NCBI RefSeq assembly: GCF_000024625.1
Contig: NC_013407.1
Location: forward strand, 1,302,001 to 1,366,000
Direction of reading: 5' to 3'
Length of the DNA stretch: 64,000 nt
Origin: Methanocaldococcus vulcanius M7
Lineage (GTDB): Archaea; AGJL01; Methanococci; Methanococcales; Methanocaldococcaceae
This document shows, piece by piece, positions 1 through 64,000 of this stretch. Position 1 is the first letter of the stretch; every line of letters starts with the position of its first letter. The notes under the pieces are model-generated. The model ran no database searches and was not told the DNA's origin. It saw only the letters and a program-made list of their open reading frames with translations. The translations under genes were made by a program, and so were the position numbers.

Positions 1-251
1 AACTTAAAAAAATAACTTAAACGTCAAATTTCGCCAACTTAATTAAACTTATTAAATTTATCAAATTAATCTATAATATTTATAACCATATAAAGATACG
101 AATGTATAGGATAAAACACATAATTAAAAAATTTTCAATAAAAAACTGAATTAAGAATTAAAAACAAAAAATTAAGAAAATAAAATAGATAACTTAAATA
201 AAACAATGGATGAAACAAATAAAATAAAAATTAACTAATTGGAGGTATAAA
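1..251. other. AT-rich upstream region of hisS
   Basis: No gene is seen here. The stretch is almost entirely A and T. A TATA-like run lies near 85-97 and a clear Shine-Dalgarno sequence (GGAGG, 241-245) precedes the hisS start. It probably holds the hisS promoter and a long leader; no conserved RNA fold was recognised. Confidence 0.5.
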
Positions 252-1496
252 ATGTTCCAAAAACCGAGAGGAACGAGGGACTTTTTACCAGAAGAGATGA
301 AGAAGAGGAGGTTTGTTGAAAACAAGCTGAGAGAAGTTTTTGAGAGATATGGTTATGATGAGATATTAACACCAACTTTTGAGAGTTTTGAATTAATAGC
401 TAAAAAAACTGGAGAAGAGATTAGAAAGCAGTTGTATGTGTTTAAAGATCATGGTGGAAGGGAGATGGCTTTAAGACCAGAAATGACCTCTCCTGTCGTT
501 AGATTCTATTTAAACGAGCTAAAAAACCTACAAAAGCCGTTAAGATTGTATTACTTTGCTAACTGTTTCAGGTATGAGAGACCTCAGGCAGGAAGATTTA
601 GAGAATTTTGGCAGATGGGTTGCGAGTTAATCGGCTGTAAAAATGCGATAGCAGATGCTGAAGTTTTGAATTTAGCAATGGATGGTTTAATAAATATTGG
701 TTTGGACTTTGATGTTCATATTGGACACTTGGGAGTTTTAAAGGGGGTTTTGGAGGAGTTTAATGTTAGTGAGGAAGAGGAGGTTAAGATAAGGAGGTTG
801 ATTGATAAAGAGGACTATGAAAATTTAGAGATTTATTTAACTCAAATTTTAGGAGAAGAGAAGAAAGAGTTAATATTTGAGATATTGAAGTTTAAAGGAG
901 GGAAAGAGATTTTAGATGAGTTGAAAGAGATATTGAAGGACTTTCCAAAATCTGTGGAGGCAGTGAATAATTTAGAAGAGATCTTAGAGTTTGTTATTCA
1001 TGATAAATATATAATAAACTTCGGAATTGCGAGGGGTTTAGATTACTATACTGGAATGGTGTTTGAGATATATGGAAAGAAGGGGGCTAAGCAAATATGT
1101 GGAGGAGGAAGATATGACAACCTAATTGAGACGTTTGGAAATATATCAGTCCCAGCTGTTGGATTTGCCTATGGATTTGACAGGATTATGATGAATATCG
1201 ATGATTTGGAGATTGAAGAAGAGAAGATATTGGTAATTCCTGTAAAAAAGGATAAAGAGTTGATTAAAGAGTCCCTATTAATTGCTAACAAGTTGAGAAA
1301 AGCAGGAAAAATCGTGGAATTTGAAATCATGGGTAGGAAATTAAGAAAGGCCTTGGATTATGCAAACTCTAAGGGCTTTAAAAAGGTTATTATCGTTGGA
1401 GAGAAAGAACTTAATGAAGGAAAGATAACGTTAAAGGATATGATCACAGGAGAGCAGAAATTGGTTGACATAACCGATTTAGATAAAATATTTTGA
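252..1496 (+). CDS. hisS: Histidyl-tRNA synthetase
   Basis: Class II aminoacyl-tRNA synthetase that charges tRNA-His. At 414 aa it has the usual length. The N-terminus carries the PRGTRDF motif at about residues 5-11; motif 2 (FRYERPQ) lies near residue 110 and is followed by GRFREFWQ. The histidine-specific motif RGLDYYTG lies near 260, and GGGRYDNL, followed by the motif 3 region, lies near 282. The C-terminal third is the anticodon-binding alpha/beta domain. GGAGG sits eight bases before the ATG. The next gene follows after about 65 bases on the same strand. In M. jannaschii hisS is, as I recall, next to the same two genes seen here (cofF and dacZ), so this neighbourhood is conserved. Confidence 0.97.
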
Positions 1497-1562
1497 GAAA
1501 ATAATCTCTCCTATATTTCAACATTTTTAATATTTGCCATGTTCAAAGATAACGTGATATTT

Positions 1563-2429
1563 ATGGTAAAGATAACTATTCTATCTCCAGAAGGGAAAAG
1601 TTGTAGTGTTTGGAATTTAAAAAAAGAAATCGAAAATTTAGGAGAGAAATGTGATATATTCTTACTTTCAGATTCGGAAAATTTGATGAGTTATGATTTT
1701 AAATTAGAGACCGATTTAATTCATTCAAGATGTGGTATTGGAGATTATTTTGATAGATTAACATTATATTCCTGGCAATTTATAAATGCGTTGGAAGTGG
1801 AAGGGCTAAAATTTATAAACCCCTTAGAAACATTATATCTAACATCTGATAAATTTAAATGTATAAAATTACTTTCAAAGAATAAAATTGCTACACCAAA
1901 AACTGCTTTAATTAGGGACTACGAAGATGCAGTTAGATTTATGGAGAGATATAACGTAAACTTTCCAGTAATTATAAAAAATTCTTTTTCAAAATGTGGT
2001 TTAAAGGTTTTTATGGCAAAAAATGAAGAGGAGCTAAAAGATTTAACAAAAAATGCAATATGGGAAGGAAAAATAATTCAGGAGTTTATAAACTTTAAAG
2101 AAGGAGATATTTTCAAAGATATGAGGATTTTAGTTGTGAATGGAGAAGTTGTTGGTGGATATAGAAGGGTTAGTAAAGATTTTAGAACAAACCTATATTT
2201 GGGAAATATTGTCGAAAAACTAAATATAGATAAAGAACTTGAAGAATTGGCATTAAAATGTGCAGATCTCTCAAATGCGGTAATACTCGGTGTTGACATC
2301 TTACCCACAAAAGAAGAAAATTATGTTATTGAGCTCAACTCCGCTCCTGGAACAAAGGGATTTAGGGATATTGGGATAAATGCTGATAGAAAAATAGCAA
2401 AAACCTTAATAGAGTGTGCAAGATCTTAA
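1563..2429 (+). CDS. cofF: Coenzyme gamma-F420-2:alpha-L-glutamate ligase (CofF), ATP-grasp/RimK-like
   Basis: ATP-grasp ligase of the RimK family, 288 aa. The central ATP-binding part (FPVIIKNSFSKCG, then the IIQEFI hinge) and the C-terminal metal-binding VIELNSAPGTKGFRDIG segment are visible. The family includes RimK, LysX, MptN and CofF. The hisS-cofF-dacZ neighbourhood matches the M. jannaschii locus that I recall as encoding CofF, which caps F420-2 with an alpha-linked glutamate. An upstream ATG at 1539 is in frame, but a GTGAT ribosome site at 1554-1558 favours the ATG at 1563. MptN, the methanopterin ligase, is the main alternative; synteny, not motif, decides between them. Confidence 0.8.
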   Translation: MVKITILSPEGKSCSVWNLKKEIENLGEKCDIFLLSDSENLMSYDFKLETDLIHSRCGIGDYFDRLTLYSWQFINALEVEGLKFINPLETLYLTSDKFKCIKLLSKNKIATPKTALIRDYEDAVRFMERYNVNFPVIIKNSFSKCGLKVFMAKNEEELKDLTKNAIWEGKIIQEFINFKEGDIFKDMRILVVNGEVVGGYRRVSKDFRTNLYLGNIVEKLNIDKELEELALKCADLSNAVILGVDILPTKEENYVIELNSAPGTKGFRDIGINADRKIAKTLIECARS

Positions 2430-2578
2430 AAATATAAAATTAAAATTAAAAAATTAAAACAAAAAAGAAAAAAGCTAAATTAATCAAACATATTTAAAAT
2501 CATTTTGTAAATCTAAAAATATTTAAATAAAAAAAGAAAAATAAAAAGAATAAAAATGAAGTTGTAGTGGAGAGAGTC

Positions 2579-3508
2579 ATGATGGCAAAGTATGTAATTA
2601 AGCATGGATTGGGTCTTGCATATGATATTAAAGCAGATGCGTTCATGATCTTTACTGAAACTGGAAAGTCATATGAAATATTAAAATCGTTCTTAAAAAA
2701 AGAGGATAATTCAAAATTAACAAAAATTTTAGACAAAATTCCACATAGACATATGAAGATAATTGTTGCAACACCAAACCAAATAACATACAAAAAATTA
2801 TCATTAGACAAAGAAAAAGACGTTTATCCTATTTTTATTAAGCATAGGGAAGATAACAGATGTATGATAATAAGTAGTGGAATTGTGCATGCTCTAAAAA
2901 TGAAATTACTAAAAGAAAACAATAAGATCGTTGCAGTAGTTGGAGAACCAAAAACTCCCGGAAAACTCGATACTATAATGGTTGTTAATGTAAAAGAGCA
3001 CGTAAAAACGATTACCTTGTATGAGTTATTTGAAACGCTCGATGAAAAACAAAAAAAGACATTAAAAGAAATAATAAAACTGGCAATGGAAATTGGAAGA
3101 GAAGGAAGAGAAGGTGACTATGTAGGAACAATATTTGTTATTGGAGATACCTTAAACGTCATGAATATGTCAAAGCCGCTAATTTTAAATCCGTTTGCGG
3201 GGCATAATGCAAGCATATTCGATGAAAATGTAAAAGGGACTATAAAAGAACTCTCCTCTATCGATGGAGCATTTATAATAACTGATGATGGCAAGGTTAT
3301 CTCTGCTGGAAGATTCTTAGAGATAAAAGGAGATGTTGATATTCCAAAAGGCCTCGGAGCGAGACATTTAGCCGCTGCAAGCATAACAAAGAACACAAAT
3401 GCAATAGCAGTAACAGTTTCTCAGAGTGGAGGCATAGTTAGGGTTTTCAAAGACGGAAAAATCGTTTTTGAAACAGATCCTCGTGCAAATATCCTCTTCT
3501 TTGATTAA
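2579..3508 (+). CDS. dacZ: Diadenylate cyclase DacZ (c-di-AMP synthase)
   Basis: Euryarchaeal diadenylate cyclase that makes c-di-AMP from two ATP. The N-terminal ~160 residues form an alpha/beta domain. The C-terminal DisA_N domain carries the DGA catalytic motif near residue 229 (SSIDGAFIITDDG) and the GARHLAAA motif near 262, which corresponds to the RHR motif of bacterial enzymes. An in-frame GTG lies at 2567, but GGAG at 2569-2572 points to the ATG at 2579 (a second ATG follows at 2582). It lies about 150 bases downstream of cofF. DacZ is the only cyclase class known in Euryarchaeota and is essential in Haloferax; a candidate degrading enzyme is encoded at 62211-63638. Confidence 0.92.
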   Translation: MMAKYVIKHGLGLAYDIKADAFMIFTETGKSYEILKSFLKKEDNSKLTKILDKIPHRHMKIIVATPNQITYKKLSLDKEKDVYPIFIKHREDNRCMIISSGIVHALKMKLLKENNKIVAVVGEPKTPGKLDTIMVVNVKEHVKTITLYELFETLDEKQKKTLKEIIKLAMEIGREGREGDYVGTIFVIGDTLNVMNMSKPLILNPFAGHNASIFDENVKGTIKELSSIDGAFIITDDGKVISAGRFLEIKGDVDIPKGLGARHLAAASITKNTNAIAVTVSQSGGIVRVFKDGKIVFETDPRANILFFD

Positions 3509-3761
3509 TTAAATATTATATTAAATTATTAACACTAATTAAAGGTTATTAATTAAAGTCGGTAGGTATATTTTCAATTTATATTTTCTTTTTTATACGT
3601 AATCTTCCTTAATCTTTAAATTAAATAAATAAATTGAATAAAAAATTAAAAATTTATAAAAATTTTAAACTTTGAAAAAGAACAAGTCATTGAATAAAGA
3701 ATATAACATAATTATAAAAAATAATAAAAAAATCGAGAAACAAAATAAAAAAGGTGATATA

Positions 3762-5021
3762 TTGTCCCTTGTTGAAAAAATCCTTTCAAAAAAAACCGGA
3801 GAAGATATTTCTGCAGGAGATAGTATAGAAGTTGAAGTAGATTTGGCAATGACACATGATGGAACAACCCCTCTAACCTATAAAGCACTCCAAGAAATGT
3901 CTAACAATGTTTGGGATCCTGAAAAGATCGTTATTGCCTTTGATCATAACGTCCCTCCAAATACCGTTAAAGCTGCTGAAATGCAAAAACTGACTTTGGA
4001 ATTTGTAAAAAAATTTAAAATAAAAAAATTCCACAAGGGAGGAGAAGGGATCTGTCATCAAATATTAGCTGAAAATTATGTTCTGCCAAATATGTTCATA
4101 GCAGGAGGAGATAGCCATACATGCACACATGGAGCTTTTGGAGCTTTTGCCACCGGTTTTGGAGCTACGGATATGGCATATATTTATGCAACAGGAGAAA
4201 CATGGATCAAAGTTCCAAAAACTATTAAAGTTGAAATTACTGGGAGAAATGAAAATATTTCTGCAAAAGATATTGTTTTAAAGGTTTGTAAAGAAATCGG
4301 AAGAAGAGGGGCAACCTATATGGCTATTGAATACTGCGGAGAAGTAGTTAAAAACATGTCAATGGCATCAAGAATGACGCTTTGCAACATGGCAATAGAG
4401 ATGGGAGGAAAAACAGGAATTATTGAAACAGACGAAATAACATATAATTATTTAAAAAAAGAAAGAGGCCTATCTGATGATGATATAAACAAGTTAAAAA
4501 AAGAAAGAATAACAGTAAATAAAGATGAAGCAAACTATCATAAGGAAGTTGTGATAGACATAACTGATATGGAGGAACAGATAGCAGTTCCTCATCATCC
4601 AGACAACGTAAAACCAGTAAGTGAAGTTGCAGGAAAGGCAATAGATCAGGTTTTTATTGGCTCATGCACAAATGGAAGATTAGAGGATTTAAGAGAAGCA
4701 GCAAAATATTTAAAAGGGAGAAGAGTTCATGAAGATGTTAAACTCATAGTAATCCCTGCATCAAAAAAGGTATTTTTACAGGCACTAAAAGAAGGAATTA
4801 TCGAAGTGTTTATTAAAGCGGGAGCAATGATCTGCACTCCTGGCTGTGGTCCTTGCTTAGGGGCTCATCAGGGTGTTTTGGCTGAGGGAGAGGTATGCTT
4901 ATCGACAACAAATAGGAATTTTAGGGGGAGAATGGGACATATAAATAGTTATATCTACCTTTCCTCTCCGAAAATAGCGGCCATAAGTGCAGTTAAGGGT
5001 TATATTTCTAATGAGATTTAA
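3762..5021 (+). CDS. hacA: Homoaconitase / aconitase-family dehydratase large subunit
   Basis: Large subunit of a split 3-isopropylmalate dehydratase/homoaconitase enzyme with a [4Fe-4S] cluster. In methanogens this family acts in the 2-oxosuberate branch (coenzyme B and biotin precursors), in lysine-type 2-oxoacid elongation, and in leucine synthesis. The three cluster cysteines are visible: GSCTNGR near residue 301 and CTPGCGPCLG near 361-364. GGDSHTCTHG, the substrate and cluster loop, is near 115. Start: the open frame extends to 3672, but GGTGAT at 3753-3758 precedes a TTG at 3762, giving 419 aa, the usual length. The substrate (homoaconitate versus isopropylmalate) is assigned from similarity to the M. 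jannaschii protein I recall next to dacZ. Confidence 0.85.
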   Translation: MSLVEKILSKKTGEDISAGDSIEVEVDLAMTHDGTTPLTYKALQEMSNNVWDPEKIVIAFDHNVPPNTVKAAEMQKLTLEFVKKFKIKKFHKGGEGICHQILAENYVLPNMFIAGGDSHTCTHGAFGAFATGFGATDMAYIYATGETWIKVPKTIKVEITGRNENISAKDIVLKVCKEIGRRGATYMAIEYCGEVVKNMSMASRMTLCNMAIEMGGKTGIIETDEITYNYLKKERGLSDDDINKLKKERITVNKDEANYHKEVVIDITDMEEQIAVPHHPDNVKPVSEVAGKAIDQVFIGSCTNGRLEDLREAAKYLKGRRVHEDVKLIVIPASKKVFLQALKEGIIEVFIKAGAMICTPGCGPCLGAHQGVLAEGEVCLSTTNRNFRGRMGHINSYIYLSSPKIAAISAVKGYISNEI

Positions 5022-5290
5022 ACATCCTTATTTTTCTTTTCATAATCTTTTCATAACGAATATTTTTAACCACGATGTAAAACTTCCTTTATTTTAATTA
5101 AAATAATTTTAAATAATACTTCCAATACTTAACGCATATATATCCCGCGATTCAAAAACTATAATTACTTAAACATATTAAAAACTTAAAAACAAACTAA
5201 ATATATCAAACTAAATATACTCTAAAAAATAAGATATAGAAATGTTGAAATTATAAGATATAAATTCTTAACAACAAAATTCGTGAGATC

Positions 5291-5935
5291 ATGAAAGTTA
5301 GGGACCTGATGGATAAAAATTTCGTTAAAGTATATATAGATGAGACCGTTGAAGAGGCAATAGACCTATTAAAAAAAAGAAAAAGATTTTCAGCCCCAAT
5401 AGTTGATAAAGAAGATAAACTTGTTGGGTGGATAACAACATTAGACCTCCTTGGTATATCTGAAAAAGATTTCAAAAAGCCAATAACAGAGTTCATGAGG
5501 CCTGCTGAAGAAGTTATTACCGTGTATGAGGATGATGAAGCAAGAGATGTTGTATTAAAATTCGTTAAATATAAAGTTGTTAGTATTCCTGTTTTAACAA
5601 GGGATGGTAGAGTTGTAGGAATGGTTAGAAACTGTGATGTGGTAAAAACACTGGCTAAGTTGTATGAAATCCCTGTCTATAAGATATTTAAAGAACTACA
5701 CAATCATATTGGAGATATAACATGGGAGGAGTTAATGGAAGCCGCTGCGGTGGTAACAAAAAGAATGACTGGGCAAGATATAACCCCAAAAGAATATGAA
5801 GAGCGAATTAAAAAAACCACATTTGGGAAAGCAATATGGGCATGTGGTGGCTTAGAAAAGTTCTTTGTCGGACTTATCGAAATCGGAATGGTTGCCTTAG
5901 CGAGAAGATTAGCAAAAAGGAGAAAAGGGGTATAA
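5291..5935 (+). CDS. CBS-domain protein with C-terminal extension
   Basis: 214 aa. Two CBS domains fill residues ~1-115 (VRDLMDKNF...VEEAIDLLKKRKRFSAPIVD and ITEFMRPAEEVITVYEDDEARDVV). CBS pairs bind adenine nucleotides and act as energy or ligand sensors. A helical extension of about 95 residues follows that I do not recognise. The ATG is preceded by GTGAGATC. The stop codon directly abuts the ATG of the next gene, so the two are almost certainly one operon and may act together. No enzymatic domain is present, so a regulatory or accessory role is inferred. Confidence 0.85.
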   Translation: MKVRDLMDKNFVKVYIDETVEEAIDLLKKRKRFSAPIVDKEDKLVGWITTLDLLGISEKDFKKPITEFMRPAEEVITVYEDDEARDVVLKFVKYKVVSIPVLTRDGRVVGMVRNCDVVKTLAKLYEIPVYKIFKELHNHIGDITWEELMEAAAVVTKRMTGQDITPKEYEERIKKTTFGKAIWACGGLEKFFVGLIEIGMVALARRLAKRRKGV

Positions 5936-6331
5936 ATGAAGATAGAGGATGAGATAAAAAACATAGTTGAAAGAAAGGATTATGATTTTTGGGAATTTTT
6001 AAAGAAGGCATATGAAAATGATATAAAGTTAGATATTGGGCATTTCATACTGCTGAATATACTCATAGGGGTAGAAGACCTCTATAAAAAACTTTCAGAG
6101 AAGTTTGGAGAAGAAGAAGCAAGAAAGATCTTAGAGAGAAACAAAATATTTGCTAAAAACTCAGATTTTATATCTGGAGAGTTTTTAAAGGATTACATTG
6201 ATAGAAAAAGTAGAGTTGCAGTTCATAACAGGATAAAGGACTTAAAAACACTTGGATTTAATATAGAAAGCAAGTCAGGGCCATTTGGAGGATACAAGAT
6301 AGTTGGTTATCCAAAATGGTTCAAGAAATAA
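5936..6331 (+). CDS. Small protein with C-terminal winged-helix-like segment
   Basis: 131 aa, starting immediately after the stop of the CBS gene with a GGGG ribosome site inside the upstream gene. The C-terminal 45 residues (SRVAVHNRIKDLKTLGFNIES, then a glycine-rich GGYKIVGY wing) resemble the BirA-type helix-turn-helix that reads DNA through a recognition helix and wing. The N-terminal part is charged and helical with no recognised domain. A DNA-binding regulator whose signal comes from the CBS partner is plausible but inferred. Confidence 0.65.
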   Translation: MKIEDEIKNIVERKDYDFWEFLKKAYENDIKLDIGHFILLNILIGVEDLYKKLSEKFGEEEARKILERNKIFAKNSDFISGEFLKDYIDRKSRVAVHNRIKDLKTLGFNIESKSGPFGGYKIVGYPKWFKK

Positions 6332-6563
6332 CTTTTTTAAAATATTCTTAGAATTGAAGATGAGTATGCGTGGCATATATTAAAGTATATATAAGTGAAA
6401 AAGATAATGTAAATTTTGCAGAGTTTTTTACGCATCTTTGTTAAATATCCCCTTCGATTCTCAAGACATAAAAATTTACACATATAAATAACAACATATA
6501 AATAAGGTAAGTGATATAGGTTTACAGTAGTTATACATTAAGATATAAGGAAGGATGATAATT

Positions 6564-7664
6564 ATGAAACTTGTTAAAGATGCTCTGTCAAGAAGCGATA
6601 CTCCCAAGTATTTAAAGGATGAGTTTGGAGAAGCAAGAATAGTTGTAGTTGGATGTGGTGGAGCAGGAAACAACACCATTAATCGACTGATGGAGATAGG
6701 GATCAAAGGAGCAGAAACGATAGCAATAAATACAGATAAACAACACTTAGAAGTAATACAAGCAGATAAAAAAATATTAATCGGAGCTACACTAACAAGA
6801 GGTCTCGGAGCTGGCGGTTATCCAGAAATAGGAAGGAAAGCAGCAGAGATGGCTAAAAATATATTGGAAGAACAGTTAAAAGGAGCGGACTTGGTGTTTG
6901 TAACTGCCGGAATGGGTGGAGGAACAGGAACGGGTTCAGCCCCTGTTGTGGCAGAAGTTGCCAAAGAAAATGGAGCGATAGTAGTAGGAGTTGTAACTTA
7001 TCCTTTCAAGATAGAAAGAGCGAGAATGAAAAAGGCAGAGGAAGGGATCGCAAGAATGTCAGAGATCTGCGATACAGTTATCATCATTGACAATAACAAA
7101 CTGTTGGATCTTGTTCCAAATCTACCAATAAACGATGCATTTAAAGTTGCGGATGAGATCATTGCCCAAGCAGTTAAAGGGATTACAGAAACCATTGCCG
7201 TTCCAAGTTTAATAAACATTGATTTCGCGGATGTTAAGGCGGTTATGAGCGGTGGAGGAGTAGCAATGATTGGTGTCGGAGAAGTGGATAGCAGTGATAG
7301 AGGAGATAGAGTTCAAAATGTTGTTAGGGAGACGTTAAGTTGTCCATTATTGGATGTTGATTACAAAGGAGCGAAAGGGGCTTTAATCCACATAACTGGG
7401 GGGCCTGACTTAACATTAAAAGAAGCAAACGATATAGGGGAGGGTATAACAAGAGAACTTGATCCAGAAGCAAATGTTATTTGGGGTGCAAGGATAGATC
7501 CTGAAATGGAAGGAAGTATAAGAGTTATGGCAATAATAACAGGAGTCAAATCCCCAAACATAGTAGGAAAAGATAAAAAACCAAGAAGAATAATTCCAAA
7601 GATGCCAAGAGATCAAAACCAGAAAAAAGAAAGAAAACTTGGAGGAATTGACTTTATAGTATAA
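6564..7664 (+). CDS. ftsZ: Cell division protein FtsZ (FtsZ2 type)
   Basis: Tubulin-family GTPase of the division ring. The G-box GCGGAGNNT is near residue 30, and the tubulin signature [10 protein letters not shown] is near 117. The T7 catalytic loop is near 216 ([11 protein letters not shown]). The C-terminal domain is followed by a short basic tail ending in GGIDFIV, a conserved terminal peptide of the archaeal FtsZ2 lineage as I recall it. Euryarchaea usually carry two FtsZ paralogues: FtsZ1 organises the ring and FtsZ2 drives constriction (Haloferax work). The ATG at 6564 gives 366 aa. It is followed on the same strand by an HTH gene after a 307-base gap. Confidence 0.95.
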
Positions 7665-7971
7665 AACCTAACAATACACAAAATATATGGTAGTATCTTC
7701 CCACACAATCTTAAAATATTCTTCCATTTTAAATCATTTTAAATTTTAAATTATATTTTCTATTAACTATCTTGAACTTGTATTTTAATTATGATTTTAA
7801 CATAATTGATGATTTAACTTTCATATGGATTTTTTAACATCTTTGATTGTTATGTTTTTATAAATGTTTATTGTTTTCATAGTTTTTTACATAACGTCCA
7901 ATGTAATTATATATTGAATAATGCAAATATAAACTGTATTTATCAATGATTACTTAATTGCAGGGATCTTT
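7665..7971. other. Intergenic region without a gene
   Basis: 307 bases, very AT-rich, between ftsZ and the HTH regulator. T-rich stretches after 7730 could terminate the ftsZ transcript. A TATA-like sequence (TTATATATTG near 7908-7917) is suitably placed for the downstream gene. No open frame with a ribosome site and no clear inverted repeat were seen. Confidence 0.4.
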
Positions 7972-8490
7972 ATGAAAGCGTATAAGCGTTTAATTCTTCA
8001 AATAGAATCACACGAAAAATTTGTAGAAGAGTTTAAGAGAATACTGCTTGAATTAGGATTAACATTAAAAGAATTTTCAGAACTATCAGGAATACCATAC
8101 AGCACGCTGTATAAAATAACCCAAGGGAAAGATTTTAGGGTCTCAACTTTAATAAAAATCCTAAAAACAATAAAATCATTTGAAAAGGATGAAGATATAG
8201 ATGTAATTGCAATTATTGCTGCAAGACCTGCTTTAAATAAAATCACAACAAGAAAAATAACCATTAATGAGAAAAATTATTTAATAAAGGAATATCCTGC
8301 AAATTCGTTAGAGGAATGCATCGTTGCCTCAGTTAGGGCAGAAAGAGAAGGTGTTAAAGGGATCGTCTGTGCTCCAATTGTTAGTTCCACAATAGAAAAG
8401 ATTGTTAACGTTCCTGTTGCTGTTATAATACCAGAAAAAGATGCATTTATGAAAGCACTTGAAATAATTGCTAAAAAGATAAATGAATAA
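7972..8490 (+). CDS. HTH transcriptional regulator with C-terminal ligand-type domain
   Basis: 172 aa. An XRE-type helix-turn-helix occupies residues ~20-62 (LGLTLKEFSELSGIPYSTLYKITQG, with the second helix in the recognition position). The C-terminal ~100 residues form an alpha/beta domain (VIAIIAARPALNK, GIVCAPIVSSTIEKIVNVPVAVIIPE) that I recognise as typical of a methanogen-restricted regulator family but whose ligand is unknown. In M. jannaschii the homologue, as I recall, also lies next to ftsZ2, which suggests a conserved pair. The start follows GGGATC by three bases. Confidence 0.8.
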   Translation: MKAYKRLILQIESHEKFVEEFKRILLELGLTLKEFSELSGIPYSTLYKITQGKDFRVSTLIKILKTIKSFEKDEDIDVIAIIAARPALNKITTRKITINEKNYLIKEYPANSLEECIVASVRAEREGVKGIVCAPIVSSTIEKIVNVPVAVIIPEKDAFMKALEIIAKKINE

Positions 8491-8539
8491 TTAAAATTAA
8501 TCAATTTAAAATTATGACTATCTTGATTATATCCGTTAT

Positions 8540-9136
8540 CTACAACTTATAACCATTGATCACCATCAACTCTTCAAAAGGAATTTTTAACCTATCTACA
8601 ACCTTTACATCAAAACCAAGTTGTTTTAACATTGAAATTGTCTCTTCCTCTCCGGTTAAAGAACTCTGCAAGATCTGAACAACCCCTCCCTCCTTTAAAT
8701 AATCTCCTACTTCTTCTAAAAACCTATTCAACACCTCTCTTCCACTCTTTCCTCCATTGAACGCATAATCGATATTTCCTTCAAGTTTATCTTCATCAAG
8801 CGTTGGAAGATATGGAGGGTTGAATAGTATAACATCAAACTCTCCACGTACATTTTCAAACAGATCACTTTTAATAAAGGATACGTTATTGACATTATTT
8901 AATTTTGCATTTTCTAATGCTAAATTTACGGCAAAGGGGTTTATATCTACTCCAACAACCTTTTTTGCCCCTCTTTTTGCACAGGCAATAGATATTATCC
9001 CTGTGCCGACACCAATTTCTAAAACCTCCTTATTTTCCACATCAACAATATTTTTTAATAAAAGGAAGGTATCTTCTGCCGGTTCGTAAACTTCCGAATG
9101 CAATTTTATCTTTATTCCTTCAAATTCAGTGATCAT
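8540..9136 (-). CDS. HemK/Mtq2-like N5-glutamine methyltransferase
   Basis: Class I SAM-dependent methyltransferase, 198 aa. The SAM-binding loop is VLEIGVGTG near residues 39-47, the acidic end of beta 2 is VDINP, and the diagnostic NPPY motif is near 105. NPPY enzymes of this short form correspond to eukaryotic Mtq2/HemK2, which methylates the GGQ glutamine of release factor eRF1 with Trm112 as partner. The N-terminal YEPAEDTFLLL segment is conserved in this group. The ATG at 9136 is preceded by GTGAGATC. It converges on the upstream HTH gene. Confidence 0.85.
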   Translation of the reverse strand: MITEFEGIKIKLHSEVYEPAEDTFLLLKNIVDVENKEVLEIGVGTGIISIACAKRGAKKVVGVDINPFAVNLALENAKLNNVNNVSFIKSDLFENVRGEFDVILFNPPYLPTLDEDKLEGNIDYAFNGGKSGREVLNRFLEEVGDYLKEGGVVQILQSSLTGEEETISMLKQLGFDVKVVDRLKIPFEELMVINGYKL

Positions 9137-9366
9137 GATCTCACAGAACGTTTTTTATTTTTTATCTTTAACTTTGATTAGTTATGTGTTAACTATCTTT
9201 ATTTTAACATTAAAAAATAGGGACATATCAAAACAATAAAACAGTAAATACTAACTATATCAATAAACATATAAAAAATTTTAAAATCACAATATAATAA
9301 GTTGTAATAATAATTTCAACTAAAAAAGATTAAAACTAAAAAATAAAATGAATAAAAGGTGAAACT

Positions 9367-9654
9367 ATGAAACTCGCAGTTGACTGTGTATTTTATGTAA
9401 GAGAAGGATTCAATTTTGAAAAGGCATTTAAAGAAGTGTTAAATTTACTGGGAGAGGATGTTGAGATTCTCTCAGTGGAGTATCCAGAGTTAGCATTGAT
9501 CTCTGAGGATAAATATTTCTATCGTTGTGGATTTATGCTTGACAAGAAATTAGATGAGGAGTTGAGCGAAGAAGAAAAAGAAAAGATCAAAGAAAAGATT
9601 AGAGAGATCTTTAAAGATGAGATCATATATACATTAACGTGTGAGGTGTTATGA
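9367..9654 (+). CDS. Conserved hypothetical protein, first gene of the pheA operon
   Basis: 95 aa with a good GGTGAAACT ribosome site. No domain was recognised. The protein alternates short beta stretches (KLAVDCVFYVREG) with a highly charged helix near residues 65-85 (DEELSEEEKEKIKEKI). Its last codon overlaps the ATG of the next gene (ATGA), so it is translationally coupled to the methyltransferase and probably co-transcribed with pheA. Confidence 0.75.
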   Translation: MKLAVDCVFYVREGFNFEKAFKEVLNLLGEDVEILSVEYPELALISEDKYFYRCGFMLDKKLDEELSEEEKEKIKEKIREIFKDEIIYTLTCEVL

Positions 9655-10325
9655 GGGATATTAAAGAGTTTTATGAAACATGGAATGTAGAAGAACTTCC
9701 ACAGTATATAAAAATATTAATAAAATTTGCAGATGAGTTAATATTCGAAGAAATAAGTTCGATGTTAAGTGATTTTGAAGTTAAAGATCCCTTAGTGTTG
9801 GATTGTGGTTGTGGTTTTGGAACATTTTATCGATTAACAGAAACATTTAATACAATATATTTAGATATTTCATTAAATATGTTAAAAAAATTTACAAAAA
9901 CTGAGAGAAAGATCTGTGGAAATATATTGCATCTTCCTTTCAAAGATAAAACTTTCGATTTAATCCTTTGTATAAATGTTTTAGAGCACGTAGATAAATC
10001 AAAAGCTTTGAAAGAGATAAATAGGGTGCTAAAAGATAATGGCAGAGTTATCGTGGTAGTTGTAAATAAAAAATGTTTATTTAAGGAAGAAGTATTTAAT
10101 GATTTTAAGATATTCCACGAAACGATGGGTATTGATGATTTTAAAGTTGAATTTAAAATTTTAAAATATACTTCAACCTACTTTCTTCCTCCGATAGTTA
10201 AAATTCTACCAAGATCTGTGCTATCAAGGGTATTAAAACCTTGGAAGTGGATCGATAAAAGATTATCCAAAATTTTTAAAGGAAGGGGACAGTTTTTAAT
10301 TATTGAGTTAGAAAAATCAAGGTGA
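9651..10325 (+). CDS. Class I SAM-dependent methyltransferase
   Basis: 224 aa, Methyltransf_11 type. The SAM loop is VLDCGCGFGTFYRL near residues 46-58, and DISLNMLKKF follows the acidic residue at the end of beta 2. LPFKDKTFDLILCINVLEHV (motif III, the LEH signature) lies near 98-117. The substrate is unknown. The gene overlaps its upstream neighbour by four bases and lies five bases before pheA, so the three form an operon. The C-terminal half is basic and less conserved. Confidence 0.85.
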   Translation: MRDIKEFYETWNVEELPQYIKILIKFADELIFEEISSMLSDFEVKDPLVLDCGCGFGTFYRLTETFNTIYLDISLNMLKKFTKTERKICGNILHLPFKDKTFDLILCINVLEHVDKSKALKEINRVLKDNGRVIVVVVNKKCLFKEEVFNDFKIFHETMGIDDFKVEFKILKYTSTYFLPPIVKILPRSVLSRVLKPWKWIDKRLSKIFKGRGQFLIIELEKSR

Positions 10326-10329
10326 GATA

Positions 10330-11157
10330 TTGAAAACAATAAAAAATAAGATTTACACTCTACCGAAAGGCACTTACAGTGAAAGAGCAACAAAAAAGTT
10401 TTTGACATACTTGAATGGGAATTTTGAGATTAAATACTGTAATTCAATATATGATGTGTTTGAAAATGTTGATAATAGCGGATTTGGTGTTGTTCCAATT
10501 GAAAACTCAATTGAAGGTTCAGTTTCTCTAACACAAGATTTATTACTACAATTTAGAGAAGTTAATATAGTTGGAGAGTTGGCAATGGACATTCATCACA
10601 ATCTAATTGGATATGATAAAAACAAGATAGAGACCATTGTTTCTCATCCGCAGGCATTAGCTCAGTGTAGGGAGTATATTAAAAAACATGGTTGGAGTGT
10701 TAAAGCAGTGGAGAGCACTTCAGAAGCGGTTAAACTTGTTGCTGAATCCTCTAACGAAAAATTAGGGGCAATTGGATCGAAGGACTCTGCGAAACAATTT
10801 GGATTAAAAATACTTGAGGAGAATATTGAAGATTATAAAAATAATAAAACGAGATTTATCTTAATTGGAAAATCTGCCCTTTCTTTTAAAACCTGTCCAA
10901 ATAGATACAAAGTATCTATTGTTTTTGAGTTAAAGGAAGATAAACCGGGAGCTTTATACCATATTTTAAAAGAGTTCGCAGAGAGGAAGATAAATCTAAC
11001 AAGAATTGAATCAAGACCATCAAAAAAACGACTTGGAACTTACATATTTTATATTGACTTTGAAGATCCAGGAAAAAATTTAAAAGAAACGTTGGAATCT
11101 TTAAAAGAGCAAACAACGTTTATTTACGTTTTAGGAAGGTATCCTGTTCTATTATAA
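10330..11157 (+). CDS. pheA: Prephenate dehydratase
   Basis: Converts prephenate to phenylpyruvate in phenylalanine synthesis. At 275 aa it has the length of the monofunctional enzyme. The PDT domain shows ENSIEGSV near residue 58, the catalytic TRF motif (KTRFILIG) near 177, and a C-terminal ACT domain with GALYHILKEF and the ESRP phenylalanine-binding motif near 229. Feedback inhibition by phenylalanine is therefore expected. The start codon is TTG at 10330, set by GGTGAG ending four bases upstream. It is the last gene of a three-gene operon with a small unknown protein and a methyltransferase. Confidence 0.93.
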   Translation: MKTIKNKIYTLPKGTYSERATKKFLTYLNGNFEIKYCNSIYDVFENVDNSGFGVVPIENSIEGSVSLTQDLLLQFREVNIVGELAMDIHHNLIGYDKNKIETIVSHPQALAQCREYIKKHGWSVKAVESTSEAVKLVAESSNEKLGAIGSKDSAKQFGLKILEENIEDYKNNKTRFILIGKSALSFKTCPNRYKVSIVFELKEDKPGALYHILKEFAERKINLTRIESRPSKKRLGTYIFYIDFEDPGKNLKETLESLKEQTTFIYVLGRYPVLL

Positions 11158-11223
11158 TATAATAGATACAATAATTAGAATACACTTATGCCATAAATTA
11201 TGTAAAAAATATAACATTTGCAT

Positions 11224-12402
11224 TTATATTCGTCTAAATTCCTTATAAAAGATGTCAGTTGAGGGATGGATCTCTATAAAGTCATTATAAACATCCAACC
11301 CTTTGATAAACTGGGCAAAATATGGTAAAACCTCTGATGCAGGAATCGTTGAGATTGCCCCTACAACCTTTCCATTTTCATAGTATATTCTGTTTATTCC
11401 CACATCACTTAACACTTTAAAGAAATTGCCTTTTCCTACAGAGGATCTTATTGTTTTATGTTCTTTTGTTTGCTTTCCAACATAGGATAAAGTTAAAGAT
11501 AGACGAACAGTTTTTGGAATTAAATTGTATTTCACTTCTTTTAGTTTTAACCCATTAATCTCATTGTATATATTTTCAGCAACAGTCCTGCCCTCCATAC
11601 GAGATACTGGTGTATTTCCTCCACCATTTATGAGACAGTCCCCGCAAGCATAAGTGTTTTTTTCATTTAAAACCCTGAGGTATTTGTCTGTTTTAAATCT
11701 TCCTTTTCCTCCAATGGCTAAGATCTTTACGTAATCTTCATTATTTAAAAATTTTTTGAGTTCTTCCTCTTTATGTATTATTTTAAAATTTATTAACTTT
11801 TCCATTATATAATTCCGAATATCTTCATCAGTTATGTCTTTTAATATTCGAGATCGTGCATATAACACTACCTCGCTCCCAAAATCTGCAAATAATGACG
11901 CATACTCAACTCCAACTGTCCCTCCTCCAATAACAAGGATATTTTCAGGAAGATCTTTTAATTGTGGAATATCTTTATGAGTTAATACGTCCTCATATTC
12001 TCTAAATGTGTTTGTATAGATTTTTCCAGTAGCATAAACAGTATAATCATAATCATCCTCTTTATCTTTAAACTCTTTATATTTGATATTCACTCCTGCA
12101 TTTATCGTCTCTTTTTCCAATTTTTTTCTAATTCTTTTCTGAATTTTATTTATCTTCTCCTGTAATTCATTAAATTGAACTAACTCATCTAATTTTATTT
12201 TCTCTCCTTTTATACTGCTTAGTATATTTAAAACATCTGCCATCTCCCGAAGTCCTGTTATGTATGTGCAACCATAATTTAAACATGTTCCACCAATTTT
12301 ATCCTTCTCATACAGATCTACATCAATTCCTTTTTTAGATAGGGCTATTGCTGTGGTTCTTCCTGCAGGTCCTCCTCCAACAACTGCAACTTTTACATCC
12401 AT
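11224..12402 (-). CDS. FAD/NAD-dependent disulfide oxidoreductase (dihydrolipoamide dehydrogenase-like)
   Basis: 392 aa pyridine nucleotide-disulfide oxidoreductase. The FAD-binding GGGPAG is near residue 9, the redox-active CLNYGC pair is near 40-45, and the second Rossmann motif GGGTVGVEYA is near 158. FAD motif 2 (TYACGDC) is near 254, and the C-terminal dimerisation region ends with IHPSTDIF. It is shorter than classical dihydrolipoamide dehydrogenases (450-470 aa), and methanogens lack the classical 2-oxoacid dehydrogenase complexes, so the true partner is unknown. GGAGG precedes the ATG. It is the last gene downstream of trpS on the minus strand. Confidence 0.85.
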   Translation of the reverse strand: MDVKVAVVGGGPAGRTTAIALSKKGIDVDLYEKDKIGGTCLNYGCTYITGLREMADVLNILSSIKGEKIKLDELVQFNELQEKINKIQKRIRKKLEKETINAGVNIKYKEFKDKEDDYDYTVYATGKIYTNTFREYEDVLTHKDIPQLKDLPENILVIGGGTVGVEYASLFADFGSEVVLYARSRILKDITDEDIRNYIMEKLINFKIIHKEEELKKFLNNEDYVKILAIGGKGRFKTDKYLRVLNEKNTYACGDCLINGGGNTPVSRMEGRTVAENIYNEINGLKLKEVKYNLIPKTVRLSLTLSYVGKQTKEHKTIRSSVGKGNFFKVLSDVGINRIYYENGKVVGAISTIPASEVLPYFAQFIKGLDVYNDFIEIHPSTDIFYKEFRRI

Positions 12403-12450
12403 ACTTTTAACCTCCCATCAATATTAACTATAATCACAGCACAAAAATTA

Positions 12451-13554
12451 TTAAATCTTTCTTTCCAAGATCTTCGTGGCTATTTCTTTTGCCTGTTCTC
12501 TTCTTTCTTTTAAATCGTTTAAAAATTCCACTACCTTCTCATAAGCCATTTTTTTGCATTTTCCGCAAGTTAATTCCCCACTTCTACACTTTTGATATAT
12601 CTCTGCTAACTCTCTGTCATCTAATATTAAGTGATACAAAAACAACTCGTAAATCACACATTCATCTGGATTTCCTCCAAACTTTCTATGTTCTTCCAAT
12701 GTTTCTCTTCCCCCTGTTTTAGCAGAAAATATCTTCTTTTTAACAATTTCTGGACTATCAGTTAGAAATATCGCTGTCTCTGGTTTTGAAGAGCTCATCT
12801 TACCTCCCAATAATCCAGTCATAAATCTGTGGTAGGTTGAAGAAGGAGGGATAAATCTAAACTCCTTTGCTCTATTTGCAATATCTCTCGTTAATCTTAT
12901 ATGCGGATCTTGATCAATTCCAACAGGAACAATAACTGGTTTTGGCTCGGGATTTAGGTTTTTATCAACTTGTGGATGTAGAATATCTGCAACTTGAATT
13001 ATCGGGGCAAAGACGTGTCCCATATTGGTCTCTCCTTTAAATCCATATATTGCTCTCATTTCGCTCCAATTTGTTCTTTTTGATAATATAAAAGCTAAAT
13101 CTTTAACTTTTTGATATTTAGATTGTAAGTAAACATTTATTTTATCTGGATCTAATCCAAGAGCAATATAGTTGGTTATATATTCGTTTAAAGCGAGTTC
13201 TTTTGTTTTCTCAAAACTCATGTTTCTTGCCCAGTATGCCTCTAAATCAGCTATTGGAATGTTTATATTGTCAGTGTATTTTTGATAAAATTTTAATAAA
13301 TCCACGACCATCTTATGTCCAAAATGCATTTTACCTGAGGGCATCATTCCGCTAACAACAGCAAAATCCTTTCCGTGTTTTATTGCATCTACTATTCTTT
13401 CAAAGTCCCTATGTCCCAAAATAATATTCCTTCTAAAAAAATGATGTTCTTTTTTTAAATCGCCTAAAACATCAGATATTGGCTTAACTCCAAACTGTTC
13501 CATCGTTTTTTTATAATCAATAACAGCAGGGGTTTCCCAGGGTGTTAACTCCAT
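12451..13554 (-). CDS. trpS: Tryptophanyl-tRNA synthetase
   Basis: Class I synthetase, archaeal/eukaryotic subtype, 367 aa. The N-terminal segment LTPWETPAVIDY is typical of archaeal TrpRS. The HIGH motif appears as KMHFGH near residue 80 and the KMSKS motif as GGKMSSSKPET near 252. The C-terminal part has CGKCKK near 335. A GTG at 13563 is in frame, but GGTGG just upstream of the ATG at 13554 marks the start. The oxidoreductase gene follows after 48 bases on the same strand. Confidence 0.95.
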   Translation of the reverse strand: MELTPWETPAVIDYKKTMEQFGVKPISDVLGDLKKEHHFFRRNIILGHRDFERIVDAIKHGKDFAVVSGMMPSGKMHFGHKMVVDLLKFYQKYTDNINIPIADLEAYWARNMSFEKTKELALNEYITNYIALGLDPDKINVYLQSKYQKVKDLAFILSKRTNWSEMRAIYGFKGETNMGHVFAPIIQVADILHPQVDKNLNPEPKPVIVPVGIDQDPHIRLTRDIANRAKEFRFIPPSSTYHRFMTGLLGGKMSSSKPETAIFLTDSPEIVKKKIFSAKTGGRETLEEHRKFGGNPDECVIYELFLYHLILDDRELAEIYQKCRSGELTCGKCKKMAYEKVVEFLNDLKERREQAKEIATKILERKI

Positions 13555-13757
13555 ACTTTCCACCTATATAACTTATTTAAATTTATTAATTTAAAAATTA
13601 AATTTATTAATAAGTTTTTACAATTGTTTAGTTTCATTTTATATTAAATTATTTATAAATTATTCTTGATTGCAAATTACCGAGTGTTAAATTATATAAT
13701 TCCAAAGTGAATATTTTCATAAACTTTTTTGTTAACTGGATAAGTATGGGTGAAAAT

Positions 13758-14360
13758 GTGAAGTTTTTAGAGGACAAAAAAAGAGTGTTAACAAATTTAG
13801 AACTCGCAATAAAAGAAAATTTGGTTGATGAAGAAATTATTCCGATCTTAAAGATAATAAATGACCTTGACTTTTGCTATACTACATCAAGTTGTATCGG
13901 AAGAGTGGGAGTAATTGAAATTCCAAAAGATAAAAATCCAAAGATATATTCGAAATGGGTTGGGAAGTGGCACCATTATGCAAAATATGATGAGTTGTTC
14001 AACGCTTTAAAGAACTGGAAAGATAAGGAGGAAGCAAAAAATACTATGGCAATATTTGTAATGAATCCTCCAATAATACACATCGCTTGTAAAGATCTAT
14101 ACTCTGCTAAAAAAATGCTTGATTTAGCAATACATTCGGGATTAAAGGCATCATCAATAAAGTCAGTTTCAGAGAGGAGGATAATAGTTGAGATCTTACC
14201 AACTCATAAGGTTGATGCTCCGATAGGAGAGGATGGAAAACTCTTTGTTGATGAAGATTATTTAAAATTTCTGTTGGATTATGGAAATTTAAAACTTAAA
14301 AAAGCGAGATCTGTGTTGATGAGATGGGTGGATAATTTAACAACTCAATTTAATAAATAA
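13758..14360 (+). CDS. taw3: tRNA(Phe) wybutosine-pathway N4-methyltransferase Taw3 (TYW3 family)
   Basis: TYW3-family enzyme that methylates N4 of the tricyclic base at position 37 of tRNA-Phe. Diagnostic pieces are TTSSCIGRVGV near residue 42, KWHHYAKYDEL near 71, and MNPPIIHIACKD near 100. Start choice: ATG at 13746 is in frame, but GGTGA at 13749-13753 is placed for the GTG at 13758, giving 200 aa. A still longer open frame reaches back to 13707. The gene sits alone between trpS (divergent) and the DUF1931 gene (convergent). Confidence 0.88.
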   Translation: MKFLEDKKRVLTNLELAIKENLVDEEIIPILKIINDLDFCYTTSSCIGRVGVIEIPKDKNPKIYSKWVGKWHHYAKYDELFNALKNWKDKEEAKNTMAIFVMNPPIIHIACKDLYSAKKMLDLAIHSGLKASSIKSVSERRIIVEILPTHKVDAPIGEDGKLFVDEDYLKFLLDYGNLKLKKARSVLMRWVDNLTTQFNK

Positions 14361-14417
14361 ATTTATAAAAAAGAAAATAGAAAATAAAAAAATAAAAAAG
14401 TTAAATGAGCAAAGGAA

Positions 14418-14879
14418 TTATAATGTATAATCAAGAACTTTTTTTGCTTCTTCTATATGTTCTTTTCTTATTCTCTCAATATCCTCGTGAAGTGCTTTTA
14501 TAACTCTTCCAATAATTATAAATATTGTTCCTGTTATTAAGGGTAGGTTATCTACAACTATATCATCGAGAGGTAAATCTCCAGGTATTTTCTTCATAAC
14601 ATACTTTTTAATTGTCTCTGCTACAATATTTTCTTCTTCAATAATGCTTTTGAATAAATCCATTGAATTTAAAAACCCTTTTGTTAATGGAATGTGTCTC
14701 ATTTTTATGATCTTTGCGTTTTCTTCTTTTGCATTTCTGTGAGCAACTTCAAACAGATCAGCCAATTTCTTTTCAACTACATCCATAATATCTTCTGCTT
14801 CTGTTTTATACAGATCAATCTCACAGGTTGTTTTCATTATCTTTTTAAGTTGTGGGTATGGAATTATCATCTCTGCCAT
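14418..14879 (-). CDS. DUF1931 histone-fold protein
   Basis: 153 aa. The repeated helical pattern with short strap loops, including [22 protein letters not shown]-like [23 protein letters not shown], and a second unit near residues 85-145, matches the DUF1931 family. These proteins carry two fused histone folds and are related to archaeal histones; the DNA-packing or other role is not established. The ATG at 14879 follows GGGAG by three bases; an in-frame ATG at 14891 lacks a ribosome site. Confidence 0.8.
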
Positions 14880-15078
14880 AATCTCCCTCATAAAATTGTT
14901 TTGTTTATAAGAATACATTTTCGAAACTTATATATAAATGTTTCCTTTGTAGTTCTCATAATTGTCATTTTTAAATTTTTAATTTTATTGTGAGATAGGG
15001 TATATAAACAAATATATAAACGAATCATATATAAATAAATACGGTTTTGCTTTCTCGTTCGACCTATCAAATTATTAA

Positions 15079-16371
15079 TTAATCCTTCCTATCTAAAAAC
15101 TCTCTCAAAACAGAAGTGGCATAATTTCCTTTCTTTAAACAAAATTTAAGAACATATGAGTTATCTTCAATACAATATGAGAGATTATATATCCTCTCGA
15201 TCATAGTTCTCCTACCACCTACAAACGATCCAAATTCTCCAATTTTAAATTTCTCAGGAGAAAGATATTCTCTTTCGTAAACTTCTCGCTCAATTTCTCC
15301 CTGTATTCCTGATGCAAAGTTTGTTTTGTATCCAAATAACGCCCCACTTGGAAGCCCATCTATCAAAACATCCCCTTCCAACGGTAAAAATCCATAATCA
15401 GATCTCATATTAACTATCTCATTAAATAGATATGATTGATATGCATTTACAAACATACATCTCAAATGAGGGGGAAGTATCATAAACGCTTTTTGATAAT
15501 TTCCTGTCTCTAAATATCGTTTTATCATCCTTCTTTCATAAAAAAATACCTTTGGAAAGCGTTTATACGCCTCTTTGAAATTTTCTTCATCAACTAACGA
15601 TCTCGCTAATTTTGATCGCTCGTCATCATATGGCAGAGGAGTTCCACAGTAGAGGTGAAATGCCGATTCCCAATCCCTTTCTACAATAAACTTTCCTACA
15701 ATATGAGTTATAGGCCTCGTAGTTCCAAATCTTTGAATTCCATAGTAATTTATAAAGTATTTTAAACGACAGAGATCATTTACTACTTTTTTTAAATCTT
15801 CTCCTTTAAGTATCGGATCTCCAACTCTAACTGTAAATCTATTTCCCCAAAGATCCCCTAATCTTATTTTTCTATTTGTTTTTTGAAAATCTCTCAATAT
15901 TATTCCTTTAATTTTTATTTTTTTTAAATCTTCCAACTTCACATTAAAACATCCAACCCTTTGAGTAGTTATTGCATATTTATCCTTATTTCCTGCAAAT
16001 CCAAAATGTTTTCTTTGCTTTCCCACCCTGTTAGCTATCTCCCTAATTGCATCTAACGTTGTCCAGTTTTTCTTTTCCAAGGTAAAATGTATGAAGGTTC
16101 CTTTCCAATCTTCTTCATCTTTAAATTCTATACTCTTTCCAACTTCTAATATCGTTCCATCCAACATTATCTCTTCTACGACAAAATCTTCAGGATACTT
16201 TTTTATCACTCCTCCAGTATACAAGTTAGCCAAATATTTATTCATATTTAGAGGCATATCTTTTAATTGTTCTTTAATTTTAGAGTCCCTAAATTTTTTT
16301 CTATATTTTAGTAATTTTTCCTTTAAATTCTTATTACTTTCTTCTTTTCTTTTTTGTATTAAAAAATTCAT
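15079..16371 (-). CDS. truD: tRNA pseudouridine synthase TruD
   Basis: Makes pseudouridine 13 in tRNAs. At 430 aa it has the archaeal length with an N-terminal basic extension. The catalytic aspartate lies in FAGNKDKYAITTQ near residues 142-154. The conserved motifs LGDLWGNRFTVRV (near 191) and NYYGIQRFG (near 227) follow, with the inserted TRUD domain after them (LPHLRCMFVNAYQSYLFNEI near 300). GTGATCGGTT precedes the ATG. It is divergent from the small gene at 16578. Confidence 0.95.
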   Translation of the reverse strand: MNFLIQKRKEESNKNLKEKLLKYRKKFRDSKIKEQLKDMPLNMNKYLANLYTGGVIKKYPEDFVVEEIMLDGTILEVGKSIEFKDEEDWKGTFIHFTLEKKNWTTLDAIREIANRVGKQRKHFGFAGNKDKYAITTQRVGCFNVKLEDLKKIKIKGIILRDFQKTNRKIRLGDLWGNRFTVRVGDPILKGEDLKKVVNDLCRLKYFINYYGIQRFGTTRPITHIVGKFIVERDWESAFHLYCGTPLPYDDERSKLARSLVDEENFKEAYKRFPKVFFYERRMIKRYLETGNYQKAFMILPPHLRCMFVNAYQSYLFNEIVNMRSDYGFLPLEGDVLIDGLPSGALFGYKTNFASGIQGEIEREVYEREYLSPEKFKIGEFGSFVGGRRTMIERIYNLSYCIEDNSYVLKFCLKKGNYATSVLREFLDRKD

Positions 16372-16577
16372 AACCGATCACCAAAAAATTGTAATCAATA
16401 AATAATTAAATAAATTAAATGAATAGGGGTGGTAAACACAAGTTATTAAGAAAGGGCATTTGTAATAATTAATTTTGGCTTAATGGTTTAATTATATTTG
16501 ATACAATTAACAAATTAATAATTAAATAATTAACAACACGAACATTAATTCAACATATCCAATTTTCAGGTGGAAAC

Positions 16578-16895
16578 ATGAGACCGCAAGATGTTTGGAG
16601 AGAACTATTAGAAATTGCAAAATTGTATTATGATGATGATAAGGTCTTTTACTCTAAAACAAAGAGGGGCGTTTATAAAATAAAAAGTTTTAGTAAGGAC
16701 AAGATCGTTATAAAAAAACTGAGGGGAAGAGTTGATGAGATTTTAACTAAAAAAAGATTTATTGAAAATTGGGATAGAATTGTCTATGGGGTTGAATGGA
16801 ACATTCCAACGGCTGTAAAGTCGTTTTTAAAATTGCATCCAAAAATACGTGAAAATGAGGATGGAAGCTTAATATTCCACGTAGGAGAAGCATAA
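16578..16895 (+). CDS. Conserved hypothetical protein
   Basis: 105 aa with a strong GGTGGAAAC ribosome site. Not recognised. The protein is basic, with a helix at residues 3-20 (PQDVWRELLEIAKLYY), then a beta-rich lysine-dense middle (VYKIKSFSKDKIVIKKLRGR), then a second helix. This layout would suit a small nucleic-acid-binding protein, but that is only an impression. It lies between truD (divergent) and a C2H2 mini-protein (convergent). Confidence 0.7.
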   Translation: MRPQDVWRELLEIAKLYYDDDKVFYSKTKRGVYKIKSFSKDKIVIKKLRGRVDEILTKKRFIENWDRIVYGVEWNIPTAVKSFLKLHPKIRENEDGSLIFHVGEA

Positions 16896-16941
16896 CAAAA
16901 TATAAACTGCTAAAATAGAGAAATATTTTTAGAATTATTAA

Positions 16942-17082
16942 TTATTGAGATAAAAGATGTCTATGTGCTTTGTTAACGTGTTTAGTATAATCCTTTGAGT
17001 ATCTAAATAATTTTCCACATCTTGGACATCTAAAAAATACTTCTCCATCTCTTCCAACGATTTTCTCAGCTTTCAACCTCAA
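16942..17082 (-). CDS. Small C2H2 zinc-finger protein (46 aa)
   Basis: A short gene read by hand on the minus strand. It encodes 46 aa containing [22 protein letters not shown] at two overlapping halves: C-x2-C at residues 19 and 22, then H35 and H40, giving C-x2-C-x12-H-x4-H, a textbook C2H2 finger. The start is TTG at 17082, preceded by GGGGTGAG at 17086-17093 (minus strand), a strong ribosome site; a second TTG at 17076 is less well spaced. The finger is flanked by basic residues. Single-finger mini-proteins are known in archaea, mostly without known function. DNA or RNA binding is likely. Confidence 0.8.
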
Positions 17083-17282
17083 ACTCTCACCCCTTAACCA
17101 TTTTTTACTTCCTTATTTGTTAGATGTGATCATGTCAATTAAAGAATAAAGCAAGGGTATTTAATCAAAGAGAATCACACTAATATACAATTACTTACAT
17201 ATTAATAATATTACAATACTGCATTCCAACATTGAATATATGCCATTACCAAATAAAAATTTTTCTCTAATAGGGGGATATT

Positions 17283-19385
17283 ATGGATTTAAAGTATATG
17301 TTCTACCCAAGATCCGTGGCAGTTATTGGAGCCACAAACAGAGAAGGGAAAGTCGGTTATGCAATAATGAAAAACTTAGAAAATTTTAATGGGAGAGTTT
17401 ATCCTGTAAATCCAAAGTATGATGAGGTCTTAGGACTAAAATGCTATAAATCTGTTTTAGATATAGAAGATGAGATTGACTTAGCAATTATTGTGGTTCC
17501 TAATGTTGTAGTTCCGCAAGTATTGGAGGAGTGTGGGAAAAAAGGGGTTAAAAGTGCAGTAATAATAAGCGCTGGGTTTTCAGAAGTTGGAAACTATGAA
17601 TTAGAAGAAAAGATCAAAGAGATTGCGAAAAGATATAATATTAGGATCATAGGCCCCAACTGTTTAGGGATAATGAACACACATATAAATTTAAACGCCA
17701 CATTCGCCAAAGTATTTCCACCAAAAGGAGGGGTTTCGATAATATCTCAAAGTGGGGCTGTTTTAAATGCCATCTTAGACATTGCTCCTCTATTAAATAT
17801 TGGATTTTCAAAAGTTGTTAGTATTGGAAATAAGGTAGATGTTCAGGAAAGTGATTTAATGGAATATTTTTTAAATGATGAAGATACAAAAATGGTTGTC
17901 TTATATATTGAGGGGCTAAAAGATAAAAGATTTTTAAATGTGGCTAAAAAACTATCTAAGAAAAAACCAATAATCGCTTTAAAATCAGGAAGAACAGATG
18001 TCGGTAAAAAGGCAGCAAAATCCCACACTGGATCCTTAGCAGGCGAAGATGAGATCTACGAAGCGGTTTTTAAAGAATCAGGGATAGTTAGGGCATATAC
18101 ATTTGAAGAGTTAGTAGATCTTATTCATATTTTTTCCACCCAACCAACAATAAATTCGAACGAAATTGGAATAATAACCAACGCTGGTGGATTTGGGGTC
18201 TTAGCAGCAGATAGTTGTGTTGATTATGGAATGAAACTTGCCAATTTTGAAGATTCAACAGTAGAAACTCTAAAAAATATCTTACCAAAAACTGCCACGA
18301 TTTCAAACCCACTTGATATAATTGGAGATGCCACACCTGAAAGATATAAAAAAGTAGTGGACGTTCTTTCAAAGGATAAGAATGTGAAAGGACTTCTGGT
18401 TATTTTAACACCTCAAGAGATGACAAAACCGTTAGAAGTAGCAAAATCAATAATAGAGGTTAAAACTACCCATGAAGATCTAAAACTTAAACCGTTAATT
18501 ACATCATTTGTTGGTGGGGTCTCAGTAAAAGGAGCAAAAAGTTATTTAAGAAAGAATGGAATTCCCTCTTACATAACCCCTGAAAATGGAATAAAAGCAC
18601 TTTCTTATCTATATAAATATTCCCTATTGAAAGTTAAAGAGGAATACGACGAGTACGTTCAAAAAGTTAGAGAAGAATTTTCAAAAATAAAAAAAGAAAA
18701 CGAAGAAACTATTAAAAAATTGTTATCAAACCCTAACGAGTATAATGTAAAAAGTGTTTTAAAAATATATGGATTTCCAGTTCCAGAAGGATACTTAGTC
18801 AAAAGTGAAGATGAAGCAGAGCTCTACTGTAAAAAATTGGGAAAATGTGTTATGAAGATCGTCTCACCACAGATATTGCACAAAACAGATGCTAAAGGAG
18901 TTATTATAAAACCAGAAAATCCAAGGGAGGCATTTAGAACTTTAATTGAAAATGCAAAACGTTATGCTGAAGAGAAGGGCATTAAGGACTTAAAGATCGA
19001 TGGGGTTTTAGTTGAGGAATATATAGAAAAAGAGAAAATGGAAATTATCATAGGATCTAAAAGAGATAAAATATTTGGATCTGTTGTTATGGTAGGATTA
19101 GGGGGAGTTTTTGTAGAAGTTCTAAAGGATGTAAGTTTTGGAATATCCCCAATAACGAGGGATTTTGCATATGAGATGCTAAAAAGTTTAAAATCATATA
19201 AAGTTTTAGAAGGAGTCAGAGGAAGGCCAAGAAAAGACATTGAGTTTGTGGTTGACTGTTTAATAAAAATAGGCGTGTTTATGGATATTCATGAAGAGAT
19301 AAAAGAGATGGATCTAAATCCTGTTTTCGTATTTAATGACGGAGAGGGAGGATGTATAGGAGATGCTAAGATAATATTGGAATAA
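17283..19385 (+). CDS. ADP-forming acetate/acyl-CoA synthetase, fused alpha-beta
   Basis: 700 aa, the alpha and beta parts in one chain. The N-terminal CoA-binding Rossmann domain runs over residues ~1-130 (VAVIGATNREGKVGYA). Two succinyl-CoA-ligase-like domains follow, with the phosphohistidine loop KSHTGSLAGED near 247. A C-terminal ATP-grasp domain covers ~480-700 (VMKIVSPQILHKTDAKGV, VEEYIEKEKMEIIIGSKRD). The reaction is acyl-CoA + ADP + Pi to acid + CoA + ATP. In a methanogen it could run toward ATP from acetyl-CoA or aryl-acetyl-CoA. GGGGG lies five bases before the ATG. Confidence 0.93.
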   Translation: MDLKYMFYPRSVAVIGATNREGKVGYAIMKNLENFNGRVYPVNPKYDEVLGLKCYKSVLDIEDEIDLAIIVVPNVVVPQVLEECGKKGVKSAVIISAGFSEVGNYELEEKIKEIAKRYNIRIIGPNCLGIMNTHINLNATFAKVFPPKGGVSIISQSGAVLNAILDIAPLLNIGFSKVVSIGNKVDVQESDLMEYFLNDEDTKMVVLYIEGLKDKRFLNVAKKLSKKKPIIALKSGRTDVGKKAAKSHTGSLAGEDEIYEAVFKESGIVRAYTFEELVDLIHIFSTQPTINSNEIGIITNAGGFGVLAADSCVDYGMKLANFEDSTVETLKNILPKTATISNPLDIIGDATPERYKKVVDVLSKDKNVKGLLVILTPQEMTKPLEVAKSIIEVKTTHEDLKLKPLITSFVGGVSVKGAKSYLRKNGIPSYITPENGIKALSYLYKYSLLKVKEEYDEYVQKVREEFSKIKKENEETIKKLLSNPNEYNVKSVLKIYGFPVPEGYLVKSEDEAELYCKKLGKCVMKIVSPQILHKTDAKGVIIKPENPREAFRTLIENAKRYAEEKGIKDLKIDGVLVEEYIEKEKMEIIIGSKRDKIFGSVVMVGLGGVFVEVLKDVSFGISPITRDFAYEMLKSLKSYKVLEGVRGRPRKDIEFVVDCLIKIGVFMDIHEEIKEMDLNPVFVFNDGEGGCIGDAKIILE

Positions 19386-19454
19386 CAAAACTAAACGATT
19401 TAAAATAAGTAAAAAAATAAGTAAAAATAATGAAATAAATAAAAAATGATATGA

Positions 19455-20795
19455 TTAATGTAGTTTCTTTAATGCATCCTCAGCAGCAAGAGAAAGCGGC
19501 TCATTAACCATTGAGACGGGAGGAGCGTAGCAGAACTCCATATTTGCAATTTCCTCAGCATTAACTTTTTTAAATATTGCTATTGACATTGCATCTATTC
19601 TTTCAGCAACTCTTTCTCCACCTACAATTTGACATCCAAAGACAGTTCCATTCTCGCTGAATATCATTTTTATCTCGATTTCTTTTCCACCCGGATAGTA
19701 TCTTGCCCTTGTAAGACCTTTAGCTCTCCCTATAACAATCGGAATCCTCTTTAAATTTGCAGAGAAAGCGGTTAAACCTGTTCCACCTATTTCCAACTCT
19801 CCTATCTTGCTAACTGCTGAATTTAATACTGGGTAGAATTTTGCATCTATTCCAGCGATATTCTTACCTGCAACTTTTCCCTGTCTTACAGCAGTTGTTC
19901 CGAAAGGAGATAATGTTTTTTCTCCAGTTATAAAGTCAACAACCTCAACACAATCCCCAACAGCGTATATATTTGGAATGGATGTTTGCATCTTTTCATT
20001 AACCTCTATTGCAAATTTTCCAATTTTACAGCCGGCTTTTTTAGCTAACTCAATATTTGGCCTTACACCAGTTGCCATAATGACCATATCTGCCTCATAA
20101 ACTTGATCTCCTACACAGACCGCTTCTACTTTTTCTTCTCCAATGATTTTTTCCAAAGGTTTGGACAATATAATTTTAATTCCTTCTTTTTCTAAGTATT
20201 TTTGAACCCTCTCAGCCATATCAGGATCTAAAAATCTTGGCAACACCTGCGGAGCCATCTCTACTACTAAAACATCCAAACCTCTACATTTTAAACCATA
20301 AGCCATTTCCAAACCAATAGCTCCTGCTCCAACAACTACTGCCTTATTACACTTCTCTTCTTCAATATATTTTAATATATTTCTTCCATCTTCTATACTT
20401 CTAACTTTAAAAACTCCTTTTAGGTCTTTTCCCTCAATTGGAGGAATGAAGGGCTCTGCTCCCGTTGCCAAAACTAAATAATCATAATCCATCCCAAACT
20501 CATTTCCATTCTTATCTATGCACTTTATTTTGTTATTCTTTGAATCAACATCTACAACAGCAGTTTCAGTAATTATATCAATATTTCTCTCTTTTTTATA
20601 ATCCGCTGGTGTGTGCATAACTATATCATCAAAACTCTTTATTGTTCCTTCAATAACGTAAGGAATTGCACATGGAGAATAAGCTATCTCTCTTTCTTTT
20701 GTTATCACTACTATTTCAATATCTTTATTATACTTTCTAATCGTTGATGCGGTGGTTAATCCGGCTGCTCCACTTCCAATTATCACAACTCTCAT
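19455..20795 (-). CDS. NADH oxidase / CoA-disulfide reductase family flavoprotein
   Basis: 446 aa. The FAD motif GSGAAGLTTA is near residue 7, and the single redox cysteine lies in YSPCAIPYVI near 43, typical of NADH oxidase/CoA-disulfide reductases. A second Rossmann motif GAGAIGLEMA is near 157 and the FAD motif 2 (YAVGDCVE) near 274. The C-terminal dimerisation domain ends with FCYAPPVSMVNEP, a family mark. GGTGAAGAT precedes the ATG at 20795, ten codons inside the longest frame. The likely role is disposal of oxygen or CoA-disulfide reduction. Confidence 0.9.
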   Translation of the reverse strand: MRVVIIGSGAAGLTTASTIRKYNKDIEIVVITKEREIAYSPCAIPYVIEGTIKSFDDIVMHTPADYKKERNIDIITETAVVDVDSKNNKIKCIDKNGNEFGMDYDYLVLATGAEPFIPPIEGKDLKGVFKVRSIEDGRNILKYIEEEKCNKAVVVGAGAIGLEMAYGLKCRGLDVLVVEMAPQVLPRFLDPDMAERVQKYLEKEGIKIILSKPLEKIIGEEKVEAVCVGDQVYEADMVIMATGVRPNIELAKKAGCKIGKFAIEVNEKMQTSIPNIYAVGDCVEVVDFITGEKTLSPFGTTAVRQGKVAGKNIAGIDAKFYPVLNSAVSKIGELEIGGTGLTAFSANLKRIPIVIGRAKGLTRARYYPGGKEIEIKMIFSENGTVFGCQIVGGERVAERIDAMSIAIFKKVNAEEIANMEFCYAPPVSMVNEPLSLAAEDALKKLH

Positions 20796-21060
20796 ATCTT
20801 CACCATTCTTAGTTTTAAACTTCAAATTGTTTTCGTTAACCAGTTTTATTTATTTTTTATGTTTTTTAGTTATAGATCTTTTCTATATTTTTTTAAAATT
20901 TGGAGTGTATATTTTTTAAAATTGCTATTGCGTTAAATGTTTTTGAAGTATATATGCTTAATGCTTGACTCTTTTTATTTTAAATTGTCTTCATTTTTAT
21001 CATATTGTATTAAATTTTAAAAGTATTCAAGTCATTTTTAATAATAATATGATGAAAAAG

Positions 21061-21112
21061 TTTAAATAGTATTACAAACATTTAGTATGATGTTAATTAA
21101 AATAAATAATAC
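21061..21112 (+). promoter_or_regulatory. Candidate NikR-type operator over the metal-transporter promoter
   Basis: Within the 372-base gap before the ECF transporter, a box A-like TTTAAATA lies at 21061-21068. GTATGA at 21085-21090 is followed after exactly 16 bases by TAATAC at 21107-21112. The E. coli NikR operator is GTATGA-N16-TCATAC, so one base differs. An extra half-site GTATTA lies at 21069-21074. The site would cover the predicted transcription start, as expected for a repressor. The rest of the gap (20796-21060) is AT-rich with no gene seen. Confidence 0.5.
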
Positions 21113-21167
21113 CCACCTAAAAATAAGAACAATTCAAATATACAGATAAATAAAAGAGAGTGAAACG

Positions 21168-21836
21168 ATGCACATACCAGATGGCTACCTTGGGCCAATA
21201 ACATGTGCCTTCTTCTACTTGATAATGATACCAATTTGGTATAAAGGGATTAAAGAGTTAAAAAAATTAGATCCAAGAAAACTACCACTATTAGGTGTGT
21301 TAACTGCATTTGCATTTTTGGTTATGATGTTCAACCTACCAGTTCCTGATGGGACAACTGCTCACATGGTTGGTGGAACATTAATTGCAATCTTAATGGA
21401 CAACCCATGGGTTGCAACGATAGCAATCTCAATAGTGTTGGTTATTCAGGCAATATTCTTCGGAGATGGAGGAATTACTTGTATTGGAGCCAACTGTTTC
21501 AATATGGGAGTTGTTTTGCCGTTTGTAGGTTATTATGTTTACAAGTTCTTAAGAGATAAGGTTGGAGAGGTTATTGCAAGTGGTATCGGGGCTTATGTTG
21601 GAATTGTTACCGCAGCAATCTGTGCAGGGTTTGAATTTGGATTACAGCCATTTATAGAACCAGGATACTGTCCTTACCCATTTACCGTCTCAGTTCCGGC
21701 CATGGCTATTGCTCATTTACTAACGGCAGGTCCTGCAGCAGCGGTAGTAACTGCAATAGTTGTATGGTATGTCAGAAAAGTTAGACCAGATCTATTTACA
21801 TCAAAAGAACAGCAAGTTAGTGGGGTGAATGCATGA
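21168..21836 (+). CDS. ECF metal transporter S component, CbiM/NikM family
   Basis: 222 aa membrane protein. It begins MHIPDGYLGP, the family signature in which the N-terminal Met-His binds the metal; a second conserved histidine lies in GTTAHMVGG near 67. About seven hydrophobic segments are visible. It is the substrate-specific component of a Co(II) or Ni(II) energy-coupling-factor transporter. The gene overlaps the next by four bases. The NikR-like operator upstream and the PDGLE-type partner favour nickel, which methanogens need for F430, hydrogenases and CODH, but the sequence alone does not settle the metal. Confidence 0.9.
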   Translation: MHIPDGYLGPITCAFFYLIMIPIWYKGIKELKKLDPRKLPLLGVLTAFAFLVMMFNLPVPDGTTAHMVGGTLIAILMDNPWVATIAISIVLVIQAIFFGDGGITCIGANCFNMGVVLPFVGYYVYKFLRDKVGEVIASGIGAYVGIVTAAICAGFEFGLQPFIEPGYCPYPFTVSVPAMAIAHLLTAGPAAAVVTAIVVWYVRKVRPDLFTSKEQQVSGVNA

Positions 21837-22180
21837 ATTGGCAAGATCCTCTTGTTAAAAAGTTCCTATATGTGATTATTGCAATGATCATCTTATGTCC
21901 TCTCGGTATTTTGCTTGTTTGGAATTATGGGGATGCTTGGGGAGAATGGGATCCTCAGGAATTGGCGGAAAAAGTAGGAGAAAGTAAAGTCAGTGGAATG
22001 CTCCACTTAGCAGATATTTGGAATCATGCTTTACTTCCTGATTACGATGTCCCTGGATGGGACGATCCATTCCACGCTTCAATTGGATATATAATCTCTG
22101 CAATTGTTGGAGTTATACTCTGTGTTGGAGCATACTATGCCCTTATAAAGTTTGTAAATCCGAGAGCTACAACAGGATAA
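21833..22180 (+). CDS. ECF metal transporter small component (PDGLE/CbiN-like)
   Basis: 115 aa with two membrane segments (near residues 9-29 and 86-108) and an extracytoplasmic loop between. The loop carries PDYDVPGW, which fits the PDGLE domain of NikN-type components; the GADG signature of true CbiN is not present. Such components assist metal loading into the S component. The start overlaps the end of the preceding gene (ATGA). A T-rich run at 22184-22240 may terminate the M-N transcript before the Q-O part. Confidence 0.8.
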   Translation: MNWQDPLVKKFLYVIIAMIILCPLGILLVWNYGDAWGEWDPQELAEKVGESKVSGMLHLADIWNHALLPDYDVPGWDDPFHASIGYIISAIVGVILCVGAYYALIKFVNPRATTG

Positions 22181-22587
22181 TCTTTCAATAATTTTCCCAA
22201 TTTTTGTTTTTTAACTCCCATTTTTAATTTAATTTTTAATTTAAATGTTGAAAAAAGGAAAAGAGATTAAAAAGAGGATGGGAAAATTTGATGGAGATGA
22301 ATAACAGATTAAAATGATGTAATTAATTAAAATGATATAAAAAATGTAAAAGATTAAAGATTAATATTAAATGATGTTATTTTATATGTTGATCTTATAT
22401 AGTTGTTATTTTTGCCAGTAAATTTAAACGATTTGATTCATATTATTTTATTAATAAAATTGGGTTGTTTTTTATCTTAAAACTTAAAAACCTACAAAAA
22501 TGCTTACATATGAAAAACATGCAAACAAATAATATTTAAAATTTAATTAAAAAGTTCTAAGCGTTAAAACATGGATTTGGAGAGATT
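22181..22587. other. Gap inside the metal-transporter locus
   Basis: 407 bases, very AT-rich, separating the M-N pair from the Q-O pair. T-rich runs directly after 22190 could end transcription. A purine-rich stretch follows with several stops in all frames. A second promoter for the Q-O genes is likely but I could not single one out. No gene is seen. Confidence 0.4.
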
Positions 22588-23421
22588 ATGGACAACAAAC
22601 TGTTTGATAAAACAATAGAACATGTAATAAAGTATCTGAATGAAAGCATATTTTTCGAAAAATATACTAAGAGTGAGGGTCTTTTGCAGAGTTTAGAGAG
22701 TAGAGTAAAGATCATATCCCTTGTTATTTTTATAGTTGGGAGTGTTTTATCTAAACATATTCTAACCCTGCTGATCTTCAATGCTATTGCACTACTTCTT
22801 GCATACCTTTCTAATATTCCAATGTATCAATATTTGAAAAGAGTTTATGTCTTCATTCCGATCTTTGCAGGGCTTATTGCAATTCCTGTAATGTTTAACA
22901 TCATGACTCCTGGAAAAGATCTCATTGTTTTGTTAAACAATCCTCACATATCTATAACTTATGAAGGTGTTAAATATGCAATAACCTTCACCCTCAGAGT
23001 AGCAACCTGTGTATCCTTTGCTGTGCTAATTCCAATAACAACTCAGTGGAATAAAGTTACCTCAGCAATGCATAAGTTGGGAATCCCAGAGGTCGTGATC
23101 ACAATCACAAATCTTGCATATCGATACATATTCCTACTATTAAATTTCATCTTAGATATGATGTATTCACGAAAATCACGAGCAATAAAAAAGCTTGGAA
23201 TGGTAGAAAGTTGGAAAGAAGCAGGAAAAGCTATCGGTGCTTTATTTATAAAAACGTATCAAATGGGAGAAGAAACATACTACGCAATGCTTTCAAGAGG
23301 GTATACGGGAGAAATAAAACACATATATATGGAAAAGATCACGTCAAAGGATATTTTGTTTTTAGCATCCTCCATAATAATCACAATACTATTAGTATTA
23401 TTTGATAGAGGGGTAGTATGA
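22588..23421 (+). CDS. ECF transporter transmembrane component, CbiQ/NikQ family (EcfT)
   Basis: 277 aa. Five or six membrane segments are visible, with the coupling helices that contact the ATPase in the cytosolic loop: the ARG-type motif appears as SRKSRAIKKLG near 191 and MLSRGYTGE near 232. SRGYTGE is the second conserved coupling motif of the family. The last codon overlaps the start of the ATPase gene. It joins the metal-binding S component to the ATPase. Confidence 0.92.
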   Translation: MDNKLFDKTIEHVIKYLNESIFFEKYTKSEGLLQSLESRVKIISLVIFIVGSVLSKHILTLLIFNAIALLLAYLSNIPMYQYLKRVYVFIPIFAGLIAIPVMFNIMTPGKDLIVLLNNPHISITYEGVKYAITFTLRVATCVSFAVLIPITTQWNKVTSAMHKLGIPEVVITITNLAYRYIFLLLNFILDMMYSRKSRAIKKLGMVESWKEAGKAIGALFIKTYQMGEETYYAMLSRGYTGEIKHIYMEKITSKDILFLASSIIITILLVLFDRGVV

Positions 23422-24263
23422 AAGAGATCTATAAGGTTGTTGATGTATCCTACAAATATCCAAACGGATCAACTGCACTGGAAAACGTAAATTTAAACAT
23501 ATATAAAAATGAAATTGTGGCTATTTTAGGGCCAAATGGAGCAGGAAAAACCACTTTACTAAAAATCATGAATGGATTAGTGTTTCCAAGTAGTGGAGAG
23601 ATTTACTTCGAAGGGAAAAAACTAACTGACGAGATATTAAGAAATAAAGAATTAATGAAAGAATTTAGAAGAAAAGTTGGATTTGTTTTTCAAAATCCTG
23701 ATGTGATGTTATTCAACCCAACTGTCTGGGAAGAAGTTGCTTTCTCCCCTCTCCATCTCTACTCAAAAGAAAAAGCAATAGAAAAAACAGACGAAACACT
23801 AAAAAATATGAAGATCTATCATCTGAAAGATCGACATCCCTACAATCTAAGCGGAGGAGAGAAAAAGAAGGTGTCAATATCTTGTATCCTCTCAGTAGAG
23901 CCAGATGTTATTTTAATGGATGAGCCAACCTCTGCATTAGATCCAAAAAGCAGATTAGAGGTTATGGATCTAATAAGATCATTTAAAGATAGTGGAAAAA
24001 CCGTTGTTATCGTAACCCATGACCTAAATTTGGCATGCTTAGCAGATCGTTGTTATGTATTAAATAAAAAAGTAATATTTGATGGAAAAGTTAAAGATCT
24101 TTTCTCTTTAAATTTAGATGAACTAAATTTAGATGTTCCAGATGTGTCTAAATTATTCTTAAAACTTAAAGAGATGGGCTATGATGTTGATATTCCTACA
24201 ACCATAGATGAAGCAGTAGATCATCTCTCAAAGATTCTGCCCCAAAAAACAAAAAATAAATAA
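23418..24263 (+). CDS. ECF transporter ATP-binding protein, CbiO/NikO family
   Basis: 281 aa ABC ATPase. Walker A is GPNGAGKTTL near residue 38, the Q-loop VFQNPDVMLF near 91, the ABC signature LSGGEKKKVS near 145, and Walker B VILMDEPTSALDP near 164, with the switch histidine in VTHDLN. FQNPDxxLF is typical of ECF ATPases. It overlaps the Q gene by four bases. This completes the M-N-Q-O set. A single ATPase presumably works as a homodimer. Confidence 0.95.
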   Translation: MKEIYKVVDVSYKYPNGSTALENVNLNIYKNEIVAILGPNGAGKTTLLKIMNGLVFPSSGEIYFEGKKLTDEILRNKELMKEFRRKVGFVFQNPDVMLFNPTVWEEVAFSPLHLYSKEKAIEKTDETLKNMKIYHLKDRHPYNLSGGEKKKVSISCILSVEPDVILMDEPTSALDPKSRLEVMDLIRSFKDSGKTVVIVTHDLNLACLADRCYVLNKKVIFDGKVKDLFSLNLDELNLDVPDVSKLFLKLKEMGYDVDIPTTIDEAVDHLSKILPQKTKNK

Positions 24264-24328
24264 AATTACCTAAAAAATATTAAAATATTTATAAAATCCA
24301 TAAAAATATTTATGAGAGGGATGTTAAC

Positions 24329-24970
24329 GTGATCTTCATAACAGGAACTGATACAAACGTTGGAAAAACCTACGTCTCTTCAATATTAGCCAAAGAGTTA
24401 AGTAAAAAGGTTAAAGTTGGATATTTAAAACCAATCGAAACAGGAGGTAGAGAAGATACGTTAACTTTGAAAAAAATGTTAAAAAACGATGATGACTTAG
24501 ATCTAATGAATCCAATTAACTTAAAACTTCCTCTCTCTCCAAATATTGCCTTTGATGTTGAAAACTATCAGCTAACGTTAGATGAAATAAAAAGAAAAAT
24601 ACTACAATCATACAACATATTAAAGAGAAAATATGAGTTTTTAATTGTTGAAGGTGCTGGAGGAGTTTGTGTTCCTATAAAAGACAACTTTTTAATGAGT
24701 GATTTAATAAAACTTTTAAATTTAGATGCAGTTATTGTCTCAAGGCCAAATTTAGGAACTATAAATCACACCCTCCTTACTATTGAACATCTAAGGAATA
24801 AAGGGATAAATATTAGAGGAGTTATCATCAACTGCATGACAGATCTTAACGAAGTTCTACACTACGAAAAAACTTTCGAAACCATTGAAAAATTTGGAAA
24901 CGTGGAAATAATCGGCATTGTGAAAAATAATGGAGATTACGATATTAACTTTAAAAAGATCTTAAAATAA
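24329..24970 (+). CDS. bioD: Dethiobiotin synthetase
   Basis: Closes the ureido ring of dethiobiotin from DAPA, CO2 and ATP. 213 aa P-loop protein: GTDTNVGKTYVSS near residue 5 is the diagnostic N-terminal P-loop, KPIETGG near 37 binds DAPA, and VEGAGGVCVPI near 106 is the second conserved loop. The start is GTG at 24329 with GAGGG about nine bases upstream. No other biotin gene lies in the window, so the pathway is completed elsewhere. Confidence 0.93.
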   Translation: MIFITGTDTNVGKTYVSSILAKELSKKVKVGYLKPIETGGREDTLTLKKMLKNDDDLDLMNPINLKLPLSPNIAFDVENYQLTLDEIKRKILQSYNILKRKYEFLIVEGAGGVCVPIKDNFLMSDLIKLLNLDAVIVSRPNLGTINHTLLTIEHLRNKGINIRGVIINCMTDLNEVLHYEKTFETIEKFGNVEIIGIVKNNGDYDINFKKILK

Positions 24971-25111
24971 AAATTTAAAATTTATAAAAATTAAAAATAA
25001 TAAAAATAGAGAAATGTCTATTATTACGTGTGAAGATAAAGGATATAATATATTAAGATACGAACAAAAAACTCTATAAAAACTTAAAAATTCAACTAAT
25101 TGTATAAAAAA

Positions 25112-25891
25112 CTACACATCAAAATTCATCATTGTTTTAGCGATTCCCATTTTCATAACCTTTAACTTAAAAAGATCTGTCCAATATTCTTTAAATTTTT
25201 TCATAGAGTATGGCTCATAAATATAATCCACATCCACATTAGCTTCAACCAATATTAACCCATCTGGAGGAAACGTAGGAACACCCTCCTTATGATCCTC
25301 TCGTAATAGTTTCTCAATCCAATTAACTGGCCTCTCTCCTCTACCTACAAGATCCAAAGCTCCGACCATCTTCCTAACCATATTCCAGAGAAAACTTTTC
25401 CCAAATATATCGAGTGTTATATAAAATTCGTTCTCAGAGACATCTATTTTAAATATCGTTCTAATTGGGCTTCTGTCTTTTGTTCTATCTTTTTTTGATA
25501 AATTATGAAAAGAATGTGTTCCTGTCAAAATACTTGCCCCCCTCTTTATGGCTTCAACATCATACCCCATATTTGGAAGGATATATCTATAATGTCTATA
25601 TCTCACTTCCGGAATTTTCTCTATCTCCCTATAACCTAAAACCCAAATCCCCTCATTCTTCAATTTTGCATTTATGTATGAAGGACTTGGTTCTTTTTTT
25701 AATTCTACTACAATGAAATTTCCGAGCGCAGAAACACCCTTGTCTGTCCTTCCCCCACAATAAATGATTTTTCTTCTTTCCAGCAGATCAATCTCGTCCA
25801 AAGTGTTTAAAACCTTATCACAAACAGTATTTCTATGTGGCTGTGTTTGAAAACTATACCTTCCATCGTAAGCAATTTTTAAAATATACAC
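25112..25891 (-). CDS. truA: tRNA pseudouridine synthase TruA
   Basis: Modifies uridines 38-40 in the tRNA anticodon stem. 259 aa, usual archaeal length. The catalytic aspartate lies in GGRTDKGVSALGNF near residue 46. RYRHYRYILP near 99, SFHNLSKKD near 128, and FLWNMVRKMVG near 165 are family motifs. The start is GTG, with a full GGAGGTGAGG ribosome site on the minus strand. It is convergent with bioD. Confidence 0.95.
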   Translation of the reverse strand: MYILKIAYDGRYSFQTQPHRNTVCDKVLNTLDEIDLLERRKIIYCGGRTDKGVSALGNFIVVELKKEPSPSYINAKLKNEGIWVLGYREIEKIPEVRYRHYRYILPNMGYDVEAIKRGASILTGTHSFHNLSKKDRTKDRSPIRTIFKIDVSENEFYITLDIFGKSFLWNMVRKMVGALDLVGRGERPVNWIEKLLREDHKEGVPTFPPDGLILVEANVDVDYIYEPYSMKKFKEYWTDLFKLKVMKMGIAKTMMNFDV

Positions 25892-26027
25892 AAGACCTCA
25901 CCTCCTTTTAAAAGATATTTTTGAGACATCATCAGATAACGAAAGTTGCATATATAGGGATAAGCAAATTATTTATATACCTCACTTAGCCATATTAATT
26001 TTTATTAATCAATTAAAAGGGGTTGTT

Positions 26028-26858
26028 ATGAAAAAGTTATTAATATCCTTTATTGTGGTATTGTCAATAACCTCAATAGTCCTCGGGGAGATTTTTATAT
26101 CTGAGAATAGCTCCTCCAACATCATAAAAGAAAATAAAAATAACTCAAAATATATTGAAAATAACTCAAAGCATGATGTTAAAAACCACAATGTTAAAAA
26201 CAATAATGAAAAACCCATCATACTCGTGCATGACGTATCTCCAAAGTATTTTAAACAATTAAAAGAAGTAATTAACGTTATCAACAAATATCATTATGCA
26301 AATCATACGATGTTGTTTGTGATTCCAGACCTTGAGAATCCTCCCAGTGGTGGAAAATGGGATCTGAGAAGAAACAAAGAGTTTGTTAAATATCTTCACG
26401 AGTTGGAAAGAGAAGGATATAAAATTGAACTTCACGGATATAAGCATACATTCCACGAATTTAACTGTCCAAAAGATGAATGTTTAGAAAAATTACATAA
26501 TGCAGAAATTATAATGAGGGACTGTGGATTTGACAACCTATCCTTCTTTATCCCACCCGCATGGGCTTTAAATAACGACTCACTTAAAGTTTTACTCGAA
26601 CACAACTATACCGTAATCTTAACCAATGAAATAATCTACCCAAATGGCACAACTAAAAAGATTATGAATAAAGAATATACTTGGTATCTCAAAAAAGAAT
26701 ATGTAAACTTATACTTAATAAAAGCAGAAATAAACTACCGCTACGCATTAAAACACCATATTCCTTTCTATCTTTCACTACATCCACAAACGATCACTTA
26801 TGGTGGAGGATTGGAGTTTCTAAACAAATTTTTAAAATTTATAAATCAAACAACATGA
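26028..26858 (+). CDS. Secreted DUF2334 polysaccharide-deacetylase-like protein
   Basis: 276 aa. A signal peptide occupies residues ~1-21 (MKKLLISFIVVLSITSIVLG), followed by an asparagine-rich spacer with several N-x-S/T sites. The catalytic-type domain begins near 63: ILVHDVSP carries the metal-binding aspartate pair position, HGYKHTFH near 137-144 carries the histidine ligands, and SLHPQT lies near 250. DUF2334 is a branch of the NodB-like deacetylase superfamily. It acts outside the membrane, probably on a surface glycan; the substrate is unknown. A TATA box (TTATTTATATA) near 25969-25979 fits. Confidence 0.8.
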   Translation: MKKLLISFIVVLSITSIVLGEIFISENSSSNIIKENKNNSKYIENNSKHDVKNHNVKNNNEKPIILVHDVSPKYFKQLKEVINVINKYHYANHTMLFVIPDLENPPSGGKWDLRRNKEFVKYLHELEREGYKIELHGYKHTFHEFNCPKDECLEKLHNAEIIMRDCGFDNLSFFIPPAWALNNDSLKVLLEHNYTVILTNEIIYPNGTTKKIMNKEYTWYLKKEYVNLYLIKAEINYRYALKHHIPFYLSLHPQTITYGGGLEFLNKFLKFINQTT

Positions 26859-26911
26859 TTTAATTTCAGTTAATTAAATTTTAGACAACCACAATTTATT
26901 TATAAAATTTT

Positions 26912-27110
26912 ATTTATATAATGGGGTCTGTCCAACATGGATATTTATAGGCATAAGTCCATGTTGAACTTGGGGATCATCGACCTCATCTCCCTCTGGG
27001 TTCATTGGGAGCAAGTCATTGGTCTCCTCCTCAGTCACGGACTTAAAAACCTTACGGTTTTTAAGTTCTCGTCGCTTCGCTCCAAGAGAACCCCAGCTCC
27101 TCCCATTAGT
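26912..27110 (-). pseudogene. GC-rich structured relic, possibly a transposon end or ncRNA
   Basis: A GC-rich island in an AT-rich gap (26859-27325). On the minus strand it has a 66-codon open stretch ending at 26910-26912 (reading ...SVTEEETNDLLPMNPEGDE...), with a coding-like piece in another frame just upstream (27110-27180). Minus-strand folds: ACTTAAAAACC/GGTTTTTAAGT with a GTAA (GNRA) loop at 27041-27066, CAACATGGA/TCCATGTTG at 26933-26966, and GTTCTC/GAGAAC near 27065-27090. This fits either the decayed 3' end of a mobile-element gene or a structured RNA. No start codon or ribosome site was found. The plus-strand open frame over this region looks spurious. Confidence 0.4.
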
Positions 27111-27325
27111 TTAAATATCCACAATATCGATGCCTCCTTACGTCTTCTGTTTCACCTTCATCAGAGGCATCTAAATACTTGTTTATTATATATAAACTTA
27201 TATAAAAATTTTATAAAAATTGGTATTGAAAACTTATATAAGCTCATATTTGTCCATAAAAAATTAAACAGTTTTAAACGGCATTAAATTTTAAAATTTT
27301 AACATAAAATTTTTGGTGAAAAGAT

Positions 27326-27799
27326 ATGATATGCATAATTATGGGAAGTGAAAGCGATCTAAAAATAGCTGAGAAGGGAGTAAAAATATTAAAAGAGTTT
27401 GGAGTAGAATTTGAAGTAAGGGTTGCCTCAGCACACAGAACTCCTGAGTTAGTTGAAAAGATTGTTAAAACATCGAAAGCAGAGGTTTTTATAGCAATAG
27501 CTGGGCTTTCAGCACATCTTCCCGGAGTTGTTGCATCCTTAACTACAAAACCAGTGATAGCAGTTCCAGTTGAGGCAAAATTATGTGGATTAGATGCATT
27601 ATTAAGTGTAGTTCAAATGCCACCCGGAATTCCTGTTGCAAGTGTTGGAATAGACAGAGGAGAGAATGCAGTTCTTTTGGCATTAGAGATCTTAGCATTA
27701 AAAGACAAAAATATAGAAAAAAAGCTAATTGAATATAGAGAAAAAATGAAAGAAAAAGTTTACGCCTCAGATGAAAAAGTCAAAGAAATGTTTAAATAA
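27326..27799 (+). CDS. purE: N5-carboxyaminoimidazole ribonucleotide mutase / AIR carboxylase
   Basis: Purine synthesis enzyme, 157 aa. [13 protein letters not shown] near residue 6 and VASAHRTPE near 37 form the nucleotide-binding site, with the catalytic histidine in SAHR. The loop [14 protein letters not shown] near 63 follows. Whether it uses CO2 directly (class II) or N5-CAIR depends on whether a purK exists elsewhere. GGTGA six bases before the ATG sets the start. It precedes atpD on the same strand. Confidence 0.95.
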
Positions 27800-27898
27800 C
27801 CTAAACTATTAAACTAACTATTAAACTTTTATAGGTGTTGTTATTGTTAACTTTTTAAATTAACAACTTCCATTGTAAAAATTAGAGAGGGAGTTAAC

Positions 27899-28549
27899 AT
27901 GCAGAGAGTAAACCCAACAAGAATGGAACTTCTAAAATTAAAAAACAAAATTAAATTGGCTGAAAAAGGGCATAAATTATTAAAACAGAAAAGAGACGCT
28001 CTGATTATGGAGTTTTTCCAGATAATTGAGCAAGCATCCGATCTTAGGGAAAAGGTAGAGGCAAAATTAGAAGAGGCATATAAAGATTTAATTATGGCAG
28101 AGACCGTTATGGGAACCTTGGCTGTTAAAGAGGCCTCATTCGCAGCAAAAAATGAAAAATTAGAAGTTGACATGGATACAAAGAATATTATGGGAGTTAC
28201 TGTTCCTACTTTTGAAATATACAATGTTAAAAGAAAGGTTGGAGAAAGAGGATATTCTCCTTATGGAGTTAGCTCAAAATTAGACGAATCTGCTAAAAAA
28301 TTTGAGGAAGCATTAGAACTAATAACCGAATTAGCAGAAATAGAGACATCTATTAAACTCTTAGCAGAAGAGATCATAACCACAAAAAGAAGAGTTAATG
28401 CGTTAGAATACGTCATAATCCCACGACTAAAATCTCTCAAAAAATACATCTCAATGAGATTAGACGAAATGGAAAGAGAAAACTTCTTCAGATTGAAACT
28501 AATTAAATCAAGAATTGAAAAAAGAGAAGCGGAAGGAGAGGCATTATAA
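27899..28549 (+). CDS. atpD: A-type ATP synthase subunit D
   Basis: Central-stalk coiled-coil subunit of the archaeal A1Ao ATP synthase, 216 aa. [30 protein letters not shown] at the N-terminus is split into two long antiparallel helices, with the [13 protein letters not shown] motif near 165. Subunit D transmits rotation from the membrane ring to the AB head. It has GAGGGAG eight bases upstream. The other atp genes are not in the window. The last 69 bases are duplicated 126 bases downstream (see the repeat entry). Confidence 0.95.
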
Positions 28550-28675
28550 ATATAATATAAAACCAAGTTTGGTTTTGATGCAACTTTTTCTAAAAGTTGC
28601 AGGGAGAACTTCTTCAGATTGAAACTAATTAAATCAAGAATTGAAAAGAGAGAGTCGGAAGGAGAGGCATTATAA
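28481..28675 (+). repeat. Duplicated 3' tail of atpD with a two-hairpin spacer
   Basis: The last 69 bases of atpD (28481-28549, stop included) recur at 28607-28675 with only three mismatches. The spacer of 57 bases carries two near-perfect hairpins: AAAACCAA/TTGGTTTT at 28559-28576 and TGCAACTTTT/AAAAGTTGCA with a TCT loop at 28579-28601. The second copy ends with the same GCATTATAA. Tail duplication of a gene is what site-specific integration at a gene 3' end leaves, but a plain tandem duplication with an inserted palindromic element would look similar. Confidence 0.85.
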
Positions 28676-28729
28676 TATTCAAGTTTCAATCAATATTTTT
28701 TATAATATTTTTTATAAAGGTGAGCTTGT

Positions 28730-29113
28730 ATGGTTTACAGATTAGTTGGAAGAATCTCAAAATTAGAAAAAAAGATAAAAGAAGAAGAAGTAAAATGCGA
28801 TTTGATAATTAAAAATGAGGCAAAAATAGAACCCATAGTTGCAGAAGAAGATGTCGAATTAAAACAAGGAGACATAAAACCAATAAAAATTAAAAAAATC
28901 AAGATCCCTCCAATGTCCGTTCTGCTCATTTGTCCATACGGGAGACATAGAGCAGGACAAGTTATTGCAGTTGGAGAAGAAGTTCCAATGCCCATAGAAG
29001 TAGAGAGAGAAGTTGATATGGCCACATTTGCCTGCGGTATGGATGGGGAAGTTAAAAAAGGAGATTTAATTGGAATGTTGCTTATGGTTTCAGCAGAAAA
29101 AAGAAATAAATAA
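28730..29113 (+). CDS. DUF22 family protein
   Basis: 127 aa. The C-terminal half (PPMSVLLICPYGRHRAGQVIAVGEEVPMP, read across residues ~63-90) matches the DUF22 family found in methanogens, a small beta-rich domain. The N-terminus is a short lysine/glutamate-rich helix. GGTGAG before the ATG sets the start. Its position after atpD is the same as in M. jannaschii as I recall, despite the tail duplication lying between them. Function unknown. Confidence 0.8.
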   Translation: MVYRLVGRISKLEKKIKEEEVKCDLIIKNEAKIEPIVAEEDVELKQGDIKPIKIKKIKIPPMSVLLICPYGRHRAGQVIAVGEEVPMPIEVEREVDMATFACGMDGEVKKGDLIGMLLMVSAEKRNK

Positions 29114-29361
29114 TTAATTTTTCATCTTAAATTTTATAATTATTCTATTCCTCAAAATTATAACTGTTTTTTAATCTTTTAGTAAAATTAGAGGGATTTT
29201 ATTTTGGTACATAATAGTTAATTTACATAATATTCCTTTATTAAGTTGATTCAAAATTGTGAAACATAGAATGGTAAATTATATATAACCAATTACATCA
29301 AATAATATATTAAATCAATCCTTATAAACAGCGTTGTATAACATTACCAGTTGGGATGTCG

Positions 29362-31971
29362 ATGAAAACCAGATCATTTTTTTTTATGATGTTATCCTTG
29401 TTTTTGTTAAGTATTGCAGCAATATATTTATCCTTTCCTCCATTTAACTTGGATAATAGCATGTATAAAAAAGAGTTAAACAATGGTCGTTTTATTAAGA
29501 ATACCACAATCAATTTTAGATCCCACATTTGCAACAGCACTTACCCCCACTTTAATAAAAGCTTAATAGAAAATCTATGTAAAAATAATGGCAGTATTTA
29601 TCGCTATAGGTATAATCTAAAAATAAATTTTACTCAAAAAATGAACATTAGGGGGATGCCAAAACCACAGGGTATTCCAAAAATGATTGTTGTTGGAGCA
29701 GAACATACATCATATTTGAGAGTAGGAACTTATTATAAATACGACTATATGACAGGAACATGGTATGGAGAAGAAGAAACTGCTGTAAAATCATCAAAGG
29801 ACTTAGAAATCCCAAATCTAAAATACAAAAAGGTTTATGATGACATATATATAAAATTGTTAGCTCCAATGCAATATATACCAACATCTAAATATACTGT
29901 TGATATAGATATAGGTGCATATTACATCTACAAAAAACACACTTTTAAAGTAGATGGACAAGTTTCCTCCTACACAATAAAAACATTCCATTATATTTAC
30001 AATATAAATGATTTAAATCATGCAAGGGCAGTTTATGATAAGGACTATTTACAAGTTCCACAGGGATTTGATAAAAGGGTTTATGATTTAGCATACAACA
30101 TAACAAAAGGTTGTAAAACTGATTATGAAAAGGCAAAAGCAATAGAATATTATTTGAAAACTCATTATACCTATGATATTAACGCTACTCCAGCACCAAG
30201 CAACATAGACCCAATAGAGTGGTTCCTTCTCTATTCAAAAAGAGGTGTCTGTAAAGATTTTAACTCTGCCTTTGTAATATTGGCAAGGATTAATGGATTG
30301 CCAGCAAGGTTAGTTAGCGGATATGCGTTTAGCCCATCAAAAGAACCGCAAGTTATAACAGATGCAAATGCACACGCATGGAGTGAGGTTTATTTTGAAG
30401 GAATTGGATGGGTTAGATTTGATGCTACAGGATGTGGATACTACCCAAAATTTAATTACAAAATACCTTTAAAATTTGATGTTTCTCCAAACAACCTAAC
30501 GATTATTAGAGGAAAAACAGGAAAAATAAACATCTACACATTTGGAGTTAATGAAAATGATGTATATATCAAATCACCATTTAAATACTCAAAAGTTCAT
30601 ACAAAATATGGATTTTCTATCATTTTAGAGGTTGATAAGTATCAAAAATTAGGAAAATACCAAGTTGAAATCTCATGCAAAGATATAACTAAAAAAGTTA
30701 ATGTTTCAGTTATTGATAGAACAAAAACTACGATAGATAAAATACCAACCATTGTTAAAAAAGATAATATCTTTTATGTTGAAGGGAAGGTTTTAGATTC
30801 ACTAAACAACCCAGTAGATAGAGGGGAAGTATTTATAACCCTAAACAAAACAAAAAATAGCAGTGGGATTGTTGTAGGTAGAGGAAATCTAACAAATGGC
30901 ATCTATAAAATAAAATGCACACTACCAAAAAATATTAGCGTTGGGGACTATGAAATAATAGCCCATTACAATGGAAGCTTATACTACTTACCTTCAAACA
31001 GTGACCCAAAGATAAAAGTTGTATCAGAGGCTGAAATAAACTATACCATTGAAAGAATAAACAACACCTATATCATTAAAGGGAGACTTTATGAAAAATC
31101 TGGAGATGCATTAAAAAACCAAAAAATAAAGCTTATTGTTGATAATAAAACTTATACAACATACACAAATAACAATGGAGAATTTAACTATTCATTAAAC
31201 TTAGATGATGGAAATCATACAATAAGCATAATTTATGAAGGAAATAACTATTACCTACCAAAAAACATAACCTACACAATATTTGTAAATAACTCTGCTG
31301 ATATAATCTCCATAATTACAAAAAATCAAACTATCAATATTACAAACAATACAGTAGTTCAAAGTTCTCAAAGTAGTGGAATTCCAATTTATTATTACCT
31401 TTTAATAGTTCTTTTATCATGTGTTATTGTTGCTGGTGCATACAAATATAAGCATAAGATTAAGTTTAAACAAATTAAAAAATCTTCATATTCACTAAAC
31501 CCAATAAAAATCATCTTTGAGATTCCAGACAACATTCCAGTTTGGGAGGAAGGAAAAGAATTGACTATAAAAATAGAGGGAGTAGAAAACCCAGAACTAT
31601 ATGTTGATAATGAAAAAATAGGAAATGGAAATGAATTTAAATTAACATTTAATAAAGGCATCCATACTATAACTGCAAAAAAAGGCAACATTAAAAACTC
31701 TAAAAAGCTTTATGTTGTTGATTACAGTGAGGAGATTATAAATCTCTACAAAAAATTTCTCAATTATATAAATATACGTTATAATCCATTAACTCCTTAT
31801 GAGATTTATGAACAGCTAAAAAGTAATGACCCTAAAAAGCTAAACAACCTATACACAATCACAAAAATCTTTGAATTGGTTAAATATAAAAGAGTTAGAG
31901 TTTCGAGGGATGAATTTATAAACTTCTATTCCAACATCTCAAAAATATTGGGGGATGTTTATGAAAGTTAA
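29362..31971 (+). CDS. Membrane-anchored transglutaminase-like protein with Ig-type repeats
   Basis: About 869 aa, first gene of a five-gene cassette. Counting from the in-frame ATG at 29356, an N-terminal membrane anchor covers ~8-28, followed by a long extracytoplasmic region. The transglutaminase-core triad is complete: C299 in RGVCKDF, H340 in AHAWSEVY, D356 in RFDATG. Two tandem Ig-like/beta-sandwich repeats cover ~455-645. A membrane helix follows near 675-697, then a cytosolic part whose end (LTPYEIYEQL...LYTITKIFELVKY) resembles DUF4129. Transglutaminase cores are often cysteine proteases or cross-linkers. The start at 29362 follows GGGATG; the ATG at 29356 is the alternative. The 17-base overlap with the next gene indicates coupling. 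Confidence 0.85.
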   Translation: MKTRSFFFMMLSLFLLSIAAIYLSFPPFNLDNSMYKKELNNGRFIKNTTINFRSHICNSTYPHFNKSLIENLCKNNGSIYRYRYNLKINFTQKMNIRGMPKPQGIPKMIVVGAEHTSYLRVGTYYKYDYMTGTWYGEEETAVKSSKDLEIPNLKYKKVYDDIYIKLLAPMQYIPTSKYTVDIDIGAYYIYKKHTFKVDGQVSSYTIKTFHYIYNINDLNHARAVYDKDYLQVPQGFDKRVYDLAYNITKGCKTDYEKAKAIEYYLKTHYTYDINATPAPSNIDPIEWFLLYSKRGVCKDFNSAFVILARINGLPARLVSGYAFSPSKEPQVITDANAHAWSEVYFEGIGWVRFDATGCGYYPKFNYKIPLKFDVSPNNLTIIRGKTGKINIYTFGVNENDVYIKSPFKYSKVHTKYGFSIILEVDKYQKLGKYQVEISCKDITKKVNVSVIDRTKTTIDKIPTIVKKDNIFYVEGKVLDSLNNPVDRGEVFITLNKTKNSSGIVVGRGNLTNGIYKIKCTLPKNISVGDYEIIAHYNGSLYYLPSNSDPKIKVVSEAEINYTIERINNTYIIKGRLYEKSGDALKNQKIKLIVDNKTYTTYTNNNGEFNYSLNLDDGNHTISIIYEGNNYYLPKNITYTIFVNNSADIISIITKNQTINITNNTVVQSSQSSGIPIYYYLLIVLLSCVIVAGAYKYKHKIKFKQIKKSSYSLNPIKIIFEIPDNIPVWEEGKELTIKIEGVENPELYVDNEKIGNGNEFKLTFNKGIHTITAKKGNIKNSKKLYVVDYSEEIINLYKKFLNYINIRYNPLTPYEIYEQLKSNDPKKLNNLYTITKIFELVKYKRVRVSRDEFINFYSNISKILGDVYES

Positions 31972-32833
31972 ATCCATAGCCTATGATTTATTTCCATTGT
32001 TTTTGTTGGTATTATGTTTAATTTTAGGCAATAGTAAAAAATTATACATACTATCCAATGGAGATTTTACACTATCTATTAATTCTTTATTAATAATTAC
32101 CATTGGTTTTTGTTTATTTATTATTGGAGGGCGTTTAAAGAATAAACTGTTAAGTGATTCAATTAGTGTTTTTATTGTTCTTTATGGTCTTTCACTATTT
32201 CCGTTTCCAAACAGCATATCTTTGGCTTTAATAATCTTTGCAGTTTGTTTGATGATAACTGGATTCATTATACACATTGATGAAAAAATACTAAAATGCC
32301 GTTATTTATCAAAAAATTCTATTGGGATTTTTTTAATATCAATGCTTTCATTAGTTTTTTTGAATCTGGATACATTTGTTAGTCAGGATTTTAAGTATTA
32401 TCCATATATAAAATTGTCTATTTTAGGATTCATTGGGATAGTTGGGGGCCATATGCTAAACAAGTTTTTATCTGATTTTAAGAGTGGTGATGAAATAGCC
32501 CTTAAAGATGAGATTTTGAAGGATTTTAAGATTCATGAGGTAAAGATAAAAGATAACTACGATGCAATTTACAAATCAGCAAATAAAGTTGTTAATGATT
32601 TTATAAAATATGGAAAAAAGTCAGAGTTAATTACATATATTGTTTATTACTCCTTAAAATGCAACTATGATATGAAAAAAATCTCAAAGTTAATTGAAAA
32701 AATTGTGAATTACAAAGATGAACAACCAACAATCTTAACTCCATGGTTCATTAAAAAGAAAATCTACAAAAATAATCTCAAAAGAAGAAAAAAACTCATT
32801 GAAAATATATTGAATTCATTGGAGGGGAGATAA
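31961..32833 (+). CDS. Membrane protein of the MoxR/transglutaminase cassette
   Basis: 290 aa. Six hydrophobic segments occupy the first ~165 residues, followed by a charged cytosolic tail rich in lysine (KKISKLIEKIVNYKDE). No family recognised. The start at 31961 lies inside the previous gene with GGGG upstream; an ATG at 31955 is the alternative. Its stop overlaps the ATG of the MoxR gene (TAATG). Position suggests it anchors or is served by the MoxR ATPase. Confidence 0.75.
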   Translation: MKVKSIAYDLFPLFLLVLCLILGNSKKLYILSNGDFTLSINSLLIITIGFCLFIIGGRLKNKLLSDSISVFIVLYGLSLFPFPNSISLALIIFAVCLMITGFIIHIDEKILKCRYLSKNSIGIFLISMLSLVFLNLDTFVSQDFKYYPYIKLSILGFIGIVGGHMLNKFLSDFKSGDEIALKDEILKDFKIHEVKIKDNYDAIYKSANKVVNDFIKYGKKSELITYIVYYSLKCNYDMKKISKLIEKIVNYKDEQPTILTPWFIKKKIYKNNLKRRKKLIENILNSLEGR

Positions 32834-33795
32834 TGGACATCAAAGATATGTCTAAACTATGCGATGAGATTATTAAAGAGGTAAATAAAGCATACATTGG
32901 AAAAAAAGAGGTTATTAAAAAACTATTAGCAACTTCACTCGTAAATGGAAACGTTCTTTTTGAAGATAGCCCTGGTTTGGGAAAGACGTTGTTGTCTAAG
33001 GCATTTGCAAAGGCACTTGGTTTAAATTATAAGAGAGTTCAATTCACTCCCGATTTATTGCCATCTGATATTATCGGAACTAAAATATTTAAACAAGACA
33101 TTGGAGAGTTTAAACTTATTAAAGGCCCTATATTTACTAACATCCTGCTGGCAGATGAAATAAATAGAGCCCCACCAAAGACACAGTCAGCGTTATTAGA
33201 AGCAATGGAGGAAAAGCAGGTTTCTATTGAAGGAGAGACAATCAAACTCGATGCTCCATTTTTTGTTATAGCCACTCAAAACCCATTAGAGCATGAAGGG
33301 ACTTATCCCCTACCTGAAGCACAGCTTGATAGGTTTTCCGTTAAGTTGAGTGTTGGTTACCCAAAAAATGCAAATGAGGAAATGGAAATTTTAAAGGCAA
33401 GGATAAATTGGAAAAAAGATGACCCAACAGAGGATATTGAGAGCATTATAGACAGAAAGATATTCTTAGAGATGCAGAGATTTATTGAAGAAGAAATATT
33501 TATCAGTGAGGATATTTTAAAATACATCTCCAACTTGGTTGTAAATATTAGAAATGACGATAGAGTTGAAGAAGGTCCAAGTCCAAGAGGTAGCTTAAAT
33601 TTATTAAAATTATCAAAGAGTAATGCCCTATTGGAGGGAAGAGATTTTGTGCTTCCTGATGATGTTAAAAAGTTTGCTGTTGAGGTTTTATCCCATAGAA
33701 TAATCTTAAAGCCAGAATATGCATTTAGCAATATAACTCCTAAAGATGTTGTAGAGGATGCATTAAAAAAGGTTCCAGTTCCAAAGGTTGATTAA
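32833..33795 (+). CDS. MoxR-family AAA+ ATPase
   Basis: 320 aa. Walker A is EDSPGLGKTLL near residue 45, Walker B LLADEINRAPPKTQSALLEAMEE near 107, sensor 1 VIATQNPLEHEGTYPLPEAQLDRF near 148, all diagnostic of MoxR. The C-terminal lid domain follows (EEGPSPRGSLNLLKLSK near 245). MoxR proteins act as chaperones that activate or mature partner proteins, usually encoded next to a DUF58 or VWA protein as here. Overlapping start with the upstream membrane gene. Confidence 0.95.
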   Translation: MDIKDMSKLCDEIIKEVNKAYIGKKEVIKKLLATSLVNGNVLFEDSPGLGKTLLSKAFAKALGLNYKRVQFTPDLLPSDIIGTKIFKQDIGEFKLIKGPIFTNILLADEINRAPPKTQSALLEAMEEKQVSIEGETIKLDAPFFVIATQNPLEHEGTYPLPEAQLDRFSVKLSVGYPKNANEEMEILKARINWKKDDPTEDIESIIDRKIFLEMQRFIEEEIFISEDILKYISNLVVNIRNDDRVEEGPSPRGSLNLLKLSKSNALLEGRDFVLPDDVKKFAVEVLSHRIILKPEYAFSNITPKDVVEDALKKVPVPKVD

Positions 33796-33803
33796 GGGAT
33801 AAG

Positions 33804-35180
33804 ATGATAAACTTTCTAATATTGTTGTTTGGAATTTTATTTGTGATTGGGCTTATATTTTTAGTTAGGGACATTTATCTTGTTGGAATACTTCCATTGT
33901 TTGTTTTAGCTCTTGGAATCTCCATAAGTCCTCCAAAGGATATAGAGATAGAAAAAACCATATCAAAAAACACGGTGATGGTTGGAGATATTGTAGAACT
34001 AAAAACAAAAATTAAGATAAAGAGAGGTATTGGACTTGTTTTAGTAAAGGATAGATTGCCAGAGGACTTTATTCTTGTTGAAGGAAAAAATGTAACTGCT
34101 TTCTTTAAAGGTCTTGGAAAATTGGAAAAAGAGTTTTCATACAAAGTTAGGTGTGCAAATATTGGAACTTACAAAATTGAGAAGAGCAAAATTCTATCTA
34201 ATCACTTTTTAAACATAAATGGCTTTGTTGATGATTTAGGAAATGAGTTAAAAATCAGAGTTATGCCATATGTCACTATTCCAAGACGACTAAATCCTTC
34301 AAAGATTTATTCAAAAATTCCCCTGCCCTCAATAGACATATCAAAAGGTGTCTCATCAACTGACTTTAAAGAAATAAGGGAATATAGGGAAGGAGAACCA
34401 GTAAAGTTTATAAATTGGAAGGCATCAGCAAAGGCAAACAAACTCTTAGCAAATGAGTATGAGAAGGAAGGTAAAAAAACCATAATGATATTTGTTGATG
34501 TTGGCAGTAAGATGTTTATAGGAAATATTTTTGAAAATCCGTTTAAATATGCTATGTCCCTTTTAGTGTCTTTGTCATCATATTTCACAAAGAAAAACTA
34601 CAATGTTGGGGTTTATTTTATTGGTATTGATAAATTAATATTACCCTCAACTGGAAAAAAACAATTTATTAGAATTGTTGATGAAGTTTTAGCAATTTCA
34701 AGACATGGTTATGGTAAAAATTATGATAATGATTCCGGAATTGTTAATCCACTCATTGATTATATTGTTGAAAGTGATGATAAACATAATGAAAATAAGA
34801 AAGATAATAAAAATCCAGTTAATAAGGATATTAAACCAAATGGCTTTTACAAATCCTTAAAATCAAATGAAAATATCATTTTGCAAAATTCACCATTAAT
34901 TATCTATATCACCAATTTATATGAGAAGGATATTGATGATATAAGGGAGGGACTAACATTCATTTATAAAATTTACAATAAGAGAAAAAAGATGCCAATC
35001 ATAATATTTGACATCAATTTCTACGGAGCTTTTGATAAAAATACTTCAAAACTCATAAATTTAATGAAAAGAAGTATTCATAAAGAATTTAGAAAATATG
35101 GTATAACAACAATCCTCTGGAATACTGAAAGTGAAGACATTAACAATATAATGAGAATTATCATTGAGATGATAAGATGA
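33804..35180 (+). CDS. DUF58 protein (VWA-like), membrane-anchored
   Basis: 458 aa. Two hydrophobic helices lie at residues ~2-38, then a beta-rich segment, then the DUF58 signature: GVSSTDFKEIREYREGEPVKFINWKASAK near 182-210 and IMIFVDVGSKMF near 228. DUF58 proteins are VWA-related, and typical partners of MoxR ATPases. A long asparagine/lysine-rich insertion is present near 315-345. The gene lies eight bases after moxR and overlaps the next by four bases. Confidence 0.9.
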   Translation: MINFLILLFGILFVIGLIFLVRDIYLVGILPLFVLALGISISPPKDIEIEKTISKNTVMVGDIVELKTKIKIKRGIGLVLVKDRLPEDFILVEGKNVTAFFKGLGKLEKEFSYKVRCANIGTYKIEKSKILSNHFLNINGFVDDLGNELKIRVMPYVTIPRRLNPSKIYSKIPLPSIDISKGVSSTDFKEIREYREGEPVKFINWKASAKANKLLANEYEKEGKKTIMIFVDVGSKMFIGNIFENPFKYAMSLLVSLSSYFTKKNYNVGVYFIGIDKLILPSTGKKQFIRIVDEVLAISRHGYGKNYDNDSGIVNPLIDYIVESDDKHNENKKDNKNPVNKDIKPNGFYKSLKSNENIILQNSPLIIYITNLYEKDIDDIREGLTFIYKIYNKRKKMPIIIFDINFYGAFDKNTSKLINLMKRSIHKEFRKYGITTILWNTESEDINNIMRIIIEMIR

Positions 35181-35875
35181 CGATCATAAAAATTATTAGG
35201 GGGTTTGTTGTATTGTTATCTGTCATATTGATATTTATATTATTTTGTAATTTATTTAATATAAGTTTTTTAAGTATAATTTATTATTTCAAAACAATTG
35301 ATGTAAACTCGTATATAAAAATTAACAGTTGGGATGTAAATATACCCATTTTACTTTCAATTTTTATAATAGGAATATTGCTATCATTTATACGTAGTTT
35401 ACCTGGGGATGTAATTTTCATAGTAATTATCTTCATATCTATTGGAAATATTTTATTAACAAAATCGAATGTTTTTATAGTTTTAATACTAAAAAAACAT
35501 CTTTATGTTTCAAAAGATTTTTTAAATTGTATTTTAATTAGATATGACTATATATACTTAACCTTAATAATAACAATGTTTATTTTTAAAAAATATTTAG
35601 ATAAATTGGAAAAATTATCCAATAATCTATGTGAGGTTATCCCACATATTTATATTTTTGAATATATTATGATCTATGCTGTATTTTTTATTGTAATATC
35701 TTTAATATTTATTATTTGGATGTATTTCTTATTAAACATCATACATATACGTAGTAATAATGCCACTATTGGAATATTCTTAATTATCATTTCAATAATA
35801 TTATTTGGAATTTCATTATTTTTGTATAGAAAAGACATTGAAATTTTCCACAACTATCGTAAAAAACCAAATTAA
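35177..35875 (+). CDS. Multi-pass membrane protein, last gene of the MoxR cassette
   Basis: 232 aa, almost entirely hydrophobic, with about six membrane segments. No family recognised. It begins by an ATGA overlap with the DUF58 gene. Base composition is more AT-rich than the neighbouring genes, which is common for such isoleucine-rich membrane proteins. It is followed by the hairpin array at 35982-36084. Confidence 0.7.
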   Translation: MTIIKIIRGFVVLLSVILIFILFCNLFNISFLSIIYYFKTIDVNSYIKINSWDVNIPILLSIFIIGILLSFIRSLPGDVIFIVIIFISIGNILLTKSNVFIVLILKKHLYVSKDFLNCILIRYDYIYLTLIITMFIFKKYLDKLEKLSNNLCEVIPHIYIFEYIMIYAVFFIVISLIFIIWMYFLLNIIHIRSNNATIGIFLIIISIILFGISLFLYRKDIEIFHNYRKKPN

Positions 35876-35981
35876 GAAAAGTATTGTTATATAGTATTCT
35901 AACTGAATTTAGTTTTTCAAGAATTGTTTTCATCCTACAAAATGATCTGAATTCCATAGAAGGCTTCACTCCCTACCGAAC

Positions 35982-36084
35982 CTTTTAGTAAAAGCTTAAA
36001 TGAAAATCAAAGATTTTCATAGCTGGAAAGCAAAGCTTTCCATTCATCAAAATGGATGCGTTGATTAGCGAAGCTAATCAACGC
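35982..36084. repeat. Array of perfect small hairpins between convergent genes
   Basis: Within about 100 bases there are four clean inverted repeats: CTTTTA/TAAAAG (35982-35994), ATGAAAATC-AAA-GATTTTCAT (36000-36020), TGGAAAGC-AAA-GCTTTCCA (36024-36042) and GCGTTGATTAGC-GAA-GCTAATCAACGC (36058-36084). Two have an AAA triloop and one GAA. A weaker CCATT/AATGG pair lies at 36040-36055. The last hairpin is three bases from the stop of the methyltransferase gene. A pair of terminators would need one or two hairpins, not four. Confidence 0.85.
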
Positions 36085-36087
36085 CTC

Positions 36088-37173
36088 TTATAGGCTCTTT
36101 TTAACCTCTTCTGCTATAACTCTACTTAATATCGGAGGAACACTTTCTCCAATTTGATTATAACAGCTTCTTATACCTCCAGCGAAGAGATGATAATCAG
36201 GATAACTCATCAATCTTGCCTGTTCTCTTACCGTTAATAGTCGATCTTCATATGGATGAATGAAAAATCGCTTTCCCATGACGGTATCTGAAAGTTTTAG
36301 AGGATGTAAACGTATATAATTTCCTAATCTCCTATTTGCTCCTTTAAAGTATATAAACGCATCTCCCCAACCTAATTTATGAACTTTTTTTCTAAATCTC
36401 GAAGGAAGGGCTGAGAACTCATGATTTGGAACATCCCTTCCCTTATACATCAGATCTCCTATTGCTTCAATGACGTTCTTTCTTTCCGACTTTTCGGGAC
36501 ATATTTCGATATTTGAAACAAATACTCTTCTTCTTACAGAGGGATTTCCATAATCCTCAGCTCTGAGAGTGTTAAAATACACATCCTCGTATCCTACATC
36601 TCTAAACTCTTTTATTATCTCTCCTTTAACATCTTTAATTCCAGGAACATTCTCCATAACAAAAATTTTCGGTTGTAAGTCCCCAACGATCCTTATATAC
36701 TCTAAAACTAATCTCCCCACGTCATCTCTATATAATCTATTGTAGGGATTCTTCTCTCTTTTTGGATTCGCTCCTGTATAACCCTCACATGGGGGCCCTC
36801 CGATAACAACGTCTATTTTTTTATTTTTTGCGAATTTTTTTATATCCAATGAATGAATCTCTCTTATATCATCGTTTATAATTATTGGAGATAATTTTTC
36901 GGTTGTTTGGTTTAGAGTTCCCAACTCTCTTAACCATCTTAAACTTTCTTCGTCAAAGGGACACTTAAATGAGTAAACTCCAACATAACCTTTTAATTCT
37001 TTTAATCTATATTCATCGTATTTTATTTTTTCATATATCTGCCCATTAAAATTTAATGCATAAGAGAAAGCTGCATCTTCATTTAACTCAACAGACACGA
37101 GAGGTTTAAAACCTTCTTCAACAAATCCCCTTGAAAATCCTCCACAACCACAAAATAGATCTACAAATTTCAA
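36088..37173 (-). CDS. DNA (cytosine-5-)-methyltransferase, orphan
   Basis: 361 aa. Motif I is DLFCGCGGFSRGF near residue 5, motif IV GGPPCEGYTGANP near 127 with the catalytic cysteine in PPC, motif VI MENVPGI near 171, motif VIII RRRVFVS near 213, and motifs IX-X near 320-345. Motif IV reads PPCE rather than the usual PPCQ. The start is TTG at 37173 with GGTGATC upstream; longer frames exist. No restriction endonuclease gene adjoins it, so it may be a solitary epigenetic or protective methylase, or a remnant of a restriction-modification system. Confidence 0.92.
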   Translation of the reverse strand: MKFVDLFCGCGGFSRGFVEEGFKPLVSVELNEDAAFSYALNFNGQIYEKIKYDEYRLKELKGYVGVYSFKCPFDEESLRWLRELGTLNQTTEKLSPIIINDDIREIHSLDIKKFAKNKKIDVVIGGPPCEGYTGANPKREKNPYNRLYRDDVGRLVLEYIRIVGDLQPKIFVMENVPGIKDVKGEIIKEFRDVGYEDVYFNTLRAEDYGNPSVRRRVFVSNIEICPEKSERKNVIEAIGDLMYKGRDVPNHEFSALPSRFRKKVHKLGWGDAFIYFKGANRRLGNYIRLHPLKLSDTVMGKRFFIHPYEDRLLTVREQARLMSYPDYHLFAGGIRSCYNQIGESVPPILSRVIAEEVKKSL

Positions 37174-37394
37174 AATGATCACCAAATTTGAGTTTCTTGT
37201 AATTTATTGTTGTTTTTATGTTTTTGTTTTATAATTCTTTATTTTTATTAAAAAAACTATATTTTCACATCTAAATTTATGATTAATATTTAAAATATTG
37301 TTTAACATTAAACTTGTTAAGATAAAGGGATTTAGATTCAAAAAAGATTTCCAAAAATAATTAAAAAAATCATAAAAACATAGGGAATATTTAT

Positions 37395-37595
37395 TTAAGC
37401 TTTTTTCATTTCAGCTTTTATATCTTGATAGATTTTTGTCCACTTTAACTTCCTTGGATTTCTCCCCATTTTGTAGCTTTTTTCACATTTTGATGAACAG
37501 AAATACAACACAGTTCCGTCTTTTTCTACAACTATTTTCCCTTTTCCTGGTTCAATTTCATAACCGCAGAAGCTACATTTCTTCCATTCTGGCAT
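37395..37595 (-). CDS. rpl24e: Ribosomal protein L24e
   Basis: 66 aa. A zinc-ribbon type protein of the large subunit: CSFCG near residue 6 and [21 protein letters not shown] near 31-50 give a C-x2-C ... C-x3-C metal site. An ATG at 37601 lies directly against the GAGGG ribosome site; the ATG at 37595 has correct spacing. It is the third gene of the L7Ae-S28e-L24e operon, a classic archaeal order. Confidence 0.95.
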
Positions 37596-37647
37596 ATCCA
37601 TCCCTCATTTAAAATTGTAATTATTTATACATTTAAAATGTTTATAA

Positions 37648-37875
37648 TTATCTTCTTCTGTCTAATGGTCTTGCTTCTCTCTCTGTTTCTCTTAGCATTA
37701 TGATGTCTCCAACTTTAACAGGACCTTTAACGTTCCTAACTAAAACCCTTCCAGTGTCTTTTCCACCTAAGATCTTGCACCTAACTTGAATAATTCCTCC
37801 TGTAACTCCTGTTCTACCAATAACCTCTATAACTTCGGCAGCAACTGCCTCTTTATAAACAAATTCATCCTCCAT
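37648..37875 (-). CDS. rps28e: Ribosomal protein S28e
   Basis: 75 aa. Small-subunit protein with an OB fold: [24 protein letters not shown] and the conserved end [15 protein letters not shown]-type tail. Length and sequence are fully typical. GGTGAGAAG precedes the ATG. It lies 83 bases after the end of the L7Ae gene and 52 bases before L24e. Confidence 0.96.
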
Positions 37876-37958
37876 CTTCTCACCTAAATATATTAAAATT
37901 AAATGTTAAGAGTTTTAGTTCTAAAAAAGAGTTAAATTATAAGATAGAATAAATAATT

Positions 37959-38312
37959 TTATTCTTTTAAAGCATTTATTTTTTCAATTAATGCCTTTAA
38001 CTCATCAGCATCTCCTTCTTTAACAATTGCAACTGCTGATGTAGCAACTTCCAACCCAGCAGCTTTTCCTAAGTCCTGTTTTGAAGCCACATAAGCGTAT
38101 GGAATTCCTTTCTCTTCACATAAGTATGGAAGATGAGCAACGACTTCTTCTGGTTTAACATCTTCAGCGATGATTACTAATTTTGCAATTCCTCTTTCAA
38201 CTGCCTTTGTAACTTCGTTAGCTCCTTTTTTAATTTTTTGTGCTTTTGCAATTGCATCTAATAACTCTTTTTGAATTTCTTCTGGAACTTTAAATTTTAC
38301 ATAAACTGCCAT
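37959..38312 (-). CDS. rpl7ae: Ribosomal protein L7Ae
   Basis: 117 aa kink-turn-binding protein. It is part of the ribosome, of box C/D and H/ACA RNPs and of archaeal RNase [26 protein letters not shown] near residues 31-55 is the RNA-binding signature and is followed by [12 protein letters not shown]. The in-frame extension to 38351 is rejected because GGAGG at 38321-38325 (minus strand) fits the ATG at 38312. The 108-base leader upstream is structured (separate entry), which matters because L7Ae controls its own mRNA in some archaea. Confidence 0.97.
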
Positions 38313-38453
38313 ATTTTCTACCTCCTTCATCTTTTTAAAAATTGAGGGCAATCCGGAGGGAATTGCCCACTCCTATGGGTTTATTATCTTAACCCATAGT
38401 TGTCATCGTGGTTTAGAATGAGTATATCAACTTATCGACTTTTAATATATAAA
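38313..38453 (-). promoter_or_regulatory. L7Ae promoter and structured leader with anti-Shine-Dalgarno loop
   Basis: On the minus strand a TATA box lies at 38444-38453 (TTTATATATT), putting transcription start near 38420. The leader contains a 9-bp hairpin CTATGGGTT/AACCCATAG (38373-38399) and a 7-bp hairpin GGGCAAT/ATTGCCC (38346-38368). The nine-base loop of the second hairpin contains CCTCC (38355-38359), the exact complement of the GGAGG ribosome site at 38321-38325. A CCAC/GTGG pairing (38408-38411 with 38367-38370) could enclose an internal loop containing ATGA opposite GA, reminiscent of a kink-turn. Archaeal L7Ae autoregulation by a kink-turn leader is known; this fold is my reading. 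Confidence 0.55.
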
Positions 38454-38464
38454 GGTTTTGGAGT

Positions 38465-39331
38465 TTATAAGATTCTCTCAATCGGAACAACGAGTATATC
38501 TCTCGCTCCCAAATCATGAAGTTTTGGTACTAATGAAAATATTTCATCCTCATTTACAACTGCATGTATTGCCACCATCTCATCGTTTGACAGCACTTTT
38601 GAGACCGTTGGTCCTGCCATTCCAGGTATAAGTTTTTTAATCTCTTCAACCTTATCCTTTGGAGCATTCATCATAATTAATCTTTTTGTTTCAGCAAATA
38701 ATGCACTCTTTATTGCAAGGACTATCTGATTTATTTTCTCTTTCTTTTTTTCATTTTCTAAACTTTTTTTATTTGCAATTAGCCGAGTAGTTGATGAGAC
38801 AATTTCATCAATCACTTTTAGACGATTTAATTTTAAAGTTGTCCCTGTAGAGGTTAAATCACTAATCAAATCAGCTATTCCAATAAAAGGAGCGATCTCA
38901 GTTGCTCCACTAAGCTCTATAATCTCAACTTTTTTATTTAACTTATCAAAGTATTTTTTTGTTAAATTTGGAAATTCTGTAGCTACTCGCATTCCTTCTT
39001 TTATATCTTCAACACTGTTTATATTAGAGTTTTCAGGAGCAGCTAAGACCAATTTTGCAAATCCAAACCCAAAATCCAAAAGTATATCAACCTTATCCTC
39101 AACATTTCTTTCCAAAACCAGATCATAACCAGTAACTCCTATATCCGCAACACCATCAGCCACAAACTCGGGAATATCTCTCGCTCTCGCAAACATTACC
39201 TTAATATCTTTATCCACGGTATTTGCAAATAAACTTCTCCCTTTAACCGTAATCTTTAACCCTGCCTTCTCTAAAACATCCATAACCGGCTCAGAAATCC
39301 TTCCCTTGTTTGGAAGTGCAAACATTATCAT
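38465..39331 (-). CDS. hisG: ATP phosphoribosyltransferase, long form with regulatory domain
   Basis: First enzyme of histidine synthesis, 288 aa, the long HisG with C-terminal histidine-binding domain. FALPNKGRI opens the protein. [13 protein letters not shown] near residue 63 and the PRPP-binding loop [14 protein letters not shown] near 155 are diagnostic. The C-terminal ACT-like domain carries [10 protein letters not shown] near 231. ATG at 39331 gives the usual length; the longer frame to 39388 overlaps the upstream gene. It is downstream of dnaG and UPF0058. Confidence 0.95.
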
Positions 39332-39374
39332 CCTATCGATCCTCTCTTTATTATTGTAGTATTGCATATTACCA

Positions 39375-39704
39375 TTAGTTCTCTTCAATTAGTTTTGTGT
39401 TTATGTTTTTTATTTTGCATCTTTTTCTCTGAATTTCTTTTTTTATTTTTTCTCCACTTACCCTTAACAAATTTGAAACACTTCTTGGAATCTTTCCATT
39501 ATCAGATAATATCTTTGCAATAATACTCGAAAGGAGGAATATCGCGTAAATATGCTCTGCTTTTGTTCTATGAATGTGATGCGGATAAATATTCAACTCA
39601 TCATACTCTTTAAACTCGCTATTATTACATTTATAGTTTTTTTCAATGTATTTTCTTAAATATATCAGAAGTTGATGCAGTTGAATCAACTCATCTTTGT
39701 GCAT
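39375..39704 (-). CDS. UPF0058 family protein
   Basis: 109 aa, helical. The segments [21 protein letters not shown] and [24 protein letters not shown] match UPF0058, an archaeal family of unknown function. GGTGATTTAA precedes the ATG. Its start overlaps the end of dnaG by 14 bases, and hisG follows, so the three are likely one transcript. The C-terminus is strongly basic. Confidence 0.88.
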
Positions 39705-40950
39705 TTAAATCACCGAATATAATTAGTGATAGGTTGGCTGGCTTTTTTATAATGTTTGCATCATTACAAAAAATTAAATTTGTTTTTTCGTATAAATTAT
39801 CTACCATCTTTTGGTTTATATCTCCTTTTACAATAATAGCGTCTATATTCTCATAATCATCAATTTTACTGGATAGTTCTTCAATACTGATCTTCTCTTC
39901 GTTATCTCCACAAATTATAAGCAGTTCTGATTCATTTAACGTTTCAAATTTCTCATAGAACTTTTTATACTTTTTAAGTAAAGGATGTATCTCATCACAT
40001 TTCTCATTTAAAATTTCAGAAATACTTGTTTTAATTGCCTCTTTGCATAATTTATCTTCTACCTTGTCTATTTTATCTATCTTACAAGTTTTTTCTAATT
40101 TAGTTTCTAATTTATATCCTTCTTTTAAATCTTTTGTAATCTGTGGTAAAACATGTTCAACTGGAACTTTACTTCTTAAACACTTCATAATCTCTTTCTT
40201 AGATAGTTCTTCAACCTCCCTACCCTGAGGAGCCCTTGCTACAAAATCAACATCACAAACTTGAAGTAGTTCTTTCAAAATTAGTTCTCCTCCTCTATCT
40301 CCATCTGTAAAAACAGTTATTATCTTTTTCTTACTGAGATCTATTATTGTCTTTGGGACTGATGTCCCTTCAACAGCTATAACATTCTTGATTCCACACC
40401 TTAATAGGTTTAAAACATCTGCTCGTCCCTCAACAACAATTATATCATCAGAGGTATCAACTGCTGGTCCAGCAGGGAGCTTTTCAGGACCGTATTCAAT
40501 TATCTCCCCCATTCTTACGCTCTCTTTAACTTCTTCAACAATTGTATTTATATCAATATTGTTCATAAGTTGTTTTAAGATCTCTTTTGCTCTATCAACA
40601 ATATAGTCCCTCTTCTTCTTTCTTATATCCTCAATATCAATAACTTTTACAGTAGCCACACACGGCCCAACCCGATCTATTGTCTCCAAAGTTGCTGCAA
40701 GTATTGATGTTTCAATCCTATCTAAACTTGAAGGAACTGTTATTTTTGCTATTGATTTTCCATTTATATTCGATAATTCCACATCAATTCTTCCGACTCG
40801 TCCTGTTTTTTGCAACTCTCTGAGGTCTAATTCATCCCCTAATAATCCTTCCGTCTGTCCAAAGATCGCTCCAATTATATCGTGCTTTTCCACATACCCA
40901 TCAGCAATAAGTTCTGCATGAATTATATATTTTGTAGTTCCAAGATCCAT
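39691..40950 (-). CDS. dnaG: DnaG-type primase, archaeal
   Basis: 419 aa. N-terminal conserved domain (YIIHAELIADGYVEKHDIIGAIFGQTEGLLG) and a Toprim domain: VVEGRADVLNLLRCGIKN near residue 172 and VFTDGDRGGELI near 216, the catalytic glutamate and DxD. Archaeal DnaG associates with the exosome (polyadenylation of RNA substrates) and can prime DNA. The in-frame TTG at 40962 is rejected since GGTGATT sits just before the ATG at 40950. The C-terminal 130 residues are variable. Confidence 0.95.
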   Translation of the reverse strand: MDLGTTKYIIHAELIADGYVEKHDIIGAIFGQTEGLLGDELDLRELQKTGRVGRIDVELSNINGKSIAKITVPSSLDRIETSILAATLETIDRVGPCVATVKVIDIEDIRKKKRDYIVDRAKEILKQLMNNIDINTIVEEVKESVRMGEIIEYGPEKLPAGPAVDTSDDIIVVEGRADVLNLLRCGIKNVIAVEGTSVPKTIIDLSKKKIITVFTDGDRGGELILKELLQVCDVDFVARAPQGREVEELSKKEIMKCLRSKVPVEHVLPQITKDLKEGYKLETKLEKTCKIDKIDKVEDKLCKEAIKTSISEILNEKCDEIHPLLKKYKKFYEKFETLNESELLIICGDNEEKISIEELSSKIDDYENIDAIIVKGDINQKMVDNLYEKTNLIFCNDANIIKKPANLSLIIFGDLNAQR

Positions 40951-41090
40951 GATAATCACCAAGTAAGTGATGCTACCTGTCTCATAAGTGAGAGAACTCT
41001 CCCTACATTTTAATAGAATACATTAAAGTATAAAAATTATTTTCTAAGGTTGTTAAGCCAATTGAATATTTGGAGACAAAAAACCAAAAA

Positions 41091-41100
41091 GTATTTATAG
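41091..41100 (+). promoter_or_regulatory. Box A (TATA) of the tRNA-Gly transcript
   Basis: GTATTTATAG lies about 40 bases before the first tRNA. This is the expected distance if transcription starts near 41125 and a short leader is removed by RNase P. It would serve both tRNA-Gly genes. The region between dnaG (divergent) and this site is AT-rich and otherwise unremarkable. Confidence 0.5.
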
Positions 41101-41134
41101 TAGTTCTACGTATGTTATTTTTGCCTTCGGTTGA

Positions 41135-41210
41135 GCGGCCTTGGTGTAGCCTGGTAACACACGGGCCTGCCACGCCCGGACCCCGGGTTCAAATCCCGGA
41201 GGCCGCACCA
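41135..41210 (+). tRNA. tRNA-Gly (GCC)
   Basis: 76 bases with encoded CCA. Acceptor stem GCGGCCT pairs with AGGCCGC; D stem GTGT/ACAC; anticodon stem CGGGC/GCCCG with loop CTGCCAC, anticodon GCC; T stem CCGGG/CCCGG with loop TTCAAAT. Discriminator A. All stems are perfect and GC-rich as expected for a hyperthermophile. No intron. Confidence 0.98.
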
Positions 41211-41244
41211 CTGGCTTTAATTAGTCAGTGCTTGATTTGGATAT

Positions 41245-41320
41245 GCGCCGGTGGTGTAGCCTGGTATCACTCTGGCCTTCCAAGCCAGCGACCCGGGTTC
41301 AAATCCCGGCCGGCGCACCA
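41245..41320 (+). tRNA. tRNA-Gly (TCC)
   Basis: 76 bases with encoded CCA, 34 bases after the first tRNA. Acceptor GCGCCGG/CCGGCGC, anticodon stem CTGGC/GCCAG with loop CTTCCAA, anticodon TCC; T arm identical to the tRNA-Gly(GCC). It shares most D-arm and T-arm bases with its neighbour, consistent with an old tandem duplication that then changed the anticodon and acceptor stems. No intron and no separate promoter seen. Confidence 0.98.
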
Positions 41321-41412
41321 AAATTTACCAAGAACTCTAAATTTTTATTTTTATGGGTATAATAATCGATTTATATACATATTTAATTATAAAAGTGTGT
41401 TGGGGACTGATC

Positions 41413-41637
41413 ATGAATGTATCGGCAAAATTGCAACTTAGAATTCCGAAAGAAGTTTGTAAAAGTATGGAAGTAGATAACTACACTAAGGGAAACTTTA
41501 AAATAATTCTAAAATGTGAAAATAACACTTCAACACTAATAATAAAAACAAACACAATAGGATCATTAAAATCAACGCTTGATGATTTTTTCAGATGTTT
41601 AAATGCAAGTTTAGAAACTTACAATATTTTGAAATAG
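41413..41637 (+). CDS. pcc1: KEOPS complex subunit Pcc1
   Basis: 74 aa. The layout beta (KLQLRI), beta (FKIILKCENNTSTLIIKTN), then the signature helix IGSLKSTLDDFFRCLNASLETY fits Pcc1, the small dimerising subunit of KEOPS, which makes t6A37 in tRNAs with Kae1, Bud32 and Cgi121. The ATG at 41413 is preceded by GGGGACTGATC; the longer frame from 41353 has no ribosome site. It lies just after two tRNA genes and before MAT. Confidence 0.8.
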   Translation: MNVSAKLQLRIPKEVCKSMEVDNYTKGNFKIILKCENNTSTLIIKTNTIGSLKSTLDDFFRCLNASLETYNILK

Positions 41638-41841
41638 GAAAGGACATAAAACACCACAAAACTGTCAAAGCTGAAAAATAAAAAAATGAACCAAATAATT
41701 ATTTAAGTTAACATTAGAAAAACCAGAACTTAATATGCTATTTTCTATACTCAAACAGAAAGGTTAACTTTAAATATAAAAAATTTTCTTATCTTTTTTA
41801 CTTACTGATTTTTTAGTATTAAGGACAAGATGGTGATACGA

Positions 41842-43062
41842 ATGAGAAATATAATTGTAAAAAAATTGAATGTCGAGCCAATAGAAGAAAGACCCGTCGA
41901 AATCGTAGAAAGAAAAGGATTGGGGCATCCTGACTCGATTTGTGATGGAATAGCAGAAAGCGTTAGTAGGGCATTATGTAAGATGTACATTGAAGAATTT
42001 GGAACTATTTTACACCACAACACGGATCAAGTTGAACTCGTAGGTGGACATGCATACCCTAAATTCGGCGGAGGAGAGATGGTAAACCCAATATATATTT
42101 TACTCTCTGGAAGAGCCACAATGGAGATCGTTGATAAAAACAATAACAAAATTGTGAAGTTGCCGGTTGGAACCACTGCCGTTAAAGCAGCTAAGGAGTA
42201 TCTAAAAAAGGTTTTAAGAAATGTTGATGTTGATAAAGATATTATTGTCGATTGTAGAATAGGACAGGGAAGTATGGACTTAGTTGATGTCTTCGAAAGA
42301 CAGAAAAATGAAGTGCCACTGGCTAATGACACATCCTTTGGTGTTGGCTATGCTCCTCTTTCAACAACAGAAAAATTGGTTTTAGAGACAGAGAAATTTT
42401 TAAATAGCGATAAATTAAAGAATGAAATCCCCGCCGTTGGAGAAGATATAAAAGTTATGGGTTTGAGGGAAGGAAATAAAATAACTCTAACGATTGCAAT
42501 GGCAGTTATAGACAAACATGTGAGAAATGTTGAAGAATATAAAGAAGTTATAAAAAAGGTCAAAGAAAAAGTTGAAAGCTTGGCTAAAAAAATAGCTAAC
42601 GGATATGATGTTGAGATAAATATAAACACGGCAGATGATTACGATAGAGAGAGTGTTTATTTAACAGTTACCGGAACCTCTGCAGAGATGGGAGATGATG
42701 GTTCAGTTGGTAGAGGAAACAGAGTCAACGGGTTGATAACACCATTCAGACCTATGAGTATGGAAGCAGCAAGTGGTAAAAACCCTGTAAATCACGTTGG
42801 TAAAATCTACAATATCTTAGCCAATTTAATAGCAAATGATATTGCCAAATTGGAAGGGGTTAAAGAATGCTATGTTAGAATATTAAGCCAAATTGGTAAA
42901 CCAATCAATGAACCAAGAGCATTGGATATTGAAATAATAACTGAAAACGGCTATGATATAAAAGATATTGAGCCAAAGGCAAAAGAAATAGCCAATAAAT
43001 GGTTAGATAACATCATGGAAGTTCAAAAAATGATTGTTGAAGGGAGAGTTAATACTTTTTAA
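41842..43062 (+). CDS. S-adenosylmethionine synthetase, archaeal type
   Basis: Makes SAM from methionine and ATP. 406 aa, the archaeal MAT family, which is very divergent from bacterial MetK. Typical segments: [16 protein letters not shown] near residue 27, [11 protein letters not shown] near 142, [15 protein letters not shown] near 164, and [28 protein letters not shown], read in two parts, near 290-317. GGTGAT six bases upstream sets ATG 41842. Often named mat. Confidence 0.96.
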
Positions 43063-43107
43063 TGATGACCATTCTTTTAAAACATTTATTTTTCATATTT
43101 TATATAT

Positions 43108-44964
43108 CTAAAATCTATTTTTTATACTGGCATCAAGTTCATCTAATGAATAAACATCTAATTCTCCATTTTTAACTGCTTCTATTGCTTTTACAGTAGC
43201 TTTTGCTCCTGGAATTGTTGTTATATAAGGAATACCTAAATCTACTGCCGCTCTTCTTATATAATACCCGTCTGACTTTGCCTTCTTTCCAGAGGAAGTG
43301 TTTATTATTAAGTGTATCTTTCCATCCCTCATCAACTTTATAACATTATCATTTGGGCTCTCAGATATTTTTTTAACAAGTATTGCAGGAATATTATTCT
43401 CTCTCAAAACTTTTGCAGTTCCTTCTGTTGCATATATTGTAAACCCAAGCTCATGAAGTTTTTTAGCAACATCTACAATCTGTTTTTTGTCTTTATCCCT
43501 AACACTTATAAAGACGTTTCCAAAAATCGGCAACTCCATATTTGCAGATAACTGGGCTTTGTAGTATGCTTTTCCAAAGTCCTTATCAATTCCAATCGCT
43601 TCTCCTGTGGATTTCATCTCTGGTCCTAAAACAGGATCAACTCCCGGTAGTTTCAAAAACGGAAAGACCGATTCTTTTATCGACACATACTTCGGCTTAG
43701 CAATCCAAACCTTCTCAGCAACTTTTTCAACATCATAGTCATTAATCAACTCCTCCAACTTCTTACCAAGCATAATCTTTGTGGCTAACTTAGCCAGTGG
43801 AATTCCAACTGATTTACTTACATAAGGAACAGTTCTTGAAGCCCTTGGGTTTGCCTCTAAGACATAAACAACTCCATCTTTAACTGCATACTGCACGTTT
43901 AAAAGCCCTACTATGTTTAAAGCCCTTGCCAATTTTGCAGTGTAATCTATAACTGTATCGATTATCTCCTTTGGTAAAGTTTGAGGAGGAATAACTGTTG
44001 CTGAGTCCCCGCTATGCACTCCTGCCTCTTCAATATGCTCCATTATAGCTCCAATTAAAACACTCTCCCCATCACAAACAGCATCAACATCTAACTCAAT
44101 GGCATCCTCCAAAAACTTGTCAATTAATACAGGATGCTCTTCTGAAACTCTAACTGCCTCTTCCATATACTCAATTAACTCCTCCTCACTATATACGATC
44201 TGCATAGCCCTTCCTCCCAAAACATAGGAAGGTCTAACTAAAACAGGGTAACCAATTCTTTTAGCTATTTTTAATGCCTCTTCCTTTGTAAATGCAGTCC
44301 CTCCTTCTGCCTGAGGAATATTTAACTTCTTTAAAAGCTTTGAAAACTCTTCTCTATCCTCAGCAGCATTTATATTCTCTGGAGTAGTTCCTAAGATATT
44401 AACTCCTGCCTTTTTCAACTTCATAGCTAAGTTTATTGCTGTCTGCCCACCAAATTGAACTATAACTCCCAATAACTCTCCTCTCTCCTTCTCTCTCTCA
44501 GCAATATTTAACACATCCTCAAATGTTATCGGTTCAAAATAAAGCTTGTCTGAGGTATCATAGTCGGTTGAAACCGTCTCCGGGTTGTTATTTACAATTA
44601 TTGCTTCAATTCCCATCTCTTTTAAAGCTAAGACAGCATGAACACTTGAATAATCAAATTCTATCCCTTGTCCAATTCTTATAGGTCCAGAACCAATGAT
44701 TATAACTTTCTTTCTATCGGAAGGATTGCTCTCATCCTGCTCCTTATAAACAAACGTCTCATAGGCAGAGTAATAGTATGGAGTTTTTGCCTCAAATTCA
44801 GCAGCACAGGTATCTACCATTTTATACAATGGGATAATGTTGAGTTTCTTTCTCAAGTCCCTAACTTCTATCTCATCCATTCCTAATAAATTAGCAATCT
44901 GCTTATCAGAGAATCCTAATTTTTTTGCTTTTAATAAAATTTCCTTTAATTTTTCCATATCCAT
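43108..44964 (-). CDS. carB2: Carbamoyl-phosphate synthase large subunit, C-terminal half
   Basis: 618 aa. Contains the second ATP-grasp unit (carbamate kinase-like: IIIGSGPIRIGQGIEFDYSSVHA near residue 88, VLVRPSYVLGGRAMQIVY near 240, LEANPRASRTVP near 370) and the C-terminal allosteric domain (NVFISVRDKDKKQIVD onward, near 490). The first ~80 residues are the oligomerisation part. In M. jannaschii carB is also split into two genes; here the halves lie about 0.9 kb apart, N-terminal half upstream. GGTGATTAT precedes the start. Acts with CarA in arginine and pyrimidine synthesis. Confidence 0.95.
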   Translation of the reverse strand: MDMEKLKEILLKAKKLGFSDKQIANLLGMDEIEVRDLRKKLNIIPLYKMVDTCAAEFEAKTPYYYSAYETFVYKEQDESNPSDRKKVIIIGSGPIRIGQGIEFDYSSVHAVLALKEMGIEAIIVNNNPETVSTDYDTSDKLYFEPITFEDVLNIAEREKERGELLGVIVQFGGQTAINLAMKLKKAGVNILGTTPENINAAEDREEFSKLLKKLNIPQAEGGTAFTKEEALKIAKRIGYPVLVRPSYVLGGRAMQIVYSEEELIEYMEEAVRVSEEHPVLIDKFLEDAIELDVDAVCDGESVLIGAIMEHIEEAGVHSGDSATVIPPQTLPKEIIDTVIDYTAKLARALNIVGLLNVQYAVKDGVVYVLEANPRASRTVPYVSKSVGIPLAKLATKIMLGKKLEELINDYDVEKVAEKVWIAKPKYVSIKESVFPFLKLPGVDPVLGPEMKSTGEAIGIDKDFGKAYYKAQLSANMELPIFGNVFISVRDKDKKQIVDVAKKLHELGFTIYATEGTAKVLRENNIPAILVKKISESPNDNVIKLMRDGKIHLIINTSSGKKAKSDGYYIRRAAVDLGIPYITTIPGAKATVKAIEAVKNGELDVYSLDELDASIKNRF

Positions 44965-44975
44965 ATAATCACCTT

Positions 44976-45316
44976 ATTTTTCATTTTCAATGTCTTTTAA
45001 AACCATCTCAACTTCTTTCTTTATTTTAGGAACATCTTATTTAACTATCGTCCAAAGAAGGATATAAATATTTATTAATTGGAATGTTCCCCAATCCTAC
45101 TGTCTCTTTCCATGGGACATTTGGATATTTCTCCCTAAAATCTTTGCTAATATATCTTGATGCCTCTCCAATAATTTCTAAAGCTCTAATAACAGCGTAT
45201 CTTACCATTTTATTGCTTATGAATTCATTATAATCAATATCTTTGGTAAATTCAATAACATCATTAGCACTCTCTAAGATATCATATAGGAATGCTTTAA
45301 CATCCCTCTTAGACAT
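44976..45316 (-). pseudogene. hepT: HepT-like toxin (DUF86) with frameshifted, degraded C-terminus
   Basis: The N-terminal 80 residues (MSKRDVKAFLYDILESANDVIEFT, YAVIRALEIIGEASRYISKDFREKYPNVPW) are clear HepT/DUF86. The catalytic R-x4-H-x-Y segment, normally GMRNxxxHEY, reads GLGNIPINKY: arginine and histidine are gone. The frame stops at 45041-45043. The family C-terminus continues in another frame: WTIVK, then a stop, then DVPKIKKEVEMVK at about 45004-45054. The HEPN toxin is therefore very probably dead. Its start overlaps the nucleotidyltransferase gene by eight bases. Confidence 0.8.
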
Positions 45317-45602
45317 AAATTAAATCCTCCTCAATAGATTTTTTTATATAAGGATTATGAATTGAGTTTTTAGTTATTAAATCAACTTTTAATCCTAAAA
45401 TCTTTTCTAAATATTTAATTAACTCTAAATACTCTGAAAATGAAGGATAATTGTTTTCATCAAACTCAACTATAATATCAATATCGCTCTTTTCAGTTTG
45501 TTCTCCTCTTGCATAAGAGCCAAATATAGAGATATATCCAACTCTATATCTCCCTTTAAGTTCTTTCTTATGCTTTTTCAATATCTCCTTAATCTTAGAC
45601 AA
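45309..45602 (-). CDS. mntA: MntA-like minimal nucleotidyltransferase (antitoxin)
   Basis: 97 aa. The polymerase-beta signature FGSYARGEQTEKSDIDIIVEF near residues 28-48 has the GS-x-A-x-G and D-x-D catalytic residues. MntA proteins silence HepT by polyadenylating or otherwise modifying the conserved tyrosine. The start is a TTG at 45602 with no clear ribosome site, six bases after the DUF2283 stop, so translation may rely on coupling. The toxin partner downstream is degraded, leaving an orphan antitoxin. Confidence 0.85.
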   Translation of the reverse strand: MSKIKEILKKHKKELKGRYRVGYISIFGSYARGEQTEKSDIDIIVEFDENNYPSFSEYLELIKYLEKILGLKVDLITKNSIHNPYIKKSIEEDLIYV

Positions 45603-45608
45603 GGTTTT

Positions 45609-45821
45609 CTAAGCAATTTTTGCTTTATCTAAGTTTTTAATTTCTTTTAGAATATTGCTAATTACTTTTTCACCCGCATTCCATAATTCAATACCCACTA
45701 TATTTCCATCTTTATCATACTCTATCCAAACATCTTCATCAATCTCATCAGTATCCTCAATTTCTCCTTCTTTAATCAATATGTAAAGAATATCTGATTT
45801 TGGGTCGTATCTAATTTTCAT
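45609..45821 (-). CDS. DUF2283 family protein
   Basis: 70 aa. KIRYDPKSDILYILIKEG, then IDEDVWIEYDKDGNIVGIELWNA matches DUF2283, a small beta-rich domain common near toxin-antitoxin genes. GGTGGATTGAATT precedes the ATG. It is the first gene of the DUF2283-MntA-HepT island between the carB halves. Function unknown; a TA-related accessory role is guessed from context. Confidence 0.85.
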   Translation of the reverse strand: MKIRYDPKSDILYILIKEGEIEDTDEIDEDVWIEYDKDGNIVGIELWNAGEKVISNILKEIKNLDKAKIA

Positions 45822-45848
45822 AATTCAATCCACCTTTTAGTATTTGCC

Positions 45849-47288
45849 CTACAAGTCCTTAATACTCTCTTTTAATCCCTCCAATTCTTTCTTCATATCT
45901 ACAATATTCTTAATCTTCTTAATGAAAAATTCGTCAATATCTGTTATATCAGCTATTTTCTCAACACTCCAACCCTTCTCTAACGCCTTAGCAATAACAA
46001 ACAGCCGTTCATCTGTTGGATTCTTTAATATCTCCTCTATCTCTTCATCGCTATAATCTTTATCTTTTCCATCTCCAATTAATCCAAATCTTCCAATGTC
46101 TAAACTTCTAATTGCCTTTTGTAATGCCTCTTCAAGTCCCCTGCCGATTGCCATAACCTCTCCAGTGGACTTCATACTTGTCCCTAATTTTTTATCAACT
46201 GTTTTAAACTTATCAAATGGCCATCTTGGAATTTTTACAACAACATAATCCAGTGTTGGCTCAAAGCTTGCCGGTGTTTCCTTTGTAACATCATTTAATA
46301 TCTCATCCAATGTCTTACCAATGGCTATTTTAGCAGCAATTCTTGCTATTGGATATCCAGTTGCTTTACTTGCCAAGGCAGAGCTTCTTGAAACCCTTGG
46401 ATTCACTTCAATAACTCTATATTCAGTCATCTCCTTATTTACAGCAAATTGTATATTACAACCTCCCTCAATTCCTAAATGTCTTATAATCTTTATAGCA
46501 GCGTTTCTTAGCTTTTGATAAAACTCATCTGGAAGTGTTTGGATTGGAGAAACAACAATACTCTCTCCAGTATGTATTCCCATGGGATCGATGTTTTCCA
46601 TACCACAGACAATTATACAAGTATCTTTTCTATCTCTCATAACCTCAAGCTCAAACTCCTTCCATCCTAAAACACTCTCATCAATTAAAACTTGGTTGAT
46701 TATAGAATATTTTAATCCTTTTGAGGTAATATCTATTAACTCCTCTTTATTGTGAGCTATTCCTCCTCCTGTTCCCCCTAAGGTAAATGCAGGCCTTACA
46801 ATAACTGGATAGCCAATTTCCTCAGCAAACTCAACTGCTTCATCAACTGAATTTACTGCCTTACACTTTGTAACTGCTTCATTGATCTCTGCCATTGCCT
46901 CAGCAAAAAGCTCTCTATCCTCAGCTATCTCAATGGTTTTTATATTTGAACCAAGAAGTTTTATTCCATATTTATCTAAAACTCCTCTTCTATGCAGTTC
47001 CAAAGCTAAGTTAAGCCCTGTTTGTCCTCCCATTGTTGGTAAAATAGCATCTGGTCTCTCCTTCTCAATGATCTTTTCAACGATTTTAGGATGTAATGGC
47101 TCTAAATAAACCTTATCCGCCATGTCCGTATCTGTCTGAATAGTTGCAGGGTTTGAATTCACTAAAATAGTGTAAATTCCCTCTTCCTTCAAGGCCTTAC
47201 ACGCCTGAGAGCCAGAAAAATCGAACTCTGCCGCTTGTCCAATAACTATCGGTCCAGAACCAAAAACCATTACTTTTTTAATGCTCTC
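45849..47288 (-). CDS. carB1: Carbamoyl-phosphate synthase large subunit, N-terminal half
   Basis: 479 aa, the first ATP-grasp unit (carboxyphosphate domain): [24 protein letters not shown] near residue 6, [16 protein letters not shown] near 80, [19 protein letters not shown] near 166, and [22 protein letters not shown] near 298. It ends with a short oligomerisation segment. The longest frame extends to 47429, but GGTGG before ATG 47288 and the family start set the boundary. The C-terminal half is the gene at 43108-44964. Confidence 0.95.
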
Positions 47289-47610
47289 CATCAATATCCA
47301 CCGTAATAATATTTTGGTTGATTTTATTATATTAGGTTTCTTTATTTCTTTGCATTTTATCTTGGGTTTGTTCCTATTTATTTTAATTCGTCTTAACACG
47401 TTTATTTTAATATGATGTTTTTTATACAACTTAATCCGTTAATTTCTTGAAATGAGTATTTACATATTTAACTTTTTACTATCACATTTTTATGAGATGA
47501 AGAAGATGGTTTAAACTTTTTAAAATTGCATATCTACCTATAACTTTAAGTATCCTTTTCCTAATAATCAATTAAGGTTTTTAAAGTTAATGGTTATATA
47601 TGGTGAAAAC
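47289..47610. other. Divergent promoter region between carB1 and gltX
   Basis: 322 bases between divergent genes. T-rich and AT-rich, with TATA-like stretches on both strands. A region of the carB1 frame extends into it (to 47429), but its composition and lack of a ribosome site speak against translation. No RNA gene or inverted repeat was recognised. Confidence 0.4.
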
Positions 47611-49278
47611 ATGGAAGAGAAGATTTTACCAATTGCATTAAGAAATGCCATCAAATATAATGGAAAGGCAAATCCAAAGGCAGTTTTAGGAATATTTTTA
47701 TCAGAGAATCCAGAATATAGAAGTAAAGCAAAAGAACTATTGCCTATTATTGAAAAAGTTGTTGAAGAAGTTAATAAACTCTCATTAGAAGATATTAAGA
47801 AAAAGCTGGAAGAGATAGGGGATGACTCCAAAGATAAAGAAAAAAGAAAAAAAGATAGGGATTTGGAATTACCAAATGTTAAAGATAAGGTTGTTATGAG
47901 ATTTGCTCCTAACCCTTCAGGGCCTCTACATATAGGACATGCAAGAGCTGCTGTTCTAAACGATTACTTTGTTAAAAAGTATGGTGGAAAATTAATTTTA
48001 AGATTGGAAGATACAGACCCAAAGAGAGTTCTACCAGAGGCATATGACATGATTAAAGAGGACTTGGAATGGTTGGGAGTTAAAGTTGATGAGGTTGTTA
48101 TACAATCAGATAGAATGGAAATTTATTATGAATATGGTAGAAAATTGATTGAAATGGGAAAGGCATATGTTTGCGACTGCAATCCAGAAGAATTTAGGGA
48201 ATTGAGAAATAAAGGAATTCCTTGTAAGTGTAGAGATAGAGATATTGAGGATAACTTAGAACTCTGGGAAAAGATGCTCAATGGAGAGCTTGAAAATGTA
48301 GCTGTCAGATTAAAAACAGACATAAAGCATAAAAACCCATCAATTAGGGACTTTCCAATATTTAGGATTGAAAAAACTCCACACCCAAGAACTGGAGATA
48401 AATACTGCGTTTATCCTTTAATGAACTTTTCTGTGCCAGTTGATGATTATCTATTAGGCATGACCCATGTTTTGAGAGGAAAAGACCACATTGTAAATAC
48501 TGAGAAGCAAGCTTATATTTACAAATACTTTGGTTGGGAAATGCCTAACTTCATCCACTATGGGATTTTGAAGATAGAGGATATTGTTTTAAGCACTTCA
48601 TCAATGTATAAGGGAATTAAAGAAGGGCTTTATACTGGATGGGATGATGTTAGGTTAGGAACTTTAAGGGCTTTAAGAAGAAGAGGCATTAAAGCTGAGG
48701 CAATATATGAGATAATGAAAAGAATTGGGATTAAACAGGCAGATGTTAAGTTTTCTTGGGAGAATTTATACGCTATAAACAAGGAGCTTATAGATAAAGA
48801 TGCAAGGAGATTCTTCTTTGTCTGGAATCCGAAGAAACTTATTATCGAAGGAGCTGAGAAAAAGGTCTTAAAGCTTAGAATGCATCCAGATAGGCCTGAT
48901 TTTGGAGAGAGGGAGTTAATATTTGATGGAGAGGTTTATGTTGTTGGAGATGAGTTGGAGGAGAATAAGATGTATCGGCTGATGGAACTATTTAATATAG
49001 TTGTTGAGAAGGTTGATGATATTGCATTAGCAAAATATCACTCAGATGACTTTAAAATAGCAAGAAAAAATAAAGCTAAGATTATACACTGGATTCCTGT
49101 AAAGGGTAGCATTAAAGTTAAGGTTTTAATGCCTAATGGTGAGACAAAGGAGGGCTTTGCTGAAAAGGACTTTGCTAAGGTAGAGGTTGATGATATTATT
49201 CAGTTTGAGAGGTTTGGATTTGTTAGAATAGATAAGAAGGATGAAAATGGATTCGTATGTTGCTATGCTCATAGATGA
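47611..49278 (+). CDS. gltX: Glutamyl-tRNA synthetase, archaeal type
   Basis: 555 aa, class I, GlnRS-like archaeal GluRS that charges tRNA-Glu and probably tRNA-Gln (later amidated by GatDE). The HIGH motif is [14 protein letters not shown] near residue 101; the KMSKS equivalent is [14 protein letters not shown] near 328. The beta-barrel anticodon domain fills the C-terminal third. GGTGAAAAC before ATG 47611 sets the start; the longer frame is rejected. It lies divergently from carB1. Confidence 0.97.
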
Positions 49279-49566
49279 AGTTAAGTGTCTTGATGAGAGT
49301 TAAATACAAATGCAAATGTTTAAGTATAATGATCAATGACTACTGATTAATAACTTAATATTCAATATTATTATTTTAAATTATTATAATTGATTAAAAA
49401 TTTATAGTATAATTTAAATTTGGATAATTAAGCAATATCAAAAGAAGCTATACTACTCTATCTAAAAATACCATATTATAAAGAGAATAGGAAGTAAACC
49501 TAAAAATTCCCACGTATTAAAATTTAAAAATTTAATAAGGGTTAAAAATTGCCTTTGGTGATGTTA

Positions 49567-50877
49567 ATGAAATTTTTAGGAAACGATACAGTTGAAATAA
49601 AAGACGGAAGATTTTTTATAGATGGGTATGATGCAGTTGAGTTAGCTGAGAAGTTTGGAACTCCTCTATATGTAATGTCAGAAGAGCAAATAAAGATAAA
49701 CTACAACAAATACATTGAAGCATTTAAAAGATGGGAAGAAGAGACAGGGAAAGAGTTTGTTGTTGCCTATGCATATAAGGCAAATGCAAATTTAGCCATA
49801 ACGAGATTATTATCTAAACTTGGCTGTGGAGCAGATGTTGTTAGTGGAGGAGAGTTGTATATAGCAAAGTTATCAAATGTCCCTTCAAGGAAAATTGTAT
49901 TTAACGGAAACTGTAAAACTAAGGAAGAGATCATAATGGGAATTGAGACAAAGATAAGATCTTTCAACGTTGATAGTATAAGCGAATTAATTCTAATCAA
50001 TGAAACAGCAAAAGAGTTAGGAGAAACAGCAAATATAGCATTTAGAATAAACCCCAACGTTAACCCAAAGACACATCCAAAGATCTCAACTGGTTTAAAG
50101 AAGAATAAGTTTGGCTTGGATGTTGAATCAGGGGTAGCTTTGAAAGCAATAAAAATGGCAACTGAGATGGAGCATGTGAATGTTGTTGGAGTTCACTGCC
50201 ATATTGGTTCTCAATTAACAGATATAAGCCCGTTTATTGAAGAGGCAAGAAAGGTTATGGATTTCGTTGTTGAGTTAAAAAAAGAAGGAATAGAGATTGA
50301 AGATGTTAATTTAGGTGGAGGTTTAGGAATTCCTTATGAGAAAGATAAGCAAATTCCAACTCAGAAGGACTTAGCCGATGCGATAATAAACACCCTCCTT
50401 GAATATAAAGACAAGGTTGAGATGCCAAACTTAATTTTAGAGCCAGGAAGAAGTTTGGTAGCAACTGCCGGCTATCTATTGGGAAGAGTTCATCACATAA
50501 AAGAAACACCTATAACAAAGTGGGTTATGATCGATGCAGGGATGAACGATATGATGAGACCGGCAATGTATGAGGCATATCACCACATAATAAACTGTAA
50601 AGTTAAAGATGAAAAAGAAAAAGTAAGTATAGCAGGAGGTTTATGTGAGAGTAGTGATGTTTTTGGTAGAGATAGAGAACTTGATAAACCAGAAGTTGGG
50701 GATATATTGGCTATATTTGATGTTGGTGCTTATGGAATTAGTATGGCTAACAACTACAACGCAAGAGGGAGGCCAAGGATGATTTTAACAAGCAAAAAAG
50801 GAGTGTTCTTAATTAGGGAGAGGGAGACGTATGCTGATTTAATTGCTAAGGATATAGTTCCTCCTCATTTGCTATAA
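49567..50877 (+). CDS. lysA: Diaminopimelate decarboxylase
   Basis: PLP enzyme forming lysine from meso-diaminopimelate, 436 aa. AYAYKANANLAITRLL near residue 68 contains the PLP lysine (YKAN). GVHCHIGSQLTD near 208, LNLGGGLGIPYEK-like VNLGGGLGIPY near 250, EPGRSLVATAG near 294, and GGLCESSDVFGRDRELD near 361 are all family motifs. GGTGATGTTA before ATG 49567 sets the start. This indicates the diaminopimelate route to lysine. Confidence 0.97.
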   Translation: MKFLGNDTVEIKDGRFFIDGYDAVELAEKFGTPLYVMSEEQIKINYNKYIEAFKRWEEETGKEFVVAYAYKANANLAITRLLSKLGCGADVVSGGELYIAKLSNVPSRKIVFNGNCKTKEEIIMGIETKIRSFNVDSISELILINETAKELGETANIAFRINPNVNPKTHPKISTGLKKNKFGLDVESGVALKAIKMATEMEHVNVVGVHCHIGSQLTDISPFIEEARKVMDFVVELKKEGIEIEDVNLGGGLGIPYEKDKQIPTQKDLADAIINTLLEYKDKVEMPNLILEPGRSLVATAGYLLGRVHHIKETPITKWVMIDAGMNDMMRPAMYEAYHHIINCKVKDEKEKVSIAGGLCESSDVFGRDRELDKPEVGDILAIFDVGAYGISMANNYNARGRPRMILTSKKGVFLIRERETYADLIAKDIVPPHLL

Positions 50878-50925
50878 TTTAGTTTTTAATTTTATTTTTA
50901 TTTATTCCTTTATTTTTTAAATTGA
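50878..50925 (+). terminator. T-rich terminator after lysA
   Basis: Directly after the stop, several runs of four to six T occur within 50 bases. Archaeal transcription ends at such U-runs without needing a hairpin. Called from composition only. Confidence 0.4.
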
Positions 50926-51018
50926 ATATATAATGATGTTTAGGATTCAACAATATTTTTTATTTTTTAATGTTGGCTGTCCTTACTATTTATAAATTCC
51001 AATCTCTAAAAATAAAAA

Positions 51019-51244
51019 AAAGAACTTGAAGATTTGAAGAAAGAAGAATTAAGTAAAAGAAGATATTTACAATAAATATCAAGAAAAGTTTGAGAACTGG
51101 AAAGAAAAAACTCGAAAGTCTAAAGAAAATTATATTCGACAATGTTAAAAAAGAGAATTTGATGTAGAAATACAGAGATAGGAAGTATCATGGAAAACCT
51201 TTCATACAAAAACAGAAATAAATAAAATACTATATATCGGATAA
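51019..51244 (+). pseudogene. Decayed coding remnant upstream of a membrane protein gene
   Basis: Between lysA and the gene at 51277 there is coding-like sequence broken by stops and a frame change. One frame reads KELEDLKKEELSKRRYLQ then stop (51019-51075). The next frame reads YQEKFENWKEKTRKSKENY and goes on past two stops to 51244. Codon choice and the charged, helical character look protein-coding. No family was recognised. It could be a coiled-coil fragment of a lost gene. Confidence 0.45.
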
Positions 51245-51276
51245 CAATAACCTTTAATGAATTGGAGGAGATATTT

Positions 51277-52809
51277 ATGAACTTAAAGAAAAAAATATAT
51301 CAAGCCATTATTATCATTCTACTACTGATCTTAATATATGCAATCGCTCCTGTATTGCATCCGTTTGCAATGTTCTTTTATGCAAACCCCATAATAATTG
51401 AAGTTTTTGCTATTTTTGCTTTGATAGTAGTGGTTTGGGCCTATAAAAATAGATCCTTGGAGGCACTTAAACACACTGCAACAGCGATCTTAATCATTTC
51501 AATAATTTTATCTCCACTACTTTACTACACAAATGCATGCTCATTAACAACACTACAAAAAGAACATATTCCAAATAATATTAAAGATTTTCAAAAACTG
51601 GATTTTAGAAATGGAGGATATTTAAGGGTCTTACCTAAAAAAGTGGCTGAAACATATATGATCTCTTCATTAGAGTATCCAAGATACACGATTGGAGAGG
51701 TTCATATAACTACCTTCAACAATTCGATGTTTTGGTTTTCTTATTTAGAACCGGATGGGCTGTTTAATAGGATCATATTGAAATCAAGAGGAGTATTTTT
51801 AATTCCTGCTAACACCACTGAAAGAATAATTATAAGAAAAGAAAAAAGGATCGAATACACTCCCGGGCAGTTGATCACTGATAACTTATACTGGAAGCTT
51901 TATAGATTTGATTATTTTGCCGACTATGGAAAACCGAGAGTTGTTGTTGAAAATAACCATATCTATACAATAGTTCCACAGATAAAGTATAAATTCCACC
52001 TGTTTTATACGACACCCTATTGGAGCGGAATTGTTGTTATTGACGAAGATGGAAATATGAGATACTATTCAAAAGAATCAGCATTAAAAAAATTTGGCAG
52101 TTGTGTAATATTTCCTGAAAGTTTAGCAAAAAGAATTATTGAATCACAAAACTACTGGAAAAACTCAACTATTGAAAATATTCTAAATTTATGGCTAAAA
52201 CATGAGAATGAAATAGAACTCGTAGATGCTGATGGGAACAAACAGCCATATTTAATTATGGTAAATAATAAACCGTATTGGATTTTTGCTGTGGAGCCAT
52301 ATGGGAGGGCTTATGGTATCTCAAAGATATTTATAATAAGTATGGCTGGAAAGGTGGAGGAGTGTAAATTTAATGAACCGAAGATAGGACCAATCAAAGG
52401 CATGGACTATGTTCAAAAGGCACTTCCAACTTATGATTGGGACAAGTTTGAGATCGTTGAGCCACTCCCAATATTTGTGGGAAATAAGTTGTATTGGAGG
52501 TATGTGATAATTCCAAAATCCGGAGGGGGTGTTTCAAAGATCGTTTTAGTTGACGTCGATACTGGAGAAGTTAAAATATTTAATTCAACTGAGAGTTATA
52601 AAGCATTTATACTTGGAAAGAGCGTTAAAAAATCTAAAAGTGTTGTTATCAAAGAGATCATAACTTATGAAAAATTCGGAAATACTCATTGGATCATTGT
52701 GTTAAGTAATGGATCCTATGTAGACCTCTCTTCTGAAAATATGAGTACTGATAAAATAATAAGAATAAGCAATTTGAAGGTTGGAGAGACGTTTAATATT
52801 AGTAATTAA
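51277..52809 (+). CDS. Membrane-anchored conserved hypothetical protein
   Basis: 510 aa. Three hydrophobic segments occupy residues ~7-95 (IYQAIIIILLLILIYAIAPVL, then IIIEVFAIFALIVVVWAY, then TATAILIISIILSPLLYY). The remaining 400 residues are a soluble, beta-rich, probably extracytoplasmic region in which two similar units seem to repeat: WSGIVVIDEDGNMRYYSKESA near 245 and GVSKIVLVDVDTGEVKIFNSTESY near 415. These repeated beta units resemble PepSY-like modules, but I do not claim the family. GGAGGAG six bases before the ATG sets the start. Confidence 0.75.
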   Translation: MNLKKKIYQAIIIILLLILIYAIAPVLHPFAMFFYANPIIIEVFAIFALIVVVWAYKNRSLEALKHTATAILIISIILSPLLYYTNACSLTTLQKEHIPNNIKDFQKLDFRNGGYLRVLPKKVAETYMISSLEYPRYTIGEVHITTFNNSMFWFSYLEPDGLFNRIILKSRGVFLIPANTTERIIIRKEKRIEYTPGQLITDNLYWKLYRFDYFADYGKPRVVVENNHIYTIVPQIKYKFHLFYTTPYWSGIVVIDEDGNMRYYSKESALKKFGSCVIFPESLAKRIIESQNYWKNSTIENILNLWLKHENEIELVDADGNKQPYLIMVNNKPYWIFAVEPYGRAYGISKIFIISMAGKVEECKFNEPKIGPIKGMDYVQKALPTYDWDKFEIVEPLPIFVGNKLYWRYVIIPKSGGGVSKIVLVDVDTGEVKIFNSTESYKAFILGKSVKKSKSVVIKEIITYEKFGNTHWIIVLSNGSYVDLSSENMSTDKIIRISNLKVGETFNISN

Positions 52810-52983
52810 TTCAGATTCTATTTTTTATTTTATTTACCATGCATATTTAAGATAAAAGGGATATTATAAACATTAATTATAAAAACAGTAAGTTATTTAT
52901 ATCGTTTCAAATTAAAAAAATAAAAAGAAAAAGTTTCTGTTAAATCTTGAAATTTGATATTTTAAATATTTTGCTGGGATACC

Positions 52984-53874
52984 ATGGAAATTTTTAAACT
53001 CCTTAGAAAAGACGAAAAAATGCTCTACCTTATGTTTATAGGAATGGTTATGTTCCTATTTATCTTTATCCCATTTCTCAGATTCAAAATGGTGGGGTCT
53101 GATCATACAATAAACGCATATCCAAGTTTATCGGCAGTTTGTGGTCTTTTACTTGGACCCATATACGGATTTCTTGCAATCTTTCTTGTCGATCTTACAT
53201 ACTTTATTTTAAATCCAAAAGCATTTTATTTTGGGATATATTCATTAATTCCTCCAATTTTATCAGTTATTGCTGCTGGGGCATTATGTGAAGGAAAGTG
53301 GAAATATTCTGCACTTATCTTGATAGTGGGGCTTATACTGTTTTACTCCACAGATGTTGGAAGGGAAGTGTTCTATCATCCTTTCCTTACAATATTGGCT
53401 TTAATCTTAATACTTCTTCTTAGAGATAAAGTTAGCAAGATGTTGTTTAGTAAAAACTTTGAAGAAGTTGTTGTTGGGGCAACTGTATTGTCTTTTTCAT
53501 CTGTTATGGTTGATCATCTTTATGGATCAATTTTAGGAATTGTATATTTGCATATTCCAGCTAAGGATTACATTGCGGTAATTCCTGAGTTTATAAAGGA
53601 GAGAATAATCATGACCATAATAGGTGCGTTTTTTGTAATATTGATGATAGAAACAAGTAAATGTTTTTTAAAAAATGCAAAAGAGTTGAGAGGAAAACTT
53701 TTAAGAAGTTATATTGACGAGGAAGTAAAATATAGATCCACTCAAACGTCTAATATAAACAGGGAGTTGTTGGAGAAATATAACGTCAGAATTCCTTCGG
53801 AAGATGAGCAGAAGGAAATACTAAAATCTATTGTTGAGGTTATGATAGTAAATAACAAAAAAGGAGAAGATTAA
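52984..53874 (+). CDS. Multi-pass membrane protein with ECF S-component-like core
   Basis: 296 aa with six to seven hydrophobic segments. NAYPSLSAVCGLLLGPIYGFLAIFLVDLTYFIL near residues 46-78 (two pieces) resembles the G-rich first helices of ECF transporter S components. The C-terminal 60 residues are charged and cytosolic. No ATPase or EcfT gene adjoins it; the only EcfT in the window is the metal-transport CbiQ/NikQ. The substrate is unknown. It lies about 175 bases after the membrane protein at 51277 and could be co-regulated. Confidence 0.65.
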   Translation: MEIFKLLRKDEKMLYLMFIGMVMFLFIFIPFLRFKMVGSDHTINAYPSLSAVCGLLLGPIYGFLAIFLVDLTYFILNPKAFYFGIYSLIPPILSVIAAGALCEGKWKYSALILIVGLILFYSTDVGREVFYHPFLTILALILILLLRDKVSKMLFSKNFEEVVVGATVLSFSSVMVDHLYGSILGIVYLHIPAKDYIAVIPEFIKERIIMTIIGAFFVILMIETSKCFLKNAKELRGKLLRSYIDEEVKYRSTQTSNINRELLEKYNVRIPSEDEQKEILKSIVEVMIVNNKKGED

Positions 53875-53931
53875 CAATCCATTTTATTTTTGGTTTTTAT
53901 TTTTTATATATTATACTATTATATTGTATAT

Positions 53932-54702
53932 TTATAGAAGTGTGCTTTCTTTTATTTTTTCTATCACTTTTGGAATATTTCTCTCTTTAACTTCTTTTAG
54001 ATTTTCCAATGCTTTAACAATTCTGTTAATTTCGTCTGCAAATTTTCTATCTGATGATGTTAAATAAACAATCTCCTTTTTTGCATAGGATTGTTCAACA
54101 AGTGAATTCTTATGCACCACAGATAAACATTCTATTCCCAATATCTTTTTAATATCATTTATAACCCCCTCTGGGAGATCATCTGACTTATTTATAACGA
54201 AACCTGCTGGAATACTTTCCAAATAGTTCTTTCCGATTACTATTGTGTTTATTGCGCCCTGCAAACTTGGTCCAAAGGCAGTGTAATCCAAGACCGGAAT
54301 GAAATAGTCGGAAAGTCCTAATGCTAAGTATGTTTCAACCCCTGTTGATGTTGAAGGAGCATCAACAAACACATAATCATAATTTCCAAGGTCTTTAAAT
54401 CTTTTTAATACGTTTATATCGAATTTTAAATAATCAGCGAGAGATTTTCCAACAGAAAGTAGATCTATATTTGTAATTGGTGTTTTTACAATTGCATCAG
54501 TAATTGGGCGGTTTTCTTCTATAACATCCGCTAAAAATATATTTGTTTTTACATTTAACAGATGGGATAATGATTTTGAGCCAATATCCCCATCTATTAG
54601 CAGGACTTTTTTTTCCTGCGTAGCAAGAGCTGCTGCAACATTTGCAGTAATTATTGTTTTTCCAGTCCCTCCTTTTGCTATTGAAAATGTGATTACTTTC
54701 AT
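53932..54702 (-). CDS. MinD/ParA-family ATPase
   Basis: 256 aa. Deviant Walker A KGGTGKTIITANVA near residue 10, with the signature first lysine, then LLIDGDIGSKS near 39 and VFVDAPSTSTG near 109. Archaeal MinD-like proteins of this size position membrane or surface structures by ATP-dependent dimerisation. The MinD2/MinD4 type distinction cannot be made by eye. A C-terminal amphipathic helix (IPKVIEKIKESTLL) may be a membrane-targeting tail. GGTGAACTAAT precedes the ATG. Convergent with the gene at 52984. Confidence 0.88.
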   Translation of the reverse strand: MKVITFSIAKGGTGKTIITANVAAALATQEKKVLLIDGDIGSKSLSHLLNVKTNIFLADVIEENRPITDAIVKTPITNIDLLSVGKSLADYLKFDINVLKRFKDLGNYDYVFVDAPSTSTGVETYLALGLSDYFIPVLDYTAFGPSLQGAINTIVIGKNYLESIPAGFVINKSDDLPEGVINDIKKILGIECLSVVHKNSLVEQSYAKKEIVYLTSSDRKFADEINRIVKALENLKEVKERNIPKVIEKIKESTLL

Positions 54703-54877
54703 ATTAGTTCACCTAATTTATGATAATATTATATACCTTACCTACTAAAAATCTCGGTTCAATGATTTTTATTTTATTTTGGATTTTTCAACTGTAAGTT
54801 TATTTACGTATCTTGCATAATAAGTATTATTTATATTTTAACATTAATTATGATTATTTTTATGGTATGATTATTTA

Positions 54878-55198
54878 TTATCTTTCTTTATCTCCAAGCA
54901 TTCCAATTATAATCTTTGGAATCTTTGCCTCTTTCCATTTTGCCTCCCACTTCATAATATTTTCAATGATTTCTATTGCTTCATGGCCTTTTTTGGTTAA
55001 ATAATATTTATTTCCATCTTTTTGTATTAAATTCTCTTCTTCCAACTCATTTAATCTCTCAGCCAAAGTTCGAGTGCTTACGCCATAACCTTCCATATCT
55101 AACGCGTTTTTTATACTGGTAAAAGAGTTAACACCCTCTTTAATCTTGTATAATATTTCAATAGTCCCCTTTTTTCCAAGCACGTTGAAGATCGACAT
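54878..55198 (-). CDS. Winged-helix transcriptional regulator (HxlR-like)
   Basis: 106 aa. GKKGTIEILYKIKEGVNSFTSIKNAL near residue 8, STRTLAERLNELEEENLIQ near 41 (recognition helix) and KYYLTKKGHEAIEIIENIMKW near 65-85 form the HxlR-type winged helix. The usual single N-terminal cysteine is not present. GTGAGACC before the ATG sets the start. It lies upstream of the MinD gene on the same strand and may be its regulator. Confidence 0.82.
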   Translation of the reverse strand: MSIFNVLGKKGTIEILYKIKEGVNSFTSIKNALDMEGYGVSTRTLAERLNELEEENLIQKDGNKYYLTKKGHEAIEIIENIMKWEAKWKEAKIPKIIIGMLGDKER

Positions 55199-55925
55199 GG
55201 TCTCACGCTTTTTAATGTTCTTTAATTTTATAGTTTTATATCGACTTATATTAATTTAATTAACTTTGTTTATATTTTAATAATTTTACTTTTATTTATT
55301 GTTTATGATCGGATGCACTATTTTAAATAATGACATATGTTATATTATTTATTATTTATTGTTTATATGTAATTCTATTATTTTATACATTTCTACATTT
55401 TTATACTCTTATATAAGGTATGCTTTATTTTTAGTTTTTATCACTAAGAATATTCTATCTCATCCTATTTATATGTGTATTCATTTTTATATATTCATTT
55501 CTATATTTTTTACACATATGTTTAATATTCACACTCAAATTTGCTTTTTGATCTATATTTCTTAATATTTAATATACTACAATTATCTACTTTACGATTA
55601 TCCATAATTTATTAACTTAATTTATTAACTATTTGCTTAAATGCATTTTTTATTTTTTATAGGTTTATTTTTTTCAAATATTTTGTAAGTTAACTAAATA
55701 TATATGAAATATACAGTTTAAAAGTTTACAATTTCCCTATTTAAAACTTATCTAATTTTGATTTTTTATTTATTATTTAATTTTTGATTTATATATTTTT
55801 AAATGGCGTTATTAGAAAACTTTATATATTTTATACCATCATACTACGGAAGGAATATTCCTTCCTTGTTAACACTGCCTACTTGAAGTTTTAAATAAAA
55901 ACGGAAAAATTTACGGTGAAGAAAA
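55199..55925. other. Long AT-rich region without a recognised gene
   Basis: 727 bases, the longest gene-free stretch in the window. It is very T-rich on the plus strand. An open frame of 88 codons at 55299-55565 has no ribosome site and reads as AT-rich noise. A TATA box (TTTATATATTTTATA) lies at 55821-55835 with an 18-bp palindrome just after it (separate entry). No RNA gene was recognised. Confidence 0.45.
55848..55865. promoter_or_regulatory. 18-bp perfect palindrome downstream of the TATA box
   Basis: GGAAGGAATATTCCTTCC is its own reverse complement. It starts 13 bases after the end of a strong TATA box and ends 60 bases before the ATG at 55926, so it would overlie the transcription start. 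This is the position and shape of a dimeric repressor operator in archaea. The regulator is unknown; the HxlR-like protein at 54878-55198 is one candidate because of proximity. Confidence 0.6.
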
Positions 55926-56675
55926 ATGAAAATGATCGAGATAATCTTAGAGGGGGAAAAGCTATTCCAGTGTTTAAAAATTTTAAAAAAATATGCGTTG
56001 TTAGATGAACACATAGTTTATGAAATAAAATCAAGTGAAAATAAAAAAATTAAAGTTGAATATAGGGGACAGGTTTACGAAACAATAGCATTAAAAAACG
56101 CTATAAAAGTTGAGGCAATAATCCCCGAGGAAAGTATAGAACAAATTATAGAAGATCTAATGGAGATAAACAAAAACGAAATAGAAATAATTAATACATA
56201 TGATGTTATAGATACCATTCCAAAAATTAAAACCCAAAAAATTAAAACAGAACGAAAAATTGAGGAAATTGAGAACTTAACAAGAGAAGAGCTTTTAAAA
56301 CAACTTGGTATTAAGGATCCAGATGAAAACTTTATAGAAACGCTAATAAAAGACACCTTCGAGTTTGATAACGATCTAACAGATAAAGAAATAAAAGATC
56401 TCTCAACAGCGATAGAAAACAGAATAGAAGAAAGTGTCTTATCTATACTAAAAGACCAAGATCTAATCGAGGACTATGCAATTAAAGTTAAAATAGAAAA
56501 ATCAGAAAATAAATATTACTTATGCACTTGTGATATTCTTTTAATACAAAAGAAAACACTTGGATTTATAAAAAAACCTATAAAATTAGAACCCATTAAA
56601 AAAAGAATAATAAATATTTTAGAGAAAGAGAACGTTTCAAATCTACGTTATTCAGTAAAAATTCGGCAATATTAA
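55926..56675 (+). CDS. Conserved hypothetical protein behind a palindromic operator
   Basis: 249 aa, not recognised. The N-terminal ~100 residues look like a small alpha/beta domain ([20 protein letters not shown]), the middle is acidic and helical ([16 protein letters not shown] region, then [29 protein letters not shown] read in parts), and the C-terminus is basic with a beta pair. GGTGA six bases before ATG 55926 fits the start. The gene stands alone, and the upstream palindrome suggests that its expression is controlled. Confidence 0.7.
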
Positions 56676-56820
56676 GAAAAACATCAAAAATATCAAGTTT
56701 GCAAATCTTAAACAGAAAAAATTAAAAAACATTAAAAAACAATTTGGAAATAATAAAAAAATAATATATCAAAAATCTGCAACAAACTTAAAAAATAAAA
56801 TAACAATAAAAGGGATGGAC

Positions 56821-57492
56821 ATGATATGCCTTCCGGTAGTGGAAAACAGTGTGGAGAAAGCTTTAAAAGTTGCCGAAGAATATTTAAAGGTTTCAGATAT
56901 TGTGGAATTTAGAGTAGATATGATGAACAATGTAAAAGAAGAGGATATAGAAAAATTTTCAAAATATCCTTGTATAATAACAGTTAGACCTAAGTGGGAA
57001 GGGGGCTTTTGGAAAGGTAGTGAAGAAGAGAGATTAAAACTTCTCAAGAAGGCAATAGAATGCAACGCTAAATTTGTAGATATTGAATTAAAAGAGAAGA
57101 AAAATAAAGACCTTGTAAATTTTAGAAATGAGATAGGTTCAAAAACAAAAATTATAATATCCTACCACGATTTTGAAAAAACTCCTTCAAAAAAAGAGTT
57201 AGAAGAAGTGGTAGAAAAAGCTTTGGAGTTAGGAGATATAGCAAAGTTTGCAACAATGGTAAATGACAAGAAAGACGTTTTAAAAATTTTACATACAATC
57301 TATAAATATTCTGGAAATATAATCGGGATAGGAATGGGAGAAAAAGGGAAATTAACAAGAATATTAGGTATTTACTTTGGATCAGTATTAACCTTTGCTT
57401 CATACGGGGGAAAGAGCTCCGCTCCTGGACAGATAGATGTATTCTCCTTAAAAGAGATATGGAAAGAACTGGGAATTGATAAGGTGGAATAA
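56821..57492 (+). CDS. aroD: 3-dehydroquinate dehydratase, type I
   Basis: Third step of the shikimate pathway, 223 aa. Type I (Schiff-base) features: VEFRVDMM near residue 38, [10 protein letters not shown] near 57, [10 protein letters not shown] near 117 with the catalytic histidine, and AKFATMVND near 143 with the Schiff-base lysine. The C-terminal [19 protein letters not shown] is typical. AGGGATGG at 56811 fits ATG 56821; the ATG at 56815 has no spacing. Its stop overlaps the start of the next gene. Confidence 0.95.
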
Positions 57493-58334
57493 TGGACATC
57501 ATAAAAGATCTTCCCATAACTGATAACCACTTGCATGTTGATGATGAAAAAGGATATGGGGCTGAAAAGGTAGCAAGGATGTTTCACAATGCCGGAGGAA
57601 AAATAATGATAATACTAAACAAGCCAACGTTTGACGGAGATCTAACAAGATCTATGGACAAATTGGTTAAAGACGTTGAAAAGATAAACAAAAACACACA
57701 AATAAAAGCATTTGGGTTAGTTGGAGTCCATCCTGCAGAATTAACATATTTAACTAAATTTATGGATCTAAAGAAGGCAAAAGAAAAAATGATCTCTGCA
57801 TTAAACTATGCTAAAAAGATTGTAGAGAAATATGACTATATCGTTGGTATTGGAGAGGTTGGAAGGCCTCACTATAAAGTAGATGAGGAAATATGGACTG
57901 CTTCAAACGATATTTTAAAATACTGTATGGAATTATCAAAAGATTTAGATTGTGCAATACAAATCCATGCCGAAAGTTCAACAGAAGAGCAATTTAAGGA
58001 GTTTTACAACATGGCATGTGATGTTGGGATAAACCCCGAGAGAGTTATAAAACACCACTGTGGAGATATGGTTTTAGAGGGGGAAAAATACAAGATCTTT
58101 CCGTCAATATTGGCCTCGAGAGTTGACGAAGAGATTATTAAAAAGTCGCTTAGGTTTGTTATGGAAACCGACTATATAGATGATCTTAAAAGGCCAGGAG
58201 TTGTTTTAGGTGTAAAAACAGTTCCAAGAATCACAAGAAGATTGTTAGAGAGAGGAGTTTTAGATGAAGAGGGGGTTTATAAAATACATAAGGATAATAT
58301 TGAAAAACTGTACAATGTAGAGTTAGATTTTTAA
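57492..58334 (+). CDS. TatD-like metal-dependent hydrolase (COG1099 type)
   Basis: 280 aa amidohydrolase-fold protein. Metal-ligand motifs in order: DNHLHVDD near residue 11, GVHPAELTY near 77, GIGEVGRPHY near 119, IQIHAESS near 157, HHCGD near 182, and ETDYIDD near 226. This archaeal family is related to TatD nucleases but has an unknown natural substrate. The start overlaps aroD's stop (TAATG), so it is translationally coupled to aroD. Confidence 0.85.
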   Translation: MDIIKDLPITDNHLHVDDEKGYGAEKVARMFHNAGGKIMIILNKPTFDGDLTRSMDKLVKDVEKINKNTQIKAFGLVGVHPAELTYLTKFMDLKKAKEKMISALNYAKKIVEKYDYIVGIGEVGRPHYKVDEEIWTASNDILKYCMELSKDLDCAIQIHAESSTEEQFKEFYNMACDVGINPERVIKHHCGDMVLEGEKYKIFPSILASRVDEEIIKKSLRFVMETDYIDDLKRPGVVLGVKTVPRITRRLLERGVLDEEGVYKIHKDNIEKLYNVELDF

Positions 58335-58370
58335 TTAATTTTTAAACTTTTATAAATTTTATAAGTTTAA

Positions 58371-59288
58371 TTACTCCTTCCATTTTTCATAATACTTTAA
58401 ATACATCTCTTTTTTTGTTATGTTATACAACCACAGCATTTGCAATCTCTGTAAGTGCTCATAATGTCTATTACATTTATGTCCCAAAGCATCGTAGTAT
58501 GACCAATTTCCGGCATCATACATTGGCAAAAATGTTTCTATCGACTTTAAACCTCTTTTATATAAATATCGTGCCTCAGAATTGTTAGTTTTATCTCCAA
58601 ATTCTCCTATCCATAATGTGGCTGTTATAAATCCATTTAACACATAGGGAGGATTTTCAGAAGCATATTCTGGAAACCAGTAGTATGAATTGTTCTTATA
58701 GCGTCTTAGTTTTAATAAACCTCCCTTTTCTACTGGAACTTCAAAAGCATTTAACGCCAAGTTTGCGTATTTTAAATATCTTTTATCTTCGGTTGCCAAA
58801 TATGCCAAATAGAGGGTTTTTAAACATCCTGCCTGACATAAAGATCCCTTCCATCCTCTTGATAAATTATACAACGGAAACTCAAAATTATATGTCCAAA
58901 TAATAAAACTTATAGTCCTTCCATTAACCTCTACCTGCTCTTTTTGTGATTGAGATATTAAGTATTCAGTTAGGAAGAGACCTCTTTTTAAATAACTCTC
59001 TGCCTTTTTTGGATCTTTATCTTTTAACTTAAAATATCTATAAAAACTATTTCTTGCCTCTTCATTGACGTTGTGAGGAGGTATCTGATATCCAATATAC
59101 TTTCCACATACTGTTCCGTAGTAGGTTATTGGAAGTGAAACATCTTCAACACTGTAAGGTTTTGGATTTTTAAAATATTGAATAACTATGTTTTCAGAGT
59201 ATAAGGGCTGGGATACTCCAACGAAATACCCAAAAACAAAACTAAAAATTCCAATAATCAAAAAAGGAATAATTTTGCCTTTTTCCAT
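58371..59288 (-). CDS. D-glucuronyl C5-epimerase-like membrane-anchored protein
   Basis: 305 aa. A signal anchor covers residues ~5-27 (IIPFLIIGIFSFVFGYFVG), so the protein faces outside. WFPEYASENPPYVLNGFITATLWIGEFG near 210 and the terminal YYDALGHKCNRHYEHLQRLQMLWLY (two pieces) match the C5-epimerase C-terminal domain, an alpha/alpha toroid that in animals converts glucuronate to iduronate in heparan. It may edit uronic acids in a surface glycan or S-layer glycan. GGTGTGATTTT precedes the ATG. It is convergent with the hydrolase gene. Confidence 0.75.
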   Translation of the reverse strand: MEKGKIIPFLIIGIFSFVFGYFVGVSQPLYSENIVIQYFKNPKPYSVEDVSLPITYYGTVCGKYIGYQIPPHNVNEEARNSFYRYFKLKDKDPKKAESYLKRGLFLTEYLISQSQKEQVEVNGRTISFIIWTYNFEFPLYNLSRGWKGSLCQAGCLKTLYLAYLATEDKRYLKYANLALNAFEVPVEKGGLLKLRRYKNNSYYWFPEYASENPPYVLNGFITATLWIGEFGDKTNNSEARYLYKRGLKSIETFLPMYDAGNWSYYDALGHKCNRHYEHLQRLQMLWLYNITKKEMYLKYYEKWKE

Positions 59289-59537
59289 AAAATCACACCA
59301 ATAATGTATTTTTAGTTATTTTTTAGTTATTTTGATAATCTATATGAATAATATTATTATAAAATAAAATAAATTATAAATAAGATATATATAAAAATAG
59401 TAAAATGATACTAAAAAGGAAATATATGTTTAAATACTTAAATTTTTAAATTTTATATTTAAATAAACATTTTCTAAATCTCTTTAAATATAAAAATATA
59501 CAAAAATAAAATTAAAAAAATAAAAATAGATAAAATT

Positions 59538-59840
59538 TTACTCTTTAAGCATTTCATTAATATCCTTCTCCATAACATGCCCCTCAACTTCAACTTTTAC
59601 ATTTTTAACCCCTTCCAATGATTTAACCGCTTCCTTTGCTTGAATAGCCATTGCCATAACACTCATACAGTATGGATTTGTTGGAACAATTTTAAAACTA
59701 ACATTTCCTTCTTCATCCACGTTAAGGTCTTTTACAAGACCCATATCTACAATACTTATACCCATATGAGGATCAGCAACGGTTTTTAAAGCGTTTATAA
59801 CTTCCTCTTTACTGAGTCCTTTTTTTATGTTTTCGCTCAT
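59538..59840 (-). CDS. MIP18/DUF59 family metal-sulfur cluster assembly protein
   Basis: 100 aa. ALKTVADPHMGISIVDMGLVKDLNVDEEG near residues 17-45 (two pieces) is the DUF59 core, and VPTNPYCMSVMAMA carries the conserved cysteine. Such proteins assist Fe-S cluster maturation (SufT/Cia2-like). GGAGGG six bases before ATG 59840 sets the start. It stands alone on the minus strand, flanked by long AT-rich gaps (59289-59537 and 59841-60141) in which nothing was recognised. Confidence 0.88.
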   Translation of the reverse strand: MSENIKKGLSKEEVINALKTVADPHMGISIVDMGLVKDLNVDEEGNVSFKIVPTNPYCMSVMAMAIQAKEAVKSLEGVKNVKVEVEGHVMEKDINEMLKE

Positions 59841-60141
59841 CAAAAACCCTCCATATTAAATTTTTAAGATTTTTGATTTTGTTTAAGTTATTTTGTTGCT
59901 GTTTAAGTTAAGTTATCGTTTAACGTCTCTATATGAAATATGAATTATTTATCTTAATTATTGAATTACCATACAAATTGTGATTAGTTTACAAATTCAT
60001 AAAAAAATTTATCTATTTGAAAAACGAAATGAAATAATTGATATTTAATCTGAAATATTATTTAATCATAATGTAAAAATATAATATATAATAATATGCA
60101 ATATATACTGAAAATCATTTGTATATTTAGATTGGGCTATA

Positions 60142-61113
60142 TTACAACTCTATCCATCCAAGTGATTTTTTAATTACTTCTGCATTTATTTTTCCTGCTT
60201 TGTATACCTTTCCATTTGTCACATCATTAATAACTACAACAGCAGGAGCAAACATTCCTTTATCTATCTTGTAGAAATCATAATCTGCTGATTTAAAGAC
60301 CTCCATAAATGGCTTTCCGTAGTCCTTTGATGTGCAGGACGGTAGCGACTTGCATAGGCCTTCTATATCATCATTCTCATCACTTTTTATATAGTAAAAA
60401 GTTATTCCTCCATACAAGACCATATCATTGGTTGCTCCCATCATTGCAAAGTCATCTCCGATAATTGGAGCTATTGGTGCTAAACCTGCCGCATATTTAA
60501 CTTTATTTACATCAAACTCTAAGACCTCCAACATCTTATAAGTTCCATTTTCAACTACTCTTCCACTTATTTGTATAGATCCAACTAATGAGGCAGTTGG
60601 AGCAACTAAAAGATAAACATTCTCTGGCTCGACACCACATTCCTTGGCAACGTGATCAGCAACATCTTCATTTGGTAGTTTTGATGCCTCTAAACATAAA
60701 ACAGCGACATCAGCATTATCCTCATACCCGATCTCTTCGTATGTTTTCTTTGGTTTTTTAGCCAAAGCTCTCGCAGGTCCTGAACCCATAGCAAAATATT
60801 TTCCAACTTTTAAAGCCCATCCTGCTTTCTGAGAACCTAATGTTGATATTGCAGGATGTGATGTTTTAACTTTAACAAAAGGAAGATTTATCCCTTTACA
60901 CTCACATGGGGATAATGAAATACCAACGTGAGCTAATCCCCCCAAACAGATCTTTGTAAATAATTTACCTGCCTCCCAACTTCCTAACACATTAACTCCA
61001 CAATCTAAAACAGTAGCTCCGTTTTCCAACTTTATGACATCTATATTTAACTCCTCTTTTTTCTCTATCATTTTATTTACAATTTCCAATGCTTTTTTAT
61101 TTACACTTAACAT
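60142..61113 (-). CDS. mch: Methenyltetrahydromethanopterin cyclohydrolase
   Basis: C1-pathway enzyme that interconverts N5-formyl- and N5,N10-methenyl-tetrahydromethanopterin, an essential step of CO2 reduction to methane. 323 aa, usual length. [15 protein letters not shown] at the start, [21 protein letters not shown] near residue 70 (two pieces), [17 protein letters not shown] near 95, [10 protein letters not shown] near 116 and [18 protein letters not shown] near 185 are family motifs. GGTGATAAA precedes ATG 61113. Divergent from mptE, with a shared 111-base promoter region. Confidence 0.97.
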
Positions 61114-61161
61114 TTTATCACCAACGGAAGAGAAGCTTTTTTGAATCATTAAACCTATTTA

Positions 61162-61171
61162 ACCTTATATA
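61162..61171. promoter_or_regulatory. Symmetric TATA box between mch and mptE
   Basis: CTTATATAAG is a perfect 10-bp palindrome in the 111-base space between the divergent genes. It is correctly placed for the minus-strand gene mch (start near 61138). The plus-strand mptE probably uses it or a second TATA stretch near 61190-61197. Confidence 0.45.
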
Positions 61172-61224
61172 AGTTGATTCGTATTATTTTTATAATTTAT
61201 GATCATTCGCAGAAGTGTGATAAG

Positions 61225-61947
61225 ATGGACATGAAAGAGTGGAAAATTTTTTATGATAAAATAATGGATGATTTCAAGTTCAGTAAAGATATGGATATAG
61301 AGAGTGCGATAATATTGGATAAAATTTTAGAGTATGGGGATAATAAAGCAGATATAAATAAAGTAAATAAAATCATTCATGGAAACGATGTTATAATCTT
61401 TGGAGCTGGCCCTTCTATAAAAAAACATATAGATCTTATAAAAAAAGAAAAACTATTAAACCATCCCATAGTGGTAGCTGATGGTGCATGCAAGGCATTT
61501 TTAGAGGAAGGAATAATTCCTGATATAATAGTTTCTGATTTAGATGGGCATTTAGATGCACTTTTAGAGTGTAATAAAAAAGGTTCGATAGTTGTAGTTC
61601 ACGCTCATGGGGATAATATAAAAAAAATAATTGCTATAACTCCAAAGTTAAAAAATGTTGTTGGAAGTTGTCAGATTCCTCAGTATAAGGAGATGAGGTT
61701 AAAAAATGTAATAAACTTTGGAGGATTTACTGATGGAGATCGATGTTGTTTCTTAGCGCATTATTTTAATGCCAAAAAGTTAATACTTGGTGGAATGGAT
61801 TTTGGAAGATATATAACAAATTATTCAAGACCTGAAATTGAGGAAGAGGTAGCGGAAGGAGACGAAATAAAAATTAAAAAACTCGAATATGCAAAACAAC
61901 TTATTAACTATCTAAGTAAAAAAATTGAAATTAAATATTTAAAATAA
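61225..61947 (+). CDS. mptE: 6-hydroxymethyl-7,8-dihydropterin pyrophosphokinase MptE
   Basis: Activates 6-hydroxymethyldihydropterin for methanopterin synthesis, 240 aa. This archaeal family (DUF115-like) is unrelated to bacterial FolK. VIIFGAGPSIKKH near residue 52, VVADGACKAFLEEGIIPDIIVSDLDG (two pieces, near 77-102), HAHGDN near 120 and GFTDGDRCCFLAHYF near 166 are characteristic. The GTGAT site at 61217 fits ATG 61225; ATG 61231 is possible. Lying next to mch links pterin supply and use. Confidence 0.9.
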   Translation: MDMKEWKIFYDKIMDDFKFSKDMDIESAIILDKILEYGDNKADINKVNKIIHGNDVIIFGAGPSIKKHIDLIKKEKLLNHPIVVADGACKAFLEEGIIPDIIVSDLDGHLDALLECNKKGSIVVVHAHGDNIKKIIAITPKLKNVVGSCQIPQYKEMRLKNVINFGGFTDGDRCCFLAHYFNAKKLILGGMDFGRYITNYSRPEIEEEVAEGDEIKIKKLEYAKQLINYLSKKIEIKYLK

Positions 61948-61987
61948 TTATATACAGTTGGATATGAAAATATCTCCTTCTAAAAAA

Positions 61988-62015
61988 TTTAGGAAGGTTT
62001 ATATACCTCCCTAAA
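61988..62015. promoter_or_regulatory. Inverted repeat wrapped around a TATA box
   Basis: TTTAGGAAGGT and ACCTCCCTAAA (10 of 11 pairs) flank the six bases TTATAT, so that TTTATATA, a TATA box, sits exactly in the centre at 61998-62005. A further partial arm CCTTCTAAA precedes it at 61977-61985. This could be an operator that blocks TBP, serving the gene at 62211, or a terminator hairpin for mptE (though no T-run follows). Confidence 0.45.
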
Positions 62016-62210
62016 TAACTAATAAAAGAATAAAAACAAAAATAGAGTATTTTAACACAACATCTTAAAAAGTTAATAATTCTTATTACTAACACTTAGA
62101 ATGATAATAACGATCTATTAATACCTCCACAACAATAATTTCACTTTTACAAAAAATAAATTACAAAAACTTTAAACTCAATAACAATCAAAATTTTCAA
62201 TGTGATGAAT

Positions 62211-63638
62211 ATGATAACCGTAATAGGTTTTGGCTCTTTTGGAAGAAAAGTTGTTAATTTCATTAAAAACAAGGAACCAATTACAATTATTGACAAAAAT
62301 ATCGATGATGCTGACGATTTATTAAAAGAGGGAGTGAGTGTAGTCGTTGGGGATGCAACCCAGGAAGACGTTCTAAAAAAAGCGAAGATTGATAAAGCAG
62401 ATATTGTTTTAATATTAACAAACGATCCTGAAGTTAATAGAAGGGTAGCAGAAAAAGTTTGTGAACTTAGTCCAAATTCATATAAAATAGCGAGAGCGAT
62501 ACCGCGGTATCCGGAGCTGTATATGGGGTTGAATATAGATAAGATTATAAACATCTTAGAAAGTGGAGCAAAAGACATTGCAAAAGAAGTTGAAGACGCA
62601 AAATTAAAGAAAAAACTTATGAAATTAAAGTCAATCCTAATAGAGGGCAAGAAAAAATGCATCGAATTAGGAAAAATAGACAATGAAGAAAAAGCTCCTT
62701 TATTAATATTAACACACATTAATCCAGATCCTGATGCAATAGCGAGTGCAATGGCATTGAAAACAATAGCAGAGAAATGGGGTGTTGATGCAGATATTGC
62801 CTATGGAGGAAATATTGGATACGATGAAAACAAGGCAATGGTTAACCTACTTGGTATAAAACTTTTAAATATTAATGATATAAATATTGAAAATTATTGT
62901 ATTATTGCAGTTGTAGATACTTCCTCATCTAAACAACTTCCAACAGAACTTCCTAATATAGATATAATTATTGATCATCACAACAACACAGACCTAAATG
63001 CAAAATACACAGACATAAGACCAGAAGTAGGAGCTACCGCATCTATTTTAACCCAGTATCTAATGGAATTAGAAATAGAGCCATCAAGAAACTTAGCCAC
63101 TGCCTTATTTTATGGAATTCAATCGGATACTGATTACTTTAAAAGAGAAACATCAAAATTAGATTTTGAAGCAGCAGCTTACTTACAAAGCCATATTGAC
63201 GCTTCAATTTTAAATATGATTGAAAATCCAGAGATCTCAACAGAAGTTATGGAAGTTTTAGCAAGAGCAATAATGAACAGGAGAGTAGTTAAAGGAAACA
63301 TTGCTCTATCATATGTTGGAGAGATAACTAACAGAGATGCTCTCCCAAAGGCAGCTGATTTCTTATTGAAAATGGAAGGTATTTCTACAACATTTGTATT
63401 TGGAATTGTTGGAGATGAGATTCACATTTCCGCAAGAACGAAAGATCTTAGATTGAATTTAGGAGAGATACTGAATAAGGCCTTTGGAGGAGGAGGACAT
63501 CAAACAGCAGCAGCCGCTAAAATACCACTCGGTATTTTTAAATCTGTTTCAGATAAAGAAGCACTGAGAAAATTAGTTGAAGAAGCGATCAGGGCTAAAA
63601 TATTAGAAGTTATTGGAATAAAAGAAGAAGAGAAATAA
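62211..63638 (+). CDS. RCK_N (TrkA-N) plus DHH/DHHA1 phosphoesterase
   Basis: 475 aa. The N-terminal Rossmann RCK domain has GFGSFGRKVV near residue 5 and GDATQEDVL near 52. The DHH domain starts near 160: LTHINPDPDAIASAMAL, VVDTSSSKQLP near 242, and IIIDHHNN near 258 carry the metal-binding aspartates and histidines. The DHHA1 domain ends with FGGGGHQTAAAA near 428. The same architecture degrades small nucleotides, nanoRNA or c-di-AMP in other organisms. GTGAT before ATG 62211 sets the start. Substrate inference only; a regulated potassium-linked c-di-AMP phosphodiesterase is attractive given dacZ. Confidence 0.85.
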   Translation: MITVIGFGSFGRKVVNFIKNKEPITIIDKNIDDADDLLKEGVSVVVGDATQEDVLKKAKIDKADIVLILTNDPEVNRRVAEKVCELSPNSYKIARAIPRYPELYMGLNIDKIINILESGAKDIAKEVEDAKLKKKLMKLKSILIEGKKKCIELGKIDNEEKAPLLILTHINPDPDAIASAMALKTIAEKWGVDADIAYGGNIGYDENKAMVNLLGIKLLNINDINIENYCIIAVVDTSSSKQLPTELPNIDIIIDHHNNTDLNAKYTDIRPEVGATASILTQYLMELEIEPSRNLATALFYGIQSDTDYFKRETSKLDFEAAAYLQSHIDASILNMIENPEISTEVMEVLARAIMNRRVVKGNIALSYVGEITNRDALPKAADFLLKMEGISTTFVFGIVGDEIHISARTKDLRLNLGEILNKAFGGGGHQTAAAAKIPLGIFKSVSDKEALRKLVEEAIRAKILEVIGIKEEEK

Positions 63639-63708
63639 TAACATACTCTTTTATTTTAATTTTTAAATTTAATGGAAGAATAAAAAAATAGAGATGTTTT
63701 TAAAGAAA

Positions 63709-64000
63709 TTATGTTCTATCTTTTAATACTATGTTAACATCAACTTGTTTATAAACTCCTTGGTCTGAAACAACTTTTACAGGTATTTTAACAGGTGTTA
63801 CTCCACTTGGTTCTTCTTGGAAGCCCATACTTGAACCAAAGAAGAAGAATATCTCTTTTGAAACTTTTTCTCCAGTGTGTAGGGTTCCAACATCCCATTC
63901 TGATGTATAGAATTTAGCATCGATAGGTGTAATGTATTTGTTAAATGCAAAACCTGTGTTCCATCCGATGAACTTTGTAGCTGTTAAAGTGTCGCCGTAA
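63709..64000 (-). CDS. C-terminal part of a beta-rich hypothetical protein (cut by window end)
   Basis: Read by hand on the minus strand: 96 codons from 63999 to the stop at 63709-63711, open at the window end. The sequence alternates aromatic and polar residues (YITPIDAKFYTSEWDVGTLH, KVSKEIFFFFGSSMGF, VKIPVKVVSDQGVYKQVDV) and looks like one or two Ig-like beta-sandwich strands, as in archaeal surface or secreted proteins. No family assigned. The N-terminus is outside the window. Confidence 0.7.
   Translation of the reverse strand, partial: YGDTLTATKFIGWNTGFAFNKYITPIDAKFYTSEWDVGTLHTGEKVSKEIFFFFGSSMGFQEEPSGVTPVKIPVKVVSDQGVYKQVDVNIVLKDRT

Follow-up and report, generated by a model that had tools for sequence, protein, structure and literature searches.

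A probable mobile hairpin element with a long duplication of the atpD tail in Methanocaldococcus vulcanius, from an apparently undescribed family in Methanococcales

Introduction

Integrases typically duplicate gene tails at the 3′ ends of tRNA genes and protein-coding sequences (CDS), and in the tRNA elements of tyrosine recombinases the 3′ tail of the gene is both restored and duplicated. Gene ends are targeted by casposons as well: the recognition motif of the A. boonei casposase, TCAAATC, is situated close to the 3′ end of tRNA-Pro and lies upstream of the 14–15 bp duplications that the enzyme produces, and family 1 casposons use the 3′-distal regions of protein genes as targets (PMC6614799). 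Among single-strand transposition systems, the guide tetranucleotides of IS608, located 5′ of a hairpin, pair with the cleavage and target sites (PMC5934647), and REP hairpins operate like IS608 ends (PMC8266576). Tiny mobile hairpins, sometimes double, are found at intergenic and genic positions in the mitochondria of sponges and Allomyces, without flanking duplications in the latter (PMC2800124). Finally, small non-autonomous repeats, such as the prokaryotic MITEs and the Rickettsia palindromic elements, occur in and near the genes of bacteria and archaea (PMC10969869).

Here, we analysed a stretch of 64,000 nucleotides from the genome of Methanocaldococcus vulcanius M7 (NC_013407.1, positions 1,302,001 to 1,366,000 of the forward strand; hereafter, the window), in which the tail of atpD is present twice, on both sides of a short spacer. 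Very probably, a small mobile hairpin element of the non-autonomous kind has entered atpD at its 3′ end and has thereby duplicated 75 bp of the target. Our confidence pertains to this identity, i.e., a mobile hairpin element with a long target duplication, and is far lower for the individual steps of the mechanism discussed below. The likeness to the elements of tyrosine recombinases lies in the restored and duplicated gene tail; however, here the tail comes from whichever gene was entered rather than from a fixed att core, and the hairpin elements have neither an integrase nor internal genes. With the casposons, the elements share targets at tRNA 3′ ends and in 3′-distal regions of protein genes, a T-loop-like motif, and a target duplication, but this duplication spans 20–82 bp rather than 14–15 bp and contains the motif, and the elements themselves are 28–246 bp long, lack genes, and possess a hairpin on one side only, without terminal inverted repeats. 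The closest resemblance in layout to REP/RAYT and IS200/IS605 is that of a short, dispersed, non-autonomous hairpin with a conserved guide-like motif on its 5′ side that is able to pair with a site on the 3′ side; the differences are that most carriers of the archaeal hairpins lack a Y1 transposase, that the target duplication is long, and that gene 3′ ends are preferred. Unlike in Allomyces, the long duplication is the hallmark of the archaeal hairpins, and whereas MITEs likewise show target-site duplications and empty sites, they carry terminal inverted repeats, in contrast to the hairpin at one end only and the long, variable duplications seen here.

Results

The duplicated tail of atpD

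The final 69 bases of atpD (28481–28549) recur at 28607–28675 of the window, with 66 of the 69 positions identical, beyond a 57-base spacer. A repeat finder extended the pair to 28475–28549 and 28601–28675 (70/75 identical, 93%; start-to-start distance 126), and when the region was shuffled 100 times, the top 69-base self-match comprised at most 41 identical positions, compared with 66 for the real atpD tails. The first-pass annotation of the window had measured the pair exactly (66/69, spacer 57, offset 126); it had also pointed out that 126 is a multiple of three, which seems irrelevant because the offsets differ in other family members and a stop codon closes copy 1. The spacer folds into two hairpins (28559–28576 and 28579–28601; z = −5.5 as ssDNA). 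The features of the locus are as follows.

27899..28549, + strand: atpD (A-type ATP synthase subunit D, 216 aa), the gene that served as target, intact (PF01813, E=1e-66)
28475..28549, + strand: target copy 1 (Y), the final 75 bp of atpD with the stop codon (repeat finder; single in empty-site relatives)
28550..28600, + strand: inserted hairpin element (E), 51 bp, flanked by the two tail copies and missing in one-tail relatives
28559..28576, + strand: hairpin 1, AAAACCA-AGTT-TGGTTTT, the variable part of the element (fold; other sequence in relatives)
28573..28579, + strand: heptamer TTTTGAT, conserved and guide-like, 5′ of hairpin 2 (shared by almost all 102 sites; complements the target start)
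28579..28601, + strand: hairpin 2, TGCAACTTTT-TCT-AAAAGTTGCA, conserved across the family as its hallmark (recurrence, stem-base exchange, fold)
28601..28608, + strand: start of copy 2 (8 nt), AGGGAGAA compared with AGAGAAAA in copy 1; A>G and C>T changes cluster here family-wide
28601..28675, + strand: target copy 2 (Y′), the duplicated atpD tail, non-coding (repeat finder)
28730..29113, + strand: DUF22 gene, the original downstream neighbour (PF01629, E=6e-18; same neighbour in single-copy relatives)

The spacer hairpin is a dispersed repeat

The spacer hairpin, TTTTGATGNAACTTTTnnnAAAAGTTNC, is present in 17 of the 36 Methanococcales genomes surveyed (a phylum-wide query gave the same 36), with up to about 18 copies in each; a strict version of the pattern was matched in 15 of the 36, and a reversed control pattern in none. 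Hairpin 2 reads TTTTGATGCAACTTTTTCTAAAAGTTGC at atpD and mostly TTTTGATGAAAC...GTTTC elsewhere, and its stem-base pair changes on both sides jointly (A-T in 90 and C-G in 11 of 102 sites). The heptamer TTTTGAT lies 5′ of hairpin 2 in nearly all of these sites, a conservation that is partly ascertained, given that the search pattern includes TTTGATG; the pairing test described below is free of this effect on its target side. The first hairpin is variable, with one common form being TAAGAGGCA..GAGCGAAGCGAG..TGCATCC and another one TGGACATTAATTrGGGCTGAAAGCCCyAACTTAATGGACGAG. The length of E is 51 bp at atpD and ranges from 28 to 246 bp across the family. Within about 8 kb, no inverted partner of the hairpin, either as a terminal inverted repeat or as the opposite end of a longer element, was detected except for one nested inverted copy (L156/L168). 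Rfam covariance models, applied to seven loci, matched only tRNA, Pab160 and CRISPR sequences, none of them over the element, and we found no description of such a hairpin family in the open-access literature. Provisionally, we consider the family to be new, that is, an apparently undescribed group of non-autonomous hairpin elements. The first-pass annotation, which rightly placed two hairpins in the spacer, took the latter for the remaining ends of a deleted element; instead, the spacer is itself the dispersed element, and copies of its hairpin occupy dozens of unrelated positions, an outcome that the same annotation had named as speaking against its own reading.

Elsewhere in the genome of the window (G000, 1.76 Mb), one element follows a tRNA-Val gene and is accompanied by a decayed tail copy (L213, G000:C1:1730610), and another follows an ornithine carbamoyltransferase-like gene, with a 53-bp duplication (L214, G000:C1:1383976). 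In IMG/VR, the 27-base hairpin is located directly 3′ of a stop codon in two tailed-virus-like contigs (L231:4384-4410 and L232:4356-4382), with no tail duplication visible beside it by inspection.

Each copy duplicates the tail of its local gene

At 48 of 91 hairpin sites, the 3′ tail of the preceding gene is copied just after the hairpin (score of at least 18, start at most 12 nt from the hairpin), compared with 2.3% of 1500 random positions in the same loci. The other 43 sites show no clear duplication and might represent decayed, nested or differently inserted copies. Across 28 non-redundant loci, the duplication is 20–82 bp long (median, 49) and, in 25 of these, covers the sense 3′ end of an upstream gene (7 tRNAs and 18 CDS); in three loci, one of which is also among the 25, it spans the 5′ end of a left-hand antisense gene, and one of the 28 is unassigned. 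The tRNA targets include those for Val, Met, Pro, Ala, Arg, and Cys, and the protein-coding targets, identified by sequence reading, include ornithine carbamoyltransferase-, ribosomal protein S15-, SMC-, BioA-, and LeuD-like genes. Selection can explain this bias toward gene ends because only duplications that extend beyond the gene end keep the gene whole, and the strand bias of the insertions fits the purine-rich target motif described below.

In the Methanococcus-like genome G026, tail-hairpin-tail-hairpin-tail arrays close large surface-protein-like genes (L242, L243, L246, and L247), and the tails within the arrays vary between copies. At one locus of G008 (L161), the gene seems to continue into the hairpin and to end inside it, such that the element is now part of the coding sequence. 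Three elements of G024 (L224, L225, and L227) apparently lie within CRISPR-repeat-like sequence, AATCAGACCCTTAGGGGGATGGAAA, all with the same AATTAGAG junction.

Empty sites and history of the insertions

At the six loci tested, relatives without the hairpin have a single tail; therefore, it was the insertion that made the duplication. For atpD, exact or near-exact empty sites (flank overlap of −75) are found in eight congeners (G002, G005, G006, G007, G009, G010, G011, and G013), and further such sites correspond to L173/L161 in G001 (−57), L167 in G008 (−62 for 63), L170 in G004 (−48), L154 in G001 (−51), and L155 in G009 (−45). Thus, the earlier proposal that the atpD tail was duplicated through insertion, with the upstream copy leaving the gene intact, is borne out. 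Of the two states anticipated for the atpD-DUF22 junction in relatives, a single tail copy was encountered, in the eight congeners, and a larger integrated element in none.

In a tree of 600 bases of the atpD locus, the carriers G000/G004 and G001/G012/G008 are close together, the non-carrier G006 falls among these, and G020, also a carrier, is placed in another family. This patchy distribution needs loss combined with separate gain or transfer, and the simplest reading is that of one ancestral insertion followed by loss in G006, along with a separate insertion in G020. Loss of the element is easy because the 75-bp direct repeats can recombine. The second tail of G020 is G020's own sequence, and its hairpin type and AGGGGG junction are as in the others. 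It is unlikely that the entire atpD tail passed from one family to another, since copy 2 of G020 is G020-like.

Rules of the junctions

The target in its pre-insertion state pairs with the TTTTGAT located 5′ of the hairpin at 5.43 of the 7 positions when wobble is included, compared with 3.29 ± 0.22 at other offsets; with Watson-Crick pairs only, the best register lies one base beyond the best wobble register, so that the pairing geometry is not fixed. The target motif, RTTSRAA, resembles the tRNA T-loop sequence GTTCRAA, which explains the tRNA targets, because the T-loop is a good match to the TTTTGAT-complementary site. The first 8 nt of Y′ agree with their own target at 6.4 of 8 positions and with shuffled partners at 3.6 ± 0.24. 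We rejected the origin of these 8 nt from a fixed element-borne primer, given that the own target is matched far better than the others.

The disagreements between Y′ and its target are strongly directional near the junction. At positions 3–8 of Y′, there are 50 mismatches/210, among them 27 A>G and 11 C>T changes (38 jointly) but no G>A or T>C. By contrast, the ratio for the same substitution classes at positions 9–30 is 20 to 15 (p=2e-6 vs positions 3–8), and past position 8 the spectrum is ordinary. Deduplicated counts give 28:0 vs 16:13 (p=4e-5), and in the clean set the GTTC of the gene is changed to GTTT in all tRNA copies. The A>G and C>T changes at positions 3–8 are exactly those that preserve pairing with a partner strand through G.T or G.U; they could originate from a wobble-paired intermediate, from deamination of an exposed strand, or from later selection on an RNA hairpin.

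Discussion

How could a gene-less hairpin copy the tail of the gene it enters? We tentatively propose that a folded strand is inserted at a position selected by its guide and that the stretch between two joining points is then copied. A single strand of E would fold into hairpin 2, and TTTTGAT would pick a roughly complementary RTTSRAA site on the sense strand of a gene. The right end of E would be joined at the start of this site and the left end 20–82 nt farther downstream, and the stretch between the joining points would be duplicated by DNA synthesis, such that the own tail of the gene would come to lie before E and the second tail after E. The opening ~8 nt of this latter copy would probably be made in a paired intermediate tolerant of G.T/G.U wobble, and recombination between the direct tails would delete E, accounting for the losses. 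It is conceivable, albeit far from assured, that these hairpins constitute a novel class of mobile elements, guide-directed and copying gene tails, with a 7-nt guide, T-loop-like sites, wobble tolerance, and an enzyme not previously known for such action. If so, essential genes could be entered harmlessly, and the variable tail arrays of G026 might serve as swappable C-terminal cassettes.

Several known routes have to be weighed against the mobile element as outlined above. Single-strand transposition of a REP-like hairpin by an IS200/IS605-like enzyme (TnpA/RAYT) is unlikely, although the order of guide, hairpin and junction is as in IS608 ends (PMC5934647) and REP hairpins are alike (PMC8266576). 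The Y1 transposase domain (Y1_Tnp, PF01797) is encoded in only 5 of the 36 genomes and is missing from G006, G007, G008, G011, G012, G024, and G026. Furthermore, to our knowledge, a long target duplication is no part of the IS200/IS605 mechanism. No autonomous element or transposase for the hairpin family was found, and TnpB (PF07282) is missing in element-rich genomes. In the genome of the window, beyond the window itself, a Y1 transposase match runs across three in-frame TAG codons and is apparently broken (G000:C1:48334-48675).

Insertion of the hairpin DNA by a casposase or a CRISPR Cas1, with duplication of the target, is quite unlikely. Casposon targets are alike, namely, the tRNA-Pro 3′ end and 3′-distal regions of protein genes (PMC6614799), and Cas1 is present in 14 of the 15 carrier genomes defined by the strict pattern vs 9 of the 21 non-carriers, a weak association, perhaps due to thermophily alone. 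However, the position of the motif, upstream of the 14–15 bp duplications in A. boonei and inside those of 20–82 bp here, differs, E lacks paired terminal inverted repeats, and Cas1 has no match in G021, which does carry hairpins.

Target-primed reverse transcription, a route of retrotransposition that yields duplications of variable length, would be compatible with the long, variable duplications, the constant 3′ and variable 5′ ends of the element, and the G.U-type wobble at the junction, but it is very unlikely in view of the absence of the reverse transcriptase domain (PF00078) from 35 of the 36 genomes, among them every element-rich one. As agents, we rejected reverse transcriptase, the Y1 transposase and TnpB, each being missing in element-rich genomes.

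Equally hard to credit is the view that the hairpins are immobile, functional 3′-UTR elements next to which local slippage or recombination gave rise to the tails. Most hairpins do lie directly after genes, and the strand-specific wobble pattern is consistent with RNA-level constraint; nevertheless, the empty sites lack E together with one repeat, insertions are also found over the 5′ ends of antisense genes and, apparently, in CRISPR-repeat-like sequence, and there are tandem and nested copies.

Least credible of all is the scenario of the first-pass annotation, in which a virus or plasmid integrated at the atpD 3′ end via a tail-restoring att and was later deleted to its ends: tail duplication at tRNA and CDS 3′ ends does fit integrases, but nothing else indicates one, given that local gene tails are copied, which is impossible for a site-specific integrase, that the same hairpin lies beside the tails of >20 different genes and would need a separate attP for each integrase, that no relative with the locus harbors an integrase-bearing element between the atpD tails or any such element at atpD, that the genome holds no further copy of the atpD tail (a possible attP), and that no plasmid or phage record matching the element was found.

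The mobile hairpin element, which we favor, represents an apparently undescribed family in a well-known archaeal order, with long and variable gene-tail duplications that fit no product of transposases, integrases, casposases or retroelements. The family explains partial copies of tRNAs and gene tails in Methanococcales genomes, and the entry of repeat elements into essential genes (atpD, SMC-like, S15-like, and tRNA) without damage is of interest per se. The junction wobble signature is reproducible, and the defined hairpin substrate makes the question of the host enzyme concrete.

The element itself can be elaborated further. At the atpD locus of G008 (L008/L153), about 90 bp of extra hairpins (GAAGCGTTAGCTTC, CAGAAAGCTTTGCTTTCTG, and others) are lodged inside the element's own hairpin, and a module similar to this one is found at L172 of G012.
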